Shown here: piece after piece, positions 1 to 64,000 of the stretch
How the letters are laid out: every line of letters begins with the position of its first letter
Position numbering within the stretch: the first letter of the stretch is position 1
Source of the DNA: Mytilinidion resinicola
Lineage: Eukaryota > Ascomycota > Dothideomycetes > Mytilinidiales > Mytilinidiaceae
Length of the DNA stretch: 64,000 nucleotides
NCBI RefSeq assembly: GCF_010093595.1
Contig: NW_022985457.1
Location: forward strand, 304,226-368,225
Reading direction: 5' to 3'
Program-made: the position numbers and the translations under genes
The notes under the pieces: generated by a model
The model's input: only the letters and a program-made list of their open reading frames with translations
What the model was told of the DNA's origin: nothing
The model's database searches: none

Positions 1-853
1 ACGCCGTGGCCTAATATCGTCTCCATCCACAGGCAGTCCAGTAGTCTCAATATCCGGAATGGCGAGGTAGGTCTCCTTCTCTTTTACTCCCTCCTCCATT
101 CCTTTCTTACTGGTCCTATCAACCTTCTTTGCCCTCAACTCCCTCCCCAAATCCTCCTTTAATTCCCTCCAAAACTGCCTCGTCGTCGCCCTCCGAAACT
201 TCCACCATTCACATGCATAATTCAACGTAAACGCCAGCCTCATCCCTCTAAACACAAGAAATCCCACCACAGCCACCTTCGCAGCCACCCTAACCCACCC
301 ATAAAGGTCCGCCTGCGTAAGCCACCACACATTCGTCACCGCCCCCTCCGGCCCGGGCGTCGGCATCATCTGATCGAGCCCACTCCACCAGAAATAGAAA
401 CTGTACCCATCGAGCCCCAGAAAGCTCAAATCCCTCAACACCCAATAGCTGGCATCCGCACTCCGAAACTCGTTCGTGCCAACGTACGCAATGCAGTAGG
501 TGATCTGCAGCAGCATGTACGGCTCAACGGCGTAGGTAGTCGCAGGATCCCGGGACACGAAGCCGATGCCGATTAGCATAGCGATGATGAAAAGGACGTT
601 GATGTTGTCCAGGAAGGAGGCTTCGGAGGGCACCCAGAGGTCGGCGGCCCACACGGAGAGGGCTTGGGTGTAGTAGCCGACGCGGATGCCCGAGGCCGTA
701 GATGTCGGGGTTGCCGGGGAAGCCGGTGGGTTGGACCCATTTGCGGCGGGAGAAGTGATGGGTTGATGGTGTGGTGTTGGTCCAGAGAAGGGTTGCGATG
801 CATATGAGTAGCAGAGGAATGAGCAGCAGGCATGCCCCGTTGCAGATAGACAT
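1..853 (-). CDS. Fungal multi-pass membrane protein, 5' part with apparent frameshift
   Basis: The reading starts at ATG 853 with a hydrophobic helix (LLLIPLLLICIATLLW) and reaches the motif GNPDIYG, which I associate with an uncharacterised family of fungal integral membrane proteins. Just after it, at the CCC run 689-691 (plus strand), the open frame switches by one base. The protein-like reading then continues as IRVGYYTQALSVWAADLW with further hydrophobic segments to position 1, where the window cuts it. One base fewer in that C run would make the two parts continuous, so this is either a sequencing error or a genuine inactivating indel. The function is unknown; the membrane location is inferred from hydrophobicity. 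The 3' end lies outside the window. Confidence 0.55.
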
Positions 854-1310
854 TATGGAGCGAGTCTCATGCTTATGGACAAGGAGAATGTGTTGAAGAT
901 GTTGGCTGAGAGCAGAGGTAGGAAATAGGTGATTGCCGAGCTTATTGAGGTTTTCTTAGCTCGCATGGTTCGGAACGACCCCGCAAGCTCGCGAGGCAGA
1001 TTTGAACGAGGACGTTTGAGAAGAGCCAATCAATATTGATTGAAGAGAGGAACTCGATATGGATACGAGAAATGCGACCAACGATATGAAAAGGGTTAGA
1101 CAAGAAGTTGAACCTCTAATGATATTTCTGAGATTGCTATAATAATATGAGATTTCGAGATATATACCCAAGGATTGTTTTAAAACGATTGGATGTTACC
1201 ATGCCATGCCTAGCCGCCCATTACTCCGGGTATCAAAAAGACATTATAAGATCCTCCACATGGTCCGAACATCATTCTACAGCTCCATTCAATTAAAGGC
1301 CACTGTACTC
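854..1310. other. Intergenic, no gene seen
   Basis: This AT-rich stretch separates the 5' end of the membrane protein gene from the 3' end of the GH16 gene. Only short frames of low coding quality occur in it. Confidence 0.5.
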
Positions 1311-2574
1311 TCAAGCAGCAGTATAAACCTTCCAACTATTCCACTCCCAAAACGCCGTCTCAAACGCCGTCGCATTCGTCGTCACAAAATCCGTGCATGT
1401 CCCCGGACACCCGTCCTGGGTACTATACACCTCGGTGCTGCCCGCCCAAGCGCCACAAAGATCAATATTCGCAATGATGCTCTGATTCCTGAAGTGGCTT
1501 GAGATGCTGCAATCCGTGTTCGGGAAATCCGCCAACGCAGTACCCCACGACGAAGGGTCGGGCGACGAGCCGGTAGTGATATCTGAGGGGATTTTCGAGC
1601 GCGCAAAGAACCACACGCGGATACCCGCCGAGCGCCACTCCATTGCGTACACGCCGCCACCATTCGTATTGAAGGCCTGTCCGAAGGTATCCTCGGCGCC
1701 TTGCACGCCGCAGCCTGCGTTGCTATTGGTGCCGTTGTAGCAGTTTTTGTGGAGGACCTTGCCGGTTTCTTTGCGCTTGCGGTCCATTTCGCAGCCTTTG
1801 GTCGTATGCAGGGTAACCTGATTCCCGCTCGTGGCGCCATTCACCGCTTCTGGAGTGAGGTCAGCCAAGAAACATGACACGTGTAAATGAAGTTATTTAC
1901 GTACCGACCACATCAATCTCTCCGTTGGTCGGCCAATTGGAAGCATCGGAGAGCCAAAGGGCGGGCCACGTGCTACAGCCGTATGGGGTGTTGACGATAT
2001 CGAAAACGAAGAGGCCAGAGGAGTACTGCTTCTTCGAGGTGATGCGCACGGATTTGCGGCCGGTGCTGGCGTCAGTGTCGGAAGTGTCGACGCGGAGGAT
2101 AGCGGTGGAGGAGGAGGCATAGGTGAGGTTAAGGGATTGGGAGCCTGCGGAATCGACGTAACTGACAGCAGTCCATTAGCTTCCAGTGCATTGGCAATAT
2201 GTGGTTGCAATACGTACTGTACGAATCCGCTCGAAGGATCATAACCAGTAAAATAATCAAAGTTATCGAAGAACCCAGTTCCCGAGTCTGTGTTGGTTTA
2301 GTAAAGACGAAACGCCAAGCAAGGGATAGTACTAACAGTCGTCTGCTAGTGAATAGGTCAATTTGCTATAATTTGGGTACGCATTCGCCCGAACGCCAAG
2401 CACAGCTCCGACGATTACTGCAATGAGTATAACAATAGCGCCAACAGCGACGCCAATCCATACTTTCCGACCCCAGTACTTAGGGTTGGCTTTGGAGGGA
2501 GAGCCCGGAGATTTTATGTCTTCATATGGCGGAGGCGCTTCGGTCAGACGTATATTGGAACTGTTTTCATACAT
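1311..2574 (-). CDS. Membrane-anchored GH16 endo-1,3(4)-beta-glucanase
   Basis: Four exons read as 2574-2337, 2287-2218, 2161-1905 and 1849-1311, giving 367 residues; all junctions are GT..AG and the phases agree. A short cytosolic N-terminus is followed by one hydrophobic helix (about residues 38-62, GVAVGAIVILIAVIVGAVLG), so this looks like a type II membrane or signal-anchored enzyme. The rest is a GH16 fold. FFDNFDYFTGYDPSSGFV matches the usual N-terminal strand, WPALWLSDASNWP precedes the active site, and NGEIDVVEAVNG carries the two catalytic glutamates of the E-x-D-x-x-E motif. The third intron splits that motif between the Val and the second Glu. The family hydrolyses beta-1,3/1,4-glucans; a role in remodelling the cell's own wall is inferred from the membrane anchor. 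The C-terminal half is rich in cysteines. Confidence 0.87.
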
Positions 2575-3152
2575 ATTGCCGAACGCTGCAAACGCGAGAG
2601 TAACCTGTTACTCGACTTGTTGAGGGAAAACGATTGGAATGTTCACGATAAGATATTTGCGGAGCGACAAAAGCGAGTGAAGAGCAAAGCCAGATGGGCA
2701 AGTCAAGGGTAAAAGTTGCGTGCTTTGATGTATCTACAGGATATAAGGAGGAATGTCGCTCGTAATGGCCAGGGGAAGAGTCTTCCAAGCGGGCGCATTG
2801 CACATGCGCATACGCGGCTTATTCGATGGCCTCACAGCCAGCAAGGCAGAGTCGGAGGGGTAACGACGTTCCGGAACAGATGCGACGCGTCAGTCGTGAG
2901 AGGGTTCGCGCAATAGTGGGTACAGGCTGGCAGGGTCGTGGCCGACGTGACGAATCACTATTTTTGGGCTTATCTGTCCGTGCAGATGGCGTGCAGTAGA
3001 CCGGATGCAGCTACACCCGCCGGCTGCTTGCGAAGATATACCACCCGAGTGAATAGCCAAGCCGAGACCGTGAACGTAGCAGAGTGTTGCAGTCGTGCAT
3101 CGCGCAGTTTCGAGGCGCAGCATTCAAGACCACCTATGTATGCCAGATATGC
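2575..3152. other. Intergenic, no gene seen
   Basis: This is the upstream region of the GH16 gene and the downstream region of the next minus-strand gene. Frames on both strands lack recognisable domains and plausible splice partners. Confidence 0.45.
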
Positions 3153-3946
3153 CTACTTCAAGAGCTTCCGGACGCTGGTTTCCATCCACAGCTTCGTGTA
3201 CTCCTTGTGCGCCCAGATGAATCGAGGCGGCAATGGTTCTGCGTTCTTGCCGTCGGCCGATGTGTTCACGAATATGCTTTTGAGATGGAACGTCGCAGTT
3301 TGGTTTGCCTCGTCCTTTGTGACCTCAATTGTGAACAAGCCATCGCTAGGCCTGGGTTCTCTTATGAGCGGGGAATCTCCACATCGCACCGTGACCTATA
3401 CACACGGCTCTGTTAGCTTAATTGTTTCTCAGAAGCCCATAGACCTAGCCCAAGCAGCATGTAGGAGTGTGAGAGAGAAAGCGTATAGCTGGTACGAACC
3501 TTGTTCGGGGTCCTATCCACCACCTCGAAGTGATCCACTAGGACCGTCCCCACAGGATACTCCGAAATCTTCAGCTCATCCTTCTCCCAGAGGTGCTTTT
3601 CCCGTCCACTCAAGGCTTTGTATTTCCTCGCGAGATAGATTCGTTGTAATGCGAACCCAGGTCCCGACCATACTCCTCGGCAAAAGTCCGTTGTGAGCTC
3701 TTTTTCGTCTGTCGTGCGCAATTGGGAAAGCGGCACAGTTCGCACAGCGTGATCAATGCAGAGAGGCGGGTTCGAGAAGGGGTTGAGCTTCTTTGCGATC
3801 GGGGAGGTGAAGTCGGCCGAGGAGCTGGTGAAGGGAACGAATTTTGTGTCTTTGGTGTAGTATTTCCAGCCGAGGGCGATGAAAGCGGCTTCTGCAGCCG
3901 TGCCGCCCACGAAGCCGGCCGTGAACTTGACGATCCGAGGAACCAT
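3153..3946 (-). CDS. Conserved fungal protein of unknown function
   Basis: Two exons, 3946-3500 and 3395-3153, are joined by a 104 nt phase-0 intron (GTTCGT..TATAG) and give 229 residues. The N-terminus has one likely membrane helix (FTAGFVGGTAAEAAFIALGW). The body carries segments I associate with a widespread uncharacterised ascomycete family: TTDFCRGVWSGPGFALQRIY, the segment VGTVLVDHFEVVDRT, then across the intron VRCGDSPLIREPRPSDGLF, and near the end WAHKEYTKLWMETSVR. Continuity of the family pattern across the splice supports the gene model. No catalytic motif is recognised and no function is assigned. Confidence 0.75.
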
Positions 3947-5354
3947 GATGGGTGATTGTTTGTGAAGGGGGTCTGGCGGTTGTTGACCAACAGCTGAAGC
4001 TCTTCAAAGACCCTGCAGTGGAAAGCTCTCTCCGCTTGGCCGACCTTCTCTCCGACCCCCTCTCGTGACTAACTACCCAATCTTCATTCATTTTCTGACC
4101 TGCTACAACAGCCGAAAAGACCTTAGAAAACCAAAGTATGAAAAGGACGGGAACTGGATTAATTAAGACTATCTTCGTGCAAGTTTTCTGAGTCACGTGG
4201 TGCGACTTCTAGCCAGGTTTCTATTCTGAGTTTCAGCGGGCAACTTCTCTATCAAATATGTTCAATATCCCACCATTGTCATCAATAATCTCCACTCGGC
4301 TCTCGAATACCCTATTGTTTCTCGTTTGTCCATTCTTCTTGGAGCCTGTCACTCCCGAAAGCCTCGCTGAGAGTCTGCGAACGCGGCCCCCTAATTTGCA
4401 GGCTCGGGCATGGTACAACCCCCACCCTCGAATTATGTTATCTTTAGAGGTGCCTCACGCACGTTAGCACCATGCCAATAATCAAGATATGATCTTCCTG
4501 ATTTAAAGGTGCAAAAACGATATATCTTGAGAGCTCGGACTTCAATGTCTCTAGAGCGGCGTCGATAGATTTTGAGAACGTGCAAAGGGAGCGGTATAGC
4601 CAGTCCGATTCGCAAGCACTGATCTCAGGTAGCATAAAGATGTTACTTATTGGAACAGGTCTGATCTGAAGTTCTACGGCACTTACGTCTTCAGCGCTTG
4701 GACTGCGATGCCTCTGGGGCGGTACTACGGATTATGAGGCTGCGCAAAAGAAAGGTAAAGTCGACGCAATTCCCGCGCACTTGATCTCAGATGGCATGCA
4801 CGTATTCTCTTCAGAACAGTCTTGACTTGATGGCTTGCAAATGTTGCATCTCCGGTAGACTGATGGACGCTTTTTCCAAACGATGCACCCCTACCAACCG
4901 ACCAAACCGTCATATCTCTGAGACTACCCACAGGTCTTTCAAACAATTCCTGCAAGCCTCGTGCTTCAGCCTTGCGACTAGCAGAATGGAAACGGTAAAT
5001 GGTTCTTCACTACCAAAGTCACTTTTTCTTGACCATCTGTGTCGCGAACGTGCGAGGCTGCTGTGCCGCACGCAGGAGCAAGCGTCAAATGTTTCAAATA
5101 CCAACGCCTCAGCTTCACACCCCTGGCCGCTATTCCTGCTTAGATAGGTCAATATGTTCAAATTGGGTAGAAACCTGATGGTGAGCGTAAAAGGCAGATC
5201 TCAGACTGCGGCTGAAAGTTCCTAATACCCGCCCCCTCCCGCTACACGTGGGGTAGGCAGACTTTATACATCGAGCATATACCTGCAAACAACCTACAGG
5301 TAAACGTAGCTCTTTCGTGGCTATTACTTCCAAATCAAAACCTTATAACCCAAA
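3947..5354. other. Long intergenic stretch, nothing recognised
   Basis: About 1.4 kb without a convincing gene. Several frames of 60-118 codons occur on both strands, but they overlap each other, have no domain and show no consistent splice sites. The last 150 bases would serve as promoter and 5' leader of the coiled-coil gene. Confidence 0.45.
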
Positions 5355-7416
5355 ATGTCTCTCTTCGCCTGCGAGGATCCCTATATCAAGCCGCGCCTTT
5401 CCAGCTCCTTTTACTCCTCATCCGAACTGCCTGGTCAATTCAAGCCTGGCGACCTCCACCCCAGCGACTTCGTTTTCAATAAAAAAGTCAACTACCACCC
5501 GGAGAAAGTGTTCCTTTTTGGGTCCGAGACAATCTGCTCGCCTCCCCCTCCACCTCCCCCGGCCGGCGACACGAGCGGGAACAATCCACCATCTTCGTCT
5601 CATATTGCGCCAGAATGGCCCCATTGGGATCCGGAAGTCACACTTCGCATCAAAAATCCTGACAGGAATTATTTGACTTGCATGGCCCATCTTGCAGGCG
5701 ATAAAGGCAGGCGGTGTGATCGTATGGTATTTTCTGCCGCTACTGAGATAAAATACTGCCTATGGGCGATAGGAAAGCTCAGTCCGCTGCTTGCCAAGAC
5801 CTCGGTTTGCCTGTATGAACTTTCAGAAGTCATGCTTTGTCTCACGCATGCCGACTTTCAGAGCATGCTTCTGGATAAGTGGAGGAAGGATATTGACCGG
5901 TTAATAGAAGGACATGAGTCTAAGGAAAAGCAAAGGTCTATGCAAGAGGAAGATTCTGCGAAAGAGCAGGTTTTGACGGAAGACGGTGGTCTAACGGGGG
6001 AAGAAGAGAATGGCGAAGCGGCGGCGGAAGAGAAGAAACCAGCAGAAGACCCGGCGAGCCCTCAAAATCAAGATCCAACAAAAGAGGATACAGTGTCACA
6101 TGTCACGCGTCAACTCATGGAGATGCAATATTTGCTCGAGGGACTGAAAATGAGGGGTCCACGAGGTAAGGAGCAATGGGACTTGAGCCCAGAGCAAAGC
6201 ACGATGGATCAGCTTTGGCGCACGGTGATGGACACGAAGGATGTGACTGCGACCTTGAAGCTGGCACTAGAAAAAGAGAGGACTGAGAAGGGCCAGCGTG
6301 AAAAGGAAAGTGAGTCACAGGAGGAAGAGGCACGAAAGCAGAGGGAAGAAGAAATGCTTGAAAGGGAGAAAGAGGGGATTGAGAGGGAGCGACTTGAGCA
6401 AGAAAGAAAGCAAAAACAAAAAGAGGAACGGCATGCAGAGGAGACGAAGCAGCGGGATACAACAATTCGTCTCATTTGTCGAGAAATAGAAACTACAGGA
6501 GAAGCGATGGACAAGCTGGCCAAGAGGAACGAGGAGCTGCTCAAGAAGATCCAAGACATCTCCAAGGAAAACGAAGAACTGCATGAATTTCACGACACGC
6601 TAGTAAGGGGGAAGAAGGAGCTACTCAAGAAAAATCAGGATCTATCCACGGATTGCGTACAACTACATGAGTTTCACGACACGCTACTAAGGGAGAAGGA
6701 GGAGCTACATAAGGAGCACGAAAGGATGACATCGGAGTACATCCGTTTGTTGGGAAAAGCGACGGAAGAAGCGGCACGTACAAGACAAGAGATGGAGGGA
6801 TTGGCCAAAAGCAACGAGCAGTTGGATAGGAAAAATGAACAATTAGCCGATAAGAATGACCAACTGCTTTGGGAAAAGAAACAGTTGGAGCTCCTGGTCC
6901 TTAAAGGGGACGGTTTGGAGAAAGAAAAAGAGGTCTGGAAGAAGGAGAAAGCGAAATTGATCAAGGAGAAGGCCGGAGTGGAAAAAAGATGGATGAGTGA
7001 ATTTTGGTCACGATATGAAAAGCGATGGAAAGATGTCAAAGGGAATGATTCCAGAGCTGCATCAGTACAGTTTTTACCCTTCTCTCAATTTCTACAATAT
7101 GAGCTAATCTCATCTGCAGGACGAGCTTCGCCGAACGATCGAATTGCGTCGGACCATTCCATGGCCAGTTTTCTCGGGCGACTTTGAGGATGTGAACGAA
7201 AAGAACGTCGAGGACTTCTTCCGCAAGGCGACGCCTGACCCGGAAAATGCTGGTCGGATGTACAATTTCATGGCGCAGGAATGTAAAAATTGGCATCCTG
7301 ATAAGATACCACTTTGGTTCGACGCTATTACGGATGCAAATACTGCGGACAAGTTCAGTACGGTTGCTCGCACAGCAATCAAGTTAAGATCTGAAGCACA
7401 AAAGAAAAAGACGTGA
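5355..7416 (+). CDS. Coiled-coil protein with N-terminal Cys motif and J-like C-terminal segment (tandem paralogue 1)
   Basis: Exons 5355-7064 and 7120-7416 give 668 residues; the 55 nt intron is phase 0 (GTACAG..CTGCAG). The N-terminal region has WPHWDPEVTLRI and a cysteine pattern (LTCMAHLAGDKGRRCDRMV) that I associate with fungal proteins of unknown role. The middle, about residues 290-560, is highly charged Glu/Lys/Arg heptad-like sequence, i.e. a long coiled coil, including a duplicated ELHEFHDTLxR block. The C-terminus (IPWPVFSGDFEDVNEKNVED, then NWHPDK) resembles a J-domain-like HPDK helix found at the end of some fungal coiled-coil proteins. The gene at 8265 has the same order of parts and the same intron position, so the two are tandem duplicates. 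The cellular role is unknown. Confidence 0.75.
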
Positions 7417-8264
7417 TAAGAGCCGCCTAGAGAGGCGCCGCTAAAACAGATGCTCATTCTATTTGAGTCGTATTTTCGTTAGGAACCACATTTTCTATAC
7501 ACATAGCGGTGTTTAATTATCCATTTTCAGTCATATTTCTTCTCATTCATAGGATATTCATAACTTGAAAGATCTCTACTCGACGTTGCATACGTGCACG
7601 TACTAGCCGTGACGTCGTTTTCTTTCCCAATACCATTGAAACCTTACCCTATGGCCTCAATCGTCTCTCTGGTTGCTTCATTTTCCCGCCTGCCTCATAC
7701 CGGAAGTGCAGGAACCCGTGCCGAGCCTCCTCAGCCTTCACCTCTAGACTTAAGTCGGCACACTCCCACTGCCCCCCATACCACCTTTCTAACCATCGTG
7801 GCTTAGCATTCCACCCACTAACACGAAAACAGAAGCTCATACAGATTCCCAAATTAGCGGGTCCAATGTCCGTGTGGGGTGAGGGGTCCAAGTGCTGTGC
7901 CGCACGCGATAAGCGCCGACCGCTGGGCAAACCTCATGCGTTTCGGGCTGCGGTAACTCCGCCTCGCCTCTCCCCTGCAAGGCTTGTGACAGGTACTATG
8001 CGGCCCCTGTAACAACCTGTCATGCAGTTGCAGTGGAGGTGCTGTGAGGTGGCTGTGAGACTAGCGGCTGTGGGTTCATGCAGTCTCCCACTGCGAGTCG
8101 GGGTGGGGTTTATATGATGGGTCTTTCGCTGGGCAAGTACAGTCACAAGTAGTGCTTTGAGTGTTCTTTATTTCAGAGAAGTCATTTTCCTAGTCGTGTG
8201 TATCTTCTTGGAATCCCGGTGTTCCTCTTTCACGTTCAGTCATACCCTTATCCTCGCCCCCAAA
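7417..8264. other. Intergenic between the coiled-coil paralogues
   Basis: No separate gene is seen in this stretch. The frame of the second paralogue is open upstream to 8157, but the ATG at 8265 has the same AAAATG context as paralogue 1 and begins the conserved part. Confidence 0.5.
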
Positions 8265-9722
8265 ATGGGCCTCCACTCCGCCCCTAAATGGGACCCCGAG
8301 ACCACTCTCAACATCATAAACCACGGCCACCGCGGCTCCCTCACCTGCGTCGGTTACGCTTATAGCAAACACCGCGGCTGCAAAACCCATATCAACGCCG
8401 CCAATCGCGCCTCCGCGTTCAACATCCTAGAGGACCTCAAATACCTAAGCCCACATAGCTCTTCAGTTCAAGTGCAACTGTATAAGCTCGCGAGGCACAC
8501 GCTATGCCTCGGCAACCACCAAAGTCAGGTTGATAAGGTAGTCGACGGGTGGATGAGTGATATCGCCAAACTACCAAGATACAGCACATCTCGTGTCCAA
8601 GTCAAAAGGGAACCTGAGGACTTGGATATGGATGAGAGGTGGGATGAGATTATGGAATTGAACGATCTACTCCATGATCGGGAGACGAGGATGTTGCATC
8701 GGCGCCTCGTGCAGGTAGCGCGGTCGCTGGAAAGAGCAGCGGCGAAGGGGTTGGACACTGTGGCGCTAAAGGGCGAGATGGAGCATCTTTTGCGCCAATT
8801 GAGGAAGCTAGGAGTGGAGTCACAGCACTTCAAGCAGGAAGATGACGAGTATGACTCTGAGGAGGAACGTGCGGAGGAGAGGTGGCGGGAGCAGAAACGG
8901 AGGCAGGACAATTGGGAGAGGAAGTGTCGACAGGCGCACGAGCGTCGGATGGAGGAACAGCGAGAAAAAGCGAGGCAGCGAACAGAAAGACTAAGAAAAG
9001 AGAGGGCCGAGACAGAGCGGCGTGAGACAGAGCGTAGAGAAGAGGCAGAACGACTTAGGAAGGAGGACGAAAAACGCGAAGAGGAGGCGAGAAGGCAGGC
9101 GGAACAGTTGGAGAAAGAGAAAGTTGAGAGAGAGCGACGGGAGGAAGAACGTCAAAGACGTGAACAAGAAGAAAAGTTGCGCAAAGCGGCAGAGGAAAGG
9201 CGTAAAAGGGAGACCGAGGAGCGGAACGAGCGTGCCAGGCAGCGAGCTGAGAAGATGAGGAAGGAGAAAGAACGCTTAGCCAAGGAGAAAGCCGATGCGG
9301 AGAAGAAGACGTTGGAGGACGCATGGTTGCGATACAGCACGGGATGGGGTATACTCAAGAAGAACACTACCAAAGCGACGTCGGTACGCTCACACTTCGT
9401 CCTTTACTATCTACGGCACGAACTAACGTTCATACAGGCTGAATTTCGTCAAATAATACCGTGGCCTGTCGTTTCAGGCAAAGTTGAAGACGTCAACGAT
9501 AAAAATGTTGAAGAGTTCTACCGAAAGGCTACCCCTTACCAGGACGATGCCAGCAAGATGTTCCTATTTATGAAGATGGAATGTCTTAACTGGCACACCG
9601 ACAGATTGCCACAGCGGCTCGGTGACGGTGAGGTCGATGCCACCCTTGCGGGCCTCTTTAATACAGTCATGCGCATGGTGATCAAGTTGAGGTCGGAGGT
9701 GCAAGAGAGACGAGCCAGATGA
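8265..9722 (+). CDS. Coiled-coil protein with N-terminal Cys motif (tandem paralogue 2)
   Basis: Exons 8265-9383 and 9438-9722 give 467 residues. The 54 nt intron (GTACGC..ATACAG) is a multiple of three and lacks stops, so read-through would add 18 codons; I prefer splicing because the junction falls exactly where paralogue 1 is interrupted. Domain order matches paralogue 1: KWDPETTLNIIN, a Cys motif (LTCVGYAYSKHRGCKTHI), a long Glu/Arg-rich coiled coil (about residues 200-370), then IIPWPVVSGKVEDVNDKNVE. The HPDK of paralogue 1 is HTDR here, so any J-like activity would be lost. The Cys motif keeps both cysteines. The role is unknown; self-association through the coiled coil is a reasonable inference. 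Confidence 0.75.
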   Translation: MGLHSAPKWDPETTLNIINHGHRGSLTCVGYAYSKHRGCKTHINAANRASAFNILEDLKYLSPHSSSVQVQLYKLARHTLCLGNHQSQVDKVVDGWMSDIAKLPRYSTSRVQVKREPEDLDMDERWDEIMELNDLLHDRETRMLHRRLVQVARSLERAAAKGLDTVALKGEMEHLLRQLRKLGVESQHFKQEDDEYDSEEERAEERWREQKRRQDNWERKCRQAHERRMEEQREKARQRTERLRKERAETERRETERREEAERLRKEDEKREEEARRQAEQLEKEKVERERREEERQRREQEEKLRKAAEERRKRETEERNERARQRAEKMRKEKERLAKEKADAEKKTLEDAWLRYSTGWGILKKNTTKATSVRSHFVLYYLRHELTFIQAEFRQIIPWPVVSGKVEDVNDKNVEEFYRKATPYQDDASKMFLFMKMECLNWHTDRLPQRLGDGEVDATLAGLFNTVMRMVIKLRSEVQERRAR

Positions 9723-11764
9723 GATCGCTTTTTCTTCGTTGTCAATTTGCATTTCATTCATCTCTTACAGTCTATATATCTTTCATTTCATTCACGTCTG
9801 CTTTACCCCTTGAACGTTATTTAGCACCGTCAGAAGTCCCTCAGTACCTTGCCGGAAATATAGAAGCGAAGTAGCAATCCTGACGCCGTAATCCATCTCG
9901 ATGTCTAACGAGGCATGTCCGGTCTCGCATGCCACAGTCCGAAGTCGCTCAACAAGGTTTTGATACATGAACCGCACGATGCAATTTTATGACGCTAATC
10001 TGGGCTCGATTTCCATGATCGAATTTACCCTCACATGCTACTGTCTAAGGACCTCCAACACTTTTTCTAGAATCAGAGACTGGTGTAATATTTTCTAGCC
10101 CTCAGATTAGGCTCAAGTCTCAAGCATAGACATTGCCTAACCTTACAGTGATTGAAGTCCTTTGTTACAATCTCAATTACGGTGACTATATAAGCTTTTG
10201 TAGCGCCTGAATGAAGGCCAAGCCTTCATCCTTCTACGTTTATTGATATGCGGCTGCCTTGAGGCCTCCGACATCTTGTTCGCATTACGTCTACTTCCAT
10301 GCCCTTCAATAATCATAAAATCTTGTTCATCATTCTCTATCTCAAATGCCGCTCTCATATCTCACTCTTTTCCGCTATTACCTGAATACCTCCATCTCGT
10401 GTTGGAGACCTCTGAGACTAGCATCTCTCACCACCTTGAAATGAATCTGCAACGAGTTCTTTTTCTTCAGCTGCCTGCAGCTCCCTGCCTCAAAAGACCC
10501 CGCTTGGAGCAATTTCTGGAGTTAGTTTTCGCGGGGGTATGACGGCTCGCATATCGGAAAACCCATTATTCGGGACTACTTCCGCCCGTGTATTTCGGAA
10601 TGGATTCCCCATATTGATATCACCAACCACCGTAAGGGCTGCAGGGCTTGGTGGGCGTGCCGGTCGGACAGCCGGCTTTGGACCACGTCCTTGACCGCGA
10701 GCACTATCTCCGCGCGGACGAACCTCTGGGGGCACTGGAACGCGCCCTCCTGATGGCTTCAGTGGTTTTGGAGCTGGTCTGGTATTCCCAAGCTCTCCGG
10801 GTCGAGGTTGCCACGAAGGAGGCCTTCTGGCGGGACTTGCATTGGGCTTATAAGTATTTTGTGATCCACTAGACTGGATTTGTCCAGATGATGTGCTGTG
10901 GTATCTCTTTCCACCTCTTTCTCTTTATGAGTGGTTGTGGTGGCCGGAACCCGATATTTTGCGACTCTTGTGCCTGTGGGTTCTCGGTGGCGGCGAAGGA
11001 GAGGAAGTCCTATCGCACAAGCACATGTCAGAGAGACTGCCACTTGAAGTATATACGGAGCAGTTTTGGCTAAGCGTGGGTAAGCGGCAGAACCAGACTC
11101 CGACAATGCGATTTATGAGTAGAAAACCTACGACAGCGACAGATTCACATCATTCAGCAAAGAACCTAGATTATGTTCTTTCGTCAGTTGCTATAAATAG
11201 GGCCACCAGGTGCTAGTAAGTGTGAACTTAACACAACTGTTCTCGTCAAGGTGAAGTCATCTCCCCTGGTCAGTGAACCACCCCCACGCATCACCAGCAC
11301 ATCGACAGCAGAAGTCCTGTGTTGTCCATCAGCAGCAAACGCTTCTACGATCTACCCGCTCCTTAGGACTGAAATAGCCGGTCTCTACGTCGGTAGGGGA
11401 ACCTTTCCGTGGTCTTGAAGTGAGCTGTCCACGTGACCATCTTCTATCGGCGCAGTGCAGGAAGGCTACACCGTAACTTCGGAAGGGGGCGGGAAGCGAT
11501 TCCAGCTTCAACTAGTGAAAGCAAGTTCGCACTTTCCTATTGTCATCGTCTACTATTGTCAGTCAGAGTCACGCTGTTGGCCCTATTCACTTGCACTATT
11601 TTCCTCTTTCACAATAGTGAGCTTCTTTCGTCACTATAAGTTTGCTAAACGCCCATCGGAAAGCACGAATAGCCTTCAGCAGCTGACACTACACATCTTC
11701 CGACTGAACCTATACCAATCATCGTGACCCACAGTCGCATCATCCCAACAGTTCATCATCCGTC
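9723..11764. other. Long intergenic stretch with one possible minus-strand coding fragment
   Basis: About 2 kb with no firm gene. On the minus strand one frame is open from roughly 10927 to 10490 and reads as a Pro/Arg/Gly-rich tail (GPKPAVRPARPPSPAALTVV). A second frame, 11106-10759, overlaps it. Neither has a domain, and the low-complexity composition makes chance openness plausible. The remaining sequence shows no repeat or RNA gene that I can support. Confidence 0.35.
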
Positions 11765-13015
11765 ATGACTGATCTCGAGAGTCCGCAGAGTGGTCAGCCT
11801 CCACTTAAGCTCGACGGGCTCTCGATCGAGCAGCTAGACGCTTTTACCGATAATGAGATGGAGGAGAAGCTCGCACTTACCGCTCTCCCGACAGAGATTG
11901 TGGAGAAGATTGCCGAGCATCTCCCACTCTGTGACCTGAAGCAGTTGCGACAAGCCTGCAAGCAACTCGAGACCCAAACTATTCATTACTTCACTAGGAA
12001 GTACTGCACGCGAAAGCACGTCATAATCTGTCTGACCCAGCTCCGCTTTCTTGTCGAACAAGCCCGCAATACCAAGTTCGGAGGTAAGCTCAAGGAGCTC
12101 ATCTTCGAAACTTCAGATGACGTTCACATGGACCCACTACAAAAGCAAAATCTTGAGTACCGCCTCAAAGATTCTCTCATCAGCAAGGCCAACCACTGCC
12201 TCTTAACAGCCTTCAACAATCTCCCTGCGTTGTCCAAGGTCAGTATGGTCTCCGAGTCCATGCACGCAGAAAAGCCCCTCACCTGCCATGCCACTATGAT
12301 CTTGCTTGCTCTTCAGCACAGGAGCAACAGTTACCACTTGAAGATCCTAGAGCTTCCAGTCAATGGTAACTTCGTGTGCTGGGACCTCTTCATGAAACTC
12401 AACCATTGGTACCTCAAAGGCCCAGCAGACCCTCCAACGCCTATCAGCACCATCACCTCGCTGAAGCTAGCCCTAAACGGCCGCTTCGACGGATTCAACA
12501 CCGCACATTACTCCAACGACCGCGCAGCGAAATCAATCCAGTCCTTCTTCTCTGGTCTCTTCGCCCTAGAGTCCCTTTACCTCCACCTCGGCGACATCGA
12601 CTCACCCACAGAAGCGGCAAACTTAGGTGCTGTTACTAAGCTGATCATCAACATGAAATGGCCGAAGCTACAGCACATCCACTTTCGGGGCATGGCGTTC
12701 ACAGACGGGTCCTTCAGACGCTTCTACCACACCCACAATATTCGCACCCTAAGTCTACGGGAAGTGGTCTTTGGTCCTGAGTGCTTTGCAAAGGCCTGTG
12801 GCATGCTTTGTAACGACTCAAACTTGGAGCATCTCAAGTTCCGCGATCTCTTTGAGGTGGGTCCGCCTGGCCTTGCGATTACGGCGGCATCGATGATACT
12901 TTTCCCGGATACGGAGGGCGAGACGACTATCCTAGTTGCGGAGAAGGGGGAAATCGATGATAAGCTGCAGGAGTTTCTTTCTGTAGAGGATGCAGCAACC
13001 TTAGTCGAGTTTTAG
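11765..13015 (+). CDS. F-box protein
   Basis: Single-exon frame of 416 residues. An F-box lies near residues 37-80: ALPTEIVEKIAEHLPLCDLK followed by QLRQACKQLETQTIHYF. The rest is leucine-rich and irregular (for example LFALESLYLHLGDIDSP), as in fungal F-box proteins whose C-terminus binds substrate. F-box proteins link substrates to the SKP1-CUL1 ubiquitin ligase; the substrate cannot be inferred. The start is the first ATG and gives a short acidic leader before the F-box. Confidence 0.82.
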   Translation: MTDLESPQSGQPPLKLDGLSIEQLDAFTDNEMEEKLALTALPTEIVEKIAEHLPLCDLKQLRQACKQLETQTIHYFTRKYCTRKHVIICLTQLRFLVEQARNTKFGGKLKELIFETSDDVHMDPLQKQNLEYRLKDSLISKANHCLLTAFNNLPALSKVSMVSESMHAEKPLTCHATMILLALQHRSNSYHLKILELPVNGNFVCWDLFMKLNHWYLKGPADPPTPISTITSLKLALNGRFDGFNTAHYSNDRAAKSIQSFFSGLFALESLYLHLGDIDSPTEAANLGAVTKLIINMKWPKLQHIHFRGMAFTDGSFRRFYHTHNIRTLSLREVVFGPECFAKACGMLCNDSNLEHLKFRDLFEVGPPGLAITAASMILFPDTEGETTILVAEKGEIDDKLQEFLSVEDAATLVEF

Positions 13016-14346
13016 CATCAGCTCAATCACTCCGTGATCTCTGAGCAGTATAGACTGCCCTCATTCAGCGAGCCTTCCCAGGTTGGTCTTTCTGGCGTTG
13101 GACATTCCAAAAGCATCCTTCTCGGTCATCATCTACACATTTCACATTCCCCAATCACCTTTTCTTTTTGCTTTGGTTTCTAATATTTGCATGACGAATG
13201 GATGATTTGGACAAGGGCTCTGCTTGGATTTCTCTGTTATGCTATTAGCTGGATCAGCCTATTTCACCTGGTGGTTCACATCAATCCCTACATCCAAGGC
13301 TCTCCTCATAATTAGGAGATATGTAAATTAGACTTAGCCATGCGGCCAATAGATGCTCTCAAAATCAAAATTCATTGTGTGGCGTGAGGATTCAGTGACG
13401 GAATATCAGGCCTTGCACATTTTCTGACGCTGTTGGGAGTGCTTCAGGTCACTTTCAAAACCTAACCTGTAAAGGGTGGGGGCAATTAGGGCACCGCAAC
13501 TATGTAGCGAAAAGTTGCGTAATATCCATAATGTTCATGATATCTTAGCCTATAAAGGGCGGGGGTAATTAGAGCGCCAGAAAGTTGCGTAATATCCAGG
13601 AACTCAGGATGAAATTGATGTGAACTCTCCTCTATTGTAGATGCCGTAAAGGCGGACTATATAGAGTAACGAGATGAACTACCCCTTAGGGCGCTCCATT
13701 CCCTTGACAGCAAGGAAGCAACACAACTCCGTAAGGAAGAAAAAGGGAGAGAAAGGGAGAGTAAGCGATACCTGGGGTGGTGTGCACACAGGTGATCGTG
13801 AACCGTATGAGTTGCTGATCTTAGGTTGCTTGCAACTCGAGTCAGGATCTTCACGACATCTTAGCCTGTAAGGGTGGGGGCAATTAGGGCGCAGCATCAA
13901 TCTAACAGAAAGCTGTATAATACCCGAATGCATATAAACATTCTAGGTATGCAAAATGGCCCTATAGTGCTATGCAAAAAATCTGCGTGTACTTATCTAC
14001 CGCTGCAAGGCGAGCTTCACACCCTACCCCGAAATCTAAAATATATAAGCTAACATCCCTACTATGTACTCGTGGATGATATCGTCCGAACTAGCCTCAC
14101 AAACTTACAGGTTGTGCAGAACCACTTCCTTACACTTCATTCATTTTTCGAAATAAGTCGGAGGACTTCATACAACGGTGGTCAAGTGAACGAAAAGTTT
14201 GAGTCTCGATACTGTACTTTCGAACGCTCATGAATGACACGATACCATGCCAGAGCACCTCAAGTAGGGACCACAAACATGGCCAACCTTAACCCCTGGA
14301 GCTCAAATCACACTGCCTGCCATACAAATTCTTCCTTCACAGAAAA
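13016..14346. other. Intergenic with a three-copy noncoding repeat
   Basis: No gene is seen. The notable content is the repeat annotated at 13461-13930. The rest is AT-rich, with short frames of poor coding quality on both strands. Confidence 0.5.
13461..13930 (+). repeat. Three copies of a 65-85 bp noncoding repeat
   Basis: Copy A (about 13461-13543) and copy B (about 13544-13612) are adjacent; copy C (about 13860-13930) is 250 bp away. The shared core is TAGCCTGTAAAGGGTGGGGG followed by CAATTAGGGCGC. A variable spacer then leads to an AAAGTTGCGTAATATCC-like end. Copy B differs from A mainly by transitions (CCTGT to CCTAT, GGGT to GGGC, GGGGGC to GGGGGT). No coding capacity and no clear terminal inverted repeats are visible. 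It may be a fragment of a mobile element. Confidence 0.7.
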
Positions 14347-16434
14347 CTATACCTCCATAACAATCTCCTCCGAGCTCTTCGCTACGACCGCGCGGTACGT
14401 CCCCGCTTCTGTGACCCACGTGTTTCTGTCCTCATCCCAAAAGCTGGCAAGCATACTTGTCCAGCTCAATTGTCACTATCCCGACCTCACCCGGCCTCCC
14501 CTCGACCTTCGCGAACCCCTTCAATTCCTTTATCGGCCTCTTCCCCTGCCCGACCTGATGCCCCGGCGGCGCGACATAAACCTGCACTATCTCCTTCCCA
14601 ACAACCTTCCCAATATTCCTCACACTCACCACCAGCTTCAACTTATCCCCTACCACCTTCATCTCCGCTCCTCCCTCCCACCCAATCTTAGCATACTCGA
14701 AACTCGTATAGCTCAGTCTATACCAAAACGTTCACCTTGCCGCCGCATTCCTTTCTCGGTCGTAGTGCCTATACCTCACATCCCTCCCCTCCTCATACCT
14801 CAATACACCATCCTCCGGACACGGAAAATTCCCAAACGACGGATAATCCTCGATCCGCACCGGCCAACTACTCGCCAGCTTCCCACACGGCGTGATCCGC
14901 CCCGTAACAACCGCTGCGATCACATTCCCGGCCTCCTGCCCGGGGTAGAAGCACTGAAGCACCCCCTTGACCCCCTCCAGCTTCGCGAACGGCATCGCGA
15001 CCGGCGAGCCCGAGAAATTGATCACCACGGTGGTCGGGTTTGCGGCAGCCACGGCGTTGATGAGAGAGACCTTGTCGCAGGGTAGGTCCATGGAGTCCTG
15101 GTCGTAGCCCTCGCTCTCGAACTCGTCGGTTTTGCCGACGAAGACGAGGGCGAGGTCGGAGGAAGATTCGAGGTGGCAGCGTTGGAGAGGCGGGTGGGGA
15201 GGGAGTAGGCTTCGTAGAAGCGGATGGAGGAACCTGGGAGGAAGGTCATGGAGCCGAGTTGGGAGGAGCGGGGGCGGGCGAGCGGCGTCGGTGGCGCCTT
15301 TGGTTAGGAAAGTGATGCGGTATGGGTGGTTAGCTATCATGTGGTGGGTTATGTAGCGGGTCAGGGTGGTTTTGTGGAAGACGTCTGAGTGCGGTCAGTG
15401 TAGTCTTTAGGGAACTTCTAAAGGTGATGAGTAAATTACAGCTTTCAAAGAACAGATCCATCTCCTGTTCTCGGTGGTAGACATGCTCATCGTCGACCAA
15501 GATATCGACTTCACCAGTCGTCGTGACTCCGAGGATGTGGTCTTCAGTCGTTTTGAGAACGATGGATAGATTGCATCTTGGAGCAATAGTCGATCTCATT
15601 TAGATCTTGCGGCCACGCCTCTTTGATCATGTATTCCGGTCGTTTCAAGTAGTCTGTTCGAACAGGTCTCCTATCTGAAGAGGTTGCGTTGAACCACTCA
15701 AAGAACGGGAGTCTCAGGGGACGGTGACAATCCAACCAGACTGACGACATCCATATCCGGTATAGGAATCGCGTTATAGACCAGGACTCCTGGTGAGTAC
15801 TCGTAATTGATTCCAGAATTCGTCAACCCTTCTAGGGGCGTAACGCCCTTAAGCGGGAATAGCTTAGCGGACCCCCCTCCAGACATACTCGTGGCGGCCG
15901 TATGATGCCCGATGACTGCAACGCAGTACGGAATCAGTATTCTTCACAAGCACAAACCCTTTTGCTGCCGCACGACATTTTAGATCATCCCTTACTTTGC
16001 TGGCTGCCTCGAATTCAGGCATCTCAATTGGGTTGGTCCATTTGTCAGCTCGTTTGATGAGCTCCAGTACTCTATAGGCCTCTACATCAATGGGCTCTGT
16101 TGTTACCTCGCCTCTCGATGCTGCGTCTAAAAGCTTCTTACCGCCATGTTTGATTGGACCAGTCTGAATCATATGTCAGGGAAAGAATGAAATCAAGAGA
16201 TCCTGAAGTCTTCACCATCTCCAAATCCATGCCTCTATTAACGAGCTCGCTGCAGGAGTACGTGCCAGCCCAATCTGACATCACGAGGCCTTTGAAGACC
16301 CATTCCTTTTTCAGGACGTCGGCGCAACCGGGGTTTAAGTGGATAACTGAAGGAGGCGCAAATTGGCGAGCCAAGTCTGGGGAATAGGTATACCATACAG
16401 TCGACGGCACCGGCGTCCAATTTAACTGCCACAT
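14347..16434 (-). pseudogene. GH3 beta-glucosidase relic (PA14-type), 5'-truncated and frameshifted
   Basis: In gene order on the minus strand, scattered over several frames, are parts of a GH3 beta-glucosidase: [20 protein letters not shown] with the catalytic-nucleophile SDW motif (about 16330-16240), a PA14-like stretch (15600-15400), the C-terminal alpha/beta domain (DLALVFVGKTDEFESEGYDQ, then NPTTVVINFSGSPVAMPF and GVLQCFYPGQEAGN) and the terminal fibronectin-like domain (FWYRLSYTSFEY, then VSVRNIGKVVGKEIVQVYVA). The frame shifts several times, for example near 15180-15260 and again near 14460 just before the ending that stops at 14349-14347. The N-terminal portion of the barrel before the SDW region is missing. 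I conclude it is a dead gene whose enzyme would have cleaved beta-glucosides. It lies head to head with a sugar-transporter relic. Confidence 0.85.
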
Positions 16435-16570
16435 GGAATTGTTTCTCGACGTTGGGGTAAAGTCACAGACCAGTAGAAGAGGAGTGACCTGGTGTGTTGG
16501 CGGTCCCTCGACTCCGTGACGTGCAGGGTAGCTCGATACATCTATTCGCTGGCCGCCTCACTACTCCCAC

Positions 16571-16600
16571 CACGGCCCACCACGGCCCACCACGGCCCAC
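16571..16600. repeat. 10 bp tandem repeat, three units
   Basis: CACGGCCCAC occurs three times in perfect tandem. Confidence 0.9.
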
Positions 16601-16800
16601 CATTCTTCATCCACTTTGAACTGTTCTGTGGTCCGTGTGAGACACCTTGAGATTTCAGTAAGCTTTCGCGGGGCCCCGCTGGCCTCAATGGAGTTTTTAT
16701 GTCCATCCCCGCTCTCTTGGCATGGCCACGTGACTCGGCATCCAGCTTCATCAATTCAAATTGCGGCTATGTCTAGGGACGCTCAAACGAGCAGGGTTCG

Positions 16801-16968
16801 TTGATCAAAAAGTGGCAGTCCACGAATCTGTAATTCTTACTAAAATCCTACATGCTTTAGATAGACACTCTCTTTAAGCCTGTGTACACTTGCCTCGCAT
16901 CACCTGAGCTGCTCTTGAGATTTATCAAAAACTGTAAAACGACAGTTTGGACGAGGCTGATAGCTCTT
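16801..16968. repeat. Dispersed repeat, copy 1
   Basis: The segment starts with a TTGA-CAAAAAGTGGCAGTC stretch and continues through CGAATCTG, TTTAAGCCTGTGT and TTGCCTCGCATCACC to GATAGCTCTT. A diverged copy lies at 50079-50245 in the same orientation. Neither copy codes for protein. It is probably part of a mobile element, but its ends are not defined. Confidence 0.65.
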
Positions 16969-17013
16969 ACCTAAACCATAATCCCTAATCTTAACGATCT
17001 TCTAGTCCCAATA

Positions 17014-17703
17014 GGATACACGGATCCAAAATCCAAGGGCAAACTCAACGTCGGACTCAACAGCTGGCAGTTGATCAACGGTATTACGGCCACTCTCTTG
17101 GTTCGCCGATTCCCCTGGCGAGTCGTGTATATGACTTACACCATCTCGCTGCTTTGCGTCTATATCGGTTGGGCCATTTCCATGCAACGGTTCTTGACAA
17201 AACATGGGGAAGCTGCGGCAAAGCTCACAATATTCTTCGTCTTTTTGTACTCACCAGCGTACAACATAGGCTATAACGCCTTAACTTACACATATCTGGT
17301 CGAGTTGTTCCCCTTTGCTCAACGAACGAGATGAATCACCATATTCAAATCCTGGGACAGAGGCGCGGGATTCTTCACAACCTTCGTGAACCCGATTGGG
17401 CTTGCGAACATCACGTGGTGGCGGTTAATAACGTACTGCTGCTGGATCGCCTTTGAGATCGTCTTCGTATAGTTCATCTTCCCTGAGACTGGTTGCCGAA
17501 CTTTGGAGGAACTCGCCTTGTGTAAGTTGCTACAAAATTTCATCCTGCGTGCCGAGCTGACAAACTTCTTCCCAGTGTTCGAGGATAAAGCGCTGGCTGA
17601 CGAGGCTACAATGGCGATCGAAAAGCAGATCTATCACGAGGATAACCCGTTGGAAGAGGTGGTATCCAAAGCTGCGCCTGCGGAAACCAAGGAGGTGGTG
17701 TAA
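17014..17703 (+). pseudogene. MFS sugar transporter (lactose-permease-like) relic, 3' half
   Basis: The reading begins inside the protein (GYTDPKSKGKLNVGLNSWQ, no start codon) and covers the last transmembrane segments, with hallmarks of fungal hexose/lactose permeases: SPAYNIGYNALTYTYLVELF, RGAGFFTTFVNPIGL, and the sugar-porter motif FPETGCRTLEELAL. It is interrupted by in-frame TGA at 17332-17334 and TAG at 17470-17472. A 54 nt intron with good sites (17522-17575) is still recognisable, and the C-terminal tail ends at 17703. The N-terminal half is absent. I conclude it is a pseudogene. It was probably the uptake partner of the divergent beta-glucosidase relic. Confidence 0.85.
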
Positions 17704-18185
17704 TTGGCGGATTTGGGTGTGATCTATACGCAAGACTGCTAGCATCTAACAAGGGATTCTGCGTGGCTAGATTCGAAGGATTGGTAGTAATGCATTAATA
17801 TGGCCCAGGAGAAGAAGTAGCGAAACGCGTCGAGCTCATAACATGTGTTCTCTAAGAATGATTCATCATCGTAAGAAATGTATGGCCGTGTGACCGACCG
17901 TTTTGTGGTTGCATCAATGACTGATAGATGAAGCTTCTCATGTAGTAGACGCGTTCTTTTCGGCACATTGTGGATAAGATCCCAAGTTTCTGTTGACTTA
18001 CGTGCTTGAACACCTGATCCCAAGGCTAGAAACGGGTGAGAGTGTAGTTTCGGGTTCTTCGTTGATGGATGGAGGTCGGAGGAAGCACGAAGGGTCTAGG
18101 GCTTGAATTAAAATGTGGTCCGTGCGGCATACACTAAACTTTTCCACAACTTCACGTCTTCCTCGCCGGTCTGCAGCCTCGCAAC
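17704..18185. other. Intergenic, promoter region of BUD22
   Basis: A minus-strand frame of 94 codons (18023-17739) has no recognisable domain, and I do not call it a gene. Confidence 0.45.
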
Positions 18186-19473
18186 ATGGCGAAACGAACA
18201 CACGCCGAATTCCTAGAATCCGGGCCTCCAGATCGGTCGGTGCCCGACGATGAACGCGCTGTGCAGACAGGTCTATGTGCGCACAGGATCAATCATGCAA
18301 AGACGGTCGTCCGCCGCGCCATGAAGCTTGCTGCGGGCTTCGAGCGCCAGAAATCCGGAAGACGAAGAAAGACAGCGAAGCAAAAGAAGGATGATGCTGC
18401 TCTTGCACGCTTTGACATGGAAGCTCTAGCTCTGAAAGTCCGTAAGCTTTATATACGCGGACTTTGATATGGTACTAATAGTTCCGCAGTCCCTCGACCT
18501 CGAACGCGCCGCAGAAGACCACATACACAAAAGCCTCCTTAAAATAAAATCCATAGCATCCTCTGAAGCTCTCCCTCCTTCTGTCAAACCTCCCTCCCGT
18601 GCTGTCGTGGATACTGCCTCTCTGAACGTTCTTGCTCGCCTATACAACTCCAATCCCGTTCAGACTGCAATGAAGACTCTGATTACCGATATTCAGGGCA
18701 TATTAGGGCTGGAAGACCGCAATGTAAAAGTTAGGAAGGCCAAAAACAAGGAAACTACACCTACGGCAGAGCGGAAACCCAAACCTCAACGACAGAGCGA
18801 TACAAGCGATGATGAAGAGTACCCAGAATACAAGGCTCGCATTGCAGCCTCTTCGGACGAAGACAATAGCGAGGCCTCCGGAAGCGATGCTGATAGCGGG
18901 GTCGTGAGGTTGAAAAGCAAGGTCTCCCCAAGAATCGATGTCTCGATTTCTCCACCGCCGTCATCCGAGGAGTCGTCCTTCGAGGGGTTCTCAGAGCCTG
19001 AGATAAAAGCTGGGTCATCTAAGCCATCTAAAGCTCTTATTGAGTCTACTTTCGTTCCTTCCCTTACGACAGGCGGCTATTGGTCAGGCTCCGAATCCGA
19101 ACCAGAAGACGACGTGGACGTTCAACCAAGGAAGAACCGAAGAGGCCAGCAGGCAAGGCGCAAGCTTGCGGAGAAGAAGTTTGGTGAAGAAGCAAAGCAC
19201 ATCAAGGAAGCTAAGACCAGTGACCGCGACAAAGGCTGGGATCTGAAGAGAGGCGCACAGGACGGCTCCCGTGGACGAAACGGTAGGTATCGGTCTGGGG
19301 ATTCTCGAAACACGAGAAATTTTGCTTCCGATGCCAACAAAGTGGAGCTTAATCAGCCAAAACCTAAGAAGGACGATACCGGTCCCTTGCATCCTTCGTG
19401 GCAAGCTGCAAAATTGGCGAAAGAGAAGAAGCAGACCGCGGCTTTCCAGGGCAAGAAGGTAGTTTTTGATTGA
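18186..19473 (+). CDS. BUD22: BUD22 family ribosome biogenesis protein
   Basis: Exons 18186-18437 and 18490-19473 give 411 residues. BUD22 acts in the nucleus/nucleolus in small-subunit rRNA processing. The sequence shows a basic N-terminal part (KRTHAEF, then RRAMKLAAGFERQKSGRRRK), the family segment SLDLERAAEDHIHKSLLKIK, a long acidic/Ser-rich middle (DTSDDEEYPEY, ASGSDADSG), and the characteristic C-terminus (HPSWQAAKLAKEK, ending AFQGKKVVFD). The intron is uncertain: GTCCGT..CCGCAG gives phase 0 and the best protein join, while GTAAGC..AATAG would keep the frame with four extra residues but puts the branch site against the acceptor. Confidence 0.85.
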
Positions 19474-20569
19474 GCGCTACGATCTAAAACACATTCACGT
19501 GGAATAACTACCATGGCATACTCTTCAAAGCCGTCCGGGAAGTGTTAAATGTAGCCCATCTTACGTCGTCGGTGGCCGAAGTCCGCAGCATGCACACAGC
19601 TACGCTAGACTTTGATACATCGATCGGTAAGAGCGCACTGTTTGGAGAGCCCCCATGGCCTTTCAAGATTCTAGACATGATGCAAAGTCCAGATGTTGGA
19701 ACCTAGGCGACCTATTGACAGGCCGGCTACCTAGCAGCGGGGCTACTCCTGACAGTGGTGTATGGCAAGCAAGAGTGGCAGACAAGCGGTGAGATAATCG
19801 TGTATCTAGTCTTAGGACTTAGTAATATTCGCTGTAGGTCACTTCTCAAGAGTATGTTTCAAATGTTGCTAGTATTTCTGGTGAATTTGTGACAAATTCC
19901 ATTTCAAATGACGACCTCCTGCCCCAATGCTGTACCACCGAAGGCCGTGTACATGTGTGAACACAGAAAGAGAAGGGTTAGCGCTCTAAAAGGAAGGCGG
20001 CTGTTCTCCCATTATCGACTGTGTCACTCGTTTTGGACGTCCTGTCCGATGAACTGCCACCAAGCGGCCCTCTTCGCAGGCACATTGCGCCGGTGAAGGC
20101 TATGAAACGCCCTCAAGCGAACCTGAGATATGCTCACGCTTCTTCCCCCGTATTGTCGCAGTCGCATCTCGAAGTATTCACTCAATTTTCGTACATTTGG
20201 GGCCCCTGAACCCATCCTGGAGAGGAACGCTTAGTGCGTTGTGTGCGCACTGGGTGGCGTTAAAAGTCTTTCAATTACATCTCATGGCGTTGGTCATCAT
20301 CACGCTCAGCGCACGGTTTTCGTCTGAAGCCACCACAGCGGATGCCGTTGCCATGGAGTTGAGGTTGTTGTGTCGTGAGTCTTGGCGACAAACTCAAAAC
20401 GAGGTTGCGGCGTTGGCCCCCTTCTCCCCTCACCATCTTTCCACAGATCGTAAGAATACCCGCCCTTTTGCTACGATACCTGCTAATGGGAGTTCTGAAG
20501 GTCTTTCTGATGCAGATAGCTGTACAGAATTATCACAAAGCGCACTTTTGCAAGCCTAATACGCTCACG
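19474..20569. other. Intergenic, nothing recognised
   Basis: About 1.1 kb downstream of BUD22. An open frame runs from 20375 into the next gene, but the ATG at 20570 begins the part that resembles ordered coding sequence. Confidence 0.45.
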
Positions 20570-22927
20570 ATGCCCTTCCTGCGACCTGCCGCCATCTCCG
20601 TCCTATCGAAGGCACTGCCCTCGATGGGTGCAAAGCCCATGGTTAGGCCTGCTCGACAGGTTACTGCTCCCCGACAAGATACCAGAGAGCGTCTCACGGA
20701 TCGAGCCGCAATGCGAAACTCTCGACCTCGTCCGTGGGCGCAACGCCCGGTTACCACCCGCCCTCCCCCTCCGCCTAGCCGAACGCCCGCTGTCAAAACC
20801 CTTCTTGCTGAAAAGCAAGCCCAGGCTGGTATTCAGGCTAAGTTCTCTCCCCCTCGTGCTCCTCAATGTGTGAACAAGGTACCGTTGACGGTGAAGACAG
20901 TTGATAAGCCACATCGTGCGCTCAAAAGAACCACTCCGGTTCAGACAAACAACAAGCGTGCGCCAGCCTCAGCACGTCCCGTCGTCAAAGCACGTTGTAA
21001 GTACATTTCCAACCTTCTCCACCCATGCTATGAATCAGCACACCTCCATCACAAACTTGCGGGGCCTCATAACCCACTGAACCCCCCTGGCTGCACACCA
21101 CAATCCCCACTCCAACGTCTTAGCAACGAGACCGCAATTCAAAACACCTCGAACACAAGTCTGCAGGGTTTGATAAGCTAGCGAACCACCCCCCGCCGCA
21201 TGAATAACCTCCCACCTCAATGTCACATTCACTAGCCCGCAGATCGTACTCATTCATCAAGAATACAAGTCGCTAATCATTTCGCAGCAGCAGCCGCTCC
21301 CGCCGCCGCACGTCAAGTTATCGGCGCCCCTCGGAATAGAAACCCTTTGCGGATGCCAGGACTGTCAGTCTTCGACAGGCTATATGCTCAGTCGAAATCA
21401 TCGCGAAGCGAAAAGTTCAATTTCGCAAAGTTGCGGTTCACCGGCGATGTTATCAGGGAATTGAACGTCGAGATGAGGATGTTCGAGAGGTCTGAGATCG
21501 TAGATGACACCGACGGTAACCTCTCTCTCGTCCCTGCATCGCCCTCGCAATGCGCTCGACGAGATTCGTCTCCGTTTGTGGTGGAGGTCGAAGAACAGGG
21601 TCGCCGAGACTCCTCTCCGTTCATTATGGCGGTTGAAGAGGAAGAGGACGTGAACGACTCTCCTAGCATCGTCTCATTCGTGAGCCCAACGGTCCCATCA
21701 TGCCATCGCCGAGATTCGTCTCCTTTCGATTCTATAGTCCTAGAGCAGGAGCAGGATCAGGAGCATGATTCTGCATGGGGTTCAATTTCATTCGTGAGTG
21801 GCCCGATTTCGGCATGTGATCGCCGAGACTCGTCTCCGTTCGTGGTAGACATTGAAGAACAGGGTCGTCGAGACTCCTCTCAGTTCATTGTGGCGGTCGA
21901 AGAGGAGGAACATGATTCTGCATGGGGATCAATCTCATTCGTGAGTGGCTCGATTCCGGCATGTGATCGCCGAGACTCGTCTCCGTTGGTGATAGACATT
22001 GAAGAACAGGGTCGTCGAGACTCCTCTCCGCTCATTATGGCGGTCGAAGAGGGGGAGAATGATTCTGTATGGGGTCAAATCTCATTCGTGAGTGGCTCAA
22101 TCGCACCATGCGATCGCCGAGACTCCTCTACGTTTGTGGTGGATGTGGATGAACAGGGTCGCCGAGACTCCTCTCCATCCATTGTGGCGGTCGAGGAGCA
22201 GGAGCACGACTCAGTAACGGAAGAGAGCATGTGGGACGACGATCTCATCTGCGACCGCAGCCTTCTGTCCTCCAACGATCATGTCGTCGAGATCCCTGAC
22301 GACACCATTACCGAGTGGTCCGTTCCTGTACGTCCCATCAATCCAGCGAAGCCTCCCCCTCGACCTCAGACCATGTCCCGTAGCCTTGAGTGGCGAAAGG
22401 GCATACTTAAGGCGGCTGTGACAAGCTCTGCCGACAGTCTCCCGCAAAGGAGGGTCAGATGGGCCGACGAGGACTCTGAGCCGCTATTTCAAGTTCGCGA
22501 ATACGACTTCACTGAAGAAGATCGCAAGGAGCGCTTAGTCCGGATGGAGCATTTTGTGGGTAGCTTAGTATCATGGCGCCACATTGAGAACGACGCGTAC
22601 GATTGCCGCCTCTTCTCTTACCCGGAGAAAGCGGCCTTCATCACCTGTGGCGACTTCGACGACGATGGCGTCTTCCAAGTGGACTATTACCCGAGCAGAG
22701 TATTCCTCCACCGCTACGATCAGGTCCAACGTTACTACTGGAACAATCGTCTGGCCTACGACGATTGGCAAAAGTACTACGGTAACAAGCAGCGGACGAC
22801 GATGGTCTTTTCGGTCGGGAAATCTCCCGACGAGATGTTCACGCATAACATCGGAAAGACCGGCAAGATACTGTTCACTCGAAAGCAGAAGCAGTACTAT
22901 GCTGCGATGGCTAGGATTCACGGCTAG
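20570..22927 (+). CDS. RRDSSPF-repeat protein with SILK-like and RVxF-like motifs
   Basis: Exons 20570-20996 and 21288-22927 give 688 residues; the 291 nt phase-1 intron (GTAAGT..TTCGCAG, branch GCTAATC) is long for this genome. The N-terminus is basic and Pro-rich. The middle holds at least nine RRDSS(P/T/Q) units, alternating with acidic blocks such as VEEEEDV and EHDSAWGSISFVSG; two larger units of about 45 residues are tandemly repeated. Two short motifs follow: GILK (22400-22411) and RVRW (22451-22462), the order and spacing seen for SILK and RVxF docking to protein phosphatase 1. The C-terminus is an uncharacterised aromatic-rich domain (RYYWNNRLAYDDWQKYYG). RRDSS units fit basophilic-kinase sites. 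The role is unknown; phosphorylation-linked scaffolding is inferred. Confidence 0.72.
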
Positions 22928-22971
22928 GATTCACTGAGAGATGTATTTCTGGAGACCGACGATTGGAGATT

Positions 22972-23202
22972 GAGCCTGATAGGGATGCCGGACGATTCCC
23001 TTACCGCGCGCTCACGACCGAACGACGAGACTACTGGGACTTACTGGGGACTGTTACGACGACTGAGCCTGACGGGGATGCCGACCGATTCCCCCACCGC
23101 GCGCTCACGACTGGACGACGAGACGACCGATTCGACGACCGAGCCTGACTAAGATGCCGACAGATTCCTACACCGCGCGCTCGCGACCGGACCGACGACG
23201 AG
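22972..23202 (+). repeat. Three diverged tandem copies of about 60 bp
   Basis: The units start near 22972, 23064 and 23140. They share a GAGCCTGA start, GATGCCG, a CGATTCCC-like step and ACCGCGCGCTCACGAC, then GACGACGAG. The array begins 45 bases after the stop of the RRDSSPF-repeat gene. A frame is open across the first two copies, so it could be a decayed extension of coding repeats or a minisatellite. Confidence 0.75.
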
Positions 23203-23427
23203 AGGACATGAGAGGAGATGGGGTGGACATACGGACGAAGATATGGACACCGGAGACCTGGATTGTGATGAAGCCAGGCTCATTCGACAAGGATCAGCAA
23301 GAAAGAGCGCCTGTAGATTGTGATGATGCTACGGCTCTACCGCGATCCCCCGAAAACACAAAAGACCAAAAAAACTTAAAAATAAAAAAGATCTGATAAA
23401 AGGGCAGACGGCCTGGGAGGGAAAAGT

Positions 23428-23484
23428 TTTTGTTTCTTAGCGTTGCTTTTGTTTGCTAGCGTTGCTTTTGTTTCTTCGCGTTGC
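23428..23484 (+). repeat. 19 bp tandem repeat, three units
   Basis: TTTTGTTTCTTAGCGTTGC is followed by two copies with one or two substitutions each, at 23428, 23447 and 23466. Confidence 0.85.
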
Positions 23485-24829
23485 TTTTCTATCTGCATTT
23501 CTTTTTGCTTTTAGAGGGACGACGGTTGGACTGACAAGAGGAATCCTGTAGTCGAAGTGGCGGGGTCTGTTTCGGCAGACTCTCAGTGCAATGGAGGCTG
23601 CAGGTGGGTGCTTGTTGGTAGGAAGTAGCCATCCCAGGGTATACTAGATAGCTTTTCGAGGTGAGAGGAGAGAAGAGGTGGCAACCTGGAGCGGGAGATC
23701 AGCAAGAGTACGCGTGTGTTATGGCCACTGCTTTGCGGAGATCGGACCGGTTCTGAGAAAGACGGGGGAGGTGGTAGAGAGTCCGCTGGACAGTTGGGCC
23801 TTGAGGATCGCAAGATTGAAGAGAGGGTATTTGAAAGGTACGTCGTCCCTCCCCTCACTAACCCAGTCTCCATCGTGGACGAGTCGGGTGGTGGTTCGGC
23901 ACCAGCTGCGAGACGCCAGAGGGTATCTTCCCGGGGATGGTGGCGACCTCTTTTCAACCTTATGGAAGTATTCCCCTATCAGTTCTTTCGCATGCCCTTC
24001 ACTAACTATACTGACAGGGCTTTTTGTTGCTGGGAAGATCGTTGGAGCTGGGGTTTGCGTCGCGCTCATAGTCATAATCAATGCCATTATCTTCTTCACT
24101 CTCCAGGAATCTTCTAGTAGTTAGAATTACGGGTTCGGCTGCGGCTTTCGCGCTTGCACTGCATATCCAAGGCGACTTGCACTTTGGTGGATGGCAGTCA
24201 TCGACCCCGCAAGACTGGAACTGGAACATTCGAATGCTTGGGCTTGTGTGGATTTAGGCGGCGGAGGCTAGAGTTGGCGAATGAGTGAAACAATTAGTGG
24301 AAGAATAGGATCTGTAAGGGAGCTGTATGTGTTCAGAGCGTGCTACGGTCTCATTTTACTTTCTTCAGGTGTCATGCTCAAAATTCGTTTTCTCTAATCT
24401 GTCCGATTATTACCTCTCACACCTCTTAACCTCTAGATCTTTGGCGCGCTAGTAGCCAATCCATCCACTTCACGTTCTCCCAGCAGGGATATGATTTACA
24501 CAAATATGTCCTTTTCATCCACCCTCCAAAACCCCATCAATATTTAGAGGTCAATAATGTATCCACAAGTAGCCATTCGAATTAAAACAATAAACTACAT
24601 TCCCTCGCAATCATTTAGGATACTTTGGCACGTTGTCCAGGATCCAAACTTGACATCGACCCTGGAAAGCATGAATCCGATCGCTTTCATCCACTTTCAA
24701 TCGCTTCATCTCCCCGTCGCTCAAGCATCTTTACTTCACCACCAATTCCCAAGAAACAGAAACCAAATCCGCCAAACTCCCACCCCATCACCTTCAGAAA
24801 AACCCCTCCAACACCCCCCATGCCCCCCT

Positions 24830-25426
24830 CTACTTCAACCACCCCACTACCTCCTCCGTCCCCAGCACCTCCCCAAACGCAAACGCAAACCCCTTCAACC
24901 CCCTCTCATGCTGCTCCCCGCTCCCACTCCCACACGCATCCCCTACAACCCACGTCTCAAAACCCCGATTAAATGCGCTCCGCCCCGTCGTATCCACACA
25001 ACAATCCGTCATAACGCCCACCACCACCACCCGCCCCTCCCCCGGCCTCACCCCCGCCTCCTCCAAGCACTCATCCAGCCTCTTCTCCCCCTCCGTGCCC
25101 GTGCCCAGAAATGCGTCGTACGTGTTCTTAGGCACCACGGGGATGTCGTCCTTAGTAACGAGTTCCTGGATTTCCGGGATCAGTTCCCAGTTGCGGGAGC
25201 CGGTGGCGATGGAGCCGTCGACGCCCCATTTGCGGACGAGCTGGTTCGCGAAGGGCGGCGAGAGGTCGGCTGGGGAGTGGCCGTGCTGGGTTGCTATGAT
25301 GGGGAGGTTGTGGGAGAGGAAGTGGTGGGTGAGGGTGAGGATGTGGGGGAGGGCGGTGCGGGTCATAGGCAGAAAAACGGTTTGCATGTCGATTATCAGG
25401 AGGGCTGTGGGGGTGGTTGGGGACAT
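24830..25426 (-). CDS. Isochorismatase-like cysteine hydrolase
   Basis: Single-exon gene of 198 residues. The three expected catalytic positions are visible: Asp in ALLIIDMQ near the N-terminus, Lys in IPVVPKNTYDAFLGT (about residue 99), and Cys in VVGVMTDCCVDTTGRSAF (about residue 143), with the nonprolyl-cis-like VMT step just before the Cys. The length is typical for stand-alone isochorismatase-fold proteins, which hydrolyse amides or vinyl ethers such as nicotinamide, N-carbamoyl compounds or isochorismate. The substrate cannot be told from sequence, and no signal peptide is seen. The Pro/Thr/Ser-rich frames on the opposite strand are shadows. Confidence 0.85.
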   Translation of the reverse strand: MSPTTPTALLIIDMQTVFLPMTRTALPHILTLTHHFLSHNLPIIATQHGHSPADLSPPFANQLVRKWGVDGSIATGSRNWELIPEIQELVTKDDIPVVPKNTYDAFLGTGTEGEKRLDECLEEAGVRPGEGRVVVVGVMTDCCVDTTGRSAFNRGFETWVVGDACGSGSGEQHERGLKGFAFAFGEVLGTEEVVGWLK

Positions 25427-26134
25427 GGTGGAGTTTTCTGTGGTTTTGGGGGGTGGTTTGGTGGGAGTTGAATGTTAGGTGGTACGGAGATTGTTTTGTG
25501 GGTTTTTTGTGAACAGATCTTATGAGGGGTTTGATATGGGGACGCTTGGGGGTGGATGTGTAGGGAGTGGAGTGCGTTGTGAGAGTGGCGTCACCTTTTG
25601 CACGCCCTGACGAATACGGATTCTTTTCAATCCCTGTCGTACATGGGGCTCCCTTGTTGTAAGCGAACCAATAATGAGCCATCGAACGAATAGAGCCATC
25701 TACTCCCGGGAGTTCGAATAGGTTCACAAAGGCTTCGTGGGCAGTATACAGATTATACTAGCCATCAGCCTCCTGTAGAACTCACCTTCAACTGTTTCCC
25801 CATTTGGTTAGCGCTGTATCCCCATTTCGTAAACGAAATCAGACTACGCCAGCTCAATTTCGGCTCTCGCAGTGGATACTCTAGGTGTAAGGTTCCCACA
25901 GTAGTTAGAGAGAGATATACTCCACGTAGGTTTGGATGAAGTTCATCGCTTATCTACTCCTACTAATTACAGGTTTCATTCAGCTTCGAATTCTACTGCA
26001 ACTAAGATTCAATTTTCAACTTCAACCCACCGGTGCATTCTAGCCAGGATTCAATTTCAAGTCAACTCTTTATCTGATCTTACTCTCTTCGGAATATGGG
26101 CCGAGTATAGCCCACCTCAAAATCGCCAAAGCCC
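25427..26134. other. Intergenic, nothing recognised
   Basis: This holds the upstream region of the hydrolase and the downstream region of the next minus-strand gene. No domain or repeat is seen. Confidence 0.45.
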
Positions 26135-26649
26135 CTAGCGCGGCGATGACTTTCGGAACCCTAGCGTCGTACTGGGTCTATTTTCGAGATGCTTGTCCTG
26201 TTCCTCGGTGACCGTCATGCTCTGTAAAGTATCCAAAATCCGTCCGCACATTGTATCGTCAAGCTCCAGACTGCCACGGTTCGCGCCAATCTCAAGGAAC
26301 CTCCTCTTCCAGAACTCCCATCTCGCAAAGCTCAATGGCGGCGTGTCCACGAGTAGTGGACCCAACCGCAGGGCGGTAGCCACGTTTTCTTTCAGCCCTT
26401 CATGTGAAAACAAGTCTTCAAGCACCACATGTCCACATCGTAGGATCCATTCACTTGCGACCCAGAGCCTACAATTCATTGCGGGCCCTTTAGACGGCGG
26501 GTCTTCAAGTGCAGTCCTCAGTTGCCAGATGGGAAATGTGAGCCAGGGGGCGAAGTGCACGTCTGTTAGACGAGCCACAAAGGAGTTCAGATTTTGCCAT
26601 TTCGAGGTCTCCTTTTGAGTCAGTTCATCGGCTGGTTCCACTGTTGGAT
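26135..26649 (-). CDS. DUF3632-like protein, terminal exon
   Basis: This is an open 3' exon of about 171 codons ending at 26135. It begins at a good acceptor (TACTAACTTGACAACAG, branch plus AG) rather than at an ATG. The segment WQNLNSFVARLTDVHF, followed by FPIWQLRTALEDP, SEWILRCGHVV and FARWEFWKRRFLEIG, matches the pattern I know for fungal DUF3632 proteins, which have no assigned function. The upstream exon is uncertain: a donor at 26857 (GTAATA, phase 1) would fit in phase, but the sequence before it looks like a different protein family. The gene may therefore be 5'-truncated. Confidence 0.55.
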
Positions 26650-26857
26650 CTGTTGTCAAGTTAGTATGACCTCTTCACGTTGAGATGATGTTCCAAAATC
26701 CCTTTGGGTGCTTAATGGGAGCATTGTTGACTAGTATGAATCGCTAGTCGTTATGGAGTGTCTGAGCACCGCTGTTGGGTCGGTGGCGGGGACTAGGTAG
26801 ATCTAGTTGGGATGTATATTGATGCAGTAGTAAAATGACAGAAATAATGAATATTAC

Positions 26858-27070
26858 CATCGACAGTCTCATTTGAGCTTGCTGCACTACTGCCGCCACG
26901 AGAATTTAGAGTTCCATAGTCATAGCTCAGTTTAAAGGTGCCATTCAGTTGTTCGGATGCGGAATCTACAGTACCAAGACACGAATTTGGGCACTCCCTG
27001 CAACTGCTTGGGATAAACCAGTAGGCTTGAAACTCCAAGTACGATGCCAACGTATTAGATATCAGACTAC
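26858..27070 (-). pseudogene. Possible aspartic-peptidase-like fragment
   Basis: On the minus strand an open stretch contains YWFIPSSCRECPNSCLG followed by LNGTFKLSYDYGTLNSRGG. This recalls the segment after the first catalytic Asp of A1 aspartic peptidases (a W-x-P-S-S-x-C region, then a T-F-x-x-x-Y-x-x-G region). The catalytic DTGS itself is not seen upstream. It is either a relic or an exon of an unresolved gene. Confidence 0.3.
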
Positions 27071-27203
27071 CTTTTGACGAAGTTAATACCTACTAGCTGA
27101 GGTCCTCCTTACAGTAGTGTCGAGCGAGCAAGAGTAGAGGCCAAGCAGTTGCAAAATTCGTGTGTCCAAACTGATGACCTAGTACCGTACCTAGGTAAAT
27201 GCT

Positions 27204-28104
27204 TCACTTTCCTCCAAAACTAAGTCCACTAATCCCACCATTAATGATACCAGCTTGGAAACCCGAGTTCTGATTGCCGAACATCACGGTAGTTGAACGG
27301 CTCTGGTTCTCTGCAGCGGCTTTTGCAACCGCTTCTTCCTGTGACTTGGATAGCAGCTCATCCAGCAGCTTCCGTGACGCGTTCAACGCTTTTCGTTCTT
27401 CCTCGAGTTGCCGCAGTGCCTCAGCCCTGCTCTCATTGCTCTCGGCTTGTTCCTGATCACTGGTGTCAATATTGCGCTCATTGATCTCTTCCAACCTGTT
27501 TCCAGATTCAAGCAGCTGATCATCTGTCGCAACAATGGCTCGTCCAATCTCAGTCTGTCTAGTGTGTATAGTCTGCCTGATTTCTTCAGTGATATGCGTA
27601 TGCCGAATAGAGCTATACCTTCGGCTACAAGTCAGCATCTCAGCACCGGAGCGAGCGACCTGGAACAACTCACAGTGTTGCTATGCTGACTACTTGGTTA
27701 ATAGTGCGCTTGCAGTTCTGAAGCTGCTCAGACATAGTCTTGATCCGTTCTTGCTTGAAGAAGCCCACATTTGCTCGATCGTGCCACGTCAATTTCCCGT
27801 CTTTGGAATGTCGGATCCACCGCTGGAGGTCAGACCTGAACGCCTCGCATGCTATTGCACAGCTGCTGATGGTTGTCTTCGACTCCTCCGCTACATCTGC
27901 ACTAAGTGATTCCCATTCTCGATCTTCCACGGTCCGGAGCAAGGAAAGTGCCATGTCGACAGACCGGATATCAGCCTCGAGGCGCTGGATAGTCTCGGGA
28001 GCTTCTTTGATCTTCTGTAGGTCGTTCAGAAGCAGTCTTGCACCATGTAAGGCTGGGACCGTGACGCCAGCGATACTCGCGGCGATACTAAGAGGTTCGG
28101 CCAT
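27204..28104 (-). CDS. Putative cell-death effector: fungal STAND-associated N-terminal domain with C-terminal amyloid-like motif
   Basis: Exons 28104-27674 and 27624-27204 give 283 residues; the 49 nt intron (GTGAGT..TTGTAG) is phase 2. Residues 1-140 (MAEPLSIAASIAGVTVPAL, DRANVGFFKQERIKTMSEQL) match the helical domain at the N-terminus of many fungal NLR/ankyrin proteins (Pfam types Fungal_N / HeLo-like / SesA-like; I cannot tell which by eye). Residues 150-250 are a charged, probably coiled, linker. The last 25 residues contain FGNQNSGFQAGIING, almost the same as residues 7-21 of the divergent NLR at 28272. In known fungal systems such matched motifs are short amyloids: the receptor's motif templates that of the effector, whose helical domain then acts on membranes. 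Membrane toxicity here is inferred, not shown. Confidence 0.8.
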
Positions 28105-28271
28105 TCGTAGTTGGCAGTAGTGATGGTAAGGCGATGAGGAACAGTCTCAGCGTCGTCTAAAAACGAGTTCATATTGCTTTTTTGGGGTTGCCTGCCAGCC
28201 TTTGGGCAACCTTGCAGACCTCCAGCCGCTAGCCTTGGGGGACAGTCGACTCTCTCTTTCTCGCTGCCACC
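28105..28271. promoter_or_regulatory. Shared divergent promoter of the effector/NLR pair
   Basis: 167 bp separates the two start codons, so the genes must share or abut regulatory sequence. No specific factor site is claimed. Confidence 0.5.
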
Positions 28272-30240
28272 ATGGCGTCGTCAGTGTCTTTTGGCAATGC
28301 GAACTCGGGCTTCCAAGCTGGTATCATCAACGGCCCCGTCAATACCGATTTCCATTTTCCGCCAGGTAAGTTGCGGTAGAAGAGGTGCGAGCCGGCCATC
28401 GCTAACGTCAACCCTACTAGAGCGACCAGAAACACCACCAGACCCGTGCGCTATCCTACCCTTCAGCCGTGACACAGACTTTGTCGAGCGGGGCAACATA
28501 CTCGATCAGATCCACCAAAAATGTGCTGTGCCAGGATCTCGGACTGCGCTCGTCGGCATGGGCGGTGTCGGGTGAGTACCAGCGCGTCCACCCGTAGAAT
28601 ACAGTTGCTAACTGCAGAGAAGCAAGTCGCAACTCGCCATCGAATACGCATACCAAATCCGAGAGCGATCCCCGCAAACGTGGGTCTTTTGGGTGCATGC
28701 GAGCAGTGCTCGATTCGAGCAGAATCATCAGGACCTTGCACGCTACCTCAAGATCCCCGGACGGCAGGACCCAAACGCGGATATATTCCAACTCGTGCAC
28801 GACTGGCTGCGTGACAAAAAGAGAGCGGGGGAATGGGTCCTCATACTCGACAATTTCGATGATGCCGATTTCCTTTTCGATGCTCGAAGTATAATGAACG
28901 CACGCGAATTAGTCCGTGGGGCGGATACTGCGCATAATGGGAAAGCGACCGGGTTGGGCGGCGGGAGCTTGCAGCCGCTCGTGTCATACCTCCCACAATG
29001 CCAGCACGGATCCATCCTGGTAACAACACGGACTAGAGACGCGGCGCTGAAGCTAGTTGAGCAGCGTGACATTGTTACAGTTGAACCAATGAACGAAACG
29101 GAGGCGATCGCACTTTTACAAAGAAAATTACCTGAGCAAGATGATAGCAAAAGCGTCACCGAACTCGCTGAAGCGCTCGAGTTTATGCCGCTTGCTATTG
29201 TTCAGGCAGCGGCTTACATCTCTCGGAGAGCACCGCGCAGTTCGGTGTGGCAGTACCTCGAAACCTTCCGCAAAAGCGACCGCGAAAAAATGAGTCTGCT
29301 AGACAGCGAGGCAGGACATCTTCGAAGAGATAAAGAAGCTAAGAACTCCATTATTATCACATGGCACATCTCATTTAATCATATACGTCAAATCAGGCCA
29401 TCAGCAGCTGATTTGTTGGCACTGATGAGCTTGTTTGATCGGCAAGGGATTCCTGAGACGCTGGTTCGAAGTCAAGTTGAAGTCAAAAAAAGTCAGGGAA
29501 TTCCCGAGACGCTGGTTCGAAGTCAAGTTGAAAGCAAAAAGAGTCAGCAGAGGAAACTTTCTCGAAGAATCCAGCGGCTATCACTTCTTTTTCATCGCAA
29601 CAAAGACCTATATAAGGGTGAGAAGCAGGACAGTGAGAGCAATGAGGAAATAGACGGATTTGAGGACGACGTGCTCATGCTGAAGGACTACTCGTTCATC
29701 TCAATTTCTGAGGGCCGATCTAAGTTTGAGATGCACGCGCTAGTACAGTTAGCAATGAAGACGTGGATGGAAGCAAACGGACAGCTGGAAAGATGGAGAC
29801 AGCATCATATCAAGATTCTGTGTGCTCAATTCCCAATAGGAGAGTACAAAAAGTGGCCCATATGTCAAGAACTTTTTCCACACGTCAAATCTGCAGCGGC
29901 GCAGCAGCCGCTAGCACAAGAATCACTGAGAGACTGGTCCTCTCTGCTACACAACGCAGCGTGGTACGCGTGGACTGTGAACAATAGGGCTGAAGCGGAG
30001 GAGATGGCTATTCAAGCGATGGAAGTAAGAAAGAAAATCTTCGGGTGGGAGCATAAAGATACGTTAGACAGTATGGCAATGGTAAGCCTGGCCTATAAGA
30101 ATAAGGGCCAGTGGGGCGCAGTGGAAAAGCTGCAGGTGCAAGTGATGGAGATTACTAAGAAGAAACGAGGAGCGAACCATCTAAACACGCTAGCTGGTAT
30201 GAACAACCTGGCGTTAACGAATGAAAGCCAAGGCCGATAG
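28272..30240 (+). CDS. NLR (NB-ARC/TPR STAND protein) with N-terminal sigma-type amyloid motif
   Basis: Exons 28272-28365, 28421-28571 and 28623-30240 give 620 residues. Residues 1-31 are a small domain with FGNANSGFQAGIING at 7-21, followed by ERPETPPDP and the conserved linker FSRDTDFVERGNILDQI. The NB-ARC core shows the P-loop GMGGVGKSQ (77-85; the acceptor must be AGAAG|C for this), Walker B LILDNFDD (about 155-162), TTRTRD (about 216-221) and a GLPL-like MPLAIVQAAAYI (about 270). A 51 bp in-frame duplication encodes QGIPETLVRSQV twice (29443-29544). TPR-type 42-residue units start near residue 520 and stop at TAG 30238-30240. The frame continues with more TPRs beyond it. The P-loop and N-terminal motif are intact, so templating may survive while ligand sensing is damaged. 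Confidence 0.85.
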
Positions 30241-30660
30241 GACGCAGCGGAAGAACTGCAGGTGCATGAAGTAGAGAATCGCAAGAAGAAACTAAGAACG
30301 GACCATCCAGAGACGCTTAAGAGCATGCAAAACCTAGCGGAAACGTTTTCGAAGCAAGGCCGACTAGAGGCAGCGGAAGAGCTAGAGTTGCAAATATTTA
30401 AGATTCGCAAGAAGAAACTAGGAGCGGACCATCCAGACACGCTCACCAGCATGAACAACCTTGCCTTTACGTGGAAAGACCAGGGTCGAGATGCGGAGGC
30501 TATAAGTCTCATGAGGCAATGTGTACGGCTTTGACAAGTCAGATTAGGCATTGATCATCCCCGCTTTATCAATTCCTCAAAAGCGCTGGCTAGATGGGAG
30601 AGGCAGGGTAGGCGGAAATTGGTAGCTAATGCTAAGAGAGATGTGGCTGAAAGTAGATAG
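30241..30660 (+). pseudogene. Stranded TPR tail of the NLR
   Basis: In the same frame as the NLR, directly after its TAG, the sequence still reads as TPR units (DAAEELQVHEVENRKKKL, then KLGADHPDTLTSMNNLAF). A second in-frame stop, TGA at 30532-30534, is followed by LGIDHPRFINSS and a final stop at 30658-30660. There are no frameshifts, only two nonsense codons, each one transition away from a sense codon common at that TPR position. Confidence 0.75.
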
Positions 30661-31302
30661 TTTAGTCAAAAGTGAGAAAGTGAAGTGTACAGACAGATAG
30701 GACACATCAAACTCTGCAGATTTTTTCAGATTTAGCAGAACAGCGAGATCAAGACAATGCTTGTTAGATGGCTGATGATTGGCTGGTATACAGCAAGGTT
30801 GGATGTATGATAGGGGTCTTTGAGAATCCATGTGTACGAAATGGGAAGCCGGTTTTGCAAGTACGTTCAAAGTAGATGTGAGGAGCGAGATAGGTCGACC
30901 ACCGGACGTCACATCAAAATTGCTGCCAAGCAATCCTAATAAAACGACACCGGTCCCACCTTTTCTGATTCTCAACGGAGCCCAATGAGTGAGAAGGCCT
31001 ATCATGCCTTAGAAATCGAGTAACACACAATTGTGCAGATTGGAGAGTACTCAACTTCATAATCATGTTTACATCTTCACTACACGCCATAATAATACAT
31101 CATCCTCCACTTTCCTCGCATAAGAGTCGCCATGCCGTACCCATTTGCCCGAAAACCCTACGGACCGCTAAAGGTAGGGGAATGATGCAATAGAGCTCAG
31201 GCTCATACAGCCTGTCACCATGCCTCCCTGCTCCCAACTCCAAAACTAATATAAATACAGCCAGGGCTCACCCTTTCCTTTTCCATCTATCCCCCATTCC
31301 CA
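30661..31302. other. Intergenic, nothing recognised
   Basis: This lies between the converging NLR and Not4 transcription units. No domain, repeat or RNA gene is seen. Confidence 0.45.
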
Positions 31303-33869
31303 TCACTTGCCCCCCGTAGTCCCCGCAAGCATCCGCTTATTCCGCTTCACCAGCGCATTCAGCTTCTTCTCCAACTGCTCCGCCTCCTTGCGACTCTGCA
31401 ACATCGCCTGCTCCGCCTCCTCAACACTCAACACCGCACCCTGACTCAGCCCCGCTGCACCAGCATGACCCGCCGAGCCCACCTTCCCATACGCACTTGC
31501 GCCATAACTCGGGACGCCCATCGCGCCAGCCCCAACCAGCGACTCAAGCCCTTGCACAACATACCCGCCCAGCACCTCCGCGGCAAAGACGCCCAGGTTC
31601 TCCAGATCCGGGATCGGAATCGTATTCACATCGCCGCTGCCCGCCGCCACGATCTTTGCGGCCGCAGCCAGGCTCGGGGGCATAGGCGCCGGCCCCCCGA
31701 CGGAGTCTTGCTCACTACGAAGTCGGTCAGCAGGACTGTCATGCGGTAAAACCCACTGATTCAGATACCCCAGCGCCTCGTCGAACGACATGGCTGGCTT
31801 CGGGGGCAGCTTCGCGTTTGCGGCAGGCGACGCCCCACTCTGTGACTGCTTGCCCAACTTCGCGCCGGCCTCTTTGAGCGCGGTAGCGATGGCTGGGAGC
31901 ACGCCGTTGTGGATGTCGCCGTAGGCGTTGCGGTCGGGGCCGTCGCCGTTCTGCCGTCTTGAGGCTTTCCTGGTGTCGTGCCAGCGGGCGATGCCTTTGA
32001 CTTCCTCGACGCGTTGTTCGAGCTCTAGGACACGCTCTTCTAGTTCTTTGCTTAGGCCCCAGAGGAATTTGCCCTGTGGGGTAATGAGAGTGCGGGAGCT
32101 GGGTTTCCCGTCTTCGCCACCTAGACGGACGGGCATTTTCTTGGCGAGTGCGTCAAGGTCGGCCTCCGAGAAGTGGATCTTGAGGTCTGGTGGCGATGGA
32201 TGAGCATTCGGGTCGATGGGCGACGTTATGGGGGAGGCGTTACGAGTGTGTGCAAGTGAAGCCGAAAGTGGCTTGAAGAACTCCAGGGTAGAAGCGAGAA
32301 GGTCGCCAGTGCGTTGAAGGTCGGCGAGAATGGAAGCGGCAGTTGGCTCTCCTCGGCCTTTCATGGAGTGGGAGGCCTCTTCAACTGGACTTTGAACGTC
32401 TGGGGGGCTCGTCGCGGGAGACTTTCTCGCTTCTGCTGAAGGAGCTGTTGCGGAGCTTGGAGCTTCCGCGAGATCATGACTATCATCCGCTTTCGTGTGT
32501 TTTGTGGGCTTGGGGGAAGCTGGTTGGCTCATAGCTGGAGTAGCAGAAGTAGCATTGCTACTAGTGACTGGCTTCTTCGCCTTTTTCTTGCGTCCAATGA
32601 TGGGAGCTTGTACGGGCTCCGGATCAGAAGACTTCACCGAGTCTTCCATAGCTGTGAACCGTTCTGCGGCAATCTGCTTCGCACGCTCTTGTCTGTCCTT
32701 CTTCGCCTGAGCTTTGGACTTCTGCCTTATTGGCGCGGTGCCAACTTTGCCTCCAGGAGGGGGTGAGTTGGCTCGCGAGAGTGAGGCGGAAGTAATAGAG
32801 GTGGTGTCTGAGATCAGATCGCTGGCCGGAGTCCCAGGCTGATTAAGCGAAGTTAGGCTGGCCTGCCTGGAGCGTAGCTTTCCGACAGTGGGTAGTTGTG
32901 GTATCGTCGATGCTGCCGACGAAGCTGACAGCGGCGGAGCGTTCTCCGACTTCGGCATGGGCACAACACGGAGTGTTCTCGGGCCTGATCGCTTGACTGG
33001 CGACCCTGCCGACTGCACTGCTGGACTTGGCGGATGTGAGCCTGTCGATGCAAGGGAGACCGCACGAGGGTTTCGGGCCTGCGTGTCAGGCTTGCTAGCA
33101 GCGGACGTGGTTGCGGAGTCAGTCAGATCGCTTTCAGATAACTTCGTAGCTGCAGAGATATCAAGTTTTCCAGGAGGCTGGCGCTTCGACGGAGTTGATA
33201 CTGCTCGGGTATTGCTCTTGGATTCCTTCAGAGGGCTCACGTTGGCTTGGCGAGCTGGCGAGGGAGCGATAGATGAAGAAGTATCAGACGCTGTTCTCTT
33301 TCCTTTCCCGACTTGCTTCGAGGGCGACCCCGAGACGGTGCTTCCTTTCGTAGTGGTGCTATCAGTTGTCGATTTGACATCCCTCCGGTTATCAAGAGTC
33401 TTCTCTAGTGCCTTTGACGTAGCCGATACTTTTTCCTTGACTTTGGCTGCGGTAACCTGCGGATGTGCATTCACGCGTGGCGCATCAGGGGTACCGAATG
33501 GGTTTCGACTAGCTGACTTTTCCTGTCTCACGCTCAAGATCACTGGGGTGACGGCTCTCAAAGGTGTTGCAGGTCGTACGGGCGTCGCTGGTATCACTGG
33601 GACAGCTGGGGTTATTGCTGCAGCGCCAGCTCTGGAATGCGGACGAAGCGGGACGTCAGACGGGAACTTCGGCGTACTTGGGGCAGAGAACCCCGGCGGA
33701 ATCGTAGGGGTAGCACGACGGGGATGTTCAAGGACATGACTGCTGACTACGGGATGGCTCTTGCTACCATCTTCGAAGTCGACTCTGGCGTCTCCATATG
33801 GGTCAGCATCGTTTACTAGGGCATCTACACTCAACGACGCCTGCTCGGATGGTGCAAACTCTGGTTCAT
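31303..33869 (-). CDS. Probable C-terminal half of Not4 (alternatively a separate gene)
   Basis: A long open frame whose protein-like part starts at a strong acceptor (GGCTGACACCTCATCCAG, ending at 33870) and ends at 31303, about 855 residues. It is Ser/Pro/Thr-rich with RATPTIPPGFSAP and LSVDALVNDADPYG near the start and basic KKDRQERAKQIAAERF and GRKKKAKKP in the middle. A more ordered C-terminus follows: LITPQGKFLWGLSKELEERV, then a final coiled coil (EAEQLEKKLNALVKRNKRML). Pezizomycotina Not4 proteins are about 1500 residues long and, as I recall, have such a tail. A phase-1 donor at 34525 (CAAG|GTGGGT) would splice to this acceptor in frame, across a 656 nt intron, making one 1643-residue protein. 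If unspliced, an upstream ATG (34038 or 33902) would start an independent protein of unknown function. Confidence 0.65.
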
Positions 33870-34469
33870 CTGGATGAGGTGTCAGCCATCGTGAGAACAT
33901 AAGAGACAGTTTTCTAAAGTGTAGTGTAAGTGTGAGGAGTGTTTGGGAAGATGGTTGCGGGACGGGCAGCTCCGGGTACAAGATCGTTAAAGGCAGCTTG
34001 ACAGTATCACCACAACCTCTCTCGGTCGTCTTCTTCACATGAATAGATAGAGCAGAAAAACAAATGAAGATGCCATCTTTTCTAATTAAATCGTGAGCCT
34101 TTGCCGTCTCTGCGAGATCGGCCGGAAAGGGATTTTACGTACAGGTGATGGCCATGACGAAGACGACGAGGGAGGTTGGGGTACGAACCTCGCAGAGGCA
34201 ACAAAGCTTGCCGCCCGTAAGCTGAACAAAAAACAGAAGAAGGTATTAAGACCCGCAATTACCCATGCCTAGCAATAGAGGCCAGAAATCCGCATGAGAA
34301 TGACAGCCATTTGAAAACGCCACAGGCAACCCCAATAGCCAATCTGCTTGGTATGTGCCGATGCTTCGCTGTGCTCAGTCCCCAGAACGCCATGCAATCC
34401 TCATCAAAGTGATACAAAGTGCAAAATCAGACAAGTGAAGAAGAGAAAGTGCAAGTGTGCAGGCGGTCT
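33870..34469. other. Possible long Not4 intron or intergenic region
   Basis: No independent coding signal is seen. If the one-gene Not4 model is right, this belongs to a 656 nt intron (34525-33870). Confidence 0.4.
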
Positions 34470-37061
34470 TCACCACCTTCCGCCGACTCCAAAGTTGTTG
34501 TTGTTGTACATGGAGGGAAACCCACCTTGACCTTGGCCGCCATAGAGTCCCTGGCCGCCCATAGCTCCACCTTGATGCAACCTCGCCTGCAGGATACTTG
34601 GGTCGGCAACATCAACTACACCACCTCCCCCAGAGGAGGAAGTGTTAGCATGTCTGTGCTTCTTTCCCTTTTTCTTCTGCTTCTGGGGACCAGAATCCTG
34701 ATATGCACCAGGCGAGGCACCATAAGGGAAGCTTAGAAGGCCAGGGGCAGGGGCTGGCGTAGAGGTCGTGGGGTGTTGTTGATGAAGAAAAGAAGGAAAC
34801 ATTGACTCACGCTTTCCAGCATCAGGCCCCCTAGCGCCGGTGCCTCGCTCACGAAGTAGATCTTGGTAGGACTCGTTGGGTCTTCCCATAGCATTCGTAC
34901 CGTAGCCCACTCCGCCAGTGGTAAAACCATGGCCTTGACCAAACATTCCACCGCCGCTCACTGGGGGTGTTCCGGTTGCCTTGAGGCCTGGTGGTGCTTG
35001 CATTCCGCTCGTATAGTATTGGTTTCCGAGAGCTTGGTGCTGACCAAGTTGGTTGAAGTGATTGGTATTCTTCGGCATCATGGAGGATTGCTGGTTCATG
35101 AGCTTCGCGTTGGCGACTGGCTGAACGGCAGCTGAAGCAGTTGCGCTGTCATTTGCGAAACTGAATCTCGAGGTATGTCTGGCGTGTCCAGGTGCGCTTC
35201 CAGACTGCTGTTGTCCCAAGGCCTGTTGTTGCTGGCCGTGACCCTGGAGATTGCTCATCAGACCCGCGGATTGAGGCGCCGCAGACTTGAGTAGCATGAG
35301 TTGCTGCTGCTGCTGTACAGTCAAACCACGGCCGTTCAAGCCTAGGCCACCAAAGTCGTCAGCTAGGCCTTGTCCAAAGCCCAGCCCCATGGTTTGCTGT
35401 GAAGGCGGTGCAATAACGTGCTGATGTCCACGGCCCGGCGCAGTTTCGTGGTGCTCCTCGGGTTCCCCTCCCAACTGCAGACTGCCACCTTCGGGATTGT
35501 CCTCCGGCTCAATGTTCGGTGCGATCGATACGAGAGCTTGTTCGGCGGCTTGCTCCTGCTTGTCCTTCATTGCGCGGCGTTTTGCACCACCATTTGGGTC
35601 CAAAAGTTGAGGGAAATTAGAGATGACTTCAAACTCTTGCGGGGTTAATGATGCTGCTGAGAACACAAATTTGAAATCGGGGCTGGCGATAGCTTTTAGA
35701 ATATGGTCCAAATCGGAGACACCACGTCGTTCACGGGCTGACAACGGTGGTTGGGGCGTAGACGATTTTGACGGTTGCGCTGACTTCTGAGACCCATTCT
35801 TGACAGTCTCCTTCCCTCTTTGTTTCGAGGGCTCCGGATCGGTCTTCGTTGGCGGTTGTGTTACTGGTACAGCGTTCGTAGTCATCGGACTTGATGTAGA
35901 GGCATTTGTAGAGCGGCTCGCCCGTCGGCCCTGGGAAGGTTTGTTGCCCCAATTCGCCGTCGATGGCAAAGCTGCACCACCACCACTGTTTGTCGGGCTT
36001 GCCGGGGCCTCGTTGCTGTCTTGTCGATTCATCGGCGGTGCTGCTGCGGCTATGCCTTGGGGAGCTCGTTGTGGAGGAGGCTGGGGTTGTAGCGGGTTCG
36101 CGTCGGAATGAGGCGCAAGGGACTGAGCCGGTTGCTGTGTTGAGATGACGTTCATAGAGGACAAGTCCTGACGAGTGAAACTATCGTTCTCTTCTCCAGC
36201 TTCATGTAGGAACATACAATTGCGATTGTTACATGTCTCGTTGCGGAGATATGCCGAGCAGTACTTCGTAGTACCGTATTGTGCTCTAGCCAATGTTAAC
36301 GCGTATCTAAGCAAGGAAGTCAGGAACCATCACCTTAATGTCCGAGGACCGTTCTGCGATCCGTCGACAGCCGCTATGCACGCTGTAGCATCTTCCTTGC
36401 GGGAGAAAGTGACGTAGACTCCCACAGAGTTGGAGTGAGCAGTGTCCTTTGCCTTGCTGACGACAATTTTGATGATCTTCCCGTATTGGCCAAAGTACTC
36501 GTTGCCACGAAGCATCTCATGGAGGCTGTCATCTTGTATTGTCGGCGTCAGACCGGTTACGTAAACGAGGTTCTTCTGCACCACACGCAGTCCGGCTAGA
36601 TGTTTTCGGCTCAAGTTGTCGGCCTCGACCTTTTGCTTTTCCTTCTGGCGCAAGGCAGCGTTCTTCTTCGCTTTTTGGGCTATCTCGGCCTTGTGCATCG
36701 CCAGTCTATGATGGTATTAGTATGTCATGATGCACGTAGACATCTTCGAGGCTCACTCTTCGGCCGTGACGTTTTTGAACTCGATGCTCTTCTCGTCATA
36801 GGGCCGCCGGCACGCAGGACACAGGCCGTTCATGGTGGTTTTGATATTGTTGTAGCAAAACTGGCATATCTAGGGGACCAGATGGTTAGTGATGGGGGCC
36901 CAGCTGGGCACGCCTGGTGCCGCAAATGCGAGGTTGCATACCTGGTAGCCACAGGGACATGGACGGAAGTTTTTGTCGGACAGGTCGAACTCCTCCACGC
37001 AGAGCGGACACACCTCCTCCTCGTCATCGTCGACGAACTGGTCTTGTAGCTGTCGCGACAT
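34470..37061 (-). CDS. not4: Not4/Mot2: RING-type E3 ubiquitin ligase subunit of CCR4-NOT
   Basis: Exons 37061-36942, 36869-36757, 36705-36334 and 36285-34470 (or ending at donor 34526; see the downstream entry). If it stops at 34470 the product has 806 residues. Not4 is the ubiquitin ligase of the CCR4-NOT complex and acts in co-translational quality control. The C4C4 RING is at the N-terminus: CPLCVEEFDLSDKNFRPCPC, then across the first intron ICQFCYNNI and GLCPACRRPYDEKSIEF. A coiled segment (RQKEKQKVEADNLSRKHLAG) and an RRM (KNLVYVTGLTPTIQDD, GYGK-like FGQYGKIIKIVVSKAKD) follow, then a CCCH finger (CSAYLRNETCNNRNCMFLHE). The remainder is Gln/Gly/Pro-rich, low-complexity sequence. Four exon joins all restore family sequence. 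It shares a 391 bp intergenic region with the complex I gene. Confidence 0.92.
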
Positions 37062-37452
37062 GGCGGTGGTGTGTGATGGGGGTACGGGGTGAGTTGGTCA
37101 AGCGCAGTCGTCGGGTGGCGCTTGAAAGGAGAGGGCACGGCGACGGAGAGAGCGCAGCTGGGGAGGAGAGTGTGGTCTCTGTCGGGCGAGAGTGAAGAAG
37201 CAAGAGCAGCAGATAGAACTCCGCCTGGAGGCATAGAAACGAGGTGAGGGATGGAGGGCGTTGAGGAAGAAAGCGTGCAGGTTCGCGCAGAACGCTGTTG
37301 CCATCATGGCGCTGCCAAGCCGCTAGCGAACAGATCCCGTGACTCTCTCGACCTCGTCGACTTTAGATGATGCGCGAGACGTCCATTTGCACTGTTCACA
37401 ATCCGCGCGCGGCCTCGACTCTGCCGCCCTCGCCCCCATCTCCACTCCATCG
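37062..37452. promoter_or_regulatory. Divergent promoter of Not4 and complex I 30 kDa subunit
   Basis: 391 bp separates two housekeeping start codons on opposite strands. No specific site is claimed. Confidence 0.45.
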
Positions 37453-38498
37453 ATGGCTCTCCGCCTGTCGGCCAGCCGGCCATTGGCCGTGGCCGCCCGC
37501 TGCGCTGCGAGCTCCAGCGCCTTCGCCCCTCGAGCTTTCACCACCACGGTTCTACGAGCAAAAGAAGTGACGGGAGCCTCCGAGACTCCGAACATGCGGG
37601 TATGCTCTCATTGAATCAATTGCAAGCTCGGCGACCGTTCTAATCGATGTAGTTCGCGCCGAGGGACGCACCCGGCAAGCTCAAGGCCCCGATCGTCAAC
37701 CCGGCCGACAAGTACGCAGAGAAGGGCGAAGCTCTACACAAATACGGTCAATATGTCATGTCGTGTCTGCCAAAATATGTCCAGCAGTAAGGCGCTCGAA
37801 GGAGGCTACATTACAATGGGAATAACATCTTGAATAGATTCTCTGTGTGGAAGGACGAATTGACCATCTACATCCCTCCATCCGGCGTCATTCCCGTCTT
37901 CACCTTCTTGAAGTACCACACCGCTGCCGAATACACCCAAGTCTCCGACATCACAGCCGTTGACTATCCAACGAAGGACCAGCGTTTTGAGGTCGTTTAC
38001 AACATGCTCAGCATCCGGCACAACTCGCGCATACGGGTCAAGACCTATGCGGATGAGGCAACCCCAGTTCCAAGTATCTGCGATCTGTATGACGGAGCCA
38101 ATTGGTACGAGAGAGAGGTCTACGATCTTTTCGGCGTTTTCTTCGTCGGACACCCGGATCTGAGGCGAATCATGACGGACTACGGCTTCGACGGGCATCC
38201 ATTACGGAAGGACTTCCCCATGACTGGATATACTGAGATCCGATACGATGAGGAGAAGAAGAGGATTGTTGTGGAGCCTCTCGAAATGACTCAGGCATAC
38301 CGGAACTTCCGCAGCGGTTCCACCGTGTGGGAACCAGTCGGTCCTGGAGACGACAGGAAGCCGGATCAGGTACGTGCCTACTTTCTTAATACTAAATCTG
38401 AATATATCGCATTCCGTCCGAAACAAGTAGCTAACTCGATTCAGTTCAAACTGCCCACACCAAAGCCAGAGCCACCAAAGGAGGAGCCAAAGAAATAG
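37453..38498 (+). CDS. nuo-30.4: NADH:ubiquinone oxidoreductase 30.4 kDa subunit (NDUFS3/NuoC)
   Basis: Exons 37453-37599, 37653-37786, 37838-38369 and 38445-38498 give 288 residues, close to the fungal 30.4 kDa subunit. It is a core subunit of the peripheral arm of mitochondrial complex I. The N-terminus ([18 protein letters not shown], then [15 protein letters not shown]) is a mitochondrial presequence, rich in Arg/Ala/Ser with no acids. The NuoC signature is clear: [20 protein letters not shown] followed by [19 protein letters not shown] and [13 protein letters not shown]. The last intron (75 nt) is a multiple of three and open, but splicing joins DDRKPDQ to the Pro/Lys-rich tail expected in fungi. 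Confidence 0.95.
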
Positions 38499-38872
38499 AC
38501 GAGCTTGCGTCGCATGTACAGTGTAAATATATATCCAATCGACCGTGCTGTGTGTTTTCTGACCAAAATGATCTTGCCCCAGAATGTGAAAATGCTACTA
38601 TTCTAGAACGCCAAGTAATCTCTGTGTCATGTTTGCATAGACTTTGTCTTCCAGATTTTCATGTACCAGAATTCTGCTATATGAGTGGTATTCGTGGATC
38701 CCATGGTAGCCAAACATGAGAGTCTTCAAAAGTGATATTCTGCCACGATTGAGTGCTATTTCGAGTGCTTCTAACGACCAGCGAAACTTCAACAGCGACA
38801 TCCATTTCGCCTTCGATGCAATGCAACCTCCCCAAGACCCAACTCTCCCCTTTCCCCTCCCCATCCTCTCAC
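38499..38872. other. Intergenic between convergent genes
   Basis: This is 3' flanking sequence of the complex I gene and of the DUF1349 gene. Nothing else is seen. Confidence 0.5.
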
Positions 38873-39451
38873 TCACCCAGCCACTACTTCCAACCCCTTA
38901 AACCCCGCCTCCAACCCCCCTTGCTGCTCCTTCCCCGGCCTCGCCGCATACGCCGCCACACTAATCTCCCACTCCTCCTCCCCCGCGAAAAACCACGCAA
39001 CCTCCCGTAACGGCACCCTCTTGCTCCCCTCCACCACATACACCCACAGCCCCATATCCTCCCGCGCCACCTCCACCGTCGCCTCCACCTTCCCCTCCCC
39101 AGCCTCTTGCACTACAGACAGCGGCACCACGCTCCAATCGGCCCACTGGTCGCAGCCCACGGTGCTCACGTAGGGCGAGCCGTTGTAGAACTCGACGCCG
39201 GTTTTGAGCCATTTTTCGGGCGGGCCGGAGGCGGTGCTGCCTGTGCGGGTTAGGGAGAGCAGCAGCCCGGCTTGGTCGTATTGGGTAAGTGTTGAGGCGG
39301 GGGGGAGGGAGAAGGTTAGGCGCGCGGATTTGAAGGTTGAGAGGGCGTGGGTGGGGGGAGTGGTGGGGTGGGTGGGCGCGTTGAAGGCGATGTGGGCGGG
39401 GGGTTTGCGCCAGATGTCTGTGTCGGGGGCGGCGGTGAGGGTGAAGGACAT
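38873..39451 (-). CDS. DUF1349 (Ree1-like, lectin-fold) protein
   Basis: Single exon, 192 residues. The layout fits DUF1349, a concanavalin-like fold family that includes yeast Ree1 ('regulation of enolase'): an early W-R-K-P segment (DTDIWRKPPAHIAFNAP), a central YDQAGLLLSLTRTG strand, then KWLKTGVEFYNGSPYVSTVG, and a late EVAWFFAGEEEWEISVAAYA followed by a Gly-rich end. No signal peptide is present, so a cytosolic role is expected. Biochemistry is unknown. Confidence 0.82.
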   Translation of the reverse strand: MSFTLTAAPDTDIWRKPPAHIAFNAPTHPTTPPTHALSTFKSARLTFSLPPASTLTQYDQAGLLLSLTRTGSTASGPPEKWLKTGVEFYNGSPYVSTVGCDQWADWSVVPLSVVQEAGEGKVEATVEVAREDMGLWVYVVEGSKRVPLREVAWFFAGEEEWEISVAAYAARPGKEQQGGLEAGFKGLEVVAG

Positions 39452-40662
39452 TGTTGGAGTTTTGGTTTTCGAGGTTGAGGAGGATGGTAGGAGATGGTTC
39501 TGGTTGGAGGTTCGGGAGGTTGAGATGAATTTTCGATGATTGGAAATGAGGAAGAGTTGGAAAGAAGATTGGGATTCAAGAAAAATAGTTGGTACGGGTA
39601 GAAAAATAGTTGGTACGGGTTGAGAAATGGGATTATATGGCCTTTTAGAATCAGATCACTGGGCAAGATATAACTCCGAACTCCAATATAGCTCTTTGCG
39701 GCATTGGCGTGTTTCTTGGCTACGTATTATTGCAAAGCGAATTGCCCGAAGAAGCAACCGAGGAGTAAGACGTAATGCCGGTTACTCAGGTAGGCAGGAG
39801 AGTGGGATGACAGCGTGCTCAAAGACTCTATATGATTGCGGGGTTCCTGCGTTGGCGTTGGTCATAAGATAAATACTTCGTAAAGTCTTGTTACGTTTAG
39901 AATACAGGCCACCGTTGTTCTCACTTTTGGAACATTTTATAGACTCTGAATGGAGCATATATCAACCGATAGTGTCAGACGACATCAGCTATGAAATCGG
40001 GATCGAATTTGCCTTCCCCACTATTCCAACCAGCCAGTAATGAATGGGGCTTAAGGCGGGAGCGCTTCGATTGAAATGTCGATCTTATCCGGCACCTCCA
40101 TGGTCAATTGAAGAGGAGCTTTCAACCGTCACAGCTCTATACCAAAGCTCACACAGTAGTTCTTACAGAATTTTATCCTGATAAGTTCGCACGTTACATC
40201 TACAGCATCAAGAATTTCTAGCGCTCTGGAGACGGAACGTTCCTCAGGGCAGTATCAACTCAACTCTTTTCCATCAAGTCGCCCTCTTACATTCCTCATC
40301 TTTCTTTATATCCAGGTTCTTACCAAAACAACGCTCCTCAGGCTCTTTACATTTGTCTTAATCCCGCGATATTCCATATCCCCCCAATCTATAAATCGTG
40401 CAAACCTCTACACTGGTAACTTTTCTCGAGATCAGATTGCGATGAAAACCTTACTGAGCCTAGAGAAGGACAAGCTTCTTCGTCTTCTAAACCATTGAGA
40501 CGGCTGTATTCTTCGTATTTGTCCCAGCTTTCTCCTCGTAGCCAGAAGCGCCTCAAAACGCTCTCAAGCCTTCATGAAGGAGAGGGAGAGAATTCTATTA
40601 TAAGAGCATTCGTCCACTTTTCGGGGCCACCTCAGACGGCTCCATCTACCACTCTCCTTACC
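39452..40662. other. Intergenic, nothing recognised
   Basis: 1.2 kb upstream of two divergent genes. A short direct repeat of AAAAATAGTTGGTACGGGT occurs twice at about 39580-39620. The frame of the oxygenase is open upstream to 40495, but ATG 40663 (ACCATGGCC) starts the conserved domain. Confidence 0.45.
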
Positions 40663-41733
40663 ATGGCCACCAAAGACTCTGCATCGACACTCCCAACCAT
40701 CGACCTTTCACCCTTTCTCGATCCCAACTCCTCTACCGAAGAGCGAGAATCCACCGTCCGCGCCATCGACTCCGCATGCACCGAATTCGGCTTCTTCTAC
40801 CTCACCGGCCACGGCATCCCCTCTGCCACCACCGACCGCGTTCTCTCCCTCGCACGCGAGTTCTTCTCTCTTCCAAAAGCCCAGAAAGAGAAGATCGCTC
40901 GCGCCAAAGATGGATTCCGCGGCTACCAAGGCCTCGGCGAGAACGTCACCCTGAACTCCCGCGATATGCATGAAGCCGTGGACCTGTATCGCGAAGTCGG
41001 TACGATCAATGGACCGCGTCCGCCATTCGAAGCGTTGCAGGGTCTAAATCCATGGCCTGAGGAGCCTGAGGAGCTCAGACCGTTCTACGAGGATTACATC
41101 CAAGAGTGCATGAGAGTCTGCAGCACACTACTCGGCGCAATGGGCGTCGCGCTCAAGCTCAGCCCAGCCCTAGACGCAGCTGCCCCTGCGAGCACGGAAG
41201 ACGACGATGTCTTCGTCCGAAACACAACGAATTCATTCTGGATCATGCGCATGATCGGGTATCCGCCTTTAGCAAAGCCCCTGAGCTCAAAAAACGGGAA
41301 CGAAGACCGCGTGGAAGAGTTCTCGTGTGGCGAGCACTCCGACTACGGCTGCCTGACGCTCCTCCTTGCCGACCCGACCAAGAACGCGCTTCAAGTCAGG
41401 CTCAAATCCGGCGGCTACTTGAATGTCGATCCTGTTCCCGGCGCTTTCGTCGTGAATATCGGGGATATGGTCGAGCGGTGGACGAATGGACAGTGGCATT
41501 CTGTGAGACACCGGGTGATCCATCGCGGGGAGGGGTATCGCGTCAGCGTGCCGTTCTTCTACGAGCCGAATTGGGATGCGGTGGTCAAGCCGTTGAAGAG
41601 GTGTGTGAAGAGGAGTGGAGGCGTGGTGAAGTATGAGGAGGCTATGTACGGAGACCATTTGATGGGGAAGCTACATAATAACTTTTATAGTAAGGTCATT
41701 GGAGAGGGGGGAGAGGTTCCATTGCTAACTTAG
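40663..41733 (+). CDS. 2-oxoglutarate/Fe(II)-dependent dioxygenase, isopenicillin-N-synthase-like
   Basis: Single exon, 356 residues from ATG 40663. The N-terminal DIOX_N region is LPTIDLSPFLDPNS with DSACTEFGFFYLTGHGIP. The catalytic core has the metal triad HxD..H: GEHSDYGCLTLLL provides His and Asp, and WHSVRHRVIHR provides the distal His. The 2OG-binding Arg-x-Ser is in GEGYRVSVPFFYEPN. Length and motif order are typical of fungal non-secreted members, which hydroxylate or desaturate small molecules. The substrate is unknown, and no secondary-metabolism cluster is visible nearby. Confidence 0.88.
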   Translation: MATKDSASTLPTIDLSPFLDPNSSTEERESTVRAIDSACTEFGFFYLTGHGIPSATTDRVLSLAREFFSLPKAQKEKIARAKDGFRGYQGLGENVTLNSRDMHEAVDLYREVGTINGPRPPFEALQGLNPWPEEPEELRPFYEDYIQECMRVCSTLLGAMGVALKLSPALDAAAPASTEDDDVFVRNTTNSFWIMRMIGYPPLAKPLSSKNGNEDRVEEFSCGEHSDYGCLTLLLADPTKNALQVRLKSGGYLNVDPVPGAFVVNIGDMVERWTNGQWHSVRHRVIHRGEGYRVSVPFFYEPNWDAVVKPLKRCVKRSGGVVKYEEAMYGDHLMGKLHNNFYSKVIGEGGEVPLLT

Positions 41734-43252
41734 ATATCAGATGGTGGGGATTGAGACAGAGGGTTTGGGGGGGCAGTGTGTGGGCTGGGAGCTGGCATTG
41801 CGTCGGATGGTAGAGCACTCGTTAGTTTACGAGTTGCTGGAGGTCTGGTAGAAATGTGACAGGAATTTTTCAGAACGTTGTGGCTAAGTGCTGAGTTTTA
41901 AGTTCATATCCACTTTGCTGTCCTCAACCTCTCACTAAAAAATCACAACCAACATATCACATTCTTTCCACTCCCCCAGACCCTGAACCCCCATTCCAAC
42001 GTCCCCTCGTGAGCTCCCACCATCCCCCACCATCCCCAGCAATCCACCACAGCTGCAACGATAGCAGCCTGAATCGTCAATGCACCAGACACGCCACCTA
42101 ACGACTCGTCGATAGACGACCCCTGCCACACTCTTCCACCACGACTCAGCAGCCGCTAGCATATTCAGTTTCTCCGCGATCGACTCGCGGCGCTCAGGCC
42201 TGGAAACAGACTCGAAGGCCTCGCCCTCCGCAGAATAGATCAACAAATCAACCCAGGTTAATAGCGGGAGGACCCAGCTCGCATGTCCATCGATGTGCTT
42301 AAATCTTACCTACGGGTGCGGAAGGGACGCAAGGGCCGCTAGGTCTATGCCTTTGCTTAAAGGGGTATGAGAATGGAAGATCTGAGACGTCTCACAACCT
42401 TCGTTTCCCTCTCTGTTTGCGCGGTGCTAAACGCGGTCTGAGCCAAACCCCTTCCCCAAGGGCTCAAACAGCTCTCCCCAATACACACTTTCGTATTCTG
42501 CAGCCCCAAGCGACCGGAACCACGACGACACCAGATACCATTACTAACCTCAACCTTCCCCAGAGCCCGCTACGGAGTACATACGCCTGCAGTCCTCCCG
42601 AGGTTCGTGTTCGGCGTCCTGCCGCTGCTCCGGTACCACTAACTGTTGCCCGCCGCGCTCGCTGTAGCACCCTCTCAGCTTCCTTTCCCCAGCCTAACTA
42701 AATCGCGCGCGCCAAAGTGCTCGAACTCAAAAGCTCGGCCGACCGCCCAAATAAGCTCGCAGACGGGGGAGCCAAAGAAGCTCTTGGTTTGGGGGCTAAA
42801 GAAGGACTGTTATCTGGTACCGCCCGGGCGGGTCGGGTAGCGTGCTCCGGCAGGGTCTACCCAGCCTGCCACGCGAGGAGGGTTTGAGGGGGGTAGGGCC
42901 GATAGGAGGAATTGACGCAGGGTGCGGCGCAGGCGTGGTTGGGATGGTCCGTCCGGTGGTGTGAAGGTGGGTCAGTAGAAAATGTATTTTGAGGAGGTAT
43001 TCGCGATTTCGATGGTGTTGTGTGTATAAAGAGTGCAGTAGTCAATTGGTTATGAAAAGGGTGGATGTGTTGCAATCCCATTCCGATGTCAACTCTATTC
43101 TGTTTCCCTCTAATCATGCATGCGCTCCGTCCTGTATTAAATAAGATTCTACAAAGCCCGAAAAAAGCTCGAACGCCCAAAAGTTCTGCAAATACAAGCC
43201 GCCATAGATATCAATCATGCACACATCACGCCCTCTCTCCCCCTTTTCTGAC
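41734..43252. other. Intergenic with a possible decayed minus-strand gene
   Basis: Between about 42300 and 41940 the minus strand shows protein-like sequence split over two frames (GHASWVLPLLTWVDLLIY, SRPERRESIAEKLNMLAAAE, then after a frame change SSIDESLGGVSGALTIQAAI). I do not recognise a family, and it may be a relic. The remaining kilobase shows nothing. Confidence 0.35.
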
Positions 43253-44616
43253 CTAGAAGTCAGCTTTGTCAATCGACCGCCGACTACTCGCCTCATCCTG
43301 ACTCCGCCGCTCACTCGCCACCGTGACCGTCACCTCTTGCAGAATCCCGTGGTAGCTCTGATAGATATGCTCCTGGCTCTCGTTATCCTCGGGGCCGGTT
43401 GCGCGCACACTCGTGGTCCCGTTGTTCGCCCACTTCGACCCCAATCCAGTCCCCGTCCCGCTCTTGTTGTGGCTGATACTGCCCAGCGGCACAGAATTCT
43501 GCTTCGTTTGACGCGATTTGGAGCCGTACTTTGTGGGGCCTGACACATTGTAGGAGGAGCCGAGGAGAGTGGGCACGTAGCGGCGCAGGAAGGCTTTGAA
43601 GGCGGGCGCACAGGCGATGAAGATGGCCGTGTGGAGTTCGACGATAGACCAGGTGAGAGGACTGACGAGGTCCCTAGTGGCGTCGGTGGAATGGATTATG
43701 CTTTTTAAGGTCGCGAGACGGACGACGCTGGCGACGCAGACCCTGAGGGGGTGTTAATGGTAGATTCAATCTAGGCGAGAGAGAGTTGGGATAGAGCACA
43801 GCAGAGTATTATGATAATGGAAGGTCCAAAGAAAGTGAATCGACGTACAGACTACCAAGTCCAAATAGCCCGCACAAACTGATGCGCTGCCTGATAGGCA
43901 TGTGCAAGCCCCAGAGAAGCTTCATCGGTAGGAGGAGGATGCCAACATCGGTGATGATGTTCAAAGCCGCGTTGGCGTAGTAGAAGTTGATTATGTGGAA
44001 ACAATGGCCCTCTTGGTTCGGGTTCCAGAGCATAGAGAGTGGTATGCACTGTACGAGTACGGCTACGATACTGCCGATACCAAAACCCGTTACGATAAAC
44101 ATGGCCACGTACACCATAATGAGAAAGCTCCGTTCTGGTGATAGTCGGGTGTAGAAGGTCAAGAGCGAAAGTTTGATGAACAAGGCAGAGAAGCTGTATG
44201 ACACCGAAGATGTGAGGGTGAGCTGAACGTCGTTAGTATTTTGAATTATGGATCTTGCTACTGAAAATACCTTCTGATATGGTGCGACTTCTCCTGGCGT
44301 CTGATCTTTAATAGGGCTTCCCAGGCCATACTTGATCGCTTGACAATGTTAGCATATGGGGAACTGTAAGCGATGCTAGACGGTACATACCTGCTATAGG
44401 AGTTGACGAGCAAACAATTGCAAAGATCTAGATGAACGCATAAGCTTAAGTCGCTTCGGCCATGACACAAAGACATACTACTGCAACGCATATCAGGTAG
44501 TCGTCAGGCCCCATGTTCTTCATGAAGACTAGGCGTGTGAAGAGACGCATGGCCACAAAAAGCACGGTAATCGACATGAACACCGCGGCCAAAACGAGGA
44601 GCGCTTCTGCCGCCAT
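43253..44616 (-). CDS. Fungal rhodopsin-like / SAT4-family seven-helix membrane protein
   Basis: Five exons, 44616-44479, 44427-44391, 44338-44271, 44222-43849 and 43742-43253, give 368 residues with all phases agreeing. Six to seven hydrophobic segments are seen, from VLAAVFMSITVLFVAMRLFT at the start to LTWSIVELHTAIFIACAPAF near the end. Family marks include MGPDDYLICVAV in the first loop, IKYGLGSPI, SFSALFIKLSLLTFYTRL, PNQEGHCFHIINFYYANAAL, and NIITDVGILLLPMKLLWGL. The C-terminal tail is long, polar and cytosolic. These proteins resemble PTH11-type receptors, though most lack an assigned ligand. An alternative in-frame ATG lies at 44715, but the extra leader is not hydrophobic and breaks the usual start. 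Confidence 0.87.
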
Positions 44617-46048
44617 CGTGATGTGCGATAGGATCGTGGTACGCAAAGGACGATCAGGCACGATCGGAATGAATTGAGACAGAGAGTGAACAGGGCTGGC
44701 AGCAGACCTACCCATAACAAGTACTTATCTGCAAGAAATGCTCGCCATTAATCGCGCCATCAGCGTCCCTTCCCTCTGGGACATGCCAAGCGGCATGGAA
44801 CCAAGAGATTTCGATGCTGGACGCTGTGATAAGGTTTAGGGAAGGCTACTTCCGGAATCTTACGGCGCAGATCCAAGGTTGGCTAGGGCCGGGGAAGACG
44901 GTTCCTCGTCTATTCCGTGGTATCAAAGCTCCGTTAAGGCGCTGCAGTGGAAGCCTATCCGGCCAACGCAGGCGTCGTGGCTGACGCAGCTTGCTGTGAT
45001 TTGAGTAGGGTAACGAGGCACAGGGGATTAAAATCGCATACTTTCGTCCGCCGGGAGTGGGCGTTCTTAGTGCAGTGCACAATGCCACCCTCGTGGGACC
45101 CTGTTGACCCCAGACTCCCTTCCTTCCCACGGACATGACTAGCGCATGGGCGCTCCGTCGTGAGGGCGTTATGGGGCGCCCCGGAAAACCAATCCCAAGC
45201 GCACGCCGGCACGTCGCTTGACTCGATAATCGGGCCGATTTCGCGCAGTTACGGGAACAGCCGACAATTGTTCATGCCGTGTGAAACGCTCTGCGCTCCT
45301 GCAACCCCTGTGCCGGATCCCGCGATTTGCGGTGATGTGAGCGGGGGTTGACGAGCGGTTTGCTCCGGGAAAGGGGAATGAAAATCTATTACTGTGACCG
45401 TGGCTTGGCTACCGTGTGCGGAGTAGCGTCAGACACAATAAAAGTCAAAATCTGCCCAGATGGCTTGGTCTCACCTTCGAGGCAAATTCGGTCAAATACT
45501 CAAGGTGCTGTCAATGTTATACTTTCTATGCTCGTCACTGGTTGAACTTTGCTCAGCAATTCAATGCAGTAAACACAGAAGCAAGACAGAATGAAAAAAG
45601 ACAAGGCATGATATTTGTATTGGTACACTAAACAAAGAGAAAGAAATGGTACCTGTTATACAGCTCGTTGATGCTAAGCAAGGGGTCGTGAAGGCATGTA
45701 TCTAAAGCTCGGAGGTCTGGCGGCGAAGTGCGCGCTGACTCTAATATGACGAAAAGTACGACCGGTGGGAGAGTTAAGGATCGGCTAACGTCTTCGAGAT
45801 GTTGATCGTCGTGCCATGTGGTGCGGCTTCGAAGTGAGACGATCTCGCTAGAAATAGCCGCTTCTTGATCGGAGCATGGCAAGGACCGGCCTCTCTTGGA
45901 GAATAATAGCGATCATCTGGCGTGGCCCAGCGAATCCCCGGACCACTCAAAATGATGTACCAGCATCTCGTTCAAATCTTTGAATGAAGCAAAAGTGACA
46001 GCACCAGAAGCTGTCCTCCAGCTTGGATGAAACCGAAAAAACATAGCC
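44617..46048. other. Intergenic, nothing recognised
   Basis: 1.4 kb, GC-rich in the middle. A minus frame at 45882-45628 (84 codons) has no recognised domain. No repeat is seen. Confidence 0.4.
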
Positions 46049-47329
46049 TCATACTAATACAACAAATTTCCGCCTCGGGGAAGCTGATGCCCAGGCGTCT
46101 TCGTGAATGCGGGCAACACCCACTCGTTCGGCCTTGCCGCCCTCCCACTTAATTAGGAGGACGTTCAGCACAGCCCAGGGTCCGGCCTTGTACTCCCGCG
46201 GATCATAATCTACCACGTCTTCGTTCCATAAAAATCGTTTGCTCTCCCAGATCGGTGTTCCTGGAGGATGTATTGTGGGTATCTTCGATCGCTTCACGGT
46301 CGATATGGGTTCTTGAGAAAAATTCCGCGAAAGAAGAGCAAATTCGTATTTTGCACTAGCATCGAAGTTCGGCAGCGAATGCTCATAATCCATCACAACT
46401 CCGCAATGTTTTCCCTTGGGGTTGACGAGGTGTGAACACGGTATTTGTCCGCTTGATCGTTTCAGCTGCTCGACCACCCAACCACGGGCAGATATTGTTT
46501 GTGTCCAGAACTGCAGCGTCCCTGAATTCGGATCGACCTCGTCGCTAGCATCAGGCAATGGTTCGTTGTATTCGGGGTATTCGATGCGCAGCTTTGGTTC
46601 CTGCGTTCGGCGAATAGTGTGGGGTGAGGATTCGCAGCCTAGGTGGAACTCTCGTATTTCCGATTTGAACCAGAGTGTGGAATTGGCACCGTGGAGATCG
46701 GGACAGTTTGTAGGGTCAAAAGGGTAATTTACTTGCCCCAACCATCCTGCCCAACTCCAACTCGGAGAGTCATCGTTTCGGACAAGCGGTCCAGCCGGTG
46801 CCCAGAGCAGTGCAAGGTCGAGGACGGCTTCGGGAAGACCATTACAGAGGTAACCTCCGCAGTTTTCGCTAATTTTTTCTAGACTGTCGGAGAACTGCAT
46901 GAGTGTCTCAACTCTTTCAGGCGTCTTGAAGAGGTTTTGGTTTGTGTAGGTAGTGACTAGCTGGTTGTAACAGTCAAATCCTGCGAACCAATCGCTGACT
47001 CCTTCGATAGCCGGGTCTGGAGTGAGGGTTTCCTGAATCTCATCGCTATCCCGGTAGGTTCCGCTGGACGCCTCGCTCGACCGCCGGGTGAAAGCATCTT
47101 TTGCGCCGCTGATGGAAGCACTGGACGAACTCCGCTTCAGCCGGTGAAAGACGCGCGCGATGGGGCTTTTGCTACGTCGCCTCTCGGGCTTGAGTTCAGG
47201 AACGTCAAGGACGGGAGCACCAGAATCGCTGATGGAGCCTTTGCGCTCTTCGAGGGATCTCTTCTGGCGATGGAATGGATGAGGGACCCACGACGGGGTC
47301 AAGCTCCGTTCGGGTAGTGGAGTAGACAT
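46049..47329 (-). CDS. HET-associated C-terminal module without a HET domain
   Basis: Single exon, 426 residues. The first 100 are basic and Ser-rich (KSPIARVFHRLKRSSSSAS). The remainder follows the pattern found behind the HET domain in heterokaryon-incompatibility proteins: YNQLVTTYTNQNLFKTP, a CNGLPEAVLDLALLWAPAGP step, the signature SPSWSWAGWLGQVNYP, and the end AVLNVLLIKWEGGKAERVG, then RKFVVLV. No HET motif is present in this gene or in the 570 bp before the divergent GMPPA gene, so the HET part has been lost or never existed. Function is unknown; a non-self-recognition link is only inferred. Confidence 0.7.
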   Translation of the reverse strand: MSTPLPERSLTPSWVPHPFHRQKRSLEERKGSISDSGAPVLDVPELKPERRRSKSPIARVFHRLKRSSSSASISGAKDAFTRRSSEASSGTYRDSDEIQETLTPDPAIEGVSDWFAGFDCYNQLVTTYTNQNLFKTPERVETLMQFSDSLEKISENCGGYLCNGLPEAVLDLALLWAPAGPLVRNDDSPSWSWAGWLGQVNYPFDPTNCPDLHGANSTLWFKSEIREFHLGCESSPHTIRRTQEPKLRIEYPEYNEPLPDASDEVDPNSGTLQFWTQTISARGWVVEQLKRSSGQIPCSHLVNPKGKHCGVVMDYEHSLPNFDASAKYEFALLSRNFSQEPISTVKRSKIPTIHPPGTPIWESKRFLWNEDVVDYDPREYKAGPWAVLNVLLIKWEGGKAERVGVARIHEDAWASASPRRKFVVLV

Positions 47330-47899
47330 TATGGGAGCAGAAAGTGAGGAAATAGGAAAGAGAGTAGAGGACGATGAGAGAAGGAGAAGGGCGACGTAGA
47401 TATGTTACCTGCGGATTGTCGACAAAGAGGGAGAGAGTCAGAAAGCATAGCCCACTCTGACTCTGCCTCCTCAGCGTTGCGAGGCACTCTGCGGAGTTTG
47501 CGCGCGTATGGCAGTGTGGCTGTGTATCGGCGGATTCACGGATTGTGCTGCCTTTGGCTGGCCACCTGCCAGGGGCCCGTCTTCCAGAAGTACATGGACT
47601 GAAACCATACACAACGGCGTCTTCGCTGGGGCGAATAAAGCGATATCGTGCCTGGATGCGGGCGCGTGATAGCAACTGAAGTCGCGTCCCCAGCTGAAGG
47701 CGATTGCCACCAGGACGCTTTGCGGCGAGTAAATGCGCCAAGAGCGCGCCTCACCGCCAAAGCCTGCCAGGGACCGACCACGTTTTGCTGCCACGAAACT
47801 CAACACCACGCTCACTCCACTGCAGCGCTTAACGACCGCCTCACGCACTCGCTCTCCTCAATCGATCAATCCATCCGCCGTGCACTCGAGACTGCCATC
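47330..47899. promoter_or_regulatory. Divergent intergenic region of HET-associated gene and GMPPA-like gene
   Basis: 570 bp between two start codons on opposite strands. Overlapping frames occur on both strands but none has a domain. Confidence 0.4.
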
Positions 47900-49407
47900 A
47901 TGGCCTCCCTGCAGCCCCCTTCCCTGCGACCCAAGGGAAGCAATTCCCCGTCGACTAAAGCAGTAATCTTGGTATTGCCATGTGAAGACACCTTGCAATA
48001 CGACATATCTGACGCAGCCAGGTTGGCGGGCCTTCCAGAGGTACCCGCTTTAGGCCGCTGTCCATGGAACTGCCCAAGGTGAGTCTGGGCCTGAGCGACA
48101 GTTTTCGGCAGAGATACTCCGTTTGTTTACTGTGCTAATGTACCACAGCCACTGTTCCCTGTTGCAGGCCACCCCATCATCGAGCATTGCTTAGTCGCCG
48201 TCGCAAAGGTCACGGAGATCAAGGAGGTCTTCATAGTGGGCTACTACGACGAGACTGTCTTCCGCGAGTTCATAAACTATGCTTCCAATGCCTTCCCGCA
48301 GCTCAGCATCAAATACCTCCGCGAGTACCAGGCCTTGGGCACGGCAGGGGGTCTATACCACTTCAGAGATGTCATACTCAAAGGAAGGCCCGAGAGATTC
48401 TTCGTGCTGAACGCCGACGTCTGCTGTTCGTTCCCGCTGCTTGAGATGCTCAAGCTGTTCGAGGACAAAGAGGCAGAGGCCGTGATGCTGGGCACGCGGG
48501 TTGCCAACGAGGCCGCCTCCAACTTCGGCTGCATTGTCTCTGATGCACACACCAAGCGAGTGCTCCATTATGTCGAGAAGCCCGAGTCCCACATCTCCAA
48601 CCTCATCAACTGCGGTGTATACCTGTTCTCCACCGAGTGCATCTTCCCCGCCATCCGCAGTGCTATCAAGCGTCGGACAGAACGCCCCCGATTGCTGTCC
48701 TATCCCTCCTCGGAGAACCTTGAGTCCTCCTTCTACCAGGGCGAAGACGACGAAGACAAGGAGAACCAGGTCATTCGTCTCGAGCAAGACGTGCTCTCGG
48801 ATATTGCCGACAGCAAAGAGTTCTTCGTCTTGGAGACCAAGGACTTCTGGCGCCAGATTAAGACTGCGGGCTCTGCGGTACCTGCTAATGCCTTATACTT
48901 AATGAAGGCTTTCCAGGCCAGCTCAGAAGAGCTTGCGACGCCCTCCGCAAACATCATTCCTCCGGTCTTCATTCATCCCTCTGCTCACGTTGACCCGACT
49001 GCCAAGCTCGGCCCGAACGTTTCGATTGGCCCGCGTGCTCATATAGGAGCTGGTGTTCGCATCAAGGAGTCTATCGTGTTGGAGGACGCCGAGATCAAGC
49101 ACGACGCTTGCGTGCTGTACACCATCGTTGGCTGGCACAGCAAGATCGGCTGCTGGGCTCGCGTGGAGGGAACCCCGACTCCCATTACCAGCCACACAAC
49201 CAGCATCATCAAGAATGGTGTCAAGGTCCAGAGCATCACCATTCTGGGTAAAGAGTGCGGGGTTGGCGATGAGGTTCGCGTCCAGAACTGCGTCTGTTTG
49301 CCATACAAGGAATTGAAGAGGGTATATTCGCCCCTACCTCCCCTATTATCGCGAATGTCATCAGCTGACCCACATCATAGGATGTTGCCAACGAAGTCAT
49401 TATGTGA
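47900..49407 (+). CDS. GMPPA-like mannose-1-phosphate guanylyltransferase, alpha type
   Basis: Exons 47900-47971, 48022-48078, 48149-49321 and 49381-49407 give 442 residues. The nucleotidyltransferase signature is split by introns: KAVIL, then VGGPSRGTRFRPLSMELPK, then PLFPVAGHPIIEHCL. YQALGTAGGLYHFRDVI and FFVLNADVCCSFPLLEML follow. The C-terminal half is a left-handed beta-helix (FIHPSAHVDPTAKLGPNVSI, then HIGAGVRIKESIVLEDAEI). The G-P-S-x-G-T-R-F form of the loop and the inserted acidic segment (EDDEDKENQ) point to the alpha, regulatory branch rather than to the catalytic Psa1/GMPPB branch. It would bind GDP-mannose and modulate its synthesis for glycosylation and wall mannan. The last exon is only nine codons. 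Confidence 0.9.
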
Positions 49408-49919
49408 GTCACGCAAATGTTAGTATGATAATACCACGGAATGGCATACGAAAGGAACTGCATCTTTTGCGATTGTAACTACGGTGTTCATGCTTAGAGC
49501 GAGTTGCTGGGCTGTGCCTTAGCGCCACCATAGACGTGATATCAAAAGTTCTTGGCATTGCTACACGATGGACCCTAGACATAACTTGTCACACCCCCTT
49601 GAATCATACCCCTGTGCCCCTTGCCTCGGCTGTACCGTGTTGGTGAGAGTGAACTGACGTGGTGCCTGAGGCTAGATCGACCGGGATGCGCGATCAACCT
49701 GACGCCAGCTGGAGTAAGGTTGTGGCTAATGCAGCTGCGCCACTGGAGCATTGCCTGCGCCACTTCAGGCTTTCAGGCGCCCAGTTCTCCGCGGCCCGAG
49801 GCTCTGCCCTAGGCTTTCTCCAGAAGACTCTCCTTGCTTGATTTGCATTCGCATGTGTTGGATCTTATTATTTAATTGTCGGGTGTGCGCTTAAAGAAAG
49901 AGTCTTGCAGAGCCTCGTA

Positions 49920-50040
49920 GCTAACGTAGGTTATCAGGTTATTACGTTTACCCTAGCTTTTACACGTATTCTGAATCCGCGCACCTGCCAAGCTTTTTCT
50001 TAATATTCGGAAGCGTAATAACCTGATCACCTACGTTACC
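49920..50040. mobile_element. MITE-like element with 25 bp terminal inverted repeats
   Basis: The left end, TAACGTAGGTTATCAGGTTA and on to 49946, is inverted at 50014-50038 with one mismatch in 25 (T versus G). The element is 117 bp and noncoding. The outermost TA on each side fits a TA target duplication, as left by Tc1/mariner-type transposases. No transposase is encoded, so it would be a non-autonomous element. Confidence 0.8.
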
Positions 50041-50078
50041 AATGTTTTGCTAGAAATGGGGTACCTCGGCAGGCCTCC

Positions 50079-50245
50079 TTGACAAAAAGTGGCAGTCCTC
50101 GAATCTGTGGTTTCATCCTACAGTTTCATATTCTAGCCACACACTCACTTTATGCTTGTGTCCGCTTGCCTGGCACCGCTTGAGGCCCCCTGGTACGTTG
50201 GCCTGATTTGAAAAACTACATAATCAACATGTCGGGTAGCTCTTC
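50079..50245. repeat. Dispersed repeat, copy 2
   Basis: It begins TTGACAAAAAGTGGCAGTC and shares CGAATCTG, ACTCACTTTATGCTTGTGT-like and CTTGCCTGGCACC segments, plus a closing TAGCTCTT, with 16801-16968. The identity is imperfect but collinear over about 165 bp. Confidence 0.65.
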
Positions 50246-50594
50246 GGGCCACCTCAGACTGTGTTGGACCTCTTTATGTTCAGCGAACCTACTCGGGGAT
50301 TGTGGCTGTCAAGTGCTGACACATGCAACATTGACTTCTGCTGCTCAGGGGTCACAGGATAGAAGTAATATGACAGCAGCCTATTGGATTTTTAATTCGT
50401 ACTCCTTCATATAACAAGCGGTGATGTTGAAGTGTCCATGTGGATTTACAAAGGTACATACCCTTGTAAGGTGGGGGCGAAATAACAGGGTCCGAGCTCC
50501 GTCAGGCACACCCAATGACGACGACTACGAAGTAGCCTTACAAAACCGTCCCGCGCCCAAGACACCACCCAGCAATACCACGCCTTCTTCCACC

Positions 50595-51324
50595 ATGTCT
50601 GGCTACGAAGGTACAATGATCCCCTCTTCCATTTACAGTCGCCTCTAATGCGCAAACACAGTCGAACACAACATCTCCACCACCGAATCTAGACCCGAAA
50701 CCAGACGCCCGAATCACCGCACCCGCCCCGACCTCTCTACCTTCTATTCCACTCTCAATCTTGTCGATACCTCCGATCCAGATAGCCACCACAATGCCCA
50801 CGCCGTACCACAGCCCGAAAATATGACCGCCGCGTATCGGCTGCTGGCCAACGCCTTGCAAATGATGCAGGGCGGCGGGGGCAGCGACGACCCCAATGCC
50901 CCGCTGCAGACAATGATATTGAGCCTCATGCACTCTGCAGATAATCCGCCAAGGGAACTTGAGGGCGTGCCGGATAGTTTCCTAGACGAGCTGGAGCGCG
51001 TGCCGAAGAAGTCGTTGAAGAAGGACGATGAGTGTCCGATTTGTTGTAATCCGTTTCTGGATGGTGTGTGGACCTCTTGCGTATATTGGATTAGGACCAG
51101 TTGAAGAGAGGCTAATGCTGCAGTGTATAGATGAGTTTCCGCTGGTAGTCCATCTCCCGTGCCATGAGAACCACCGCTTCGACCTCGACTGCATACGCCC
51201 GTGGTTGAAGCTCAACGATACCTGTCCGCTGGATCGCAAGCCGCTGATCAAGAAGAGGGAGCCGCGCCGTCCAGTTAAGACTGATGACGACGAGGAAGAG
51301 GAATGGGATGATTTATACGCTTAA
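50595..51324 (+). CDS. RING-H2 finger protein
   Basis: Exons 50595-50610, 50662-51063 and 51131-51324 give 203 residues; the first exon is only 16 nt. Near the C-terminus is a RING: DECPICCNPF, then after an intron LPCHENHRFDLDCIRPWLKL and TCPLDRKPL, giving the C-x2-C .. C-x-H-x2-H .. C .. C-x2-C style ligands of RING-H2 E3 ligases. The tail is acidic (DDDEEEEWDDLYA). No membrane helix is seen. It probably acts as a soluble ubiquitin ligase with unknown substrate. It sits next to the small-Cys array, but nothing in sequence links them. Confidence 0.85.
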
Positions 51325-51948
51325 AGGGGGTGGGGTTTGGTTCTGCATATGACGGAGTTCGAAGGAGGGAGGTTTTGATGATACTCAGACCGCTTGTCTA
51401 AGGACAAGCAGTACCTACTATACTATACCAAGGTACCCTGCATGGTCATGGCTTCATGAACTTCGAGTTTTCTCCATCTCGCATTCCCATTTTGGAGGTC
51501 ATCAAAGTTGTCCTTGACACATTGGAAATTCCGTTGAAGGACCTCCGGGCACATCTTCCACAGAACCTTGATGACCGAGTCTGATTTGCGGGCTCGAATT
51601 TTCCACACCGTATTATCACTTCAAATCGCACTTCCGTCAGAACACTCGCAACATCCACGAGGATCTTCACCTTGAAGCACTCCCGGCCACTCCTGACTTG
51701 ACGCTTTGCTCGCCTGCATATAACTATCACATCAATGGAGCGCACGTTGAATAGCAGTACCCATGAAGCAACCGTTTCATTCCATGATCTCACCATCTAT
51801 CACGGTCAAACCGTCCACTCCATCCCCTCGAATTCCCACTTTTTGAAGAAATCTCAATCTCTGATTACCAATCCCACTTCAGTATACCTATCTCAGCTAT
51901 TCCTATCCTGAACCGCTCGCGGTTCTTCTTTCATACGCTTAGCTTGAC
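51325..51948. other. Intergenic; possible unresolved minus-strand fragment
   Basis: On the minus strand, 51800-51440 contains two protein-like frames (REFCFKVKI-type VRSGRECFKVKILVDVASVL and VIKVLWKMCPEVLQRNFQCV). They would need one splice to join. I recognise no family. Confidence 0.3.
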
Positions 51949-52198
51949 TTAAATGCCATCATACGCACACCTATCACACTTGACCGTCCGCCTCGTCTCC
52001 TGGTCCCAACGGTACCGGCAATCCTCCATCAGATATTCGTCTATATCACGGCGTTACCAGTTAGTGTCTTTCCATTCTAGAAACTAGGAGCAGTAATGGA
52101 GACGTGTTATACGTACCCCTTCTTCGCATTTTCGGGCAGGGGTGATATTTCCTTTCGCGATGACCGCAAGTCCATTTGATTTCTTCGATAGTGCACAT
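51949..52198 (-). CDS. Small Cys/His protein, array copy 1 (intact)
   Basis: Exons 52198-52117 and 52040-51949 give 57 residues; the 76 nt intron (GTACGT..TATAG, branch ACTAAC) is phase 1. Exon 1 has Cys at positions 2, 11 and 21 with His at 13 (MCTIEEIKWTCGHRERK). Exon 2 has a lone Cys (MEDCRYRW) and then VKCDRC near the end. This copy has the longest exon 1 (82 nt against 73 in the others). There is no signal peptide or membrane segment. The cysteine/histidine pattern would suit binding of one or two zinc ions, but no known family is recognised and no function is assigned. Confidence 0.65.
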
Positions 52199-52494
52199 CT
52201 TACGGCTTACAGCTTTTGGTTACTTTGCTGAAATCTGGGCCAAAGTCGTCTTTTCAAATGCTTTTTTTGAGTGGTTCTTCAGCGCTTGATGGTTGCAGAG
52301 TATGTTAAAGAACTAAATATCAACAAAGCTGTTTAGAATTCCGAACTCCTAAGTACTCGCCCACGCCGCCGACGTAAAGTGCTGAAACAACTCACACCAT
52401 GCTGGCTGCTTCGCTAGAGCCGCCAACTATCCTCGACACGCTGCCATCGGCCCCACTATCGGCAAGCTGGACACTTGGACGGACACGTTACTTG

Positions 52495-52665
52495 ATGTTT
52501 CCACTTCCGGAGGCAAAAAATGGAAACCTATCTAGAGAAGCGGCCATAAGGGTTAGCCTCCGATACTAACAACCACCACAGAGAACGCATACCTCGCCGG
52601 GCACAATACTCGTTCACACGCTGCTTGTGACCACAAGTATAGAGCTTGATTTCGATGATGCACAT
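52495..52665 (-). pseudogene. Small Cys/His protein, array copy 2 (frameshifted)
   Basis: Exon 1 (52665-52593, 73 nt) is intact and reads MCIIEIKLYTCGHKQRVNEY with Cys 21 next. Donor GTATGC and acceptor signals are present. Exon 2's conserved ending, VTCPSKCPACR then stop, is one base out of frame with exon 1. The run of six A (plus strand 52515-52520) is the likely site; one base fewer would restore the frame. Either this copy is dead or the run was miscalled. Confidence 0.6.
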
Positions 52666-52799
52666 TTAGCAGATGGCTGAGAGGGGCGCTTTAATCTGGG
52701 TCGCAAGGAATGTTAAGTATTCGAGGATTTGTTCGTACTATGAGGAAGTTGCTAATATAGTCAGTAGGAGTCAGCAAATCGACAACACCGCCCACTGGC

Positions 52800-53040
52800 T
52801 TGGTCCAGTCACACCTCCTACTGCCGATTTGGACACTTGTACGGGTGCCCGATATGGGTCCTAGTACTCGAGTTGGACCATGGGCACTCCTAAAGGGCAT
52901 TTATTTAAGACTATGAGATCGCACTTATCAGCTTCCGGCATTGGAAAGGGGGCCCTAGAGTACATACATCGCGCGGCACAGTAATCGGCAGTGTGCTGGT
53001 TGTGGCCACAGGCGAAAAGCTTGATCTCTATAGTATACAT
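52800..53040 (-). pseudogene. Small Cys/His protein, array copy 3 (degenerate)
   Basis: Exon 1 (53040-52968, 73 nt) reads MYTIEIKLFACGHNQHTADY, so Cys 2 has become Tyr while Cys 11, His 13 and Cys 21 remain. A GTATGT donor follows. Exon 2 cannot be joined to a CxxC ending: only a remnant YKCPNR before a stop is visible near 52820. Confidence 0.5.
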
Positions 53041-53272
53041 GTTGAGAGATTGTATTGGAGGGGATGCTCGAAGCTTGGATTGTTTTGATTGAGCAGTGGT
53101 ACTAAGAGGTGAATGCTAACCTAGACGAAAGAAATCAAACATCCAGACAGTAAGTATTTCCACCATTCACCGCCTGGTGCGTTAAGCCCAGCCAACTAGC
53201 CTCGACACATCTTCATCCATCCCATGACGGTTTTTGAGGCGCCCCCGTCAAGAACCTGTCCGGTCGGTCCAC

Positions 53273-53526
53273 CTACCGGAACTCCCACGCTCCTTGATCG
53301 AACCGCCTCGGTGCGCAGTCAGGGCATTGCGACAGAAACTTCTTTTCGTAAATCGTGACAAGGCAGCGCTGGCGAACTAGGCCACCTATGGAGATGAAAG
53401 AAGTACCATTTAGCCTTGGGTGCAAATATAGAATAAAGCCAGAGATTACTTACGAGGATCATCACAAGGCTCAACCCTTGACTCGTTGTGGCCGCAGCTG
53501 AATCTGGAGACAAAAGTGTTACACAT
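53273..53526 (-). CDS. Small Cys/His protein, array copy 4 (intact)
   Basis: Exons 53526-53454 and 53385-53273 give 61 residues, phase-1 intron of 68 nt (GTAAGT..CCATAG). Exon 1 starts MCNTFVSRFSCGHNESRVE with Cys 2, 11, 21 and His 13. Exon 2 has VRQRCLVTIY and the pair SQCPDCAP, ending FDQGAWEFR. This ending is shared with copy 5, so the two are the closest pair. A 3' flanking block (CAGCCAACTAGCCTCGACAC at 53189-53208) recurs beside other copies. No function is assigned. Confidence 0.7.
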
Positions 53527-53708
53527 CTCGAGGGAAGGTTTGGATATTGCCCGTTTCCGAGGTGTGTCTTAGAAGTATAGCTTCAATATACCTAGATGCT
53601 AATGAAAACCCCCCAGAGATATATTATCGAACGCTCCAACCTATGAAAACACTTCACAACCTGCCGCGCTGGTCCAGCCAGCTAGCCTCGACACGCTGTC
53701 TTCCTTCC

Positions 53709-53954
53709 TTACCGGAATTGCCAACTCCCTTGGTCATATCGATACGATGAGCATTGGGGGCAGGGTTCCCGATGTGCCACGTTTCTTTTCGAAATACGGT
53801 ATAAGAGGCATCTTGGCCCACCTATGCAGCAGTGAATATCAATGAGCTATGGGTATAAGGAAGAGACATCCAGGATCTTACCAGGGCTATCACAGGCTTG
53901 ACCCTTTGGTTGATGGTGCCCGCAGCCGAATATGTGGATGATTGTTTCGCACAT
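53709..53954 (-). CDS. Small Cys/His protein, array copy 5 (intact)
   Basis: Exons 53954-53882 and 53821-53709 give 61 residues, phase-1 intron of 60 nt (GTAAGA..GCATAG). Exon 1 reads MCETIIHIFGCGHHQPKGQA, then Cys 21. Exon 2 has GPRCLLYRI, the pair EPCPQCSS and the end YDQGSWQFR. It is the same length as copy 4 in both exons. The 3' flank carries CAGCCAGCTAGCCTCGACAC (53675-53694). The protein is soluble by composition and its function is unknown. Confidence 0.7.
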
Positions 53955-54162
53955 CTTGGGTGAAGTAGATTTGATGTTTAGGCTATTGAAATGGTTGGTT
54001 ACAGTTATATTTCCTGGCGCAATTATGAATCGAAGAAGAAAGCTAATGTAGTAGTGGGAGATCCACTACTAAATACTCGAAAGTCAAACCCAGCCTCCAC
54101 GCACGAAGACACTTCATTGCCTGCTGGCTGCTCCGTTGGTCCTGCCACCTCTCCATAACATA

Positions 54163-54421
54163 CTATGTCTGCCAGAACCGCCGTCCCCTTTGGTCAGGAG
54201 GGTGCGCTTCGCAACTATTACAACTGTACGCAAGCCGTTTACTACCCCCGATGGGGTATCCAGGACACCGCCGTCCGCCTACCGAGGAAGAAGCATTAGT
54301 CGACCTTGGTCAAACGAAGATGGACCCCTGTAGGGCTGTAGTACTCACGAGGTTCGGCACACTGTTGAGGCACTTGCTGCTGGTGGCCGCAGCTAAATAT
54401 GTAGATGATTACTCGGCACAT
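54163..54421 (-). CDS. Small Cys/His protein, array copy 6 (intact)
   Basis: Exons 54421-54349 and 54278-54163 give 62 residues; the intron (GTGAGT..CGGTAG, branch CTAAT) is phase 1. Exon 1 starts MCRVIIYIFSCGHQQQVPQQ, then Cys 21. Exon 2 has RRCPGYPIGG, then YSCNSCEA, ending RRFWQT. All seven conserved Cys/His positions are present. No function is assigned. Confidence 0.7.
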
Positions 54422-54739
54422 CGTGAGTTCCGGATAAGGAGGTTGAAAAGTTGGATATCAAGGTAACTATTTCAAATGTGAGTGTAGATGGTGATTCTTG
54501 AAGGTTGGTTTAGGAGTTGAGTACTGATAAAGGAGCAGAAGATAGCGAAGATATAGTAAGTTTGAAATCCAACCTTCACGTCTCAAAACACCTCACCATC
54601 TACTATGTTCAGCACGTCTACGTCACTCACTCATCTACTGAACTCGGACCTTTTACCGGCAACAGCCATTGGCCATCGCTAGCCTTACATATTGGCATGG
54701 TGATGTTCAAATACACGTCACAAATCATACATGCTACGC

Positions 54740-54793
54740 TCCTACGGAAGCACTTGACCCTCGGCCACTACTCGAGCTGCATGAAGTACACAT
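54740..54793 (-). pseudogene. Possible relic of a small Cys/His exon 1
   Basis: ATG TGT at 54793 followed by a GTGGCCGAGGGTCAAGTGC-like stretch resembles the CGGCCACxAGCAGCAAGTGC part of copy 6, but no CGH motif or open frame survives. This is a weak call. Confidence 0.25.
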
Positions 54794-54959
54794 AAATTAC
54801 TTGTTTAGCCCGTCGCTGCATAGTAAAAAAGTGTTTTACGGAGTCAACGTTTACATTAAATCCCTCTAAATCTTAAAACATCTCGCTCCCTACCACCCCA
54901 GTCCAGCTAACCAGTACACCACCGCATCACCTCAGCCTCTACCGCCCACCTTGACAGCT

Positions 54960-55135
54960 AGAGTATTCATACGGATACCCTATGTGAATTTGATAGGCCG
55001 GCCCATTGTAAGATTCGGAGATTCTATCTTGCGTATGGTCCCACCCCAGCGGTTATGACCATCGATTCTGAACACGGGAACAAGGTCTTCGACATGGTGG
55101 CCGCAGGCATATATGTGGATAGTGATTTTGCATAT
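54960..55135 (-). pseudogene. Small Cys/His protein, array copy 7 (start codon lost)
   Basis: The reading ICKITIHIYACGHHVEDL aligns with exon 1 of the other copies, with ATA at 55135-55133 where the start ATG should be. Cys 2, Cys 11 and His 13 persist; the Cys at 21 does not. The donor is weak (GTCATA) and no exon 2 with CxxC is found. I conclude it is dead. Confidence 0.55.
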
Positions 55136-55425
55136 CTCTTGAGATTAGTGAATAAGCTAGGTGAAATGGTCAATAGTCTCCTTGATGTGTTCACGATCAG
55201 TCGCTGATAATTTCTCAAGTTTTGGAAGGAAAATTCGATTCGAAGAGTTAAAGAGGTAGTATAAGTATTGACATATTAAGATCGATATTATAGGTAGGTA
55301 GTCTGAGTCTTCCACGCCTCCCGCCAACTCTCGAGACACTTCACACCCTTCGTCTGTTCCGAATACCACACACCCACACCCAGATACACCACCACAATAC
55401 GTCATCCTTCCTACCTTGAGGAGAC

Positions 55426-55681
55426 CTAAATCCTGAACTTCGTCATACGGCTTATGGCACAGATTTCGCACTTGTACGGATGCCGTGGCCCGGGCGCGGT
55501 AGGGCCTGGCTGCCCCGGACACGGCGGCGCAATGCGGTGGAAGTTCACTATGGAAAACGGAGTAACAGTCAGCTCTAAGCTTCTAGGGTATAGATTCAGA
55601 GCACCTACATGGATTCACACACTGTTTTAGAGTGTATTGGCGGTGGCCGCAGCTGTATGTATGTTCAATCTGTTGGCACAT
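55426..55681 (-). CDS. Small Cys/His protein, array copy 8 (intact)
   Basis: Exons 55681-55609 and 55547-55426 give 64 residues; the intron (GTAGGT..CCATAG) is phase 1. Exon 1 is MCQQIEHTYSCGHRQYTLKQ, then Cys 21. Exon 2 is Pro-rich (APPCPGQPGPTAPGP) and then YKCEICAI, ending SRMTKFRI. The Pro-rich spacer between the fourth and fifth Cys is unlike copies 4-6, showing divergence of exon 2. No function is assigned. Confidence 0.7.
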
Positions 55682-55936
55682 TTTGAGTGTGATAGGCTTG
55701 GTGGGAAGTTTAGTAAACTAGACACCGGGCTCTCGGAAATGGTTCTTGGGAGTGGTTCTTTGAGAAGTGATGTTGATATATGAAAGTTGATGCAGAACTC
55801 AGAAAGCAAAAACCTGAGATTTAAATAATGGAGGTCGACCTGCGCCTCCAACTGTCAGGGTGCCTCAAGACCTGCTGGCTCCTGTGTTAGCCCAATTAGC
55901 TGGCACTCTATCATAGTAGCTGAACTTACGTCTCGC

Positions 55937-56229
55937 TCAAGCAGCTCTTTTACTCCTTAATCGCTCATACAAGCATTGGCCACACTCGCAAGTCTTGATT
56001 TCTTTCTTGGTGATGGGGTCCTCATCCCCTGGCTTTCCGGGGCATGATGGCACTGGTAGATCGTTATGAGGAACGCGTGCGAAGAGAAGGCCTGCGAAGA
56101 AGAAGTCTTGGTCAGCCTTTACTTTTTTTCTACGTCGCAGAAGGATTCTGGACTACGTTGCCTCTCACACCAATCAGTAACCACGTTCTTGTGCTTGCAT
56201 GTGTATGTAAACTCGGCTTTTTCGCACAT
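55937..56229 (-). CDS. Small Cys/His protein, array copy 9 (intact, longest)
   Basis: Exons 56229-56157 and 56091-55937 give 75 residues; the intron (GTAGTC..CGCAG) is phase 1 and its donor is poor. Exon 1 is MCEKAEFTYTCKHKNVVTDW, then Cys 21; the usual Gly 12 is Lys here. Exon 2 has VPSCPGKPGDEDP, then KTCECGQC and a basic end (RLRSKRAA). It is the first copy of the array in transcription order and the most diverged. Confidence 0.65.
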
Positions 56230-56873
56230 CTTGAGAGATCGAGGTAGAGTTTGAACGAGGCTTCGAGTAGCTTGTCTGGTATGTTCGAGGTTCCTTGCTG
56301 GAATATTTGGGAGAAGATCGAGGCAGAGTTTGAATATAGGTTCGAGTAGTTTGTTTGGTATGTTCAAGGTTTCGTTGCTGGCGTATTTGGGAAATCAATT
56401 CCTAGAAGTGAAAGCAAGAAGTATTTATTTGCAGTTATTGACGTAGGAGTCAAAACAAGGGGAGGAGGGAGTCAAGAAAATCTTACTTGAAACTCAAGAG
56501 TCAGCCCGCATGTCGCACTCTCGGAACCTTGGACATCATGCTGCATTAGTCCAGTCAGCTAGTATACCATGCTCCCTCATTCTCCTCTTTTTTCGGCACT
56601 ACGACTCATCCATACGCCTGCTTATACAGTCATTTAACGTGAAAGGCATCCCTGCCCGGGAGAGTGCGTTTCAACAGTTGAGCACATGTCGTGGCATGAA
56701 CCACGCTTTAGAGGAGGAGTATATGAATTTTAAATGAACCTAGGAATGTCTGTTAAAGGTTATCCTCACAACCTGCTACTTCAGTCTATCCAGCTAACTA
56801 GGACGTATGTACGCTTGCCTCCGCTACTAAGCTTTGACTCCAAGTAGCACCAACCAGGACTCATACCCCAGAC
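56230..56873. other. Intergenic, probable decayed array units
   Basis: A direct duplication of about 60 bp (GTTCGAGTAG..TTGGTATGTTC..AAGGTT) lies at 56260-56390. On the minus strand ATG TGC at 56687 starts a short MCSTVETHS frame that may be another dead array copy. Confidence 0.4.
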
Positions 56874-58841
<1,968 letters not shown>

Positions 58842-59757
58842 GATCGAGAAAGAGAACCGAATGAGTCTTTCAAGAAAACGTAAAAGTTGGTGGGAAGAGA
58901 AACTGTAACGGAGCAAAGCTGCTTGGTTTGGCTGCCCAAAATTTGGAAAAACACCCCTCTCTTAAATAGAGATTGATAACTCAGAGGTCTCGTAAATCAA
59001 CCTCCGCCATGCGGCCCAATGTTCGTTCCCTGGCTTGGGCTCCGGTGAATTTTTTTACCAGCGCAGTAGTGTCGTGAGATGAAGGTGAAATGCAGAGTGG
59101 TGAGGGACGAAATCTAGGAGGCCCGAATCGGGGCAAAGCCTTATGGGGAAGGTTGAAAGTGTATACATCATCGGCGGTAGATCTAGTCTGCGGCATTTCC
59201 TCACTACCGGCTGTGGCTCCTCAATATACATGGCGGAGTAAGACTCGATCGTGGGCTAGCTAAGCAACTGTGATGTGAGAGGCTTGAAGTCTGTCAGCTG
59301 CTTAAGCACTTCCGGAGGGTTGAACAACGCCCACCTAGGCGCCTTCCCTGGTCTTGTTTGCGGGGTAGATATATTAAATCAATTACCGCGGCATGTTTTA
59401 TATTGAAGTAATGGAAACACCCATGACATATCGGCCAAAAGACCAAATCCAGCGATCTTCCCGATCGTGTGGAGTCCCCACAGCTGCAAGGCACGGGTCG
59501 CTTATCCATCGACACTGCTTCCAGAAACCTTCCTATAGAGTAGTGATATTACCACCAATCACAAGCTGGGACTAACAAACCACCGAGGAGCCTTTCTTAG
59601 CGATGTGATCGAAAAGTCAGAGGTAAAGGAGGTGGGAAGGGAGAAGTTCGCGTTCATGAAAGCGGCTAGCGGATTTCGTCAATCACGTCGCGTAGTTCTC
59701 GCTCTTCTCCATCTACCTCATCACGATCTGAATAAGTACATTAATTCAAGCTTCAGC
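58842..59757. other. Intergenic, nothing recognised
   Basis: Glucoamylase promoter region and 5' flank of the F-box-like gene. No domain or repeat is seen. Confidence 0.45.
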
Positions 59758-61144
59758 ATGAGTACACCGGAGCGCATACAGTCTGCAAGTGATGGTGGGT
59801 CTGCTGCGTCACATTGGTGGAGCCCAGCGAATATTGCTTGCTAATGCCACCAAAGGGCATCCTCCACCTCTCAACGACGCGTCGTTCATGGAGCCGCCTC
59901 TTAACAATGCTACCTCCAAACCGGAATCCGACATCATTTGGAACGGCTTTAAAACACGACCCTGTCTCTCCGCGAGCAGTTGATATATCGTGCAGTGTCC
60001 AACAAGCTTCAGGACCTTCCTGCCGAGATCCGACTCGAAGTATTCAGATACGCGTTCGATTACGGTGCAAGAGCTCCCGTCACCGTCCAGAAGGATACAA
60101 CTGAGCTTTCATGGGTGTCGTATGACCCACGGAGCCAACTATACAATTGGTGCAACGAAAAACTGGTTGGGCTCAACATCGCCCTGGAGGCGGCTGAGGC
60201 GTTATATGGATGTGTCTGGTTCGAGCTGGCTGCGTTTGAAAGCACTCCCTGCTTCATCAAGTCATCGATAGCTGTACGATATTTCAAGCCCGGAGACCAC
60301 GTCAAAAACATTAGCTTCGAAATTGGCGAACCCAACTTTTACACTGACTTCGATACTCGATATCGACCACCCCCATACGAGCATGTTGATGTGCACCCGC
60401 AAGCTTGGAAATGCCTTGAGTTGCTTTTAGAGATGCCGAAGCATTCCCTGCCGTTGGGCGGGAGAAGAGTTTCTTGCGATGGCCCCTACTATCATTGGCT
60501 TGAGAAGGCGTGGGGTGCATATAAAAGTCACTCGTTGGGACGAACTACTTGATTGTTCCAGGGACGACGACCCAGATGCGTACGAGCAGGACGGAGATGA
60601 TGAATCGATGTGGTCCGAAGCCGATTATTCGAGAAACGAGTTCCAGCACTCGAGACAGAAGGTCAAGGGTGAAACTTGCGACCCTGGAGCATGGTTGAAA
60701 TTGCAGCATAATAGGAAGTATCAAGGGGGTGATGATATGCCTGAAGATGGACTGTCGGACCTTGGCATGAACGAAGCCTTGAATAAAGCCCCAGTTCAAG
60801 AGCATGTTCACGCTGATACAAACAATGAGATTAGCTTCAAAGCCGAGGTGCAAATAGAAGATCAACCCGACTCTAATTGGGAGCGTCAAGAACCTGAGTG
60901 GTTATATGATGATCAGAGCTTCCTCGACTATCAGCGCTCAAAGAACTCCTGGACACCTCCCCAGCGCATTGAAAAAATATTCGATACACCAACAACGGAT
61001 GACTACGAGACTATGCGAATGTACGACGAGGATCCTGAGAGATTCTGGAGGCTACCTAACGTTTCTAAGTACCACATATTTCTGCACAAACATCTACAAA
61101 AGCCAGTATCGCACAAAAGGTCGATACCAGAGGTCGAGGAATAA
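59758..61144 (+). CDS. F-box-like protein, tandem paralogue A
   Basis: The best model is exons 59758-59794, 59996-60509 and 60562-61144, giving 377 residues. The F-box-like start is SNKLQDLPAEIRLEVFRYAF, and the paralogue pattern continues with YNWCNEKLVGLNIALEAAEA and SSIAVRYFKPGDHVKNISFE. The first intron (201 nt, phase 1) matches that of paralogue B (209 nt). The second intron is uncertain (weak GTGGGG donor). Without it, the other frame carries APTIIGLRRRGVHI, which aligns better with paralogue B than the spliced reading does. A one-base frameshift near 60440 is therefore an alternative explanation. The C-terminal extension (DDDPDAYEQDGDDESMW) is acidic and absent from B. Function is probably a ubiquitin-ligase adaptor. 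Confidence 0.6.
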
Positions 61145-61630
61145 GTCGACCGCTTTAAACGCCTACGTATTTCCCGCGTTCCTTTCCATAATTTCGTATA
61201 GTTCCAATACTGCCATCCCGGCTTATGTATCCCCTATATTCTGCACCTAGAATTCTATATGCGCTCACAAGCATTGTTTTTGCCTTGATTGGAGTGCCCG
61301 ACACGGGGCCACCCTGCGCAGACCCTCCAGATCTCTCAGGAATTACATCCTATTCAAGTTTACAGCAACGAGGGAAATAGATTCTGGCGAAGGACATTGA
61401 TGTTGCCCTTACCTCTAAGTAATTACAAAATAAAGAAAGTCAGTACGTCGTGTTGGCTGAATGCGGTGGTACGCGTGGTTGATCGCGAAAAGTACCACGG
61501 GTCATCATCGTCAACCCTTCACTTCAAATTAGAATATTGGCATCGACACTCTGTCCCCACAGACATTTCAAATTCCTCGCACATCCACTTCCGCAGTCTA
61601 ACACTCTCGACGAAACCCGAGCATCTCACG
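61145..61630. other. Intergenic between F-box-like paralogues
   Basis: Short frames only; no recognised feature. Confidence 0.45.
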
Positions 61631-62394
61631 ATGGTCACAACTGTCGAACGAAAGGCTCAAGGTGAGTTGCGAAACCGGTCTAAGCCGATACAACAGTTAT
61701 TTCATAACAGTGGCTAATGGCTTGTGAAGGGTATCCCCACGTGTGTCACAGGCCGCTATATGCCAACGGCATAGTTTGCTAGGGTATAATCTACTTGCTC
61801 GACTCCAAGGACGGCCCTCTGTCCGCAGACCTGAGGCGTCGCCCTTCATGGGACGAGCACGTACGCGTAGTCCATGCTGCTTCTGGGAAACTTCAGAAAC
61901 TCCCCGCCGAACTCCGCCTGCACATTTTCCGATATGTATTCCATCAGCCGATGTGGACTCTAATGATCCGAACCCCTTGCGCTGAAGGCTTCATGTTCCA
62001 GCATGTAGCGTACACTCGTTTTTGCGAGGGTGCCAGTATATATGATTGGTGCAACGAGAAGCTCGTGGGGCCGGAAATTGCATTAGAAGGTTCGGAGCTC
62101 CTGTGGAGGGCGACCGCGGTTGTAGTGAACCTGACGGGTCTTCCAGCCTTCATGAAACGCTCGCTCGCTGTACCAAATTTCAAGCTCGTGGACCATGCCC
62201 GGAGACTCTGCATTCATCTTCGTCGGCCAGAGACCTACACATCGGAGCAGTTGGGTCTGCTCTTGAACGTCCCGAAAGTGGAGAGTGTCTGTTTCCATTT
62301 TAATCTCGGACAGTACGAGGATCTCGAGGCTTCTCCTGTGGTCGTTAGCTTGAGGCAGCGTGGAGTGGATCTAGTTCTAGCTATGAATTCTTGA
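61631..62394 (+). CDS. F-box-like protein, tandem paralogue B
   Basis: Exons 61631-61661 and 61871-62394 give 184 residues. The model mirrors paralogue A: a 10-codon phase-1 first exon (MVTTVERKAQ), a 209 nt intron (GTGAGT..GCGTAG) and then GKLQKLPAELRLHIFRYVF. Also shared are YDWCNEKLVGPEIALEGSEL and FMKRSLAVPNFKLVDHARRL. The protein ends SLRQRGVDLVLAMNS, where A continues for a further acidic region. An unspliced start at 61795 is possible but would break the parallel with A. Its role is presumably as for A. Confidence 0.65.
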
Positions 62395-63059
62395 GCCGAA
62401 ATTTGAGCTAGACAAGCAAGACTACGGCCCTACACTTGTGGCCGAGAGCTTCGCAGATCAAATTGTCGATAGTACACATGATGAATACGCATCCACACAG
62501 AAGCATCAAGAGAAGAACGGAAGCTGACTTTGGAAACTTGACTTGTTCCGCGATCATATCACATAGAAAAGAACCATACATCGCATTACAAAAGTGAAAA
62601 GTATCAGAGTAGCGGATTCTATGAATTTCAACAGCTCGCGTCTTGGTTCCATATTCCCTATAGATTTATAGAGCAGAGTTGATTGCAGGTGTGCCATTTT
62701 GAAACTATCTCGCGACCCAAATTGGGGTTCGGACATCTAGAAGCTTACAATCTCCTATACAGCATTTCCTCACGCGTCCAATGCTTGATCTATCTTGCAA
62801 ACTATGGCTGCACTCTTTTCTCTTATACGACCTCTCCATTCTCGGCCGAGACAGCTTCTCCGCCTCCCTCACCCCTTCCAGCAAGGGTAGGCATATACCC
62901 CGCCAAACGCGGGGCAAAATTACCGTTCCGGAGACCCGACCTCCATCCGGAGGGACACTGTAATCTCTCCGAAACCGATTTCCAAGCACTATAATGGCAT
63001 TGCAAGTCCCTCATTCCTTCTTCTAAAAGGCTTACGAGAGGTGCTGCTAATTATCCATC
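62395..63059. other. Intergenic, nothing recognised
   Basis: 3' flank of the F-box-like gene and promoter of the FAH-family gene. No feature is supported. Confidence 0.45.
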
Positions 63060-64000
63060 ATGAAGACTGCCTTTGAAAGACTTGTTCGGTTCAAGAGCAA
63101 GGGAGGGGAGGTGCTGTATGGAGAGGCCCCGACTGGAGATGATTTGATTGGGAAGACGGTGGAGGTGTATGAAGGGGAGCAGCCGTGGGAGCTGAAGGCT
63201 ACTGGGAAGAAGGCTGGGATTGCGGAGGTTTGCGACCTTTCAAAGCAGTGGCTCGTTAATTAGCTAATTGGAGTGATTGCAGGTCCTGAGCCCTCTACCA
63301 GCGGCACCTATATTTTATGGAATTGGCTTGAACTACAAGGAGCATATTGCAGAAGCTGGCGTGCGTATAGATGACTCTAAAGTCTAGAGGAAATGCTGAA
63401 GACCTGAGGCGGCGACGCAGTTTCCAACACCAGGATTCCCTACAGTCTTCACAAAACCCGCCGGTAAACACCTCCAGATTCCAGACTTTCGAGTAAAGGC
63501 AAACGCTAACCTAGCTTCCAAATCTAGATGCTCTCGCCGGCCCATTCGACGACATAATCATCTACAAAGACTGTCAAAAGACCATGGACTACGAGGTAAA
63601 CAAACCCAACCCTATATCCCAAATAAACCCACTCTAACGCTATTCCTAGGGCGAACTCACCGTCATAATCGGCAAAGTCGCCCTCAACCTCACCGACTCC
63701 GACGACCCCTTCGACTACATCCTCGGCTATACCACTGGCAACGACGTCTCCTGCCGCTACTGGCAGATGCCCGAGCAATCCGGCAACCAGCACGGCTACG
63801 CCAAATCCTTCGACCGCTTCGGGCCCATCGGCCCCGTGCTCGTCTCCCCTAGCCTGATACCCGACCCGGCCGCGCTCACTCTCAAGTCTTTTGTGAACGG
63901 GGAGGAGCGGCAGAGCACGTCAACGAGCGATTTGCTGTTTACGATTCCGCAGATCATCAGGCATTTGAGCAGGGGCACGACGTTGCGGCCGGGGACGGCG
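63060..64000 (+). CDS. Fumarylacetoacetate hydrolase family protein, 5' part (cut by window end)
   Basis: Exons 63060-63227, 63283-63360, 63421-63463, 63528-63595 and 63650 onwards; all joins restore family sequence. The N-terminal domain is MKTAFERLVRFKSKGGEVLY, then PIFYGIGLNYKEHIAEAG, FPTPGFPTVFTKPA and DALAGPFDDIIIY. The metal site begins with MDYEGELTVIIGKVA (acidic ligand) and GYTTGNDVSCRYWQ (Asp ligand). FAH-family enzymes hydrolyse or decarboxylate beta-keto acids such as acylpyruvates. The exact substrate is unknown. The 3' end is beyond 64000. Confidence 0.88.

Follow-up and report, generated by a model that had tools for sequence, protein, structure and literature searches.

A tandem array of tiny two-exon Cys/His protein genes in Mytilinidion resinicola and a dispersed gene with the same Cys/His pattern

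The locus at positions 51949–56229 of the 64,000-nt stretch of Mytilinidion resinicola DNA analysed here (the window) raises the question of what protein a series of minute, strongly diverged genes encodes, and whether these genes are being maintained or are decaying. Positions are coordinates of the window, and units are numbered copy 1 to copy 9 from low to high coordinate.

Nine tandem units, six of them intact

The minus strand between these two ends carries nine tandem units of a tiny Cys/His protein gene, with exon 1 starting at 56229, 55681, 55135, 54421, 53954, 53526, 53040, 52665 and 52198 (copies 9 to 1). Complete two-exon models with a GT–AG, phase-1 intron were obtained for six of the nine units and encode 75, 64, 62, 61, 61 and 57 amino acids (aa), bearing out a sequence-only reading that had proposed a nine-unit, two-exon array with the same ends and intact products of 57–75 aa. 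That reading gave the introns as 50–76 nt; the phase and the upper bound stand, but the computed range in the six intact models is 60–76 nt. In copy 9 (75 aa), exon 1 (56157–56229) is followed by the phase-1 donor GTAGTC, a 65-nt intron with CTGAC 21 nt from its 3′ end, and exon 2, which runs to the stop codon (55937–56091). The models of the other intact genes place exon 1 and exon 2 to the stop at 55609–55681 and 55426–55547 in copy 8 (64 aa; CTGAC 22 nt from the intron 3′ end), 54349–54421 and 54163–54278 in copy 6 (62 aa; CTRAY at 18 nt), 53882–53954 and 53709–53821 in copy 5 (61 aa), 53454–53526 and 53273–53385 in copy 4 (61 aa), and 52117–52198 and 51949–52040 in copy 1 (57 aa; CTAAC at 21 nt). 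A branch-point-like CTRAY site 18–22 nt from the acceptor is present in four of the six introns (copies 9, 8, 6 and 1; P = 0.008) and absent from those of copies 5 and 4.

The three other units are damaged. Exon 1 of copy 7 (55064–55135) lacks the ATG and Cys21 and has no exon 2 model; a profile that includes this unit among its nine scored it at 58.4, and the best match outside the array at −0.3. In exon 1 of copy 3 (52968–53040) Cys2 is replaced, and no exon-2 model was found for this unit. Copy 2 (52456–52665) retains all four exon-1 ligands and matches the copy 3 unit (E 2.2e-8), and no phase-1 GT–AG model with a CxxC-bearing exon 2 was found from its start at 52665. The sequence-only account of three damaged units broadly agrees with these results, to which the loss of Cys21 in copy 7 is an addition. 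Two stretches, at 54793 and 56687, resembled relic exons on inspection by eye and were rejected, being absent among the best 14 profile matches per strand. Rfam gave no matches at 50000–58000.

The exon-1 DNA signature ATGTGY-24-TGY-3-CAY-21-TGY matched seven places in the window, all within the array, and none in 50 first-order Markov simulated windows. The units are paralogues of one another: in nhmmer searches with whole genes from eight of the nine units (all but copy 7, at 55135), six of the eight queries matched other units at E ≤ 1, the best being copy 5 against copy 4 (5e-13), and the outermost copies 1 and 9 matched only themselves. Among eight 200-nt 3′ flanks searched in the same way, four (copies 4, 5, 6 and 9) hit a different unit with E-values of 0.0013 or below and a fifth (copy 2) did so at E 0.04, with those of copies 1 and 8 matching only themselves. 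Outside 51949–56229, self-matches excluded, nhmmer matches at E ≤ 1 lay at 26915–27004 (E 0.89) and 56565–56522 (E 0.29), the latter a little past the array end. The 3′ flank element also occurs without an accompanying gene at 56531–56561 and 56766–56796.

The same Cys/His pattern elsewhere

All six intact copies keep seven Cys/His positions in order, namely C2, C11, H13 and C21 from exon 1, and one Cys and a C-x2-C pair from exon 2. The same seven positions occur in a 48-aa protein encoded elsewhere in the same 47-Mb genome (G000:C12:781248-781391) by a gene that has no intron inside its reading frame, was found at one place and is not tandem. Two metagenomic proteins, P0001 and P0002, are 98% and 81% identical to this dispersed member; the genes for both lack introns and lie on contigs about 1 kb long. 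In an alignment of nine sequences the columns M1, C2, C11, H13, C21, C29, C43 and C46 are invariant, and position 9 is aromatic in all 11 exon-1 sequences compared (the nine units, the dispersed member and P0002). The dispersed type and the array have in common an aromatic-small-C-G-H core, with K for G in one array copy, and both lack a hydrophobic leader; the dispersed type differs in being shorter, in having no intron in frame and in the 81–98% identity among its three known proteins.

With an array profile the three dispersed-type proteins scored 34.0, 33.6 and 27.9 bits, and a dispersed-type profile scored the six array copies at 5.1–22.9 bits, beating all 200 full shuffles for five of the six. 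When Cys and His were fixed and the rest shuffled, no shuffle of 200 reached the real score for copies 4 and 8, 1–2 of 200 did so for copies 5, 6 and 9, and 19 of 200 for copy 1; for the four copies that such shuffles match or beat, much of the link is therefore the Cys/His pattern itself. Searches with single copies found the dispersed gene for only two of seven queries (E 0.0023 and 0.0022), the reverse search from that gene reached copy 6 at no better than E 0.22, and a further genome match lies at C1:1136060-1136212 (E 0.077). Judged by these similarities, the array seems to be one branch of a wider family, in which the dispersed member has close relatives elsewhere. Two 15-place motif scans of the same genome found [FY][ST]CGH at nine places, made up of four in the array, the dispersed member and four without the pattern (control 5), and WTCGH at four, one in the array and three without an MC start (control 5). 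Strict and relaxed signature searches of 20 stretches of 10 kb (2030 N) returned the dispersed member only, one of the 20 being the stretch that contains it, with none in the other 190 kb; this sample is 0.4% of the genome and therefore says little about family size.

The proteins fall into no recognised family, as had been claimed: none of the six intact copies reached a Pfam cut-off, the three dispersed-type proteins had no Pfam match at E ≤ 10, and NCBIfam, a library built for bacteria and archaea, matched none of nine sequences. Copy 5, alone among the intact copies, matched Zn_ribbon_RRN7 (PF11781) with 16.5 bits where the cut-off is 27.1 (E 0.0067); the likeness is confined to a 14-residue stretch round the CxxC of exon 2, covers 14 of the 32 positions and does not make copy 5 a member. 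Its matches to TackOD1 (E 1.4) and Zn-ribbon_GIR1 (E 7.7) are far under the cut-off. The six intact copies, used as queries against a protein database, gave three candidates, none at E ≤ 1, and a search with the nine-row alignment (A3) gave six, of which P0001 and P0002 alone were at E ≤ 10. Absence from protein databases says little here, because both known relatives are intronless and lie on contigs of about 1 kb, and their sources were seemingly called without intron models. None of 36 pattern stretches in viral contigs or 43 in prokaryote genome contigs was confirmed, and A3 matched one zinc-finger chain among PDB sequences at E 4.5, which we take as chance. No paper describing such a family was found in the literature by title or abstract, and a literature search with a peptide stretch found none.

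Divergence between the ligands

Comparison of the copies and the alignment confirms that the ligand-like positions have been held and the remainder has diverged. Pairwise exon-1 distances among intact copies are 0.42–1.19, and therefore roughly 0.2–0.6 per lineage. In invariant codons the third position differs in 20% of 75 comparisons, and positions 1 and 2 never do. In neutral simulations of 20000 copies without indels, ATG, frame and splice sites survived in 6% at 0.2 substitutions per site, and the seven ligands too in 0.3%; the corresponding figures were 2.2% and 0 of 20000 at 0.3 substitutions per site, and 0.4% and none of 20000 at 0.5. Retention of frame, splice sites and ligands at such divergence would be improbable under neutrality. 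Birth and death of copies, also proposed from the letters, is supported by the damage to three of nine units. The further proposal of selection for changing surfaces is not borne out so far: pooled pN is not above pS in exon-1 codons outside the ligands (0.58 versus 0.68, saturated) and weak inter-ligand constraint therefore explains the divergence equally well; the pattern is one of weak constraint, and diversifying selection is not demonstrated. Repeat-induced point mutation (RIP) was rejected as the source of divergence: TpA/ApT is raised (0.94 in the array versus 0.67–0.79 in other large stretches) but (CA+TG)/(AC+GT) is 1.12 versus 1.17–1.23, so that any RIP signature is mild at most.

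Metal site, disulfides or decay

From their residue pattern, the array proteins probably bind zinc. The seven conserved ligands do not neatly make up either one four-ligand site or two. Their order, C ... C-x-H ... C ... C ... C-x2-C, resembles that of a RING without its first ligand, but the spacings misfit RING and other cross-brace zinc fingers, the array has seven ligands rather than eight, and Pfam RING matched neither the array copies nor the dispersed-type proteins. An AlphaFold model of P0001 has low confidence (mean pLDDT 53.3, pTM 0.30), and the hairpin that it contains (2–11/14–23) is only a hint. The earlier statement that a signal peptide is lacking agrees with what we found: Cys stands at residue 2, and the longest run of A/I/L/M/F/V/W/C in each of the six intact copies, as in the dispersed member, is 2–4 residues, which leaves no recognisable N-terminal signal peptide.

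Five of the six intact copies and the dispersed member have exactly six Cys, a number that would suit three disulfides in a small cysteine-rich peptide, effector- or antimicrobial-like, that is secreted or leaves the cell by an unconventional route and in which the His is incidental. Small secreted cysteine-rich fungal peptides resemble the array in size, in their six Cys and in tandem birth and death, and tandem arrays of this kind are usual for cysteine-rich peptides. The array proteins, however, have a Cys right behind the initiator Met, no hydrophobic leader and a conserved His and CxxC; C-x-H and C-x2-C spacings are typical of metal sites, one copy has seven Cys, and we regard the disulfide reading as rather unlikely. 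The damaged units, the nearness of pN to pS outside the ligands and the geneless copies of the 3′ flank element would also be expected if the array were mostly a decaying remnant, with the dispersed 48-aa gene functional, the tandem copies at or near neutrality and the intact ones just younger. Against this stand exon-1 distances at which neutral simulation retains few copies, and differences in invariant codons confined to position 3, and this reading seems unlikely to us.

The M-C start found in all six intact copies, the dispersed member, P0001 and P0002 allows two readings in which the N-terminal Cys matters. It is very improbable that this residue is the key, its thiol and amine joining the metal site after Met removal in a redox, oxygen or metal switch tied to N-end-dependent degradation, although the free amine would supply an eighth ligand. 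It is also quite improbable that the array is a diversified branch of an N-terminal-Cys zinc microprotein family, with the conserved dispersed member serving a basic function in the cell, perhaps as a metal or redox switch working through the Cys that Met removal exposes, and the tandem copies recruited as variable binding modules.

We lean slightly towards the reading that the array belongs to an undescribed fungal family of very small, intracellular Cys/His proteins that fold round zinc, and is a branch of it that has been amplified locally and is partly decaying. Exon 1 of such a protein would form a beta hairpin, with C11-G-H13 at the turn and C2 and C21 at the base, and the Cys and CxxC knuckle of exon 2 would complete the metal site or sites. 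Copies would have been made by tandem duplication, at least some together with their 3′ flank, and would have retained the ligand set, frame and intron while inter-ligand residues drifted or adapted, so that each copy would present a different basic surface on one scaffold. We infer that the copies are expressed, their likely role being that of a small adaptor that binds protein or nucleic acid.

Gene finders and metagenome gene callers easily overlook exons of about 25 codons, and families of this kind can therefore stay invisible; the 48-aa gene is intronless and has relatives at 81–98% identity, and is thus findable without intron models. If zinc binding is shown, the array would represent a very small two-exon zinc scaffold that has undergone tandem diversification without an evident secretion signal.

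Tandem array of two-exon genes and its surroundings

Between positions 51949 and 56229 of the window, the minus strand carries nine units, numbered here from copy 1 (near 51949) to copy 9 (near 56229), with a spacing of 375–714 nt between exon-1 starts. Complete two-exon models with GT–AG, phase-1 introns of 60–76 nt could be built for six of the nine units (copies 1, 4, 5, 6, 8 and 9), giving proteins of 57, 61, 61, 62, 64 and 75 amino acids, and a CTRAY sequence lies 18–22 nt before the 3′ end in four of the six introns (shuffle mean 0.94, P = 0.008). All seven Cys/His positions that the sequence-only reading had called invariant are present in the intact copies (C2, C11, H13 and C21 in exon 1; one Cys and a CxxC pair in exon 2). 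Its account of damage in the units at 52665 (copy 2), 53040 (copy 3) and 55135 (copy 7) was broadly borne out, and in the last of these Cys21 is missing as well. A strict DNA signature matched seven times in the window, always inside the array, and never in 50 Markov-simulated windows.

Elsewhere in the window, a gene at 28693–30240 has TPR and DUF7779 domain matches, a combination known from fungal NLR-like proteins. Together with the GH15–CBM20 gene at 56874–58508 and the size of the genome, such gene content points to a fungal source. Two open reading frames of 610 (5355–7187) and 521 (8157–9722) amino acids, both abundant in charged, coiled-coil-like sequence, have no Pfam match at E ≤ 0.001; by eye they share a similar-looking stretch, WDPE.TL.I, and they look like diverged neighbours.

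Matches between units and probable duplication of genes with flanks

Eight units (all except copy 7) served as nhmmer queries, and six of them matched other units at E ≤ 1, including a whole-gene match between copies 4 and 5 (E = 5e-13) and a match between copies 2 and 3 (E = 2.2e-8); copies 1 and 9, at the two ends of the array, gave self-matches only. When exon 1 alone was aligned locally against 200 shuffles, copy 1 was tied to copy 2 (z = 6.4) and copy 9 had no partner above z = 3; in shuffle tests copy 9 matched copy 6 through its intron (z = 5.6) and 3′ flank (z = 3.7), and copy 4 through its 5′ flank (z = 5.1). Among 200-nt 3′ flanks, nhmmer found inter-unit matches for copies 4, 5, 6 and 9 (best E = 2.4e-4, 3.8e-4, 4.9e-4 and 0.0013), a weak one for copy 2 (E = 0.04) and none for copies 1 and 8. 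Downstream of copy 3, the sequence that runs into copy 2 matches the sequence leading up to and into copy 3 (E = 4.7e-8). The 150-nt 5′ flanks gave a single inter-unit nhmmer match (E = 0.34), and 5 of 36 pairs exceeded z = 3 by shuffling (copies 8 and 1, z = 7.7). Because flanks match between units, mainly on the 3′ side, the duplicated unit seems to comprise the gene plus flank, with the 3′ side better kept.

A 31-nt element of the 3′ flanks recurs at 56531–56561 (also matched by nhmmer, E = 0.29) and 56766–56796, with no gene found alongside; these may mark two units that have decayed completely in the interval separating the array from the glucoamylase-type GH15–CBM20 gene (56874–58508).

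A dispersed member

Seven queries, each from a single copy (the six intact proteins and one exon 1), were run against the 47-Mb genome. Of these, copies 6 (E = 0.0023) and 5 (E = 0.0022) reached a place outside the array, C12:781248–781388; copy 5 also matched C1:1136060 (E = 0.077), and in the reverse direction the C12 gene recovered exon 1 of copy 6 (E = 0.22). The C12 place encodes, from an in-frame ATG inside a 216-codon open frame and with no intron, a protein of 48 residues that has Cys at 2, 11, 21, 29, 43 and 46 and His at 13. Its sole matches at E ≤ 1 among 5.8 billion database proteins were the metagenomic proteins P0001 (98% identity) and P0002 (81%), both exactly 48 amino acids long, which supports the start codon. 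The source of P0001 may be a very near relative, so the case for conservation leans mainly on P0002.

An array profile scored the C12 member, P0001 and P0002 at 34.0, 33.6 and 27.9 bits. In the reverse test, five of six array copies beat all 200 full shuffles, and just two of six did so when Cys/His were held fixed. Position 9 is aromatic in 11 of 11 sequences compared and residue 12 is Gly in 10 of 11. On these profile scores, the Cys/His pattern and the shared residues, we infer that the dispersed gene belongs to one family with the array, copy 1 apparently being at the limit of what sequence can show. Two genome-wide motif scans, blind to members with other residues around CxH, and 190 kb of other sequence of the genome yielded no additional member. 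A Cys-rich stretch at G000:C8:1864564 (L049) has WTCGH and CGCC and does not start with MC; it is possibly another small zinc-type sequence. Hypothetical proteins with a similar M-C...C-G-H pattern may occur in other ascomycete annotations.

Probable selection and a putative zinc site

Over 24 shared exon-1 codons of the six intact copies, pooled pS was 0.69 and pN 0.44, or 0.68 and 0.58 minus the five invariant codons, saturated values from few codons that make the ratio unreliable. The pooled values give no sign of pN > pS, which was seen in 3 of 15 pairs. The invariant codons show no changes at positions 1 and 2, and position 3 differs in 20% of 75 comparisons. In a neutral simulation without indels (20,000 copies per divergence level), ATG, frame and splice sites were kept in 22%, 6%, 2.2%, 0.4% and 0.06% of copies at 0.1, 0.2, 0.3, 0.5 and 0.8 substitutions per site; with the seven ligands kept as well, the figures were 4.3% at 0.1, 0.3% at 0.2 and none at 0.3–0.8. 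Exon-1 distances between intact copies are 0.42–1.19, roughly half of that per lineage. Because neutral copies rarely keep these features at such distances, ligands, frame and splicing were probably held by selection over much of the family's history, the residues between the ligands probably being free or changing over the same span. Exon 1 was located through the motif, which is a bias; the nhmmer matches are independent of it. The stretch 51949–56870 shows a faint RIP-like skew (TpA/ApT 0.94–1.08 versus 0.67–0.79 in other large stretches tested), with (CA+TG)/(AC+GT) only slightly lower than there.

The C-x-H and C-x2-C pairs, the Cys at residue 2 and the lack of a hydrophobic stretch suggest that the proteins more likely hold a zinc site inside the cell than form disulfides. 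The sole structure model, of P0001 with P0002 (pLDDT 53, too poor as a search query), predicts a hairpin, 2–11/14–23, that would place C11/H13 at the turn and C2/C21 at the base, and exon 2 would complete the site. The six intact copies are basic (pI 8.3–9.4), as would suit proteins that bind nucleic acid or an acidic partner.

With no family at cut-off in Pfam or NCBIfam and no paper found in literature searches whose title or abstract describes such a family, this genuine microprotein family is apparently undescribed. Its zinc binding and function are putative, and it is one that has expanded locally, with birth and death.
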